Positions 1 through 35,024 of a stretch of 35,024 nt of DNA are shown one piece after another. Both the position numbers and the translations under genes were made by a program. Numbering within the stretch: the stretch's first letter is position 1; every line of letters begins with the position of its first letter. Source of the DNA: an uncultured Eggerthellaceae bacterium (GTDB taxonomy: Bacteria > Actinomycetota > Coriobacteriia > Coriobacteriales > Eggerthellaceae); contig CANOBU010000012.1 of NCBI GenBank assembly GCA_947564425.1, forward strand, positions 1-35,024, read 5' to 3'. Under the pieces are notes generated by a model. It was not told where the DNA came from, did no database searches, and worked only from the letters and a program-made list of their open reading frames with translations.

Positions 1-449
1 CGCTTCCCCAGCCCCTGCTGGATGTAGTAGGCCGGGCCGCCGCGGAACTCGCCGTGGCTGCCGCGCACCTTCCATATCTGGGCCAGGGTGGATTCGATGA
101 AGGCCGAGGCGGCGCCGATCAGCGCCATGGCCCACATCCAGAAGACGGCGCCCGGGCCGCCGGTGGCCACGGCCGTGGCGATGCCGGCGATGTTGCCGGT
201 GCCCACGCGGGAGGCGGTGGACACCATGAGGGCCTGGAACGACGAGATGGTCTTATGGCCCTCCACGTGCTTCTTCTCGGTGAGCTGGGTGAACATGTCC
301 TTGATGTAGCGGATCTGCACGAACTTCGTACGAATACTGAACCAGATCCCCACGGCCACCAGCAATATGACCAGGATGTAGGTATACATGAACGCATCCA
401 CCTCGCCGGTGATGCCGACGAGCGATGCCGTAAGGTCCCCGAATTCCAT
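1..449 (-). CDS. Sodium:alanine symporter family (AGCS) transporter, N-terminal part
   Basis: The first 149 codons of an amino-acid:cation symporter; the rest lies beyond the left edge. After a short periplasmic N-terminus there is a membrane helix (about residues 19-36). The sequence STASRVGTGNIAGIATAV followed by TGGPGAVFWMW is the family's characteristic region, and FRGGPAYYIQQGLGK matches the next conserved loop. AGCS proteins import alanine or glycine with Na+ or H+. The ATG at 449 is preceded by AGGGAGG seven bases upstream. A possible -10 (TAGAAT on the minus strand, 495-500) has no convincing -35. The gene lies downstream of lysA-hom-HAD on the same strand but is separated from it by a 329-base gap holding inverted repeats, so it is probably transcribed separately. 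The family call is firm; the substrate is not determined. Confidence 0.9.
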   Translation of the reverse strand, partial: MEFGDLTASLVGITGEVDAFMYTYILVILLVAVGIWFSIRTKFVQIRYIKDMFTQLTEKKHVEGHKTISSFQALMVSTASRVGTGNIAGIATAVATGGPGAVFWMWAMALIGAASAFIESTLAQIWKVRGSHGEFRGGPAYYIQQGLGK

Positions 450-576
450 CGTCCCTCCCTGTCTGCGCCCAAACGCAACGAAAACACGACTTAGATTCTA
501 GCAAAGGGGATTTTCCCGTAGGAAGCCACCGCAACGGCGGTTGAAAATCCGTAATCTGCCACTGTGCGAGCAGGGC

Positions 577-766
577 GCATGAACAGGGGACGGGCCGGGC
601 GTTCGCGGGGCGCCGGGGGTATCCACAAAGCGAGTTCCGCAGCCGAAGGCGAGGACTGTCTGAGCGACTGGATACCCCCGGCGCCCCGCGAACGGCTGAC
701 CCGTCCCCTGTTCATGCGAATGCCTCCGGCGCCCCAGCGAACGCCCGGCCCGTCCCCTGTTCATGC
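577..766. repeat. Three-armed inverted repeat cluster with GGGGACGGG core
   Basis: The gap 450-778 has no gene but contains three copies of one repeat arm. The left arm is 577-625 and the second, inverted, is 669-717 (49 bases each, 3 mismatches, 43-base loop). A third copy at 722-766 has the same orientation as the second; it matches the left arm exactly over its outer 30 bases. Each arm holds GAACAGGGGACGGG. The RNA of either strand could fold into a very long GC-rich hairpin. It sits just after the stop of the HAD gene (779), so it may end the lysA-hom-HAD transcript, although no T-run follows. The architecture resembles REP/BIME-type elements mobilised by Y1 (RAYT) transposases; no such gene is present here. 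Related palindromes occur near 12.5 and 21.5 kb. Confidence 0.85.
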
Positions 767-778
767 GATGCGGAGCTC

Positions 779-1417
779 TCAGTCCAGGAGCTCGGTGAAA
801 TCCTCGATCACGCGCTCGCTGTAGCGGGCCAGCTCCTCATGGGTGCCGCAGTTGTCGCTGCTGAACACGCCCACGGTGCGCAGCCCCGCCGCGCGGGCCG
901 CCTTCAGGGCATACCAGCTGTCATCGAAGAACCAGGTATCGCCGGGCGCAGTGCCCAGCAGGCTGCATACATGATGGTAGGTTGCGCGGTCGCGCTTGGA
1001 GCCCTCCACGTCGTCCACCGAAACGATGGCCCGCAGCCGCTCCGGCAGCCCCGTTCGCCCCAGCCCCGCCTGCAAAAACGACTGCGGCGACGAGGACAGC
1101 ACGGCCATGGGCACATCGCGGCGATGCAGCTGGGCCACGAACTCCTCGGCCCCCGCCACGGGCACCGAGCGCGTACGGTAGTAGTCCAGCAGGTGCTCCA
1201 CGATGAGGTCGCGCACCTGCTCGGGGGTGTCCACGCCGTCGAAGCGCTCGCAGAAGAACACGCCGGCCTCGTCGAGGGTCAGGCTGCTCAGCTCGTCGCG
1301 CTCGGCCTTCGACAGCGTTATGCCCGCATCGGCCAGCAGGCGGTCTTCAACCTCGTGCCAGGCATCGATGGTGTCGAGCAGCGTGCCGTCGCAATCGAAG
1401 ATGACCCCTGCCGCCAA
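779..1417 (-). CDS. HAD-superfamily phosphatase (beta-phosphoglucomutase-like)
   Basis: A 212-residue HAD hydrolase with all four motifs. Motif I is FDCDGTLLDT with nucleophile Asp8 and Asp10, motif II is LSSSP (Ser108-110), motif III is Lys141 in GSKRD, and motif IV is FDD (Asp165-166). The helical cap between residues 18 and 85 places it in subfamily I (PGM-B/Gph-like). The start is TTG at 1417: GAGGAG, formed by the last codons of hom, lies six bases upstream, and no ATG fits. The gene begins three bases after the hom stop, so the two are probably translationally coupled. The substrate cannot be read from sequence. The linkage to hom and lysA could suggest a phosphorylated amino-acid intermediate, but HAD enzymes are promiscuous and this remains a guess. 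Confidence 0.88.
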   Translation of the reverse strand: MAAGVIFDCDGTLLDTIDAWHEVEDRLLADAGITLSKAERDELSSLTLDEAGVFFCERFDGVDTPEQVRDLIVEHLLDYYRTRSVPVAGAEEFVAQLHRRDVPMAVLSSSPQSFLQAGLGRTGLPERLRAIVSVDDVEGSKRDRATYHHVCSLLGTAPGDTWFFDDSWYALKAARAAGLRTVGVFSSDNCGTHEELARYSERVIEDFTELLD

Positions 1418-1420
1418 GGC

Positions 1421-2704
1421 CTACTCCTCCACGCGGATGACCGTGGGCTCGGCCAGCAGCATGTCGGGCCGGGCGGCCAGCTCGTCCAGGGCGGCGCGGA
1501 TGTTGCGCTCCACCGCCGTGTGGGTGACGAAGAACAGGTCCACCGCATCGCGGGCGCTCGTGCCCTCCTGCACCACCGAGCGCAGGGACACGTCGTTGTC
1601 CGAGAACACCTGGGATGCCGCCGCCAGCACGCCGATGCGGTCGGGCACCGTCAAACGCAGGTAATAGCGCGTGGAAAGCTCCTCCACCGGCACGATGGGC
1701 AGCTCGTCGGTGCAGGTGCAGCCCACGGCCGGGGGCATCCCCTGCTGCAGGCGGCGGGCGACGTCCACCACATCGCCCATCACGGCGCTGGCCGCGGGGC
1801 CGGCGCCGGCGCCCTCGCCGAAGAACATGGCCTCGCCCACGGCATCGCCCACCACGTAGATGGCGTTGAACACGCCGTCGACCTTCGCCATCTGGTGCGC
1901 CAGGGGGATCATGGTGGGATGCACCCGCACATCGATACCCCGAGGCGTGCGCCGGGCCAGGGCCAGCAGCTTCACGGCGTAGCCCATGTCGCGTGCGGCG
2001 GCCAGGTCCACCGGGGTGATGCGGCGGATGCCCTCGGCGTACACGTCGTCCAAGGTCACCCGCGAGTTGAAGGCGATGGATGCCAGGATGGCTATCTTGG
2101 CCGCGGCATCGATGCCGTCCACGTCTGCGCTGGGATCGGCCTCGGCGAAACCGCGCTGCTGTGCGTCGGCCAGGACCTCCTCGTAGGCGAGCCCTTCCTG
2201 GGCCATGCGCGTGAGCATATAGTTGGTCGTGCCGTTCACTATGCCCATGACCGAGGTTATGCCATTGGCAATGAGGGAGTGCTTCAGGGGGTCGATGATG
2301 GGGATGCCGCCGCCCACGCTGGCCTCGAAGGCCAGTTCGCATCCATGCGCCTCGGCCAGGGCGAACAGCTCCTCGCCGCAGGTGGCCATGAGCGCCTTGT
2401 TGGCCGTCACCACCGACTTGCCGGCCTTCAGCGCCCCGGCCACGATGTCGCGGGCGACGCCGGTGCCGCCGACCAGCTCCACCACCAGCTGCGCCTCGGG
2501 GTCGGCGATGACCTCGCGGTAATCGTCGGTGAATATATCGGCCAGGCCGTGGGCTGCCGCCGTATCGCCCTTGCGGGAGCACACCCGCACCAACTGCAGG
2601 TCCACCCCGTAATGGCGGATGAAATCGTCCCGATGGGCATCCAGGATGTCCAGGCACCCCCCGCCGACGGTGCCCGTCCCGACCAATGCGATCTTCACTG
2701 CCAT
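1421..2704 (-). CDS. hom: Homoserine dehydrogenase
   Basis: Converts aspartate-4-semialdehyde to homoserine with NAD(P)H, the entry to threonine and methionine synthesis. The 427 residues show an N-terminal Rossmann domain (GTGTVGGG, residues 9-16) and the TANK motif with Lys103. The catalytic domain contains GIVNGTTNYML and the Asp199-x3-Lys203 pair that matches the yeast catalytic Asp/Lys. A C-terminal ACT domain begins around residue 345 (YYLRLTVPDRIGVLA), which suggests feedback inhibition by threonine. This is the usual length for the ACT-containing, monofunctional form without aspartokinase. Start ATG 2704, with AGGAAAGG eleven bases upstream. It follows lysA by 27 bases and precedes the HAD gene by three, so lysA-hom-HAD reads as one operon controlling both branches after aspartate semialdehyde. 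Confidence 0.96.
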   Translation of the reverse strand: MAVKIALVGTGTVGGGCLDILDAHRDDFIRHYGVDLQLVRVCSRKGDTAAAHGLADIFTDDYREVIADPEAQLVVELVGGTGVARDIVAGALKAGKSVVTANKALMATCGEELFALAEAHGCELAFEASVGGGIPIIDPLKHSLIANGITSVMGIVNGTTNYMLTRMAQEGLAYEEVLADAQQRGFAEADPSADVDGIDAAAKIAILASIAFNSRVTLDDVYAEGIRRITPVDLAAARDMGYAVKLLALARRTPRGIDVRVHPTMIPLAHQMAKVDGVFNAIYVVGDAVGEAMFFGEGAGAGPAASAVMGDVVDVARRLQQGMPPAVGCTCTDELPIVPVEELSTRYYLRLTVPDRIGVLAAASQVFSDNDVSLRSVVQEGTSARDAVDLFFVTHTAVERNIRAALDELAARPDMLLAEPTVIRVEE

Positions 2705-2731
2705 AGCGCTGCCAGCCTTTCCTCGGAACCC

Positions 2732-4087
2732 TTATACATCGCGGCTCATCAGGTCATTATACGTCTCGCGGCGGGTGACCACCCGGGCCTGCCCGTCGCG
2801 CACGAACACGATGGCCGGCCGCGGCTGGCCGTTGTAGGTGGATGCCATGGTATAGCAGTAGGCCCCGGTGCCGAACACGCATACGATATCGCCCAGCTCC
2901 GCCGGCTGCAGCGAGCCGTCCAGCACCACCGCATCGCCGCTCTCGCAATGCTTGCCGCACAGGGTGACTATCTCGGTCCGCGGCTTGTCGGCCTTGTTCG
3001 CGATCACGGCCTCGTAATCGGCATGGTACAGGGCCGTGCGGATGTTGTCGGACATGCCGCCGTCCACGGCCACGTACTTGCGGATGCCGGGGAGCGTCTT
3101 CAGAATGCCCACGGTATACAGCGTGACCCCCGCGTTGGCCACCAGGCTGCGGCCGGGCTCCACCAGCAGCCGCGGCAGGGGCAGGCCCTCGGCTTCGCAG
3201 CCGCCCTTCACCGCCTGGGCCAGGCGCCGGGCGAAGTCGCCGATGGCCGAGGGCTCGTCATCGGCGCCGTAGGCTATACCCAAGCCGCCGCCCATGTCGA
3301 GGTCGGCCGCCTGCAAGCCGTAATGGTCGCGCACCCGGGCGCAGAACCCCACCATGACCTGCACCGCCTCGGCGAAGGAGTGCAGGGCGAATATCTGGGA
3401 GCCTATATGGCAGTGGAAGCCCGTGAGCTCCACGTTGGGCGCCGCCAGCACGTCGCCGACGCAGCGGAAGGCGAAATCCTCCAGCATGGTGAACCCGAAC
3501 TTCGAGTCCTCGCAGCCAGTCTTGATGTACTCGTGGGTATCGGCCTCGACCCCGGGGGTCACGCGCATGAGCACCTTCTGGGTGCGTCCCAGCTCGCCGG
3601 CGATGCGCGAGACGCGCTGCAGCTCCAGGCGGCTGTCCAGCACGATGCGCCCCACGCCGGCCCCGATGGCCTCGCGCAGCTCGCGTTCGGTCTTGTTGTT
3701 GCCGTGCACGAATATCCGCTCGGGCGGGAAGTCCACGGCCAGGGCGCAGGCAAGCTCGCCGCCGCCGGATACGTCCAGGCACAGCCCCTCGTCGCGGGCG
3801 ATGCGCAGGATCTCCTTGTTCAGGAACGCCTTGGAAGCGTACAGCACATCGGAATGGGGGTAGGCCTCGCGCAGCGCATCGCGGTACTCCGCCATACGGG
3901 CCCGCACATCGGCCTCGTCGAAGACGTAGAGGGCCGTGCCCTGCTCATGGGCCAGTTCCACCATATCCACCCCGCCGATCACCAGATGCCCCCCGCGCAC
4001 CTCGGCGGTGCGGGGCAGCACGGCGCCCAGCTGCAGGGCGGTGCGGTTATCCGCCTGCTTCGACAGGTCTGATTTAGGAAGCGACAT
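2732..4087 (-). CDS. lysA: Diaminopimelate decarboxylase
   Basis: PLP-dependent fold-type III decarboxylase making L-lysine from meso-diaminopimelate, the last step of lysine synthesis. With the ATG at 4087 it is 451 residues. Lys86 in YASKAF is the PLP Schiff-base lysine; HCHIGSQ (225-231), GGG (266-268) and EPGRS (310-314) form the phosphate and substrate sites; CESGD (381-385) is contributed across the dimer interface. An upstream in-frame ATG at 4162 would add 25 basic residues (RPQGRRYRKRN) unlike the family, so MSLPKSDLSKQ is preferred. Its RBS is weak (AAAGAG about ten bases away). First gene of the lysA-hom-HAD unit and divergent from the moaE-like gene. No L-box or T-box was recognised in the short leader. 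Confidence 0.95.
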   Translation of the reverse strand: MSLPKSDLSKQADNRTALQLGAVLPRTAEVRGGHLVIGGVDMVELAHEQGTALYVFDEADVRARMAEYRDALREAYPHSDVLYASKAFLNKEILRIARDEGLCLDVSGGGELACALAVDFPPERIFVHGNNKTERELREAIGAGVGRIVLDSRLELQRVSRIAGELGRTQKVLMRVTPGVEADTHEYIKTGCEDSKFGFTMLEDFAFRCVGDVLAAPNVELTGFHCHIGSQIFALHSFAEAVQVMVGFCARVRDHYGLQAADLDMGGGLGIAYGADDEPSAIGDFARRLAQAVKGGCEAEGLPLPRLLVEPGRSLVANAGVTLYTVGILKTLPGIRKYVAVDGGMSDNIRTALYHADYEAVIANKADKPRTEIVTLCGKHCESGDAVVLDGSLQPAELGDIVCVFGTGAYCYTMASTYNGQPRPAIVFVRDGQARVVTRRETYNDLMSRDV

Positions 4088-4211
4088 AGCATTTCTCTTT
4101 CTGTACCGGCGGCCCTGCGGCCGCTTGTGAAGGTTCCATGGTAGCAATGACGGACGCGCCATGGGTGCATAATCCGTGGAAACGTCGGCCTATCCCCGTG
4201 ATAGGCGGCCG

Positions 4212-4239
4212 TTGCGCATTGTTCGCGTTCGACTATAAT
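4212..4239 (+). promoter_or_regulatory. Probable sigma-70-type promoter of the moaE-like gene
   Basis: A perfect TATAAT (4234-4239) lies 36 bases before the ATG at 4276, with TTGCGC (4212-4217) 16 bases upstream as a moderate -35. Just upstream, GCCTATC (4188-4194) and GATAGGC (4200-4206) form a small inverted repeat with a five-base loop. It could be an operator or part of the divergent lysA leader region. Not tested beyond inspection. Confidence 0.55.
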
Positions 4240-4275
4240 AGGAATCGATACGACATCTCAGCGAAAGGAACGACC

Positions 4276-4668
4276 ATGGCAAAGCAGGAACCCTCGATGG
4301 ATCGCTGGCTCGCGGAGGCGAAGGCCAGCCCGGATGCCGATAAATGCGGCATGTTCCTCACCCACAACGGCGTGGTGCGCGAAACCGCCAAGGCCCAGGT
4401 GCGCCAGGGCGAGGCCATGCCCGCCGTGCAGCGGGTCGCATTCTCGTACGACGAGGCCGGCGTGGAAGCCGCCGTGGCCGATGCCCTCACCTGGGACGGC
4501 GTGTACTACGTGAAGGTATGGCTGAACGAGGGCGAGCTGGAAGTGGGCGAGTCGCTCATGTACGTGCTGATCGGCGCCGACATCCGCCCCCGCTGCATCG
4601 ATGCCCTGCAGAAGCTGGTGGGCAAGATCAAGAACGACCTGGTGATCGAGAAGGAGATCTACGCCTGA
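4276..4668 (+). CDS. moaE: MoaE-type molybdopterin synthase large subunit homologue
   Basis: A 130-residue protein aligning over its length with MoaE, which transfers sulfur from MoaD to precursor Z to make molybdopterin. Aligned by eye with E. coli MoaE, GVVR matches the Arg39 region, and GELEVGE matches the loop before the active site. The segment after GADIR keeps the Arg104 equivalent, and two lysines sit 15 and 22 residues later, exactly the spacing of catalytic Lys119 and Lys126. The His103 position is Ile here. The N-terminus is shorter than in E. coli. RBS GAAAGGA seven bases before ATG 4276. It stands alone, with no moaD or moaA next to it, and its 3' end overlaps convergent nhaA by ten bases. 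It fits an organism using several molybdoenzymes, two of which lie in this window. Confidence 0.8.
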   Translation: MAKQEPSMDRWLAEAKASPDADKCGMFLTHNGVVRETAKAQVRQGEAMPAVQRVAFSYDEAGVEAAVADALTWDGVYYVKVWLNEGELEVGESLMYVLIGADIRPRCIDALQKLVGKIKNDLVIEKEIYA

Positions 4669-6434
4669 TCGCCCTCGCGGGGCTCCGCCTGCCCGTCATC
4701 GGAGCGCCGCTCGTCGCTGCCCAGCTCCACCACCACCTCGGGGTTGTGGCCGGGGTGTTCCCGCTGCGCGGCATCTATCTCGCTGCGCACCAGCGGGCTC
4801 TCGATGCCCTGCAGCACCTTCGAGGACTTGCGCGCCGCCTCGGTGCCGGCGGTCTGGCGGGCCGCCACGGGCTCCGGCGTGGTCAGGTAGTGCACGCCGC
4901 GGGCGGCATCGGCCTTGGCCTGGATCATCAGGAACACGAAGCCCGCGATACCCGCGATGAGCGATGCCGACAGGATGGCCACCTTCGCATCGACGATGTA
5001 TTCGGGATGGGCGGGGAACGCCAGGTTAGCCACGAAGATGGCCATGGTGAAGCCCACGCCGCCCAGGATGGCCGCCCCCAGCATATGGCGCCAATTGACG
5101 TTCTCGGGCAGCTCGGCCAGATGCGTCTTCACCACCAGCAGGCTGAACAGCATGATGCCGATGGGCTTGCCCAGCAGCAGGCCGAAGAAGATGCCGAAGA
5201 ACACCGGCGACGTGAACATGGCGGACAGGTCGCTGCCGATGAACGACACATCGGCGTTGGTCAGTGCGAACAGCGGCAGCACGCCGAAGTACACCCAGGG
5301 GTACAGCCGCTTCTCGAGGCGCGTGGCGGGGGGAATCACCTGGCGCGACACATGGGACAGGCGGTTGATGATGGTGAGATAGCCCTCCTGGGCGTTGATG
5401 GGTATCTCGGGACGGTAGGTCTCCTGGGCCTTCTCGACCGTGTGCCCCGACCATTTCAGGAAATTGCGCAGGTTCACGCGCGACCCCGACGGAATCATGA
5501 AGGCCAAAAGCACGCCCGCTATGGTGGAATGGACGCCCGACATGAATATGCAGTACCACAGCACGACACCCACCAGCAGGTACGGCAGCAGGGCGTACAC
5601 GTGCGAGCGGTTCATGATGAACAGGATGAACAGCACGTTGCCGGCCAGGGCCAGCCACAGCAGCGACGGCGCATGGCCGTAGAACACCGCGATCACCACG
5701 ATGGCGATGATATCGTCGGCCACCGCCAGCGTGGACAGGAACACGCGCACGCCGTTGGGGATGCGGTCGCCCAGCAGCGCCAGGATGCCCAGGGCGAAGG
5801 CGATATCGGTGGCCGTGGGCACGCCCCAACCGTGGGCGGTATCGGCGTTGCCCAGGTTGAACAGCGAGTAGATGACGATGGGCGCCAGCACGCCGCCGAA
5901 GGCCGCCACGATGGGAAGCAGCGCCTGGCGAATGTTGGTGAGCTCGCCGGCGGTCATCTCGTACTTTATCTCCAAGCCCACCAGCAGGAAGAACACGGCC
6001 ATGAGGATATCGTTGATTATCTCGGCCAGGGTCAGGGTGGCGCTCCAGTCGCCGAACACGAAGCCGAAGGGCGTGTCGAGGAACGCGATGAAGGGCTGGT
6101 AGAACCCCCCGACATTGGCGATGATGAGCGCCGCTATGGCCGCGAGCAGCATGACGCCGGCGGCCTTCGTGGAGGAATAGGTGAACTCGATGAACTTCAG
6201 GAAGCGCTTCTGGTTGGCCTGGACCTCCTCGATATATACGCTGGGGCGCTTGCCGCTGCGGCTCGGCTGGGAATCGCCGCCGGCCGCCTGCTGCGGCTCT
6301 TCCAGCTTGGCGCCGATGTCCTGGCCGAACCGTTCGGTCATGGCGTGCGCCTCCGCCTCGGCGATGGCGCGGTCCTCGGCCGCGGGGCCGTCGCTTCCGT
6401 AAGGGGCTTTGCCCGGGGTTTCGTTGTCTGCCAT
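4659..6434 (-). CDS. nhaA: Na+/H+ antiporter NhaA with extended termini
   Basis: Electroneutral pH and Na+ homeostasis antiporter of the inner membrane. The core shows the NhaA signature VPTATDIAFALGILALLGD, with Asp210 (E. coli Asp133) and the ion-binding pair Asp240-Asp241 in LAVADDIIAI (E. coli Asp163-Asp164); the 30-residue spacing is conserved. At 591 residues it is about 200 longer than E. coli NhaA. A hydrophilic N-terminal tail of about 80 residues and a charged C-terminal tail of about 90 residues (rich in Glu, Arg and Ala) account for most of the excess, and both probably lie in the cytoplasm. The ATG at 6434 is preferred to a GTG two codons earlier because AGG lies seven bases before the ATG and would overlap the GTG. 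Convergent with the moaE-like gene, overlapping by ten bases. Confidence 0.95.
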   Translation of the reverse strand: MADNETPGKAPYGSDGPAAEDRAIAEAEAHAMTERFGQDIGAKLEEPQQAAGGDSQPSRSGKRPSVYIEEVQANQKRFLKFIEFTYSSTKAAGVMLLAAIAALIIANVGGFYQPFIAFLDTPFGFVFGDWSATLTLAEIINDILMAVFFLLVGLEIKYEMTAGELTNIRQALLPIVAAFGGVLAPIVIYSLFNLGNADTAHGWGVPTATDIAFALGILALLGDRIPNGVRVFLSTLAVADDIIAIVVIAVFYGHAPSLLWLALAGNVLFILFIMNRSHVYALLPYLLVGVVLWYCIFMSGVHSTIAGVLLAFMIPSGSRVNLRNFLKWSGHTVEKAQETYRPEIPINAQEGYLTIINRLSHVSRQVIPPATRLEKRLYPWVYFGVLPLFALTNADVSFIGSDLSAMFTSPVFFGIFFGLLLGKPIGIMLFSLLVVKTHLAELPENVNWRHMLGAAILGGVGFTMAIFVANLAFPAHPEYIVDAKVAILSASLIAGIAGFVFLMIQAKADAARGVHYLTTPEPVAARQTAGTEAARKSSKVLQGIESPLVRSEIDAAQREHPGHNPEVVVELGSDERRSDDGQAEPREGDQA

Positions 6435-6589
6435 ATTCACACCTGCCCTGCGTTTCGTTTCAAGCTACCATTCTCGCCCAAGGGGCGCCGCTGGCGCATC
6501 GCGCCCTGTAACCATTCGGTTAACCGCCGGAAAAGCCGCCCCCTTGGTTTATCATGGGCGGGAAAGCGCCGATGAAGGAGATGCGAACC

Positions 6590-7876
6590 ATGGCAACCGT
6601 CAGACCGTTCAAAGCCATCCGCCCCGTGCCCGCGAAGGCGAAGGTCGTAGCAGCGCTGCCCTACGACGTGCAGAGCGTCGAGGAAGCCCGTGTCATCGTG
6701 CAGGCCAACCCCGAGTCGTTTCTGGCCATCGACGAGCCGGTGGTGAACTTCCCCGCCGGAACCGACCCCTTCGACCTGCTGGTGTACCTGAAAGCCGGCA
6801 GCATGCTGCGCGACATGAAGACCCGCGGCACCATGACCGCCGACGAGCAGCCCGCCTTCTACCTGTACGAGCTGACCATGGATGGCCGCGTGCAGAACGG
6901 CCTGGTGGCCTGCGTGGCCATCGACGACTACCTGAACGGCATCGTGAAGGAGCACGAGAGCACCCGGGTGGACAAGGAGGTCGACCGCATCAACCACGTG
7001 CGCGGCTGCGAGGCCCAGACGGGGCCCATCTTCTGCGCCTACCACGCCGATGCGGAGCTGGGGAGCATCTACAGCGCCGTGAAGGAGGGCGAGCCCATCT
7101 TCGACTTCGTCGCCGACGACGGCGTGCGGCACCGGGGCTTCATCGTGCCCGCAAGCTATAACGGCCGCATCGGCGAGCTCTTCGACGGCCTGGGGCGCGT
7201 GTACATCGCCGACGGGCATCACCGCGTGGCGGCTGCCTCGGAGGTGGCCAAGGCCCGGCGGGTGGCCCGGGGGTCGAGCGAGCCCACGGAGGAATCCGAT
7301 TTCTTCCTGGCGGTGCTGTTCCCCGACGACGAGCTGAAGATATGGCCCTACGAGCGGGTGGTACACGACCTGAACGGCCTTACCTCCGCCGAGTTCCTGG
7401 GCGAGCTGCGCAGCCGCTTCGGCGCCGAGGAGATAGGCGCCCCCGAGGGCGGCCCGCTGCGCATCCGGGAGGCCGCCGACCCCGCCGCAGCCGAGGAGCT
7501 GGTGAAGCCCCGCGCCAAGGGCGAGTTCTGCGTATTCCTGGACGGCCGCTGGTACCGCTGCCGCATCGATGCCGACGAGATATCCGACGACCCCTACGAC
7601 GGCCTGGAGGTTTCTCTGCTGCAGCACCGCCTGTTCGAGCCGCTCCTGGGCATCGCCGACCCCCGGCGCTCCCCGCGCATCGACTTCGTGGGCGGCATCA
7701 GGGGCCTGGGCGAGCTGGAGCGCCGCTGCGAAGAGGATTGCGCCGCGGCCTTCGCGCTTTCGCCCACGGGTATCGACGAGCTGTTCGCCGTGGCCGATGC
7801 GGGCCTTCTGATGCCCCCGAAATCCACCTGGTTCGAACCCAAGCTGCGCAGCGGCCTGTTCATCCATGAGATCTAG
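6590..7876 (+). CDS. DUF1015 family protein
   Basis: A 428-residue member of the DUF1015 family (sometimes called SpoOJ/ParA/ParB/RepB-like in databases, with no established reaction). Landmarks are the opening VRPFKAIRP, LPYDV (residues 23-27), the KEHE motif at 120-123 followed by TRVDKEVDRINH, GPIFCAY, and ADGHHR at 207-212, the family's most conserved segment. No signal peptide or membrane helix, so cytoplasmic. The chosen ATG at 6590 has GGAG nine bases upstream. The frame is open twelve codons further, but the family begins near ATVRPF. A ten-base palindrome CGGTTAACCG (6517-6526) lies in the region upstream. The last codons overlap the start of the next gene by 11 bases, implying coupled translation. 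In other bacteria this family often sits beside serine-biosynthesis genes; here it does not. Confidence 0.88.
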   Translation: MATVRPFKAIRPVPAKAKVVAALPYDVQSVEEARVIVQANPESFLAIDEPVVNFPAGTDPFDLLVYLKAGSMLRDMKTRGTMTADEQPAFYLYELTMDGRVQNGLVACVAIDDYLNGIVKEHESTRVDKEVDRINHVRGCEAQTGPIFCAYHADAELGSIYSAVKEGEPIFDFVADDGVRHRGFIVPASYNGRIGELFDGLGRVYIADGHHRVAAASEVAKARRVARGSSEPTEESDFFLAVLFPDDELKIWPYERVVHDLNGLTSAEFLGELRSRFGAEEIGAPEGGPLRIREAADPAAAEELVKPRAKGEFCVFLDGRWYRCRIDADEISDDPYDGLEVSLLQHRLFEPLLGIADPRRSPRIDFVGGIRGLGELERRCEEDCAAAFALSPTGIDELFAVADAGLLMPPKSTWFEPKLRSGLFIHEI

Positions 7877-8684
7877 CGCCCGGGCAGCCGCAATCGCCGT
7901 TGCGGGGCTGGGGCTCGCCGCCGGGGCGCTGCTGTGCAAGCGGCACCGCGATACCTACCGGTGCTTCCCCACCCGCTTCGGCCGCGCCCGCATATACCAG
8001 GTACTCGACGATGAGGGATCGCCGGTGAGGCTGCTGGAGGTGGGCGGCATCGTGCAATCGGGCACCTACCTGGACGAGCGCTACACCGAGCCCGTGTTCG
8101 CGTACCTGAAGGGATACGACCTGATGTTCCGGGCCGACCGGCCCATCCGGCGCGTGGCGGTGCTGGGCTGCGGCGGCTACGATTATCCGGAGCACCTGGT
8201 GGCGGCCCACCCCGAAGCGGCTGTGGACGCCGTGGAGATAGACCCCGCCATCACGGCCCTGGCCCGGCGCTACTTCTTCCTGGACCGCCTACTGGAGGAA
8301 TACCGCCCCGAGGAAGAGGGGCGCCTGAACCTGGTGGAGGCGGATGCCCTGGCCTTCCTGCTGGCTCCGGGGCTCCGCTACGATGCCATCGTGAACGACA
8401 CCTTCGACGGCGGCACGCCCCCGGCCCACCTGGCCGGCCGCCGTTTCCTGCAGGCCGTGCACAGCCGCCTGGCACCGGGCGGCCTGTACCTCACCAACAT
8501 CGTGGCGCCGCTGACCGGGGACGGCGCCGGGTTCCTCTACCGCCAGATGGCCCTTATGGGCGAGCTGTTCGCCTGCGTATACGTGTTCCCCTGCGACGGC
8601 GGCAGCCTGGACGAGCCCGACAACATCATCGCCGTGGCAACCGATAGGCCCCTCCCCTCCGCGCTCGCCGCCCGTTCGCTATAA
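7866..8684 (+). CDS. Spermidine synthase-like SAM-dependent methyltransferase-fold protein
   Basis: 272 residues with the Rossmann-like fold of the polyamine aminopropyltransferase family. VLGCGGYDYPEHL (99-111) is the glycine-rich nucleotide loop, VEIDP (123-127) holds the acid that binds the ribose, and VNDTFDGG resembles the later catalytic acidic segment. A hydrophobic N-terminal stretch (residues 8-23, ending ALLCKR) could be an uncleaved signal anchor, which is not typical of SpeE. Such membrane-attached or orphan SpeE-like proteins are common and their substrate is usually unknown; neither polyamine synthesis nor methylation can be asserted. The ATG lies within the end of the DUF1015 gene (11-base overlap), so the two are made together. 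Confidence 0.72.
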   Translation: MRSSARAAAIAVAGLGLAAGALLCKRHRDTYRCFPTRFGRARIYQVLDDEGSPVRLLEVGGIVQSGTYLDERYTEPVFAYLKGYDLMFRADRPIRRVAVLGCGGYDYPEHLVAAHPEAAVDAVEIDPAITALARRYFFLDRLLEEYRPEEEGRLNLVEADALAFLLAPGLRYDAIVNDTFDGGTPPAHLAGRRFLQAVHSRLAPGGLYLTNIVAPLTGDGAGFLYRQMALMGELFACVYVFPCDGGSLDEPDNIIAVATDRPLPSALAARSL

Positions 8685-8685
8685 T
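8680..8685 (+). promoter_or_regulatory. Possible -10 element before the small membrane protein gene
   Basis: TATAAT overlaps the stop codon of the preceding gene, 43 bases before the ATG at 8729. No good -35 is visible at the right distance, so it may be chance, or read-through from the upstream pair may suffice. Confidence 0.3.
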
Positions 8686-8728
8686 CGCAGCAATGCATAC
8701 GCCCTGATGCACCCGAGAGGAACGCCCC

Positions 8729-9244
8729 ATGGGAAGACTCGATAACACGCCCCAACCCGTCCGGGAGGCCATCGCCGCCGCCCTTATGACGGCCTGCATC
8801 ACGGCCACGGCCGCCGCCCTGCTGCACGAGCCCCTGTTCATCCCCGGCGGGTTCGTGCTGTTCCTCATCTTCTACCTGTGGCGCATCCGCCCGAAGGTGA
8901 AGGCCGCCTACCAGCAGGAAACCGCCGCAGTCCAAGCGGAGTACGCCGATGACGAGACCTACCAGCCCATCCTGGACCGCTTCCGGCAGACCCACAACGA
9001 CGAGGCTCTGGTAGAGGCCTATCGGGCCTGGGCCCAGGGACCCCACGACAACATGGTGCGCCTGCGCTTCCTGCAATCGGCCATCCTGGAGCTGATCGAT
9101 GCCGGCAAGATATACCGCGTGGAGGAGCTCATGGACGATGCGGGGCGCGCCGCGGCGGCCGAGGGGCTGACGGAGCGCTTCGAGGCCTTCCGGGCCAACT
9201 GCGACCAGCGCATAGCCGAGATAGCCCGCCAGCGTTTGGCCTGA
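8729..9244 (+). CDS. Small membrane protein of unknown function
   Basis: 171 residues that I do not recognise. Residues 12-33 (AIAAALMTACITATAAALL) and about 38-52 (GGFVLFLIFYLWRI) look like two closely spaced membrane helices. The remaining 110 residues are charged and helical, with heptad-like spacing in VKAAYQQETAAVQAEY and later segments, probably a cytoplasmic helical domain. RBS GAGAGGAA six bases before the ATG is strong. It ends 18 bases before the convergent end of the YidC-fusion gene. Function unknown; base composition and codon use match its neighbours, so it appears to be a genuine resident gene. Confidence 0.75.
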   Translation: MGRLDNTPQPVREAIAAALMTACITATAAALLHEPLFIPGGFVLFLIFYLWRIRPKVKAAYQQETAAVQAEYADDETYQPILDRFRQTHNDEALVEAYRAWAQGPHDNMVRLRFLQSAILELIDAGKIYRVEELMDDAGRAAAAEGLTERFEAFRANCDQRIAEIARQRLA

Positions 9245-9262
9245 CGCATTCATCGACGCAAG

Positions 9263-11179
9263 CTACTTCCGTTCCTGCTTGCGCTGCTCCTGATGGCGCA
9301 GCACCGCTTCGAGCAGGTACTCGCCGGCCGCCTCGGCGCCGTGGCCGATATTGAAGATGAACCCGTCGCGCACCTCGCGGATGGCTTCGAACCATTCATC
9401 GCCGCCCGCCAGCATCTCGGCCACCCCGTCGCCCACGGCCCGGGCCTGCTCCGGCGCGAACGAACGGCCGATGCGGTTGCGCAGGCTTATATCGGTGGGC
9501 TCCAGGCTGAACTGCTGCCAATCGGGGTTGCCCACCTTCATGGGGGTATCCAGGAAAACGCAGGGCTTGCCGGTGGAGAACGAGAACTCGCAGGTGATGG
9601 ACGACCAATCGGTTATCAGGATATCGGAGGTCCAGATGGTCTCGTTCGATGAGAAATCGCGCTCGAAATACAGCTCGTCCTCGGATACATCGGCATAGCG
9701 GGCCAAAATGGCATCCCAGCGGGGCCGGTAGCGCTTGATGTATTCCGGGTGCGGCCGCACCACGACCTTCCACCCCCGATGCAGCAGGCCGGCCATGAGG
9801 TCGTCGAAGCACAGGTCCAGCAGGTTGTCCTCCTGCCACGAGGGCGCCACCAGCACCACCGGGCGGTCGTGGTCCTTGGCGGAGGCATCCAGCGCCTCGA
9901 AGGCGGCTATCTCCTCGTCCAGCAGGTCGTAGCCGGCCTCGATCAGGCGCTTTTCCGGCAGACCGTTCAAAGCCTCCTGCTCCCGCAGCTCGGCCACCTG
10001 GTGCGGCCCTACGCACAGCAGGGTGTCGTAGTGGTCGTAGGAATGGGGCAGCGCCGTCAGGGTGATGGATGTCATGTGGTGGAACATGAACACGTATTCG
10101 ACGTCATCCTTCACATAGGAGCGCTTCATGTAGTAGTTATCGAGGTCCTCCTGGGTGGTCACCACCACATCGGCATCCATCTTCATCATCAGGGTGATGC
10201 AGCGCTTCGGGCCTATGTAGTAGGGGCGGATGCGCGGCTGCTCGGCGGCGATGGCGAATATCTGGTCGTCGGGGTCGTTGGTGATATAGTGCACCAGCCC
10301 ATCGGAATGCTGCAGGTAGTAGCCTATGGCGCCCTTGAAGTACTTGTAGAAGCCGGAGCCCTCGGAATAGAACACCAGATGCTTGTCCGTTATGCTGAAG
10401 AACCGCTTGTAGTCGGCCTTTTCGCGGGCGGCCAGGGGATCGCGGCGATACCACTTCCGCTTGCGGTCGGCCTCCAGGGCGTCCAACTCGTCCAAGGCCA
10501 CCCGGCTGGCGGCCAAATCGGCGTAGTCGATGTACTTAGCGGGCCTCATGCATAGGTTGGCCAGGGCCTGCACGGCTATGGCCATGAGGTTCGAGCAGAT
10601 CCAGTAGAAGGCCATGCCGGCGGCCACGAACACGCCTAGGATGAGCGACAACCCGATAGACAGGCCGTTGGTCATGTTCTTCTCGGCCCGCGACTGCTCC
10701 CGTTGCAGCGGGTTTATCCGGTTCTGGGCGAAGCCCATAGCCACGGCGGAGAGACCGGCCAGAACGGGCATGACCCACGACAGGCCGCCGTCCTCGAAGG
10801 GCACGAGCCCCAGGAACTCGGTACCCGGGGTGCCCGAATCGGTGATGGAGTGGATCACATCCACCAAGCCGAACAGGATGACGATCTGGATCGCCAGGGG
10901 GATGAGGGACAGCATGGGATGGTAATGCTGCTGCTTGTACAGCTCGTTCTGCTTCTCGCCGATGGTCTCGCGGTCGCCGAAGTACTTCACCTTCAGGCGG
11001 TTGAGTTCCGGCATGACCCGCACCATGACGATGGAGTTCCATTGCACCCACAGCGACATGGGGAACAGGATGACCTTCGTGATCAGGGTGAACAGGAAGA
11101 TAGCCGCCCACCAGTTGCCGGTGAGGGCATAACAGGGGTCCACGATGAGCTGCAGGATATCCGCGATGGCTGCGAACAT
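9263..11179 (-). CDS. Fusion of YidC/Oxa1-type membrane insertase and CDP-glycerol glycerophosphotransferase-like domain
   Basis: A single 638-residue frame joins two families. Residues 1-215 are YidC/Oxa1-like: helix one (about 24-45) carries Lys35 in LITKVILFP, where Gram-positive YidC has its functional groove Arg. A charged hairpin VMPELNRLKVKYFGD...EKQNELYKQ follows, then helices near 90-110, 132-150 and 172-208. After a charged linker (220-258), residues 260-625 resemble the GT-B fold of CDP-glycerol:glycerophosphotransferases (TagF/TarF): RPHPEY (475-480) and SDILITDWSS (518-527) followed by GKPCVFLDTP are the family's donor-site motifs. The ATG at 11179 has AGGA eight bases upstream and lies two bases after the stop of the preceding flavoprotein gene. 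The insertase part could simply anchor the transferase or present it to the membrane; retained insertase activity is unproven. Confidence 0.85.
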   Translation of the reverse strand: MFAAIADILQLIVDPCYALTGNWWAAIFLFTLITKVILFPMSLWVQWNSIVMVRVMPELNRLKVKYFGDRETIGEKQNELYKQQHYHPMLSLIPLAIQIVILFGLVDVIHSITDSGTPGTEFLGLVPFEDGGLSWVMPVLAGLSAVAMGFAQNRINPLQREQSRAEKNMTNGLSIGLSLILGVFVAAGMAFYWICSNLMAIAVQALANLCMRPAKYIDYADLAASRVALDELDALEADRKRKWYRRDPLAAREKADYKRFFSITDKHLVFYSEGSGFYKYFKGAIGYYLQHSDGLVHYITNDPDDQIFAIAAEQPRIRPYYIGPKRCITLMMKMDADVVVTTQEDLDNYYMKRSYVKDDVEYVFMFHHMTSITLTALPHSYDHYDTLLCVGPHQVAELREQEALNGLPEKRLIEAGYDLLDEEIAAFEALDASAKDHDRPVVLVAPSWQEDNLLDLCFDDLMAGLLHRGWKVVVRPHPEYIKRYRPRWDAILARYADVSEDELYFERDFSSNETIWTSDILITDWSSITCEFSFSTGKPCVFLDTPMKVGNPDWQQFSLEPTDISLRNRIGRSFAPEQARAVGDGVAEMLAGGDEWFEAIREVRDGFIFNIGHGAEAAGEYLLEAVLRHQEQRKQERK

Positions 11180-11181
11180 GG

Positions 11182-12309
11182 CTACATCCTGCTCGGGCAC
11201 GGGATGCCCGCGAAGTTGCCGCATATACCGCAGCCGATGCACAGGCTGTCGTCCGGCGAGCCTGCCTGCCAGCGATCCGCCAGATAGGGCTCGCGGATGA
11301 GGGGCCGGGCCAACCCGATGGCGGCGATGCCGTCCTGGGCCAGATGGGCCCCGGCTATGCGAGGGCTGCGCCAACCGCCGGTCACTATCACGGGTATATC
11401 CAGCTCGCGGGCCATGCGGGCCCCGAAGGCACCGAAATAGGGCTGGCCGTCCGTCGCCTCCTTCGAAGCCCGGTGCCAATCGCCGCTGACCTCCAAGGCG
11501 CTGGCGCCGGCTTGCTGCGCCAAGCGCGCCGCAGCGGCGCTGTCATCCTGGGAAAGGCCCCCGGCGAGGCCCGCGGGGTCGTCGTAATCGTCGCAGCTGT
11601 TCAGCTTCACCAGCACCGGGTAATCGGGACCCGTGGCCTGCCGCGCCGCCTCGATGCAGCGGCACAGGGCCCGGGCGCGGTTCTCGATGGGGCCGCCGAA
11701 GGAATCGGTGCGCCGGTTGAAGCAGGGGCTGAGGAACTGCGAGAGGAGGTATCCGTGCGCACCATGGACCTCCACCCCGTCGAAGCCCCAGCGCTGCGCC
11801 CGCGCGGCCGCCCGGCCCAGGGCCGCAGCCACGGCATCGATATCGGCCTCCGACGCCGGACGGGGAACCACCGAGGTGACCGGGTTAACCACGGCGGAGG
11901 GGCCCAGCACATCGGCGGTGGGGGTGCCGTCGCAGGGGGTTTCGGATGCAGCCGGCAGCCAGCGGGGATCCCCGGCGACCAGCTTGCTCTTCGAGCCGCC
12001 GTAGACCAACTGCAGCACGATGCGCGCCCCCCGGCCGTGCACTTGGTCGACCATGCGCCGGTAAGCGGCGCCGAACTCGTCGGAGCAGGCGTTCAGGGAG
12101 CGCTCGGCAGCCTTCCCCTCTTGCATGAAGTAGGCGAACCCCGTGATGATGGTGCCCACCCCGCCGGCAGCCAGCTGACTGTAGCACTCCACCAGCGGAG
12201 CCGAGGGCTCTCCGTCGCGGGTGCACAGCGATTCCGCCGTGGCCGCCCGCACCAGGCGGTTGCGGGCCGCCATGCCCCCTATGGTCATGGGCTCGAACAG
12301 ATTGGCCAT
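11182..12309 (-). CDS. Old-yellow-enzyme-type NADH:flavin oxidoreductase with C-terminal cysteine cluster
   Basis: A 375-residue FMN-dependent (beta/alpha)8 barrel of the OYE family. LFEPMTIGGMAARNRLV opens the barrel; VEVHGAHGYLLSQFLSPCFNRR with NRRTDSFGGPIENRAR is the family hallmark; GGWRSP and GLARPLI bind the FMN phosphate. The last 25 residues (SLCIGCGICGNFAGIPCPSRM) hold four cysteines of the type that bind [4Fe-4S] in the larger 2,4-dienoyl-CoA reductase and BaiCD relatives, but the FAD/NAD domain that normally follows is absent. The ATG at 12309 (GGGGA five bases away) matches the family start, and a candidate -10 between it and the upstream ATG at 12366 supports it. Probably reduces an activated C=C bond; substrate unknown. 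Co-transcribed with the YidC fusion gene, two bases downstream. Confidence 0.88.
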   Translation of the reverse strand: MANLFEPMTIGGMAARNRLVRAATAESLCTRDGEPSAPLVECYSQLAAGGVGTIITGFAYFMQEGKAAERSLNACSDEFGAAYRRMVDQVHGRGARIVLQLVYGGSKSKLVAGDPRWLPAASETPCDGTPTADVLGPSAVVNPVTSVVPRPASEADIDAVAAALGRAAARAQRWGFDGVEVHGAHGYLLSQFLSPCFNRRTDSFGGPIENRARALCRCIEAARQATGPDYPVLVKLNSCDDYDDPAGLAGGLSQDDSAAAARLAQQAGASALEVSGDWHRASKEATDGQPYFGAFGARMARELDIPVIVTGGWRSPRIAGAHLAQDGIAAIGLARPLIREPYLADRWQAGSPDDSLCIGCGICGNFAGIPCPSRM

Positions 12310-12344
12310 GGGCCTCCCCTTAGAAACGATGGTATCGAACCCCA

Positions 12345-12350
12345 ATTGTA
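12345..12350 (-). promoter_or_regulatory. Candidate -10 element for the flavoprotein/YidC-fusion operon
   Basis: TACAAT on the minus strand, 36 bases before the ATG at 12309; the -35 region (TCTGCG, 17 bases further) is poor. If correct, translation cannot begin at the upstream ATG at 12366. Confidence 0.4.
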
Positions 12351-12483
12351 GCGGAATCTCGCCCATCCGCAGATATATTGGGGATTATCGGGCCTGCAGC
12401 CCCCGGATCCGGCAGGAGAACTTAGAATGGATACAGGAAAGCACTGATGATGGGGGGATGTTCGCCCCCTGCGAATGGAAGCC

Positions 12484-12553
12484 GGCGTGTCGGGGGACGT
12501 TCACTTTTGGCACATTTATAAATGTGCCAAAAGTGAACGTCCCCCAACACGCC
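12484..12553. repeat. 70-bp loopless palindrome with GGGGGACGTTCACTTT core
   Basis: Two 35-base arms (12484-12518 and 12519-12553) are exact reverse complements except for one pair (12491/12546), with no loop. It lies in the 262-base gap between the divergent flavoprotein and lipoprotein genes and ends 18 bases before the lipoprotein ATG, next to its GGAGG. The 16-base core is repeated in the palindrome at 21467-21550. As RNA it would form a very stable hairpin touching the ribosome binding region. A possible upstream -10 (TAGAAT, 12423-12428) would place it in the leader. Confidence 0.9.
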
Positions 12554-12571
12554 TCGAAACGGAGGTTGCCC

Positions 12572-14410
12572 ATGGCCCATGCCGAGATGCTGCGAAAAGG
12601 AGCCGCTGCCTTCTGCATGGCTTCGCTCATCTTGGCGTTGTGCGCCTGCACGGCCACCCAGCAACCCCCAGCCGCATCCCAAGAAGCCACCGCATCGACC
12701 GAGAGCCGACCGGCCTCGGCTGAAGGCGGATCGCAGGATGCCCCGGAGGCTGCAACGGAAGAAGGCGCAGCCTCCGGCACCGGCGCCTCCTCCGACAGCA
12801 GCTCGGAACCCTCTTCCGGCTCGGCGTCTCCTTCATCCTCTTCGTCCTCCTCTGCCGCCTCGGCATCGAGCGAGGCGGCCTTCCGCCTGCTCCCCTCGCC
12901 CGAGCTGCTGACGAAGAGCAGCTCCGCCTCGGCTGCGGCAGATGCCGCCGTCAACGACGACGGCTTCGCCTACGAGGGCGCCTTCGCGGGCTCCCTCGAA
13001 GCCGACGGGCAGCTGGTCGAAAGCTACGGCGAGGTCATCGAATCCGCAGCGGCCGGCAGCACCGCGGCGCTGGCCCGCAACGGCGGAACCCTGGTGATGG
13101 CCGATGGCAAGCTGGTGAAGATCGGCCAGGACACCTCCATCGACGATGCCCTGGCCTACGGCACGGATGCGGCGGCCCTGGCGGTGAACGCCGACTCCAA
13201 CATGCTGCTGTCATCGGTTATAGCCGAATCGGCCTGCCCCGGGGCGCCGGGGCTGTTCTCCTGCGATGGCGGCAGCTCTTACGCCGATGATGCCACCATC
13301 TCGACCGCAGGCGACGATTCGGCCGCCGTCCGCACCATCTCCGGCGGCACCATGGTGGGCAACGCCCTGCACACCCAAACGGAGGGCGCCCGCAGCCCGA
13401 GCCTGGCCTGCGCCAGCCCGCGCAGCACCCTGTCGGTGACGAACAGCAGCTTCCAAACAGCCGGGAGCCTCTCCCCCATCCTGCAGAGCCGGGGCCGCAT
13501 AGAGGCCGACAACATCGTGGGCGCAAGCGGCGCATCGCCCCTCGCCGTGCTGGAGGACCAGGGGACGGCGCTCATCTCGAATTCGCGCCTGAGCTCGACC
13601 AGCATCGACGGCTCGGCCAACGGGGGCATCCCCTGCGCCGTCATGCTGTATCGCACCGAGGCCGCCGACCGCACGACCGAAGATGATTCCGCCCTCTTCC
13701 AAGCCTCCGACAGCACCTTGGAAAGCACCATCAGATCCGGCGCCTTCTTCTACCTCACCAACACCCGGGCGCGGGTGCTGCTATCCAACAACCGCCTCCT
13801 GTTCGATGAGGGCCAGGCCGTCCTGCTGCGGGCCGAGGGCAACAACAGCCGCGGCTGGGGAAGCTCGGGGAAGAACGGGGCCCTGTGCGATGTCACGGCC
13901 CGCAACCAGAAGCTCAGGGGCGCCGTGGAATCGGACAGCCTGAGTTCCGTCGACCTGTACCTTCTGGAGAACAGCCAATGGACGGGCAGCTCCAGCATCC
14001 GCAGCAACACCTCGGGCTCGGCGGTCGGCGAGAACCTGAACGTGAGCATCGACGGCACCTCCAGCTGGACCGTCACGGGCAACTCCACGGTGACGAACAT
14101 AAACCTTGCCGAAGGCGGCAAGCTGGTGGACACCCGCGGCCGCAGCGTGAAGCTGGTCGACCAGAACGGCTTCACCTTGGTCGATGGAGCCTCCGACACC
14201 ACCGTCACCGTGAATGGCAGCTTCTCGACCACCGTGAAGACCGCTGCCGCCAATGACTGGGAGGAACCCGCCATCGACCGCACCGCCTTCGACGCCACCT
14301 TCGGCACCCAGACCGCCTTCGGGTCGAACGGCACCAGCGCCTACACCGCCGAGGAGCAGCGCGTGGCCGAGCTGATGGAAACCGTGAAAGCCTGGTTCGC
14401 CCGCCTGTAA
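12572..14410 (+). CDS. Large Ser-rich lipoprotein, probable beta-helix surface protein
   Basis: 612 residues. The signal peptide is MAHAEMLRKG plus a hydrophobic core ending LCAC, with lipidation expected at Cys26, so the protein is anchored outside the membrane. Residues 30-105 are low complexity (Ser, Ala, Glu, Pro), a flexible cell-wall spacer. From about 125 onward there are repeated short strand-turn units rich in Gly, Asn, Ser and Thr (for example NLNVSIDGTSSWTVTGNST), typical of right-handed beta-helix proteins. The C-terminal helix ends VAELMETVKAWFARL. No catalytic motif was recognised, so an adhesin-like or polysaccharide-binding role is only a guess. The frame is open for 117 codons upstream, but that stretch contains the palindrome. 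GGAGG lies six bases before the ATG at 12572 and the signal peptide fixes this start. Confidence 0.82.
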   Translation: MAHAEMLRKGAAAFCMASLILALCACTATQQPPAASQEATASTESRPASAEGGSQDAPEAATEEGAASGTGASSDSSSEPSSGSASPSSSSSSSAASASSEAAFRLLPSPELLTKSSSASAAADAAVNDDGFAYEGAFAGSLEADGQLVESYGEVIESAAAGSTAALARNGGTLVMADGKLVKIGQDTSIDDALAYGTDAAALAVNADSNMLLSSVIAESACPGAPGLFSCDGGSSYADDATISTAGDDSAAVRTISGGTMVGNALHTQTEGARSPSLACASPRSTLSVTNSSFQTAGSLSPILQSRGRIEADNIVGASGASPLAVLEDQGTALISNSRLSSTSIDGSANGGIPCAVMLYRTEAADRTTEDDSALFQASDSTLESTIRSGAFFYLTNTRARVLLSNNRLLFDEGQAVLLRAEGNNSRGWGSSGKNGALCDVTARNQKLRGAVESDSLSSVDLYLLENSQWTGSSSIRSNTSGSAVGENLNVSIDGTSSWTVTGNSTVTNINLAEGGKLVDTRGRSVKLVDQNGFTLVDGASDTTVTVNGSFSTTVKTAAANDWEEPAIDRTAFDATFGTQTAFGSNGTSAYTAEEQRVAELMETVKAWFARL

Positions 14411-14436
14411 CCCGCGCCGCACCGCAATGCTTCCCC

Positions 14437-14442
14437 TATAAT
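14437..14442 (+). promoter_or_regulatory. Probable -10 element of purL
   Basis: TATAAT followed by GG, 33 bases before the purL ATG and 26 bases after the preceding stop. The -35 region is GC-rich and not recognisable. No purine riboswitch or PurR-like site was recognised in the 65-base gap. Confidence 0.5.
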
Positions 14443-14475
14443 GGAGCCGACAGTCTGCGACGAAAGGCGAAAACC

Positions 14476-17400
14476 ATGGTCTCTCGCATCTACGTAGAGA
14501 AGAAGCCCGGATTCGATATCGAGGCCCAGGCGCTGCGGCGCGAGCTGCAGGAGATCCTGGGCATCGGCCGTCTGGAAGGGCTGCGTCTGCTCAACCGCTA
14601 TGACGTGGAGGGCATCGACGGGGACCTCTTCGCCGCATGCATACCCACCGTGTTCAGCGAACCGCCCGTCGACGACGTGTTCGACGAGCTCCCGGCGCCC
14701 GAGGGGGCGGCGGTGTTCGCCGTGGAGGCGCTGCCGGGGCAATTCGACCAGCGGGCCGCCTCGGCCAGCGAATGCATACAGCTGATAAGCCAGAAGGACC
14801 GCCCCGCCGTGAACAATGCCCGGGTGTACCTGCTGGAGGGCCCCCTCACCGAGGAGGACCTGCAGGCCATCAAGGACTACGTCATAAACCCCGTGGAATC
14901 CCGCGAGGCCCGGCTCGACAAACCCGATACCCTGGCCATCGACTACCCGGACCCCGCGCCCGTGGAGGTATTGGAGGGATTCACGGAGCTCGACGGCGCA
15001 GCCCTGGCCGCCCTCATCGGGCAGCGCGGGCTTGCCATGGACGAGGCCGATATCGCCTTCTGCCAGCAGTACTTCCGCGACACCGAGAAGCGCGACCCCA
15101 CCATAACCGAGCTGAAGATGATCGATACCTATTGGTCGGACCATTGCCGCCATACCACCTTCGGCACCGAGCTCGCCTCGGTGGATATCGCCGACGAGGC
15201 CGTGCAGGGCGCCTTCGAGCGCTATTGCAGCCTGCGCCGCGAACTGGGCCGCGAGGGCAAGCCCATCTGCCTCATGGACATGGGCACCATCGGCGCCCGC
15301 TACCTGAAATCCACCGGGCAGCTGACGGGCCTCGACGAATCCGACGAGATAAACGCCTGCACCGTGAAGGTGAAGGTGGATGTGCGGGGCGAAGAGCAGG
15401 ACTGGCTGTACCTGTTCAAGAACGAGACCCATAACCACCCCACCGAGATCGAGCCCTTCGGCGGTGCCGCCACCTGCCTGGGAGGCGCCATCCGCGACCC
15501 CCTGTCGGGCCGGGCCTACGTGTACCAAGCCATGCGCGTGACCGGAGGCTCCGACCCCACGGTGCCCGTAGCCGAGACCATCCCCGGCAAGCTGCCCCAA
15601 CGCAAGCTGGTGACCACGGCCGCCCAGGGCTATTCCTCCTACGGCAACCAGATAGGCCTGGCCACGGGCCAGGTGGATGAGCTGTACCACCCCGGCTATG
15701 CCGCCAAGCGCATGGAGATAGGCGCCGTGGTGGGCGCCACGCCGGCTGCCGATGTGCGCCGCGAGGTGCCGGCCCCCGGCGACGTCATCGTGCTTTTGGG
15801 AGGCCGCACGGGCCGCGACGGCATAGGAGGCGCCACGGGCTCTTCGAAGGCCCATTCGGCGAGCTCCATCGAGACCTGCGGCGCCGAGGTGCAGAAGGGC
15901 AATCCGCCTGTGGAGCGCAAGATCCAGCGCCTTTTCCGCAACCACGACGCCTGCGCCATGATAAAGCGCTGCAACGACTTCGGCGCCGGAGGCGTGGCGG
16001 TGGCCATCGGCGAGCTGGCCGACGGCCTGGACATATACCTCGACCGCGTGCCGCGCAAGTACGAGGGTCTCGACGGCACCGAGCTGGCCATATCGGAATC
16101 CCAGGAGCGCATGGCCGTGGCCCTGGCCGCCGATGACGTGGACGATTTCATAGCCCTGGCCCGGGCCGAGAACCTCGAGGCCACCCCCGTGGCCGCCGTG
16201 GCCGCCGACGGTCGGGTGCGCATGCACTGGCGCGGCGACGCCATCGTGGACCTAAGCCGCGAGTTCCTGGCCAGCAACGGCGCCCCCAAGCAGGCCGCCG
16301 TGCGCATCCCCGCGCGCCGGTGCTTCGCCGACGATGCGGCCGACCGCGCCTTCGAAGCCTGCGATGAGCTGGTGGACCCCCTGGTGGAGGCCGTGTGCGA
16401 ATCGGGGCGGCTCGAAGAGGCGCTATGCGGCCTGATGGGCGATATCAACCGCGCCTCGCGCAAGGGCCTGGCCGAGCGCTTCGATTCCACCATCGGCGCC
16501 GGCACGGTGCTCATGCCCTTCGGCGGCTCGCGGCAGCTCACCCCGGCTTTGGCCATGGTGTCGAAGCTGCCGGTGCTCGGCGGCCAGACCACCACCGTAT
16601 CGGGCCTTGCCTGGGGCTTCAACCCCTTCCTGTCGGCCGCCGACCCCTTCGCCGGCGCCTACATGGCCGTGCTGGATTCCCTGGCCAAGCTGGTGGCCAC
16701 GGGCTTTTGCCGCAAGGACGCCTACCTCACCTTCCAGGAGTACTTCGAGAAGCTGCGGGACGACCCCGAGCGCTGGGGCAAGCCCGTGGCTGCCGTGCTG
16801 GGAGCGCTTATGGCCCAGCTCGATTTCGGCGTGGGGGCCATCGGCGGCAAGGACTCGATGTCCGGCAGCTTCGAGGACCTCGACGTGCCGCCCACCCTGG
16901 TATCGTTCGCCACGGCCGTGGGGCCCATCGATCGCATCACCTCGCCGGAATTCAAATCCGCCGGAAGCGAGCTAGCCTGGCTGTGCTTCGAGGAGCCGAC
17001 CCCCGAGAGCATCACGGCCACCTTCGACGCCGTGGAGCACCTCATCGGGGCCGGCATGGCAGCGGCCTGCTCGTCGGTGGGCTACAGCGGCCTGGCCGAG
17101 ACCCTGTTCAAGATGGCCGTGGGCAACGGCCTGGGTGTGCGGCTCTGCGACGATGTGGACCTATGCGACCTGTTCGAGGAGGGCTTCGGCACCTTCGCGA
17201 TAGAGCTGGCCGAGGGCCTGGACGCCGCAGCGGTCATCGAGGAGCTGCAAGGCGCGGATCTGCTGGAGGGCGTGGAGGTGCTGCCCCTGGGCCGCACGAC
17301 GCAGGAGTACCGCCTGGTCGCCGACGGCTGCGAAGCCGACCTGGCGAAGGTGCAGGAAGCCTGGGAGGCGGGCTTGGAAGAGGTGTTCCCCTACCGCACG

Positions 17401-18288
17401 CCCGCAGCCGAGGCGCAGTCCCTGCAGGAAGTGCCGGCTGTGAGCCACACCGGCGGCCCGGGTGCCCGCTACGGGGGCGCGCCCATCGCCCGGCCGCGGG
17501 TGCTCATCCCGGTATTCCCGGGCAACAACTGCGAATACGACAGCGCTGCCGCCTTCGAGGCCGCCGGGGCCCTGGTCGACACCTTCGTGGTGAACAACCT
17601 CTCGCCCGAGGCCGTGGCCGAGAGCACGCGGGAGCTCGCCCGGCTCATCGGGCAATCGCAGATAGTCATGATACCCGGCGGCTTCTCGGGCGGCGACGAG
17701 CCCGATGGCTCGGCCAAGTTCATCACCGCCTTCTTCCGCGCCCCGGCCGTGACCGAGGCCGTACGCGAGCTGCTGCAGAAGCGGGACGGCCTGATGCTGG
17801 GCATCTGCAACGGCTTCCAGGCCCTGGTGAAGCTGGGCCTCGTACCCTACGGCGACATACGGCCGGCCGAGGCGGAAAGCCCCACCCTCGCCTTCAATAC
17901 CATCGGACGCCATCAGAGCCGCCTGGTACGCACGCGGGTGGCCTCGGACCTGTCGCCGTGGCTGGCCGGTTGCCCCGTGGGCACCATGCACACCGTGGCC
18001 ATAAGCCATGGCGAGGGCCGCTTCGTGGCGCCGGACCCCCTGCTGCGGCAGATGGCCGCCGACGGCCGCATAGCCACCCAATACGTGGACGCCACGGGCG
18101 TCCCGTCGATGGACCTGGACGCCAACCCCAACGGGTCGCTGTGGGCCATCGAGGGCATAACGAGCCCCGATGGCCGGGTGCTGGGGAAGATGGGCCACAG
18201 CGAGCGCAAGGGAGCGGGCCTGTACAAGAACATCCCGGCCGTGGCCGACCAGGACCTCTTCGCCAACGGCGTGGCCTACTTCGCCTAA
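14476..18288 (+). CDS. purL: Phosphoribosylformylglycinamidine synthase, single-chain form
   Basis: Fourth step of purine synthesis: FGAR + Gln + ATP to FGAM. The 1270-residue chain carries all parts in one polypeptide. The N-terminal PurS-like region is followed by the linker motif YWSDHCRHTTF. The first synthase half contains KNETHNHPTEIEPFGGAAT, and the second half contains the pseudo-repeat with IGGKDSMSGSFEDL. A class-I glutaminase domain starts near residue 1005 (RPRVLIPVFPGNNCEYD), with nucleophile Cys near residue 1110 in LGICNGFQAL and the GHSER His/Glu pair near 1240. GAAAGG lies ten bases before the ATG at 14476. Most Actinobacteria use separate PurS, PurQ and PurL; the one-chain form is like that of proteobacteria and many clostridia. 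Single gene, with no other pur gene in the window. Confidence 0.97.
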   Translation: MVSRIYVEKKPGFDIEAQALRRELQEILGIGRLEGLRLLNRYDVEGIDGDLFAACIPTVFSEPPVDDVFDELPAPEGAAVFAVEALPGQFDQRAASASECIQLISQKDRPAVNNARVYLLEGPLTEEDLQAIKDYVINPVESREARLDKPDTLAIDYPDPAPVEVLEGFTELDGAALAALIGQRGLAMDEADIAFCQQYFRDTEKRDPTITELKMIDTYWSDHCRHTTFGTELASVDIADEAVQGAFERYCSLRRELGREGKPICLMDMGTIGARYLKSTGQLTGLDESDEINACTVKVKVDVRGEEQDWLYLFKNETHNHPTEIEPFGGAATCLGGAIRDPLSGRAYVYQAMRVTGGSDPTVPVAETIPGKLPQRKLVTTAAQGYSSYGNQIGLATGQVDELYHPGYAAKRMEIGAVVGATPAADVRREVPAPGDVIVLLGGRTGRDGIGGATGSSKAHSASSIETCGAEVQKGNPPVERKIQRLFRNHDACAMIKRCNDFGAGGVAVAIGELADGLDIYLDRVPRKYEGLDGTELAISESQERMAVALAADDVDDFIALARAENLEATPVAAVAADGRVRMHWRGDAIVDLSREFLASNGAPKQAAVRIPARRCFADDAADRAFEACDELVDPLVEAVCESGRLEEALCGLMGDINRASRKGLAERFDSTIGAGTVLMPFGGSRQLTPALAMVSKLPVLGGQTTTVSGLAWGFNPFLSAADPFAGAYMAVLDSLAKLVATGFCRKDAYLTFQEYFEKLRDDPERWGKPVAAVLGALMAQLDFGVGAIGGKDSMSGSFEDLDVPPTLVSFATAVGPIDRITSPEFKSAGSELAWLCFEEPTPESITATFDAVEHLIGAGMAAACSSVGYSGLAETLFKMAVGNGLGVRLCDDVDLCDLFEEGFGTFAIELAEGLDAAAVIEELQGADLLEGVEVLPLGRTTQEYRLVADGCEADLAKVQEAWEAGLEEVFPYRTPAAEAQSLQEVPAVSHTGGPGARYGGAPIARPRVLIPVFPGNNCEYDSAAAFEAAGALVDTFVVNNLSPEAVAESTRELARLIGQSQIVMIPGGFSGGDEPDGSAKFITAFFRAPAVTEAVRELLQKRDGLMLGICNGFQALVKLGLVPYGDIRPAEAESPTLAFNTIGRHQSRLVRTRVASDLSPWLAGCPVGTMHTVAISHGEGRFVAPDPLLRQMAADGRIATQYVDATGVPSMDLDANPNGSLWAIEGITSPDGRVLGKMGHSERKGAGLYKNIPAVADQDLFANGVAYFA

Positions 18289-18324
18289 CCGGCGGGGGTG
18301 ACGGAATCGGATGACGGGCGCGGC

Positions 18325-20541
18325 CTATTGGCGGGCATCGATGGTGCGGCCGGTCTCGCGCCAGTTATCCAGGTCCAGGGCATTGCCGTCGATCTCGTAT
18401 TCCCTCAGCTGGGTCTCGCTGAGGTCGGGCTCGCTGTCGGTGGTCAGGTAGCGGCGCACGCGGTCGCCGTCGATGGGTCCCAGCATGGAATAGCCGGGGA
18501 ATTCCTCCCGCTGGGCGTATTCGCTCCAGTCGAGCCCCAGAACATCGAGCACCGTGGCCTGCAGGTCCAGCTGGCTCACGGGCTTTTCGTCCACCACCAG
18601 GGGTTGCGCCGCCTGCTCGGCGGTCTCGGGCGGCTTCACGAACATGATGGGGTTGCTGGTGTCCTCGAGGGGTTCCTCGGTGATGGTCCAGTAGCCGTGG
18701 TCGGCCGTGACGATGATCGTGGCCTGGTCGTACAGGCCCAGGGCCTTCAGCTGCCGCAGGTACTCGCTCACGATGGCCAGCACCCCCCGCGACTGCCTGA
18801 ACACGTCCGACTCGTCCTGGCCCAGGTACGCGACGTTCTCGTCGTAGTTGAACGGATAATGCGACCCCAGCAGATGGATCATCCGGAACGCCCCCGCATA
18901 GTCGTCCTCGACCGAAAGCCCCTTCGATTGCAGCCGCTGGTAATAGCGGACATCGTCCATGACGTAGATGGTCTCCTCGGGAGCCGCCTGGGGGTCGTAC
19001 TGGGCGTAGGCGGCGTTCATCTGGTCGGTGTAGTACCAGAATGCCCATTTCAGAGCCCAGGGGACATCGCGGTACAGGGCCATCTGGTACAGCGAGTACA
19101 GGGTGCGCCCGTAGTCCATAGCGCTGGCGGGCAGCCCGTGCACATTGACCGTCTTGCCGGCGACGGCCGCGCGCTCGGATGCCGGGAGGTCCCCCAAGGT
19201 GAGGGAATCGGTGTAGAGGCCGATGGAATAGCCCGCCTGCTGGATCTGGTCCAAGAACGTGCCGCGGCTGTAGCGCTCGCGCACATAGGTCGAGAACGGC
19301 TCGTCGAAGGAGGGCATCTGACCGGTGAGCATCTGGGGCAATGCGAAGCGGGTGGGTATGAGGGACCCGGTGCAGTTCTCGTAGCTGGTGAAGCCGGTGA
19401 ACTCGTCCAGCAGCCCGGGGTCATCCTTCAGGATGCGCTTGAGGTAGGCGTCGTCGAACGTATCGAGGACGAACATGATGACATTGCCGCTGCCGTTCAC
19501 CGTATAGAGCTGCTCCTCGGTCACCACCCCCTGGGCCCGGGGTGCCGCCGCCGGGTCGTCGGATGCGGCACCCGATCCCGGCACCAGGAGCACCGCCGCC
19601 AGCGCGATGGCCTGCACCGCCGCGAGGCAGCAGGAACCCAGGACTGCGATGCCCTGGGCGCGGTGCATGCGATGGAGGCCGTACAGCACGAATCCCAGCA
19701 CGATAACGCCCCAGATAACCGCCGAGGCAACCTGCCAGGCCATGTAATCGCCCCAATGGATGGCAGCCCCGTCGGCTGCCGGCAGACCGCCGTTCAGGGC
19801 CAGGGCCTGCAGGTAGGCGCAGAAGCCCAGGGCGAACACCAGCGACACGAGCGCGCTGAAGGCCCGCCCCCGGAAAGCCGAGAGCACCAGGGCCAGGGCC
19901 AAGCCGATACCCGCATCGGGCAGGAGCGGCACCCACCAGATGTCGGACACGCCGTAGATGAGCGAATTCGCCGCACCGGCCACGATCTCGAGCGGCGCGG
20001 CATAGAAAACCGTGAACACGAGGAAGAAGGCGATAAGGGCGCCTATCGCCAACCGCATGCGCCAGGGGGGATTGTAGCCGCTCCCATCCAGGAAGCGGCG
20101 CTTCCGGCCCGCAGCGGCATCGGATGGCGGCACGCACGCCGGCACCGGCCCATCGGCGCCATCAACGTCGGACGCAGCCTCTGCGGGGGCGGCATCATCG
20201 GGAAGCGGGCCCTCGCCGGCCGCGCCTGATGCCTGTTCCGCGCAAGGAGCCCCGGGGTACACCCGATGCACCTCCGCTTCCCGCTGGCGGCGCCCCTCGG
20301 GGTCGATATCCAGCAGCCGCGCCAGGGCCCTGCGGCCCCGGCGCCAAGCCACGCCGAACACCGCCGAGAGGGCCACGGCCGCACCCGCCAGGGCCTGTAT
20401 GGTATAGGTCATGACCGACGGGTCGATGTAGGCATAGGCGGGCTGCGGACACGCCAGGGCAACCACCATGGCAGCCAACCCGAGGCCCAGGGCGTCATAG
20501 GCGCGCATCACCGGATGTTCCATGGATGACCGCAGGCTCAT
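18325..20541 (-). CDS. Membrane sulfatase / LTA-synthase-like phosphatase-superfamily protein
   Basis: 738 residues. An N-terminal helix ends in AYAYIDPS, then comes TYTIQALAGAAVALSAVFGVAWRRGRR (a short anchor seen in many such envelope proteins). A charged linker (85-160) is followed by helices at about 163-183, 208-245 and 270-322. The extracellular alkaline-phosphatase/sulfatase domain starts at NVIMFVLDTFDD (Asp360 as metal ligand). PTRFALPQMLTG likely supplies the nucleophile Thr397, HLLGSHYPFNY and TADHGYW provide the metal-binding His and Asp-His, and QLDLQATVLDVLG is a typical C-terminal segment. LtaS and phosphoethanolamine transferases share this fold. A role in transferring or removing phospho-glycerol-type groups is inferred. 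It starts six bases after the upstream lipoprotein gene, with AGGA four bases from the ATG at 20541. Confidence 0.85.
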   Translation of the reverse strand: MSLRSSMEHPVMRAYDALGLGLAAMVVALACPQPAYAYIDPSVMTYTIQALAGAAVALSAVFGVAWRRGRRALARLLDIDPEGRRQREAEVHRVYPGAPCAEQASGAAGEGPLPDDAAPAEAASDVDGADGPVPACVPPSDAAAGRKRRFLDGSGYNPPWRMRLAIGALIAFFLVFTVFYAAPLEIVAGAANSLIYGVSDIWWVPLLPDAGIGLALALVLSAFRGRAFSALVSLVFALGFCAYLQALALNGGLPAADGAAIHWGDYMAWQVASAVIWGVIVLGFVLYGLHRMHRAQGIAVLGSCCLAAVQAIALAAVLLVPGSGAASDDPAAAPRAQGVVTEEQLYTVNGSGNVIMFVLDTFDDAYLKRILKDDPGLLDEFTGFTSYENCTGSLIPTRFALPQMLTGQMPSFDEPFSTYVRERYSRGTFLDQIQQAGYSIGLYTDSLTLGDLPASERAAVAGKTVNVHGLPASAMDYGRTLYSLYQMALYRDVPWALKWAFWYYTDQMNAAYAQYDPQAAPEETIYVMDDVRYYQRLQSKGLSVEDDYAGAFRMIHLLGSHYPFNYDENVAYLGQDESDVFRQSRGVLAIVSEYLRQLKALGLYDQATIIVTADHGYWTITEEPLEDTSNPIMFVKPPETAEQAAQPLVVDEKPVSQLDLQATVLDVLGLDWSEYAQREEFPGYSMLGPIDGDRVRRYLTTDSEPDLSETQLREYEIDGNALDLDNWRETGRTIDARQ

Positions 20542-20547
20542 AGGTTC

Positions 20548-21414
20548 CTAATAGGCGAAGCCATAGGTCCCGATCGTGCAGTCGGCATCGTCATCGACCA
20601 GCACGGTGCCCTCGACGTTCTTCAGGGCCGAGGGGTTGGTGGAGCCAACATCCTCGGTATCGAACTGCATGAACGCCGTGGCCGTCTGCCCGGGGGCCAG
20701 CGTCTCGAACAGATACACCCGCACCGATGCGCCATCCACGGTGAAAGGGTCCTTCACCCACACGTCGATGGAGGTCGCGCTGTTGTTGGTTATCTGCAGA
20801 TTGAAGCCCGGATCGCCCAGCTTATCGGCACCGGTGCCGTTCACGATGAAGGTGAGCAGATCGTCGTCGACAAGGGTCACAGGCTTGTCCAGAAGAGCGC
20901 CCCGCACCACCATCTCGCTCAGACCGCCCCCCTCATCGCCCTCGGGCTCCCGGCCCGCATCGGATGAGGCCCCGGAATCGAGCGATGACTCCTTCGGGTC
21001 GCCCTTGGCGAACACCAGCACCGTATCCTTCTGCTTCAGCTGAAGGGTGTCGCCGGTCAACGCTATGGTGGCGCTCTGGCCCTCCACCGTGGCATTGGCG
21101 GCGGCATCGCCCGTGGCCTTCCAATCGCCGCGCTTCACCTCATCGAAGGTGACAAGCGACAGCGTGCCGCTGCCATCGAGGTTCAGATAGGCATCCAGCC
21201 CCAGCTGCCGCATGGCCGAGACGTTCTCGGCGCTCAGGTTCTCGTTGCCGCTGCTGCTCTGGCCCCACTGCAGATCCCAAGTACCCACGAATTGCGAGGA
21301 GTCGTTGGCACCGGCGCAGCCGGCTAGCAGCAGGCAGCCCAAGGCCGCCGCTGCAATCAGGGCCCCCAGCCGCCTGCCCAGGCGGCCCGCAGCTGTTCTC
21401 CCAAGATGCGCCAT
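20548..21414 (-). CDS. Lipoprotein with lipocalin-like domain
   Basis: 288 residues. The basic N-terminus MAHLGRTAAGRLGRR and hydrophobic core end in LLAGC, with lipidation at Cys33. Residues 40-135 (FVGTWDL ... GSGTLSLVTFDE ... DWKATG ... LQLKQKDTVLVFAKG) look like a small beta-barrel of the lipocalin-like type common in Firmicutes and Coriobacteria lipoproteins. After an acidic linker, residues 165-288 form a second beta-rich domain (ITNNSATSIDVWVKDPFTVDG, APGQTATAFMQF) resembling Ig-like folds. The ATG at 21414 has GGAAAGGA four bases upstream, and an upstream in-frame ATG would fall at the promoter. Same transcript as the sulfatase six bases downstream, suggesting a partner or chaperone at the cell surface. 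No enzymatic motif seen. Confidence 0.8.
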   Translation of the reverse strand: MAHLGRTAAGRLGRRLGALIAAAALGCLLLAGCAGANDSSQFVGTWDLQWGQSSSGNENLSAENVSAMRQLGLDAYLNLDGSGTLSLVTFDEVKRGDWKATGDAAANATVEGQSATIALTGDTLQLKQKDTVLVFAKGDPKESSLDSGASSDAGREPEGDEGGGLSEMVVRGALLDKPVTLVDDDLLTFIVNGTGADKLGDPGFNLQITNNSATSIDVWVKDPFTVDGASVRVYLFETLAPGQTATAFMQFDTEDVGSTNPSALKNVEGTVLVDDDADCTIGTYGFAY

Positions 21415-21435
21415 CGGTTCCTTTCCGTCACCCCC

Positions 21436-21445
21436 ATTGTACAAT
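21436..21445. promoter_or_regulatory. Overlapping divergent -10 elements
   Basis: The ten-base palindrome ATTGTACAAT reads TACAAT on both strands. On the minus strand it lies 21 bases before the lipoprotein ATG, with TTGCGT 19 bases upstream as a possible -35. On the plus strand it could serve tcdA, in which case the entire 84-base palindrome would be in the leader; the plus -35 (GTTCCT) is weak. Confidence 0.45.
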
Positions 21446-21466
21446 AGGCCGGAAGGCGAAACGCAA

Positions 21467-21550
21467 CGGTGACAGGGGGACGTTCACTTTCGGCACATTC
21501 GGGCAGGCGCCTGCCCGAATGTGCCGAAAGTGAACGTCCCCCTGTCACCG
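21467..21550. repeat. 84-bp perfect palindrome with GGGGGACGTTCACTTT core
   Basis: Two 42-base arms meeting at 21508/21509 without mismatch or loop. The inner part is GGGCAGGC/GCCTGCCC. The outer part carries the same core as the palindrome at 12484-12553, with CGGCACATT where the other has TGGCACATT. It lies in the divergent gap between the lipoprotein and tcdA and ends 19 bases before the tcdA ATG, just before its GGAAAGGA. It does not lie in a terminator position for either neighbour. Confidence 0.93.
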
Positions 21551-21569
21551 GCGAACCGGAAAGGACAAC

Positions 21570-22313
21570 ATGCTCGAGCAATTCGCGCGGACGGCCCTGC
21601 TGCTGGGGCCCGAGGCTCTGGACCGCCTGGCGCAGGCCCGGGTAGCGGTATTCGGCATCGGCGGGGTGGGAAGCTATGCTGCCGAGGCCCTGGCCCGCAG
21701 CGGCGTGGGAGCCCTCGACCTCATCGACCACGACCTGGTATCCATCACCAACATCAACCGCCAGGCCGAGGCGACCCTGGAAACCTTAGGACAACCCAAA
21801 GCCGAGGCCATGGCGGCCCGCATCGCCGCCATAAACCCCCGGTGCTCTGCAAAAGCGCATCGCTGCTTCTATCTGCCCGGCACCGCCGACAGCTTCGATT
21901 TCCGCGCCTACGACTACATCGTCGACGCCGTGGACACCGTAACGGGGAAGCTTCAGATCATCACCCGGGCCGATCAGGCGGAAACCCCCGTCATCTCGTG
22001 CATGGGGACGGCCAATAAGCTCGACCCCGCCCGTTTCAGCGTAGCCGATATCTACGACACGTCCATCTGCCCCCTGGCCAAGGTGATCCGCAAGGAATGC
22101 CGCAAGCGCGGCATCGAGCGGCTGAAGGTGGTGTACTCCACCGAGCCGGCCCGCGAACCGGCCGCAGGCCCCCTCCCCTCCAACGCCATCGATGCGGCCT
22201 CGGAGGAGGCAAGCCGCCATGGGATACCCGGTTCCTGTGCCTTCGTGCCGCCGGTGGCAGGTCTTATCATCGCCGGCGAGGTGGTCAAGGATATCGCAGG
22301 CATCGAGGGCTGA
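21570..22313 (+). CDS. tcdA: tRNA threonylcarbamoyladenosine dehydratase (ThiF/E1-like)
   Basis: ATP-dependent enzyme converting t6A37 of ANN-decoding tRNAs to the cyclic ct6A form. The 247 residues show the E1-like nucleotide fold (GIGGVGS, 29-35), the NINRQ segment (61-65), DAVDTVTGKLQII, CMGTANKLDP and DTSICPLAKVIRKECRKRGI. VVYSTEPA and the C-terminal GSCAFVPPVAGLIIAGEVV complete the pattern specific to TcdA/CsdL rather than MoeB or ThiF, which carry CxxC zinc pairs absent here. It is about 20 residues shorter than E. coli TcdA, which has an additional C-terminal segment. RBS GGAAAGGA lies four bases before the ATG. Single gene after the palindrome; a 13-bp hairpin follows its stop. Confidence 0.9.
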   Translation: MLEQFARTALLLGPEALDRLAQARVAVFGIGGVGSYAAEALARSGVGALDLIDHDLVSITNINRQAEATLETLGQPKAEAMAARIAAINPRCSAKAHRCFYLPGTADSFDFRAYDYIVDAVDTVTGKLQIITRADQAETPVISCMGTANKLDPARFSVADIYDTSICPLAKVIRKECRKRGIERLKVVYSTEPAREPAAGPLPSNAIDAASEEASRHGIPGSCAFVPPVAGLIIAGEVVKDIAGIEG

Positions 22314-22330
22314 GCCAGAAGGGGAAAGCA

Positions 22331-22375
22331 CGGCTCGGGAAGCTTTCTGAGGGATTGAATTCGCTTCCCGAGCCG
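22331..22375 (+). terminator. Hairpin after tcdA, possible terminator
   Basis: CGGCTCGGGAAGC (22331-22343) is an exact reverse complement of 22363-22375, with a 19-base loop, 17 bases after the tcdA stop. There is no T-run, so it would be a poor factor-independent terminator. Confidence 0.35.
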
Positions 22376-22756
22376 CGACCCGCACCTTTTACGAGAAAAG
22401 GGTTTTGCGAAAGGGGCGCGTGCGGGCGGTCGAACCTTTCGTAAGGCTTTCGGCTCCGTCCCGTCAGCGCCGGCTCCATGGGGATTTCGCCGGACGATCA
22501 AACGATTCATGAAGGCGGGAACGCAGCCTTGATCCCGATTCCGCGCCAATCACCACCCCACGGCAACAACCCGGTTCAAGATCGTATCTAGGAGGTTACC
22601 CGAGCTTCCCACCGATTGCCCAGCGCATCCGATGAACCATCCGTTCCCGGGTATGAACTATTTGTATTGGAGGATACCCTCGACTCTGACAAGGCATGTC
22701 GCTACCCGCTGCCGCCCTTCGCCTTTATGACGGCTTCCCAAGGGAGCCTATCGCGC

Positions 22757-22762
22757 TATACT
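22757..22762 (+). promoter_or_regulatory. Candidate -10 of the LysR-type regulator gene
   Basis: TATACT, 42 bases before the ATG at 22805; the -35 position (CTTCCC) is poor, as often at activator- or autoregulated promoters. Confidence 0.4.
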
Positions 22763-22804
22763 CGTCGGTAAAACATCCGAGCATGAAACCAGAAGAGGAT
22801 TCCC

Positions 22805-23707
22805 ATGAGCCAATTGCTCTCGAGACAATTGGAATATTTCATTGCGGTCTACCAATACCGCGACCTGAACCAGGCGGCACGGTCGATCCCCATCACCTAC
22901 CAGGGCCTGAAGAAGTCCATCACGAAGCTCGAGCGCGACCTGCAGATACCCCTGTTCATCCAGAACGAGGACGGCATATTGGAATCGACCCATGCTGCCG
23001 ACCTGCTGTACGACATGGCCCTGCGGTGGGTACAGGACGAGGCCCAGCTGGAAACCCTCCTGTACGAGCACGAGCCCAACACCGAAGAGGTGATAGAGCT
23101 GTGCGCTGCCACCGGCGTGATAGCCTTCCTGGGCTACGACCTCACGCGGGAATTCAACAAGACGCACCCCAACATCCACCTGGAGGTGACCGAATTCTTC
23201 GATGCCGAGATAGACAACCTGCTGCTGCAGGGGAAATACGACCTGGGCATCGTCACAGCCCCCTTCCATAGCGAGCTTCCCATGGAGAAGCTGGCCACCA
23301 ACGGCTGCATCGCCTGGATAAACGACAAGGACCCCTTGAGCCAGAACGAGACCCTCACCATGGCCGACCTGGCGGGAAAGCATGTGATGATCCCCAACCG
23401 CATGGTGAAGGCGCACCGCTTCTTCCAGGAGGCGTTCCAGAGCCGGGGAATCGAGCCCAGCACCATCGAGACGGGTTCGGACCCCTACGCCGCCTACTAT
23501 TTCGCGAAAGAGAACCTGGGGGTGGGCATCGGGGTGCAGGGCACTCCCCATTACGGCGGCCCCTCCGACCATGTGAAGGCATTGGTCATAGAAGACGGCT
23601 ACCCGTACGAATTCGGCATATCCTGGCGCCAGGGCCATGCCCTCAGCGAAGCGGAGGCAACCGTGATGACGTTCCTGAGGAAGCGCGCCAACCGCAAGCG
23701 CCGCTAG
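22805..23707 (+). CDS. LysR-family transcriptional regulator
   Basis: 300 residues with the LTTR plan. The N-terminal winged helix-turn-helix is at about 5-60 (LEYFIAVYQYRDLNQAARS ... YQGLKKSITKLERDLQIPLF). A linker helix follows, then a periplasmic-binding-protein-like effector domain from about residue 95 (IELCAATGVIAFLGYDLTREF ... GKYDLGIVTAPF ... PNRMVKAHRFFQEAF ... GVGIGVQGTP). LTTRs bind small aromatic or organic acids and control nearby genes. It is convergent with the transporter at 23735-24892 (27-base gap) and is the only regulator visible near the molybdoenzyme island, so it plausibly controls it. RBS AGAGGAT lies five bases before the ATG. The DNA-binding half departs from the common LysR consensus (PITYQG instead of the usual SQSAVS), but the frame is intact. 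Confidence 0.92.
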   Translation: MSQLLSRQLEYFIAVYQYRDLNQAARSIPITYQGLKKSITKLERDLQIPLFIQNEDGILESTHAADLLYDMALRWVQDEAQLETLLYEHEPNTEEVIELCAATGVIAFLGYDLTREFNKTHPNIHLEVTEFFDAEIDNLLLQGKYDLGIVTAPFHSELPMEKLATNGCIAWINDKDPLSQNETLTMADLAGKHVMIPNRMVKAHRFFQEAFQSRGIEPSTIETGSDPYAAYYFAKENLGVGIGVQGTPHYGGPSDHVKALVIEDGYPYEFGISWRQGHALSEAEATVMTFLRKRANRKRR

Positions 23708-23734
23708 GCCCGCGAAGCCCTGGCAACCAGCCGG

Positions 23735-24892
23735 TTAACCCCTCTTCAGCCGCCAGCCCGATACAGCCGCCATGGCGATGAACACGCCGATGGAGACGAT
23801 TATGGCGTGGTCGGGCCCCTCTGCTCCCCCGAAGAAAAGCGCATCCACTGCCTTCATATAGTACGTTGCCATGAAATTGCCGAAGTTGTAGATGGCGGCG
23901 GCTGCTCCGATCACGGCTGCACTCTGCGCGGGAGACACGGATGTACCGACGATCTTATAGATCGAGGGTCGCACCTGCACGAAGAAGAACGAGGCCAGGA
24001 ACAGGGCGAATGCGAGCATGAAGACATCGCCGGAAAGAACGACGAGCAGGCAGGCAAGGGCGCATCCGGTATAACCGAACGGGATAAGCCACTTCCCCAC
24101 CTTCCCGAATGCAGGGCCGAAGGCGAATCCTGCCGCCACACCGCCGACGGTATAGAAAGAGGATACGATGCCCGCCAAAGCAGCATCCCCGAAGCCCCGC
24201 TCTGACATAAGCACCGAGCAATTGATGATGGCGGGCGTCATAGACATGATCCCCAAGAACAGAAGAAGCAGGAAACCATAGCAGGAGCGCGGAATCTTCT
24301 CCTTCTCTTTGCGCGTGCGCCGCTCGAGGGGGAAATCCGGCAATCCGACCAGGGCAACCGCCAACCCGATGACTGCGATGAAATAGGCTCCGTAGGCATA
24401 CTGGGGTTCGATAGAGGCGAGCAGGCCGCCGGCTATCTGCATGGCTATACCGCCTGCAGACTGGCACGCCTGCGCCCAACCCAGCACCTTGTCCTGCGCT
24501 TTCCCCTTGTAGATCCTGATCACCAAGGCATTGCCCATGGGAATGAGCATCCCCATTCCGAACCCGAAGGCGGCCCGCATGGCCAGTACGCCATGGAAAT
24601 CGGTCATGCCGACGACGGCGGGAAGCGTTCCGAACCCGATGTAGATGGCGAACGCGAGGGCCACAGCCCCTTTCCAGGAAATGCACCTTCCCGCCACGGC
24701 ACCGGCGAAAAGACAGCCCGGGATCGCAGTCAGACTGGGCAGCGTAGACACCAGGGAGACGGTGCTCGCGGGTATATCCGACCATAGCCCGGTCCTCATG
24801 GCGCTCAATGCGGGGGTGACGACGCTGTTCCCCGCGAAGACGAAGAACATCATGAGGCACGAGGCAAGGGTGAGGGCCGGATGCTTCTCCAC
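23735..24892 (-). CDS. MFS transporter, last gene of the molybdoenzyme island
   Basis: 385 residues predicted to form twelve membrane helices in two six-helix halves, with a basic cytoplasmic loop (LERRTRKEKEKIP) between them. FGFGMGMLIPMGNALVIRIY and the GGVAAGFAFGPAFGKVGKW region fit major facilitator carriers. The start is GTG at 24892, sharing one base with the upstream stop (TAGTG), a typical translational-coupling junction. The encoded N-terminus aligns with the paralogue at 33252-34481, which supports this start. The two proteins share long identical blocks (TGLWSDIPA, STLPSLTAI, ATYYMKA). Relatives of this kind accompany cytoplasmic aromatic dehydroxylases in gut Eggerthellaceae, so import of phenolic substrates or export of products is plausible; the substrate is not established. 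Confidence 0.88.
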   Translation of the reverse strand: MEKHPALTLASCLMMFFVFAGNSVVTPALSAMRTGLWSDIPASTVSLVSTLPSLTAIPGCLFAGAVAGRCISWKGAVALAFAIYIGFGTLPAVVGMTDFHGVLAMRAAFGFGMGMLIPMGNALVIRIYKGKAQDKVLGWAQACQSAGGIAMQIAGGLLASIEPQYAYGAYFIAVIGLAVALVGLPDFPLERRTRKEKEKIPRSCYGFLLLLFLGIMSMTPAIINCSVLMSERGFGDAALAGIVSSFYTVGGVAAGFAFGPAFGKVGKWLIPFGYTGCALACLLVVLSGDVFMLAFALFLASFFFVQVRPSIYKIVGTSVSPAQSAAVIGAAAAIYNFGNFMATYYMKAVDALFFGGAEGPDHAIIVSIGVFIAMAAVSGWRLKRG

Positions 24893-26304
24893 TAGAGGGC
24901 CGCCGTCAGGGCCACCATAGGGGGAACTATCGCGCTATACAGCACAAGCAGGCCAACTGTCAACGGCACGCCGAACTTCAGGACATCGAGGATGCTGTAC
25001 CGCCTGAGTGGATACGTCACCAGATACAGCGCATCGCAGGGAGGCAGCAAGAAGGTAATCTGCGCCCATACCGACATCAGGATGACGATGCAGAAGGGGT
25101 CGATACCCATCCCCGCCGCCATGGTCACGAAGATAGGCGTGAGCATGGATACGATGGGGGCACCGGCCGGAGTGGCACCGCGCATCAAGGCTATCATGGT
25201 GCATATCACTAACAGGAAGAAGAAGGGAGATAGGCCCCCCACCTGTGCCAGCACCACATTCGAAATCCAATCGACCGCGTTCGTTGACAGCAGATACGCA
25301 GCGAGCGCGAACAGGCTGCCCAGCATGATAAGCATATCCCAGGGCGCCTCTTCCTTGAATTCCTTCCAGGTAACAAGATCCATGCCAGGCATGAAGATAA
25401 TCACCATGCCGGCCAAGGCCACGATGGTGGTATTCACATGAATGACATCCGAGAACGTCCACAGCAGCAGGAGCGCTACCAATATGGCGATGGTCTTGAT
25501 ATCGAAAACATTCAACGGCTTAAGCTCCCCCAACGCCTGCTGGAACGAGGCCAGCTCCTCCTGCGAAAGTCTTTTCGGCCGCAGGATAGCGGTCATGACG
25601 AACCAGGTTGCGATCAGCGAGATCAGGCTTATGGGGATGCCCACTGACATCCAGCGGGCCCAGCTTACATCCAGCCCTATCGATTCGCCAAGTAACCCCA
25701 TCATGGTTATGTTGGACGCCGATCCAATGGGAGTGGCCGTGCCGCCCGCCAAGGCCGCCGCAGGTATGCCGATGAACATGCATTTGACGAAGTTGGGGTT
25801 CTGGGAGAACCTGTCGTCATCTTGGAAGAACGGTATGGCCACGGCGGCGCACAGGACGCAGGCGGCCAAATCCGTCATCACAGCGGAGATAACCGCTGTC
25901 GTAGTCATGAATGCCAAGATGATGAGCCTGGTCGAGCGGCCGAACACCCGCAAGAAGAACTTCATTATCCTCTGCGGTATGGACGAATTCTTCACCGCCA
26001 CAGACAATGCAGCCGCTGCCAACAGGAAGAAGAGGATGGAATTCGAGAAGTTCTTGAATACGTCGTTCACGTTATCCGCGATGCCCAGCAACGGCAGCAG
26101 CACCACGGATGCCAAGCCCACCACGGATTTCGGGGCGACATCCCCGATCCAGCATATGATATTCGCACCCATCAGGCAGAGCGCGCATAATCCCTGGCGG
26201 CTGAGCCCCTCCGGCAGGGGGATGAGCATCCCCGCTGCCACCAGCAGTATCGCCGCAGCCAATGCGGTGCACCTGCGGATCATCGACCTTTCCTTGAGTT
26301 CCAT
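24892..26304 (-). CDS. DASS/SLC13-type anion transporter
   Basis: 470 residues with about eleven or twelve hydrophobic segments. GGTATPIGSASNITMMG (near residue 190) and MRGATPAGAPI (near 385) occupy the positions of the two Na+/substrate hairpin motifs of divalent anion:Na+ symporters, although their SNT triads are modified. ITFLLPPCDALYLVTYP is a typical C-terminal signature. Such carriers move di- or tricarboxylates, sulfate or related anions. ATG 26304 is chosen for its GGGGGAGA six bases upstream; a second good site serves a Met seven codons later (GGAAAGG), so either start is possible. It overlaps the following MFS gene by one base and follows the transhydroxylase small subunit after a 116-base gap with a strong hairpin. 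Confidence 0.85.
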   Translation of the reverse strand: MELKERSMIRRCTALAAAILLVAAGMLIPLPEGLSRQGLCALCLMGANIICWIGDVAPKSVVGLASVVLLPLLGIADNVNDVFKNFSNSILFFLLAAAALSVAVKNSSIPQRIMKFFLRVFGRSTRLIILAFMTTTAVISAVMTDLAACVLCAAVAIPFFQDDDRFSQNPNFVKCMFIGIPAAALAGGTATPIGSASNITMMGLLGESIGLDVSWARWMSVGIPISLISLIATWFVMTAILRPKRLSQEELASFQQALGELKPLNVFDIKTIAILVALLLLWTFSDVIHVNTTIVALAGMVIIFMPGMDLVTWKEFKEEAPWDMLIMLGSLFALAAYLLSTNAVDWISNVVLAQVGGLSPFFFLLVICTMIALMRGATPAGAPIVSMLTPIFVTMAAGMGIDPFCIVILMSVWAQITFLLPPCDALYLVTYPLRRYSILDVLKFGVPLTVGLLVLYSAIVPPMVALTAAL

Positions 26305-26385
26305 ACCAAATCTCCCCCCATCCGGCATAGCCCCATGACCGGGAAGCGGATACCGGCAGCGTCACCGCCGGTGCGCTTCGCGGAA

Positions 26386-26413
26386 GGGCCCCGGGCAGCC
26401 GAGCCCGGGGCCC
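26386..26413 (-). terminator. Strong GC hairpin between small subunit and anion transporter genes
   Basis: Ten perfect G:C pairs (26386-26395 with 26404-26413) around an eight-base loop, starting seven bases after the small-subunit stop. Only two T residues follow on the minus strand, so partial termination or 3'-end protection that lowers transporter expression is more likely than a full stop. Confidence 0.5.
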
Positions 26414-26420
26414 GAGCCGT

Positions 26421-27221
26421 CTATAGCTTCTCGAGCGGATAATCGCCGACGTTCAGGCTGTCTTCCAATTCCACCGTCTGGGTGACGGGCTTGTACCCTT
26501 CGGCCTTGATATCCAGGGTGTAGCGGCCCGGCTCCAATCTGCGGAACCAGAAGTCGCCGAGGAAGTCCGTCTGCGTCGACATAACCGCACCCGTGGAAGA
26601 CGTAAGCGTCACCGTGGCGTTCTCGATGATGTCGTTGGGCACCGGATCCCACACCTCGCCGCTGATGAAGAGCTTCGGCCTGTTCAGATAGTAGACACGG
26701 GGCCCGAGTTTCGGGTCGCCCATGACCTCCGCTTCAGCGATCTCGCGTGCGAACTCCTCCTCTTCCCCGAAGCGCAGGGCGCCGGTGGTGCAGACATCCA
26801 CGCAATGCGGCAGCATCCCCTCATCCACCAAGTGGGCGCAACCGGTGCATTTCTGGGGAAGCTCCAGCTCGTCGTTCCAGTAGATCGCACCGTATGGGCA
26901 CGAATCCACAAGGGCGCGGTTTCCCTTGGCAGCCTCGGGATCGATGATGATCAAGCCGTCCTCCCGCCTGTAAACCGCCTCGGGAGCGGCCTCGATGCAG
27001 GGGGCGTTATCGCAATGGTTGCAGAAATGGGGCGTGTACTCTATGCGCACCTTGGGCGTCTGGCCATGGGTCTTCTCGACCATCTTGCACCAGAAATGGC
27101 CGGTATCGGGCTGGGGTGCGGCGATAGGGCTCCAATCGTTGCCCGCATGCTCGTCTTTGCAGGCAAGCTGGCACCCGTAGCAGCCGTTGCATTTAGCGGC
27201 ATCGAAAACGAATACTTTCAT
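26421..27221 (-). CDS. Pyrogallol hydroxytransferase-like small subunit (three [4Fe-4S], C-terminal Ig-like domain)
   Basis: 266 residues, close to the 274 of the Pelobacter acidigallici transhydroxylase beta subunit. Twelve candidate cluster ligands are visible: Cys11, 14, 17, 21, 67, 70, 75, 108, 125, 128, 140 and 144, exactly enough for three [4Fe-4S] clusters. The ligand expected at position 79 in four-cluster relatives is Ala, so one cluster is absent, as in the P. acidigallici enzyme. Residues 186-260 (FISGEVWDP ... TLTSSTGAV ... GDFWFRRLEPGRYTLDIKAEGY) form a Cna_B/transthyretin-like beta domain, also known from that enzyme. ATG 27221 is two bases after the large-subunit stop; its GAGGAGG lies inside the end of that gene, so the subunits are coupled. 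It mediates electron transfer or stabilises the Mo subunit in the cytoplasm. Confidence 0.9.
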   Translation of the reverse strand: MKVFVFDAAKCNGCYGCQLACKDEHAGNDWSPIAAPQPDTGHFWCKMVEKTHGQTPKVRIEYTPHFCNHCDNAPCIEAAPEAVYRREDGLIIIDPEAAKGNRALVDSCPYGAIYWNDELELPQKCTGCAHLVDEGMLPHCVDVCTTGALRFGEEEEFAREIAEAEVMGDPKLGPRVYYLNRPKLFISGEVWDPVPNDIIENATVTLTSSTGAVMSTQTDFLGDFWFRRLEPGRYTLDIKAEGYKPVTQTVELEDSLNVGDYPLEKL

Positions 27222-27223
27222 AT

Positions 27224-29821
27224 CTAGGCCTCCTCGACGATCCAATTACCGATATCGACGCCTTCGTCGGCGCTATAGGTGCGCGAGAACGCCTCGGGGT
27301 ACTGCTCGGCCAGCTGGAACACGTCCACTTTCTCGATGTTCACCAGGAATCCGGAGGTAACCTCTGCCGATGTGTTGATCGAGGCAACCTCGTTGGGGGC
27401 TATCAGGTTATTGGCGCCGCCGCGGTCGAATTCGCCGTTGACGATGGGATCGAGCCGCGCCCCATGGTCCTGGTACAGGATGCCGGGCATGATGCGCTCC
27501 GTCACATACACCCCGCCCAGCACTGCGCCGCGCTCGTTGTAGAGCTTCGCCACATCGCCATGCTGGAGCCCCAACCTCTCGGCATCGACGGGATTCACCC
27601 AAATGGGCTCGTAGGCATAGCCATCGGGGCCGATGACCTTGCATGTCTCGATCTCGCGGAACCAGGAGATGTCATCCATATTGGCATGGACGCGCCAACG
27701 CGGATGGTTGGACACCAGCAGGAAGGGGTATTCCTGCGCCCGCGGGTGGAAGAGGCTCTCCTTCAGGCGGCCATACGCCTTGTACTTCGGGTAAGGCGGC
27801 CTCTCGTCATCATCGGGAAAGGCCTCGGCGATGGCCTGGGAGTAGATCTCTATCTTTCCGGTGGGCGTTTCGAGCGGAGCCGCATCGGGATCTTTGCAGA
27901 ATGCCTCGAATCCGCGGGGGCCATCTTTCCAGCCGTCCTGGGTAGGAACGATGAAATAGCCCTTCTCCTTGAACTCCTCGAAGGAGATGCGCTCCCCGAT
28001 GCCGGAGCCGTCGAACCCTACCTTGATCCAGTCATCCACGCTGTTGCCTTTGGTGTACTCCTCGTAAAGGCCGAGCTTCTTGGCCACCTCGCACACGGCC
28101 TCCCAGTCGCTTTTCGCCTCGCCGCGGGGCTCGATGCACTGGGGTTCGATGTACATCATGTTGTAGTTGCCGTTCTGGCAATCGACGGCGATATCCTTTG
28201 TCTCGAACTTCGTGGAAATGGGCAGGATGATATCTGCCAGCAGACAATCGTTTTCCATCCAGGGGTGCTGAACCAAAACGAATTCGATGGAATTGTCGCG
28301 CAGGGCCTCGATGAACTTATTGCCCCCGTTCCAACAGGTGGTCCAGCAGGGACAATCGCTCCAGATCATATGGATCTGCTCGCCGGTCATGAAATTGGGG
28401 TACTGGTACTCGTTGAACTGGTCGACGCGCGGCCACCCGGCGATGCCCACCCCCATCCACGTAAGGGGGTTCTCCTTGGTGTAATGCCCCAGGATGGCAT
28501 CGGGCACGCGGGTCTTGGGAATGTGGCGCCAGCGAATATCGTAGATCTCGGGCTTGTTCCAGTTGAATCCTTGATAGGCGGCCGCCGGAGTCATATACAT
28601 CTCGCTGCGGGGATTGGGGCACATGTTGGGGTCGCCGTAAAGGCCCCACTCGATGAACTTCATCACATTGCGCCCCGGCTTCCCCAAGCCCTGCATGGCC
28701 ATAAGCAGGACCTCGAGCCGCCCCGGCTCGGTCGAGTAGGTCGAGCGAATGAGCGAACCGCCGTTGCAGTGGCCGATCGACACGTTATGCTTCGCCCAAT
28801 AGCGGGCCAAGGCCCGGATGGTGCGGGCGGGAACACCGCAGATCTCCTCGGCCCATTCGGGAGTCTTGGGAACACCGTCCTCGCGGCCGGTGATGTAATA
28901 TTCCTCCCAGTCGAACCCGACGCAATGGCTATCGACGTACTCCTTATCGTAGGAGTTCTCGGTAATCCACACGTAGGCGATGGCGAGCTGCAGGGCCGAA
29001 TCGGTATTGGGCCGCACGGGAATCCAGCGGTCGCAATGGACGGCACCGGAGTAATTCAGATCGGGCGATATGAAGATCTGCTTGATACCCAGCTCGGTCA
29101 GCCAGAAGCACCAACGGGAATTGATCTGGCCCAGCCAGCCCCAGGTGGTTGTCTCCACATCGCAACCCCAATGGAGCAGCATATCGGAATTCTGCGGGAT
29201 ATCCATCAACAGGTTGCCGATGATGCCCTGGCCATGGGAATCGCCGCCCCATACATGCTTGGCACCCCAGTACCACCCCTCCCAGGAGTCCGGATTGCGG
29301 GCCTGTAGGGTGAAGCCGCCCATCAGCGCCAGGAGCCCCATCTGGCAGCTGTGCGAGGCATGGATCACCTTGGTCTCGCCATGGCCGTCACCCTGGGCGA
29401 GGATGGACATGGGGCCGTATTCCTCATGCACGCGCTTTATCTCGGATGCGATGATGTCGGTGGCCTCGTCCCAGCTGATCCGCTCGTACTTGCTGATGCC
29501 GCGGGTCTCGGGGTGCCGCTCCCCATTCGGATCCCAATCGATGCGCTTCATGGGATAGGGGATGCGGTTGCGCGAATAGGCGCGCTTCTTGTAGATATAG
29601 GCGAAGGGCGGGATATCCGTCTTCGTGGCAGCCTTGAATTCCGAACCGCGGGCCTTGATGGTCCAGGGCTTGTAATAATCCGGCGAATAGGCGGTATCGA
29701 AGGGAAGCGGCCGGGTACGGACGATCTTCCCATCTTTCACGTCTACCACGGACGTCAGGGCACCCATGCCGAAACCGCCCATGGTAAGGCCCTTGATATA
29801 CGAGTTATCGCTTACTTTCAT
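27224..29821 (-). CDS. Pyrogallol hydroxytransferase-like molybdopterin large subunit
   Basis: 865 residues of the DMSO-reductase superfamily, nearest in plan to the P. acidigallici pyrogallol:phloroglucinol transhydroxylase alpha subunit (about 875). Like that protein it lacks an N-terminal cysteine cluster motif and has no Tat signal (MKVSDNSYIKGL), so it is cytoplasmic. GGDSHGQG (192-199) carries Asp194-Ser195, the likely equivalent of the Asp and Mo-ligand Ser of the Pelobacter enzyme. HWGCDVETTTWGW, PDLNYSGAVHCDRWIPVRPNTD and TPTGKIEIYSQ fit bis-MGD binding. The known enzyme moves a hydroxyl between polyhydroxybenzenes without net redox change; relatives could dehydroxylate. RBS AAGGAGGG is four bases before the ATG, which overlaps the upstream zinc-ribbon stop (ATGA). 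The actual substrate is unknown; pyrogallol-ring phenolics are the natural candidates. Confidence 0.9.
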   Translation of the reverse strand: MKVSDNSYIKGLTMGGFGMGALTSVVDVKDGKIVRTRPLPFDTAYSPDYYKPWTIKARGSEFKAATKTDIPPFAYIYKKRAYSRNRIPYPMKRIDWDPNGERHPETRGISKYERISWDEATDIIASEIKRVHEEYGPMSILAQGDGHGETKVIHASHSCQMGLLALMGGFTLQARNPDSWEGWYWGAKHVWGGDSHGQGIIGNLLMDIPQNSDMLLHWGCDVETTTWGWLGQINSRWCFWLTELGIKQIFISPDLNYSGAVHCDRWIPVRPNTDSALQLAIAYVWITENSYDKEYVDSHCVGFDWEEYYITGREDGVPKTPEWAEEICGVPARTIRALARYWAKHNVSIGHCNGGSLIRSTYSTEPGRLEVLLMAMQGLGKPGRNVMKFIEWGLYGDPNMCPNPRSEMYMTPAAAYQGFNWNKPEIYDIRWRHIPKTRVPDAILGHYTKENPLTWMGVGIAGWPRVDQFNEYQYPNFMTGEQIHMIWSDCPCWTTCWNGGNKFIEALRDNSIEFVLVQHPWMENDCLLADIILPISTKFETKDIAVDCQNGNYNMMYIEPQCIEPRGEAKSDWEAVCEVAKKLGLYEEYTKGNSVDDWIKVGFDGSGIGERISFEEFKEKGYFIVPTQDGWKDGPRGFEAFCKDPDAAPLETPTGKIEIYSQAIAEAFPDDDERPPYPKYKAYGRLKESLFHPRAQEYPFLLVSNHPRWRVHANMDDISWFREIETCKVIGPDGYAYEPIWVNPVDAERLGLQHGDVAKLYNERGAVLGGVYVTERIMPGILYQDHGARLDPIVNGEFDRGGANNLIAPNEVASINTSAEVTSGFLVNIEKVDVFQLAEQYPEAFSRTYSADEGVDIGNWIVEEA

Positions 29822-30048
29822 TTACCCTCCTTGCTCATCGAAGTGACAGCAGGTTTTCCGGTGCGTTCCGCAGACTTCCCCGTCCTTTCCTCCCAAGCCC
29901 TTCTCGACGCCTCTTTGATCTCGACTGTGAATCGCAGGCCGCATTCAAGGCAGTCATCGCGCACAACCAGGTTCTTGGCGCCGCACGAAGGGCAATACAG
30001 GTATTTCTGCTTGCAGTTCTCGCAATCCATAAGGCACGGGTAGCACAC
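29818..30048 (-). CDS. Zinc-ribbon mini-protein coupled to the transhydroxylase
   Basis: 76 residues with four CxxC pairs (Cys2/5, 9/12, 19/22, 33/36), enough for two zinc sites of the ribbon or knuckle type, followed by a charged helical tail (IKEASRRAWEERTGK). Start GTG 30048 with GGGGGAGGAG six bases upstream; the alternative ATG at 30030 has no RBS and would lose the first CxxC. Its stop overlaps the large-subunit ATG by four bases, so translation is tightly coupled. Function unknown. The position suggests a helper for assembly of the molybdoenzyme or its cofactor, or regulation; a second zinc-ribbon mini-protein stands before the other Mo enzyme. Confidence 0.75.
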   Translation of the reverse strand: MCYPCLMDCENCKQKYLYCPSCGAKNLVVRDDCLECGLRFTVEIKEASRRAWEERTGKSAERTGKPAVTSMSKEGK

Positions 30049-30105
30049 GACGGGCTCCTCCCCCGGAAGCAGCGGATGGTCCGAATCTATCGGGATGGGG
30101 CGCTA

Positions 30106-30447
30106 TCACGCCCCGTCCTTGACCGAGAAAATCACCATCTTCGGCTTGTTCACCCGTGCAGCCAGCTCTTCCACCGTGCCATATTCGATAGCAAGGCTCT
30201 GGCAGTGATGGACGCAGGTAGGCAGCTTGCCGGCAGCGACCCGTTCGGCACAGAGGTCGCAGAGTTCCGTCGGTGCGGGGATGTAGGTGTATTCCCAGTG
30301 GTCCGGGGACAGCTCCCGCGGGCCTATCTGGAACAGCTGAATGCCATCGAACCCTTCTTGGAAGCCATGATCGACCTTACAGGCCACTTCGCAGGCATGG
30401 CATCCATCGCAGTAATCATAATCGATCAGCAAACCGTATTGAGTCAT
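30106..30447 (-). CDS. Two-cluster [4Fe-4S] electron-transfer subunit
   Basis: 113 residues. Cys13, 16, 19, 23 and Cys63, 66, 78, 82 form two ferredoxin-type sets (CDGCHACEVAC and CDLCx11CVHHC), a reduced version of the DmsB-type subunit. No signal or membrane helix. ATG 30447 with AAGGGAG six bases upstream; 28 bases after the stop of the Mo enzyme gene, so it is its probable electron donor. It is a paralogue of the partial gene at the right edge: both align without gaps from the first residues through the cysteine motifs. Confidence 0.9.
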   Translation of the reverse strand: MTQYGLLIDYDYCDGCHACEVACKVDHGFQEGFDGIQLFQIGPRELSPDHWEYTYIPAPTELCDLCAERVAAGKLPTCVHHCQSLAIEYGTVEELAARVNKPKMVIFSVKDGA

Positions 30448-30475
30448 AGCGCACTCCCTTCGATGCCATCGCGGC

Positions 30476-32737
30476 TCAGTCTTCGACTTTTGATACATTG
30501 CAAAGGCGGCACTTATAGGACGAGCCCCAACCGGTGGGCCCCACATCGCCCATGCGCAACAGGCAGCCAGCCTGCGAATCGAAGGTGCCGAAGAACGAAG
30601 GCGCCGCAGCCTCGCGTTCGGGGAACCACCAACCATGCTCGGCATTCACCACGCCCTTGAGCATGCCGGGATGGATATGCAGCTTCTGCTTGATCTTGCC
30701 CGTTTCGTTCTCGAGGTAGACCCAATCGCCTTCTTCCAGGCCCAAGGATGCAGCGTCCTCGGGGTTCATCTCACAAAGGGGCCACGGATGGTACTCGCGC
30801 ATCGTGGGAAGGTTCCGATGCTCGGAGTGGAAGAATTCATAGGACCGCTGGCCAGTGGTGAGAACGAAGGGATATTTCTCGGCCAGCTCCGGCGTACTCA
30901 CCGGCGACTCGTTGGGCTCCTTGTAATAAGGCGCCGCATCCAGGCCCACCGCTTGGAAGATCGTGGACATAAGTTCAATCTTACCCGTCGGCGTGTTGAA
31001 ACCGGGTTTCCCATCGGAGCGCAGCTTGCCCGTCTTGTACTTCTCGTACTCGAACGGGAAGTAGTACCACACATCGTGCTTCAGGTCCTCGAAGCTTCCC
31101 TCGTAGTCGACGCTGGAGAGGTTCTCCATGAATGCCGCCCGCATCTCCTCGGTGTTGGCCCAGGGGAATTTCTCCGGAGCCACCTTGCGGCCCACCTCCA
31201 ACATGATCGTCTCATCGCACTTGGCTTCGCCTAAAGGCTCGACCACCTTGGTGATGGCACGGAAAGGCGTCCACCAGGCCCTCATGGAATCGCGCTCGGG
31301 GCTCATGGCCACGGGCAGCACCAGGTCGGCGCATGCCACTGCCGTCGGCGTCATGTACAGATCGGCTACCACCACGAAATCGAGGCTGTTCAGCGCCTTC
31401 AGCCAGCGCTTGGAATCAGCCGCGCAATTGGAGAGCGGATTCGAGCTTTGGATCCACACCATCTTTATGGGATACGGGTCGCCTTCCTCGATGGCCTGCA
31501 GCACCTTCTCGGGCATGGCGAACGGGGCATAGCCCATAGACCGCAGCGGATACTCGCCGTCACAGCCCAGCTTCGCCTTCTGGGATTCGGGATCCATCCT
31601 CTCCAGAAGCGACATGCGAATATCGTTCTGGATGAAACCATCTACGAAGAATATGTTCGATCCCGGAATGTCCACATTGCCCGTAAGCGCGATGATGGCC
31701 TGGATTGCATGGGAGGCCGAAACACCGTGGGTCTGCTGATCGAGCGGAAGGCCCCACTGAACCGCCAGAGGCTTCGCATGACCGAGGATCTCGGCCGCCT
31801 TCACGATCTTCCAAGCCGGAACGCAGGAGATCTCCTCTACCCTCTCGGGCGTGTATTCCGCAGCAGCTTCCCGCAGCCCCTCGAGACCGTAGACCCATTC
31901 ATCCGTGAATTCCTCGTCGTACCATTTGTTCTCGATCATCTGGCTTACGATGCCCAACGCCACAGCGCCATCGGTGCCGGGGCGCAAGCGCAGGACCAGC
32001 TCGGCCTTAGCCGCAATCCACGTGATGCGGGGATCGACCACGATGAGCTTGCTTCCCCGTTTCATGACATCGATTATCCAATGCCCGTAGAATCCATCGG
32101 AATTGCTGACCAGGGGATTGCAACCCCAGATGAGCACGTATTCGGGGATCCGGTAGCGGGGATCATCGAAGCGAGCCTCCAGGGCCTGGCCCATATCGGC
32201 TATCCAAGCAGTGCCCATTACCACATTCATGGCCATGAGGCGCGGCCCATAGCAGCAATCGCCGCTGAGGGTGCCCTGGCCGGTATTGGGTGTATCGAAG
32301 GCGAGGTTGCCCAGGGACGATACGGGCCATGTGGCATTGCGTCCCGTACCCTGGAAAGCGGCTATGGCCTTGCCGCCGTACTCCCCCATGATCCTCTTCG
32401 CCTGCTCATCGATGATATCGAGGGCCTCATCCCAGCTGATGCGCTCCCATTTGTTCTCGCCGCGCTCACCTGCGCGCTTCATTGGGTAGGTCAGGCGGTC
32501 CTCATGGTAGATCGCCTCCAGCATATCCAGGCAGCGCATGCACAGCCGGCCGTTGTTCACAGGGCAATTGGGATCGCCTTCGATCTTCTCGACCTTCCCG
32601 TCCTTGGTATAGAAGAGCACGCCGCAACCCTGATGGCAGCCGGGACCGGACCATTGGCTGGTGCGCGTGACGGTATACTCGCCTTCCTGCCATTGCCAAA
32701 GCTTGTCTTTATATACCTCTTGGTTTATCTCTCGCAT
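30476..32737 (-). CDS. Cytoplasmic bis-MGD molybdoenzyme, acetylene hydratase / catechol dehydroxylase-like
   Basis: 753 residues of the DMSO-reductase superfamily. The cluster region GPGCHQGCGVLFYTKDGKVEKIEGDPNCP...GRLCMRC gives Cys34, 38, 66 and 69; the first Cys of the usual CxxCxxxC is Gly31. WERISWDEALDII, LIWGCNPLVSNSDG and VVDPRITWIAAKAELVLRLRPGTDGA bind the two MGDs. Cys161 or Cys162 in SGDCCYGPR stands where acetylene hydratase has its Mo-ligand Cys. FNTPTGKIELMS and the C-terminal GSSYKCRLCNVSKVED complete the pattern. No Tat signal: cytoplasmic. RBS GAGAGGAGG five bases before the ATG. Family members include gut catechol dehydroxylases with a small Fe-S partner and MFS carrier, as seen here. 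Reductive dehydroxylation of a phenol is the leading hypothesis; hydration or transhydroxylation cannot be excluded. Confidence 0.88.
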   Translation of the reverse strand: MREINQEVYKDKLWQWQEGEYTVTRTSQWSGPGCHQGCGVLFYTKDGKVEKIEGDPNCPVNNGRLCMRCLDMLEAIYHEDRLTYPMKRAGERGENKWERISWDEALDIIDEQAKRIMGEYGGKAIAAFQGTGRNATWPVSSLGNLAFDTPNTGQGTLSGDCCYGPRLMAMNVVMGTAWIADMGQALEARFDDPRYRIPEYVLIWGCNPLVSNSDGFYGHWIIDVMKRGSKLIVVDPRITWIAAKAELVLRLRPGTDGAVALGIVSQMIENKWYDEEFTDEWVYGLEGLREAAAEYTPERVEEISCVPAWKIVKAAEILGHAKPLAVQWGLPLDQQTHGVSASHAIQAIIALTGNVDIPGSNIFFVDGFIQNDIRMSLLERMDPESQKAKLGCDGEYPLRSMGYAPFAMPEKVLQAIEEGDPYPIKMVWIQSSNPLSNCAADSKRWLKALNSLDFVVVADLYMTPTAVACADLVLPVAMSPERDSMRAWWTPFRAITKVVEPLGEAKCDETIMLEVGRKVAPEKFPWANTEEMRAAFMENLSSVDYEGSFEDLKHDVWYYFPFEYEKYKTGKLRSDGKPGFNTPTGKIELMSTIFQAVGLDAAPYYKEPNESPVSTPELAEKYPFVLTTGQRSYEFFHSEHRNLPTMREYHPWPLCEMNPEDAASLGLEEGDWVYLENETGKIKQKLHIHPGMLKGVVNAEHGWWFPEREAAAPSFFGTFDSQAGCLLRMGDVGPTGWGSSYKCRLCNVSKVED

Positions 32738-32787
32738 CGAAGCCTCCTCTCGCTGATTCCTCCCTCAACATCCTGTATCCCGCAGCA

Positions 32788-33024
32788 CTACATAGGGGCC
32801 TTCGGAGGCATGGGGGCCTTCGGGGCGGCAGGTGCGCTGGGTGCTGCCGGCGCAGCGGGCGCACCGGGAGCCGGAGAGGGGAAAGCTGCCGGATCGGGAG
32901 CATCGGGCTTCTCGTTGAAATGACCGCAATTGGTGCAGTTGATGCCCGCCAGGGTCTCCTCCCCGCATTCCTCGCACTTCACCTTCACAAACATATCCCC
33001 CACATCAGCCGGTCTAAAACACAT
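32788..33024 (-). CDS. Zinc-ribbon mini-protein with Pro/Ala-rich tail
   Basis: 78 residues. Cys17/20 (CEEC) and Cys30/33 (CTNC) form one zinc ribbon; from residue 40 the chain is almost wholly Pro and Ala (PAAPSAPAAPKAPMPPKAPM), an unstructured tail. ATG 33024 with AGGTGG six bases upstream; an internal Met at residue 11 is a less likely start. It precedes the Mo enzyme gene by 50 bases and follows a terminator, so it seems to be the first gene of the main catabolic transcript. Unknown function; compare the zinc-ribbon gene at 29818-30048. Confidence 0.7.
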   Translation of the reverse strand: MCFRPADVGDMFVKVKCEECGEETLAGINCTNCGHFNEKPDAPDPAAFPSPAPGAPAAPAAPSAPAAPKAPMPPKAPM

Positions 33025-33100
33025 ACAGAACCACCTTTCATCTTTTGCTGAACTGACTGCTTCACGCCTTGGACAAAAGCAGCCCTTGAAGAACCTGGAT

Positions 33101-33140
33101 TTGCAGAAAAGGGCCGATCGCATTCCAACCCGATCGGGCC
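33101..33140 (-). terminator. Factor-independent terminator after the MFS gene
   Basis: On the minus strand a ten-pair GC stem with one mismatch (33131-33140 with 33111-33120) and ten-base loop is followed directly by TTTT (33107-33110). A second stem (33142-33149 with 33173-33180) lies just before it. It separates the transporter gene (ending 33252) from the zinc-ribbon/Mo enzyme transcript, implying a promoter between about 33025 and 33100; none with a good -10 is evident. Confidence 0.72.
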
Positions 33141-33251
33141 TGGGAGCCGCCTTTCGGCCCGATGCCGTCGAACGGCTCCCCAACCAACCCCCGCGGCTTG
33201 CAGAGTACGCGAGCAGGTATAACGGACCCTGGAGCCTAGGGGAATGAATCG

Positions 33252-34481
33252 TTATTCGGACTTAGCTTCGAACTTGCTCTTTTTGACGAAGAATACGATG
33301 GCCACGATAATGGCCATAACCGCATAGAGTACGCCGGAGCAGATGATCGGGAACACAACCGAGTCGGCTCCACCGAGGAAGATTGCATTGCATGCCTTCA
33401 TGTAATAGGTGGCAAGGAACGTGCCCAGATTGAACATGGCGGTTGTGATGCCGATCATGGAAGCCATCTGCGCAGGGGTGACCGATGCGCCGACGAGCGA
33501 GTAGACCGCCGGGCGAATCTGCACGAAGTTGAATGCCGCGAAGAACAGACCGAATGCCAGCATCGGCGCAGAGCTCGCATAAGCCACGATGAACATGGAT
33601 ACAGCCATGAGGATATAGCCGGCGGGAACGATCCACTTACCCATCTTCTTGAAGGTGAAGCCGAAGACCAAACCGGCCACCGCACCGCCGATGGTATAAC
33701 AGGAAGTCACGATGCCCGCGAAGGCCGAACCGCCGAAATTGCGCTCTGCCATGATGGTGGACGTGCCGGCCAGGATGGGCATCACGAACATCATGCCGAG
33801 GAACAGCAGGATGATGAAGGCCCAAGCGCTACCGGGAATCTTCACCTTCTCCTTCTTCTCGGGCTTCTCGAGCGGCAGCTTGGGAATGCCGGCAAGGGAG
33901 AGGATCAAGCCCAGGGCGGCGATGAGGTAGGCATAGTAGCAATACTGCGGCTGGATGGCCGCCAGCGCGCCGCCGAGGATCTGCATGATGGTGCCGCCGA
34001 CCGATTGGATCGTCTGGCCCCAGCCCAGCACAACACCCTGCTTGGCATCCTGGTACAGGCGCAGCACCAGAGCATTGCCGAGCGGCCAGAGCATGCCCAT
34101 GCCCAGGCCAAAACCGGCGCGCATCACCAGCGTCGCATAGAAGTCCTGCATGTTCACGATTGCCGGGACCACACCGAATCCGATGTAGAAGGCGAATGAC
34201 AGCACCGAAGTCGCGCGCCAGGACAGGTACTTCCCGGCAATTGCGCCCGTAACCAGGCACCCGGCGATGGCCGTAAGGCTCGGCAGCGTCGAGATGAGCG
34301 TGATGGTGGTAGCGGGTATATCGCTCCATAGGCCCGTCTTCATCGCATTCAGGGCCGGAGTAACGGCTCCGTTACCCGATAGGGCAATGAATACGAACAG
34401 GCATGCCAGGAGCGTGAGAATAGAGCGCCCACCGAAGCCGCTCTGCTTCTGAGGTTCTTGCGTTTCCCTGATCTCGTCCAT
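33252..34481 (-). CDS. MFS transporter, paralogue of the carrier at the other end of the island
   Basis: 409 residues, twelve predicted helices with a basic central loop (LEKPEKKEKVKIP). FGLGMGMLWPLGNALVLRLY and the C-terminal LATYYMKACNAIFLGG match the second carrier nearly residue for residue. A hydrophilic N-terminal tail of about 25 residues (MDEIRETQEPQKQSGFGG) is absent from that paralogue. ATG 34481 with AAGGAGG four bases upstream is clear; an earlier in-frame ATG lacks a site. It lies between a partial [4Fe-4S] gene (199 bases upstream, with a hairpin and an inverted repeat in the gap) and a terminator. Probable phenolic or organic-acid carrier for the Mo enzymes; substrate unknown. 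Confidence 0.9.
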   Translation of the reverse strand: MDEIRETQEPQKQSGFGGRSILTLLACLFVFIALSGNGAVTPALNAMKTGLWSDIPATTITLISTLPSLTAIAGCLVTGAIAGKYLSWRATSVLSFAFYIGFGVVPAIVNMQDFYATLVMRAGFGLGMGMLWPLGNALVLRLYQDAKQGVVLGWGQTIQSVGGTIMQILGGALAAIQPQYCYYAYLIAALGLILSLAGIPKLPLEKPEKKEKVKIPGSAWAFIILLFLGMMFVMPILAGTSTIMAERNFGGSAFAGIVTSCYTIGGAVAGLVFGFTFKKMGKWIVPAGYILMAVSMFIVAYASSAPMLAFGLFFAAFNFVQIRPAVYSLVGASVTPAQMASMIGITTAMFNLGTFLATYYMKACNAIFLGGADSVVFPIICSGVLYAVMAIIVAIVFFVKKSKFEAKSE

Positions 34482-34512
34482 GATCCCTCCTTGTTTTGGG
34501 TTCCAATTCTCA

Positions 34513-34549
34513 CATTTCTCTAACTCCCTGCTCATCGGCTAGAGAAATG
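34513..34549. promoter_or_regulatory. Inverted repeat, possible operator before the MFS gene
   Basis: CATTTCTCTA (34513-34522) and TAGAGAAATG (34540-34549) are exact inverted copies separated by 17 bases, 32-68 bases before the ATG at 34481. Arms about two and a half helical turns apart (27 bases centre to centre) suit a dimeric or tetrameric regulator. It is AT-rich in a GC-rich setting and has no T-run, so an operator is likelier than a terminator. Confidence 0.5.
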
Positions 34550-34622
34550 CAAATGCCTTCGATACGGGCGGCAACGCCCATTTCTCGCTTCAATTGCCGG
34601 GGCTCTGGATTGGGGGGGGTGA

Positions 34623-34659
34623 ATGCTGCAGGCCGGCCCCGGCGGAGAGCCTGCAGCAT
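34623..34659 (-). terminator. Hairpin after the right-edge [4Fe-4S] gene
   Basis: An exact 11-bp stem ATGCTGCAGGC (34623-34633 with 34649-34659) and 15-base loop, 20 bases after the stop. On the minus strand it is followed by TTCACCCCCCCC rather than a T-run, so termination is uncertain. Confidence 0.4.
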
Positions 34660-34679
34660 GGACTACGCGAAAGACGGAG

Positions 34680-35024
34680 CTAATCCTTATCGCCCGGCGC
34701 ATAGAGCACGCATTTGGGGATGAAGGCCATCTTCTTCGACAGCTCCTCCACATCGCCGTATTCCATCACCTTGGATTGGCAGTTGTGAACGCAGGCGGGG
34801 AGCTTCCCCTCTTCCAAGCGTTCGATGCACATATCGCAGAGGTCAGTCGGGGCCGGCAGATAGAAGAAGTCGTATCCTCCATCGGGCTTCTTCGCAGGCC
34901 CGTATTCGAACACCGTGATGCCGAACTCGCCCTTCTGGAAATCATGCTCGCGTTTGCAAGCCACCTCGCAGGCATGGCATCCGGTGCAGAAATCGTACTG
35001 GATGATAAGACCGAGCCTATCGAT
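34680..35024 (-). CDS. [4Fe-4S] electron-transfer subunit, start beyond the right edge
   Basis: 114 residues are visible, running off the window on their N-terminal side. FCTGCHACEVAC and CDMCx11CVHNC give the same eight cysteines and spacing as the protein at 30106-30447. Aligning the two suggests that at most a few N-terminal residues are missing. The C-terminus ends AFIPKCVLYAPGDKD. By analogy, the gene for its molybdenum partner should lie just beyond the right edge, upstream on the minus strand. It is followed by a hairpin and then the MFS gene, so the module order (Mo enzyme, Fe-S subunit, carrier) appears to be duplicated. Confidence 0.88.
   Translation of the reverse strand: MDRLGLIIQYDFCTGCHACEVACKREHDFQKGEFGITVFEYGPAKKPDGGYDFFYLPAPTDLCDMCIERLEEGKLPACVHNCQSKVMEYGDVEELSKKMAFIPKCVLYAPGDKD

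Follow-up and report, generated by a model that had tools for sequence, protein, structure and literature searches.

The fused gene and its partner in the window

The window, that is, the whole stretch of 35,024 nucleotides that was analysed, carries on its minus strand a gene in which a membrane domain of the YidC type is joined to a transferase. This gene A forms an unbroken frame from the ATG at 11179 to the stop at 9263 (9263..11179, 638 amino acids). Its Y domain (residues 1-222; 10514..11179, minus strand) is a five-TM Oxa1/YidC core with a C1 hairpin, and its G domain (residues 255-628; 9296..10417, minus strand) is a TagF/TarL-like GT-B transferase. The first-pass annotation had read a single frame with a YidC-like region and a GT-B domain here, and this is borne out by the open frame, Pfam, an AF2 model, Foldseek and the homologues.

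Both halves exceed their Pfam cut-offs: PF02096 (60KD_IMP) covers residues 23-207 with 99.5 bits (cut-off 35) and PF04464 (Glyphos_transf) residues 434-542 with 30.0 bits (cut-off 22.1). The NCBIfam model for the YidC C-terminal domain, TIGR03592, is reached as well (86.1 bits, cut-off 84.3), as are other YidC models, and a profile of the Y domain finds YidC in the PDB with an E value of 3e-20. The second half has no NCBIfam match, and G does not reach the TagF and TarL models of that collection. In the AF2 model of the full chain (57 homologues; mean pLDDT 91.0, pTM 0.72, no residue below 50) the N-terminal YidC fold is recovered, and Foldseek against the PDB places this half on E. coli YidC (6al2) over 215 columns with an rmsd of 3.9 Å. 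The C-terminal half retrieves TagF (3l7k, E value 2.4e-11), TarL (8va1) and 8qoy, a TagF-like capsule multienzyme. Gene A is confirmed as a genuine fusion of a YidC-type membrane domain and a teichoic-acid-type transferase.

A profile of G matches TarL (E value 5.5e-4) with the HP and DxSS motifs aligned and the first catalytic histidine of the pair outside the alignment. The RPHP motif of G (residues 475-478; 9746..9757, minus strand) corresponds to the MHP of TarL, with R475 and H477 present in 57 of 57 rows. The TDWS motif (residues 523-526; 9602..9613, minus strand), the phosphate-binding loop of PF04464, is aligned to SDYSS of TarL, and D524 and S526 are equally invariant (57/57). His367, within FHHMTS (10079..10081, minus strand), is a candidate for the first catalytic histidine; it is found in 57/57 rows and has no sequence alignment to TagF or TarL.

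Two bases upstream of gene A lies a flavoprotein gene of the old-yellow-enzyme family (PF00724; window 11182-12366), which had been put forward as a partner. It has no counterpart in about 80 fusion loci, where its homology cluster is a singleton, and a role as conserved partner of gene A is ruled out. At the other end of the window (26421-35024), molybdopterin-oxidoreductase-like genes (865 and 753 amino acids) and cysteine-rich, ferredoxin-like small subunits can be recognized by eye; molybdopterin oxidoreductases with ferredoxin-like subunits are typical of anaerobic respiration.

Gene B (18325..20541, minus strand; 738 amino acids) is the window paralogue of a family of P-S proteins, recognized by PF00884 (33 bits, cut-off 25), by its AF2 model, by Foldseek and by adjacency. 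Its P domain (20326..20454, minus strand) consists of AYAYIDPSVMTYTIQALAG... and a membrane helix, with a motif common to clostridial P proteins of 61-121 amino acids and to 40+ B proteins; the consensus reads AYVDPSVMTYTIQALAGVAVAxxAVxGVxxRRxRK...IDEN. Coriobacterial P forms the N-terminus of a protein of ~700 amino acids that has S as its C-terminal half. In Clostridia, P is free (61-121 residues) and S is also free (about 550-700 residues), at the same locus. Examples of this one-helix family, with a near-invariant YIDPSVMTY...IDEN, lie at L145:10992-11174 and L153:12949-13206 (within L142-L181). The one clostridial P protein that was scanned has no Pfam match above cut-off, and P is probably a new family of small membrane proteins; the predicted position of its YIDPS motif is on the outside.

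The S domain of gene B (18328..19524, minus strand) is LtaS/PEtN-transferase-like, a putatively extracytoplasmic member of the alkaline-phosphatase superfamily. By sequence it is nearest to S. aureus LtaS (profile E value 4e-11); the AF2 model (pLDDT 84) has PbgA/YejM, LtaS and MCR-1 as nearest folds. The LtaS equivalog model NF053595 is not reached (20.5 bits, cut-off 970). Asp614-His615 (18697..18702, minus strand), invariant in alignments A2 and A6, is aligned to the metal-ligand pair in the GDH of LtaS, and H561 to its substrate-site histidine. Thr397 (19351..19353, minus strand) is a candidate nucleophile, invariant in A2 and at least 90% conserved in A6, and not aligned to LtaS. Like LtaS, EptA/MCR and YejM/PbgA (PF00884), S combines five TM helices with an alkaline-phosphatase-like domain that follows them, and shares the metal pair and the LtaS histidine. 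What sets it apart from these enzymes is the P helix, which stands before it or accompanies it as a partner, and its link to Y-G through gene coupling or fusion.

Distribution and architecture of the module

The Y-G fusion is present in 35 of the 100 relative genomes searched; when one genome per species was scanned, relatives turned up in at least 564 places. The best 80 of these matches are nearly all end to end, at about 41-75% identity. They come from Coriobacteriales (Gordonibacter, Slackia, Adlercreutzia, Eggerthella, Olsenella, Atopobium, Lancefieldella and others) and from Clostridia (Oscillospiraceae, Lachnospiraceae, Christensenellaceae, Ruminococcus, Eubacterium). The module is common in gut bacteria. 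Among 149 genomes drawn evenly from the phylum, by comparison, Y-G is limited to two, that of the window and one more from the same order. The window's genome holds a second Y-G copy, on contig C22. A tblastn search of plasmids gave no record spanning most of the fusion; the rows displayed match the YidC domain only. For some high-GC loci, gene calling used codon usage trained per locus. In a tree of 57 Y-G rows, a fully supported split separates Actinomycetota from all others, which are Bacillota and one MAG named Planctomycetia. On the contig filed under the latter name (L142), the Y-G gene is a typical one and falls within the Bacillota clade; the contig is probably mis-binned.

This distribution decides whether two separate genes could have been merged by an assembly or sequencing error. 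The window's genome is a draft of 116 contigs, which would leave room for such an error. However, the same architecture, sought in other genomes as the first-pass annotation had suggested, is found in dozens of independent ones, finished ones included, and a sequencing error is excluded for this reason. The probability of an artefact is negligible, and for gene A this reading is already refuted.

A P-bearing gene lies directly downstream of the Y-G gene in 49 of the best 80 loci, with a gap of -41 to +206 bases, and about half of these gene pairs overlap. Among loci with full flanks, P and S are both present in 22 of 23 in Coriobacteria; in Clostridia, P is found in 22/23 and S in 15/23, and several clostridial Y-G loci have no S gene within 9 kb. 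Gene B is 7 kb away from gene A in the window, while relatives usually have B directly downstream of A. The genome's second copy of the module has Y-G and P-S side by side. Beside that copy (L066:1469-5692) lie two choline-kinase-like genes and the genes for an EamA transporter and the ethanolamine permease EutH, which points to either ethanolamine or choline as the head group. At L067:1691-8238, L125 and L130, up to three tandem P-S genes follow one Y-G gene, as if one maker served several extracellular transferases.

In some genomes, all four parts are joined. Single Y-G-P-S chains of 1334-1386 amino acids occur in Candidatus Aphodovivens (L111), Coriobacteriales OH1046 (L138) and Gordonibacter An230 (L162), and such chains are also found in two further genera (L069, L073), in finished or nearly finished assemblies. 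Since the first three each nest among unfused relatives in the 57-row tree, the full fusion arose at least three times. Furthermore, at least four genera of relatives have a sister system with swapped partners, Y-S (about 930 amino acids) beside P-G (about 430 amino acids). Its S matches the S of gene B (profile E value 4e-19), and the P helix does so weakly (E value 1e-5). The loci in question (L086:8631-12821, L088:6855-13619 with two Y-S genes in tandem, L089:1574-5549, L087, L097 and L100) encode Y with a sulfatase-fold domain and, next to it, a TagF-like GT-B joined to a short protein with a YIDPGTGSM helix. Taken together, recurrent fusion, adjacency and exchange of partners are a strong argument for joint action of Y, G, P and S in a single complex. 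The first-pass annotation had seen the fusion itself correctly; it had missed the P-S family (window 18325-20541), the second copy of the module and the four-part chains.

The groove of Y and the donor of G

A stand-alone yidC exists in relatives of the window's genome, and it adjoins rpmH in 20 of the 20 genomes that carry both it and Y-G. The Y-G gene lies at no rpmH-type housekeeping locus; its neighbours are P, S, and lic- or pnt-type genes. The window's own genome yielded no stand-alone yidC, but it is only 86% complete, so that this result is no evidence of a true absence. The Y of a fusion and the stand-alone YidC of the same genome are about 24% identical. Over the 20 genomes, mean pairwise identity is 74% for Y and 48% for stand-alone YidC, Y being higher in 190 of 190 genome pairs. 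With separate alignments the value for stand-alone YidC is 53% and Y is higher in 185/190 pairs. The G domain, at 61%, is also below Y.

The groove has a residue pattern of its own. Lys35 (11075..11077, minus strand) had been singled out as occupying the usual Arg position, and indeed 105 of the 107 Y-G rows have Lys there, while all 30 stand-alone YidC proteins have Arg and all five Y-S rows have Asn. Neither Y-G nor stand-alone YidC varies at Q98. N48 and N197 are fixed in Y-G, while stand-alone YidC has Ser or Thr there, rarely Ala or Gly. Within the membrane, the polar residues fixed in Y are K35, Q98, S178 and N197. With YidC/Oxa1 insertases such as SpoIIIJ and E. coli YidC (PF02096), Y shares the fold, the five-TM core, the C1 hairpin, a basic groove position and the groove Gln; it differs from them in that they have no fused transferase, an Arg in the groove, rpmH as neighbour and lower conservation. 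By these comparisons, Y is a distinct subfamily that retains the groove and is not the housekeeping insertase.

The donor of G can be approached through the genes that accompany it. Co-occurrence was assessed by Fisher tests in 100 relatives, 35 carriers and 65 non-carriers, with shared ancestry uncorrected. Under these terms, a gene of the choline-kinase family is present in 32 of the 35 carriers and 27 of the 65 non-carriers (p=6e-7); for the more complete genomes, likewise uncorrected for ancestry, the counts are 23/24 and 21/50 (p=7e-6). Of the 40 Coriobacterial fusion loci, only 8 have such a gene at a distance of 12 kb or less. LicD is not significantly associated with Y-G (19/35 carriers, 30/65 non-carriers, p=0.53). 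Coriobacterial neighbours of Y-G include LicC-LicA fusions with an N-terminal helix-turn-helix, EamA-type transporters and LicD. The LicC-LicA fusions (L107:13138-14847, L111:13364-15145 and others), in which the N-terminal part is a winged helix, combine choline kinase, cytidylyltransferase and a possible regulator.

Elsewhere, the neighbours point to phosphonates. At 12 of 39 non-Coriobacterial loci, the phosphoenolpyruvate mutase PepM (402 bits, fused to cytidylyltransferase domains) and/or the phosphonopyruvate decarboxylase Ppd (458 bits) are near Y-G, usually together with an iron alcohol dehydrogenase, and CTP transferase genes also lie beside Y-G in clostridial loci. Judged by sequence, these neighbours are a pathway for a CMP-activated phosphonate. 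In Gordonibacter An230, phosphonate genes directly precede the four-part chain. Among the 100 Coriobacterial relatives the association of PepM is not significant (4/35 against 2/65, p=0.18), and the phosphonate link therefore rests on the Clostridia.

The first-pass annotation had named a glycerophosphotransferase-like chemistry, which does not fit these genomes well. TagD, the CDP-glycerol enzyme, is absent from the window's genome, and in the carriers it is found in 3/35 at cut-off and 10/35 at 70 bits or more, with no association with Y-G. CDP-glycerol is disfavoured as donor. Because choline and phosphonate genes are associated with Y-G and TagD is not, the common denominator seems to be a CTP-activated phospho- or phosphono-head group rather than CDP-glycerol. 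G therefore resembles TagF and TarL (PF04464) in its GT-B fold and its HP and DxSS motifs, but differs from them in being fused to a membrane domain and in keeping company with choline kinase or phosphonate genes, not with CDP-glycerol synthesis. The module shares with the Lic (phosphocholine) and Pnt (phosphonyl tailoring) systems the logic of CTP-dependent activation and neighbouring genes. LicD belongs to another family (PF04991) and has no fused insertase fold; in Y-G-P-S, transfer would take another route, one that spans the membrane.

A putative route across the membrane

A scheme in which each of the four parts has a role leads, at its simplest, from G through Y and P to S; the substrate of G, the crossing, the transfer and the order of steps are what we infer. 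By analogy with solved YidC structures, Y would have its N-terminus outside and five helices, with G inside. S is expected outside from the five helices before it, as in the solved LtaS and MCR structures. G, as a cytoplasmic GT-B transferase of the CDP-alcohol type, would take a CMP-activated head group, supplied either as CDP-choline by LicA/LicC-type genes or as a CMP-activated phosphonate by PepM/Ppd/PntC-type genes. On the inner side of the membrane, it would load this group onto an acceptor that is a lipid or is linked to one. The groove of Y, together with P, could then let the polar head cross, as ordinary insertases do when acting as scramblases, and S would move the phospho- or phosphono-head group to a surface polymer by means of its Thr/metal centre. 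That Y-G-P-S is such a "make, pass, transfer" envelope machine for CMP-activated head groups is plausible, at slightly less than an even chance, and the module probably decorates the cell surface with head groups of the choline or phosphonate type. Against the mechanism stand the presence of LicD, a possible user of the same CDP-choline, in 19 of the 35 carriers, the small share of Coriobacterial fusion loci with choline genes nearby, the clostridial loci with no S gene close to Y-G, and the 7 kb between genes A and B in the window.

The most attractive idea is that the groove of Y handles a lipid-linked molecule. Lipid scrambling in liposomes has been shown for YidC, Oxa1 and other insertases, and takes place via the insertion groove according to the authors' data (PMC10491306). 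As this activity is general, it does not single out the Y domain. Y has the same fold and groove as these Oxa1-family scramblases (PMC10491306) but would, putatively, be dedicated to the lipid-linked product of its own fused enzyme. We hold only tentatively that an insertase fold was recruited as a translocation element in this way, with a head-group lipid made inside, passed through the groove and transferred outside.

Other roles can be imagined for the membrane domain. Y could be a mere anchor or scaffold that keeps a peripheral G beside P and S, with nothing passing through the groove. TagF-type enzymes are indeed peripheral and require a membrane, and the Y-S proteins have lost the groove charge, so that the fold can be kept without it. 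However, Y evolves more slowly than both G and the housekeeping YidC, which is not as expected of a passive anchor, since an anchor should drift, and its intramembrane polar residues are fixed. In the swapped system, moreover, P anchors G, so that G needs no Y for this purpose, and an anchor alone is rather doubtful. Alternatively, Y might be a working insertase for one client, P-S or P, fused to G in order to couple the assembly of the complex. It has the full YidC fold with hairpin and positively charged groove, and P, tiny and with one helix, is the type of protein that YidC inserts. Yet in the four-part chains the client would be part of the same polypeptide, the Y-S/P-G swap retains Y without the groove charge, and relatives possess a housekeeping YidC. 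We regard a dedicated client insertase as very unlikely.

The chemistry can also be read in another manner, with G as a glycerol- or ribitol-phosphate transferase and S as an LtaS-type polymerase that build one polymer, to which choline is added later by LicD. The PF04464 match, the position of TagF and TarL as the nearest solved folds sharing motifs with G, the proximity of S to LtaS by sequence and the LicD genes near several loci are in keeping with a teichoic-acid synthase of this kind. Nevertheless, G reaches no NCBIfam TagF or TarL model, and the distribution of TagD speaks against it as far as the supply of CDP-glycerol is concerned, so that it seems unlikely. The preferred reading remains the envelope machine for CMP-activated head groups.

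The Y-G-P-S module is real and conserved, a new combination of known domain types with a putative function, and apparently undescribed: in the open-access literature, no description was found of YidC with a glycerophosphotransferase, a sulfatase, teichoic acid or a fused glycosyltransferase. YidC-family proteins have been studied as protein insertases, and we know of no physiological use assigned to the recently shown lipid scrambling by this family. Here, a widespread family ties an insertase fold, by fusion and operon, to phospho-head-group enzymes, under stronger selection than the housekeeping insertase. There is a fair chance that such a role of the fold is new in principle, and the module makes the movement of lipid-linked products by it directly testable.

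The module may also bear on phosphonates. Rice et al. showed the activation of aminoethylphosphonate by CTP, including in Lancefieldella (Atopobium) rimae ATCC 49626, and regarded the phosphonyl-tailoring steps after CMP activation as unknown (PMC6697681). This very strain is a carrier of the module (L136). Y-G-P-S is a candidate for the phosphonyl-tailoring transferase or translocation step (Rice et al. 2019). If this is true, the machine would be the missing step of transfer and crossing in bacterial phosphonate and phosphocholine tailoring, and it is on such transfer steps that the surface chemistry of gut Coriobacteria and Clostridia depends.
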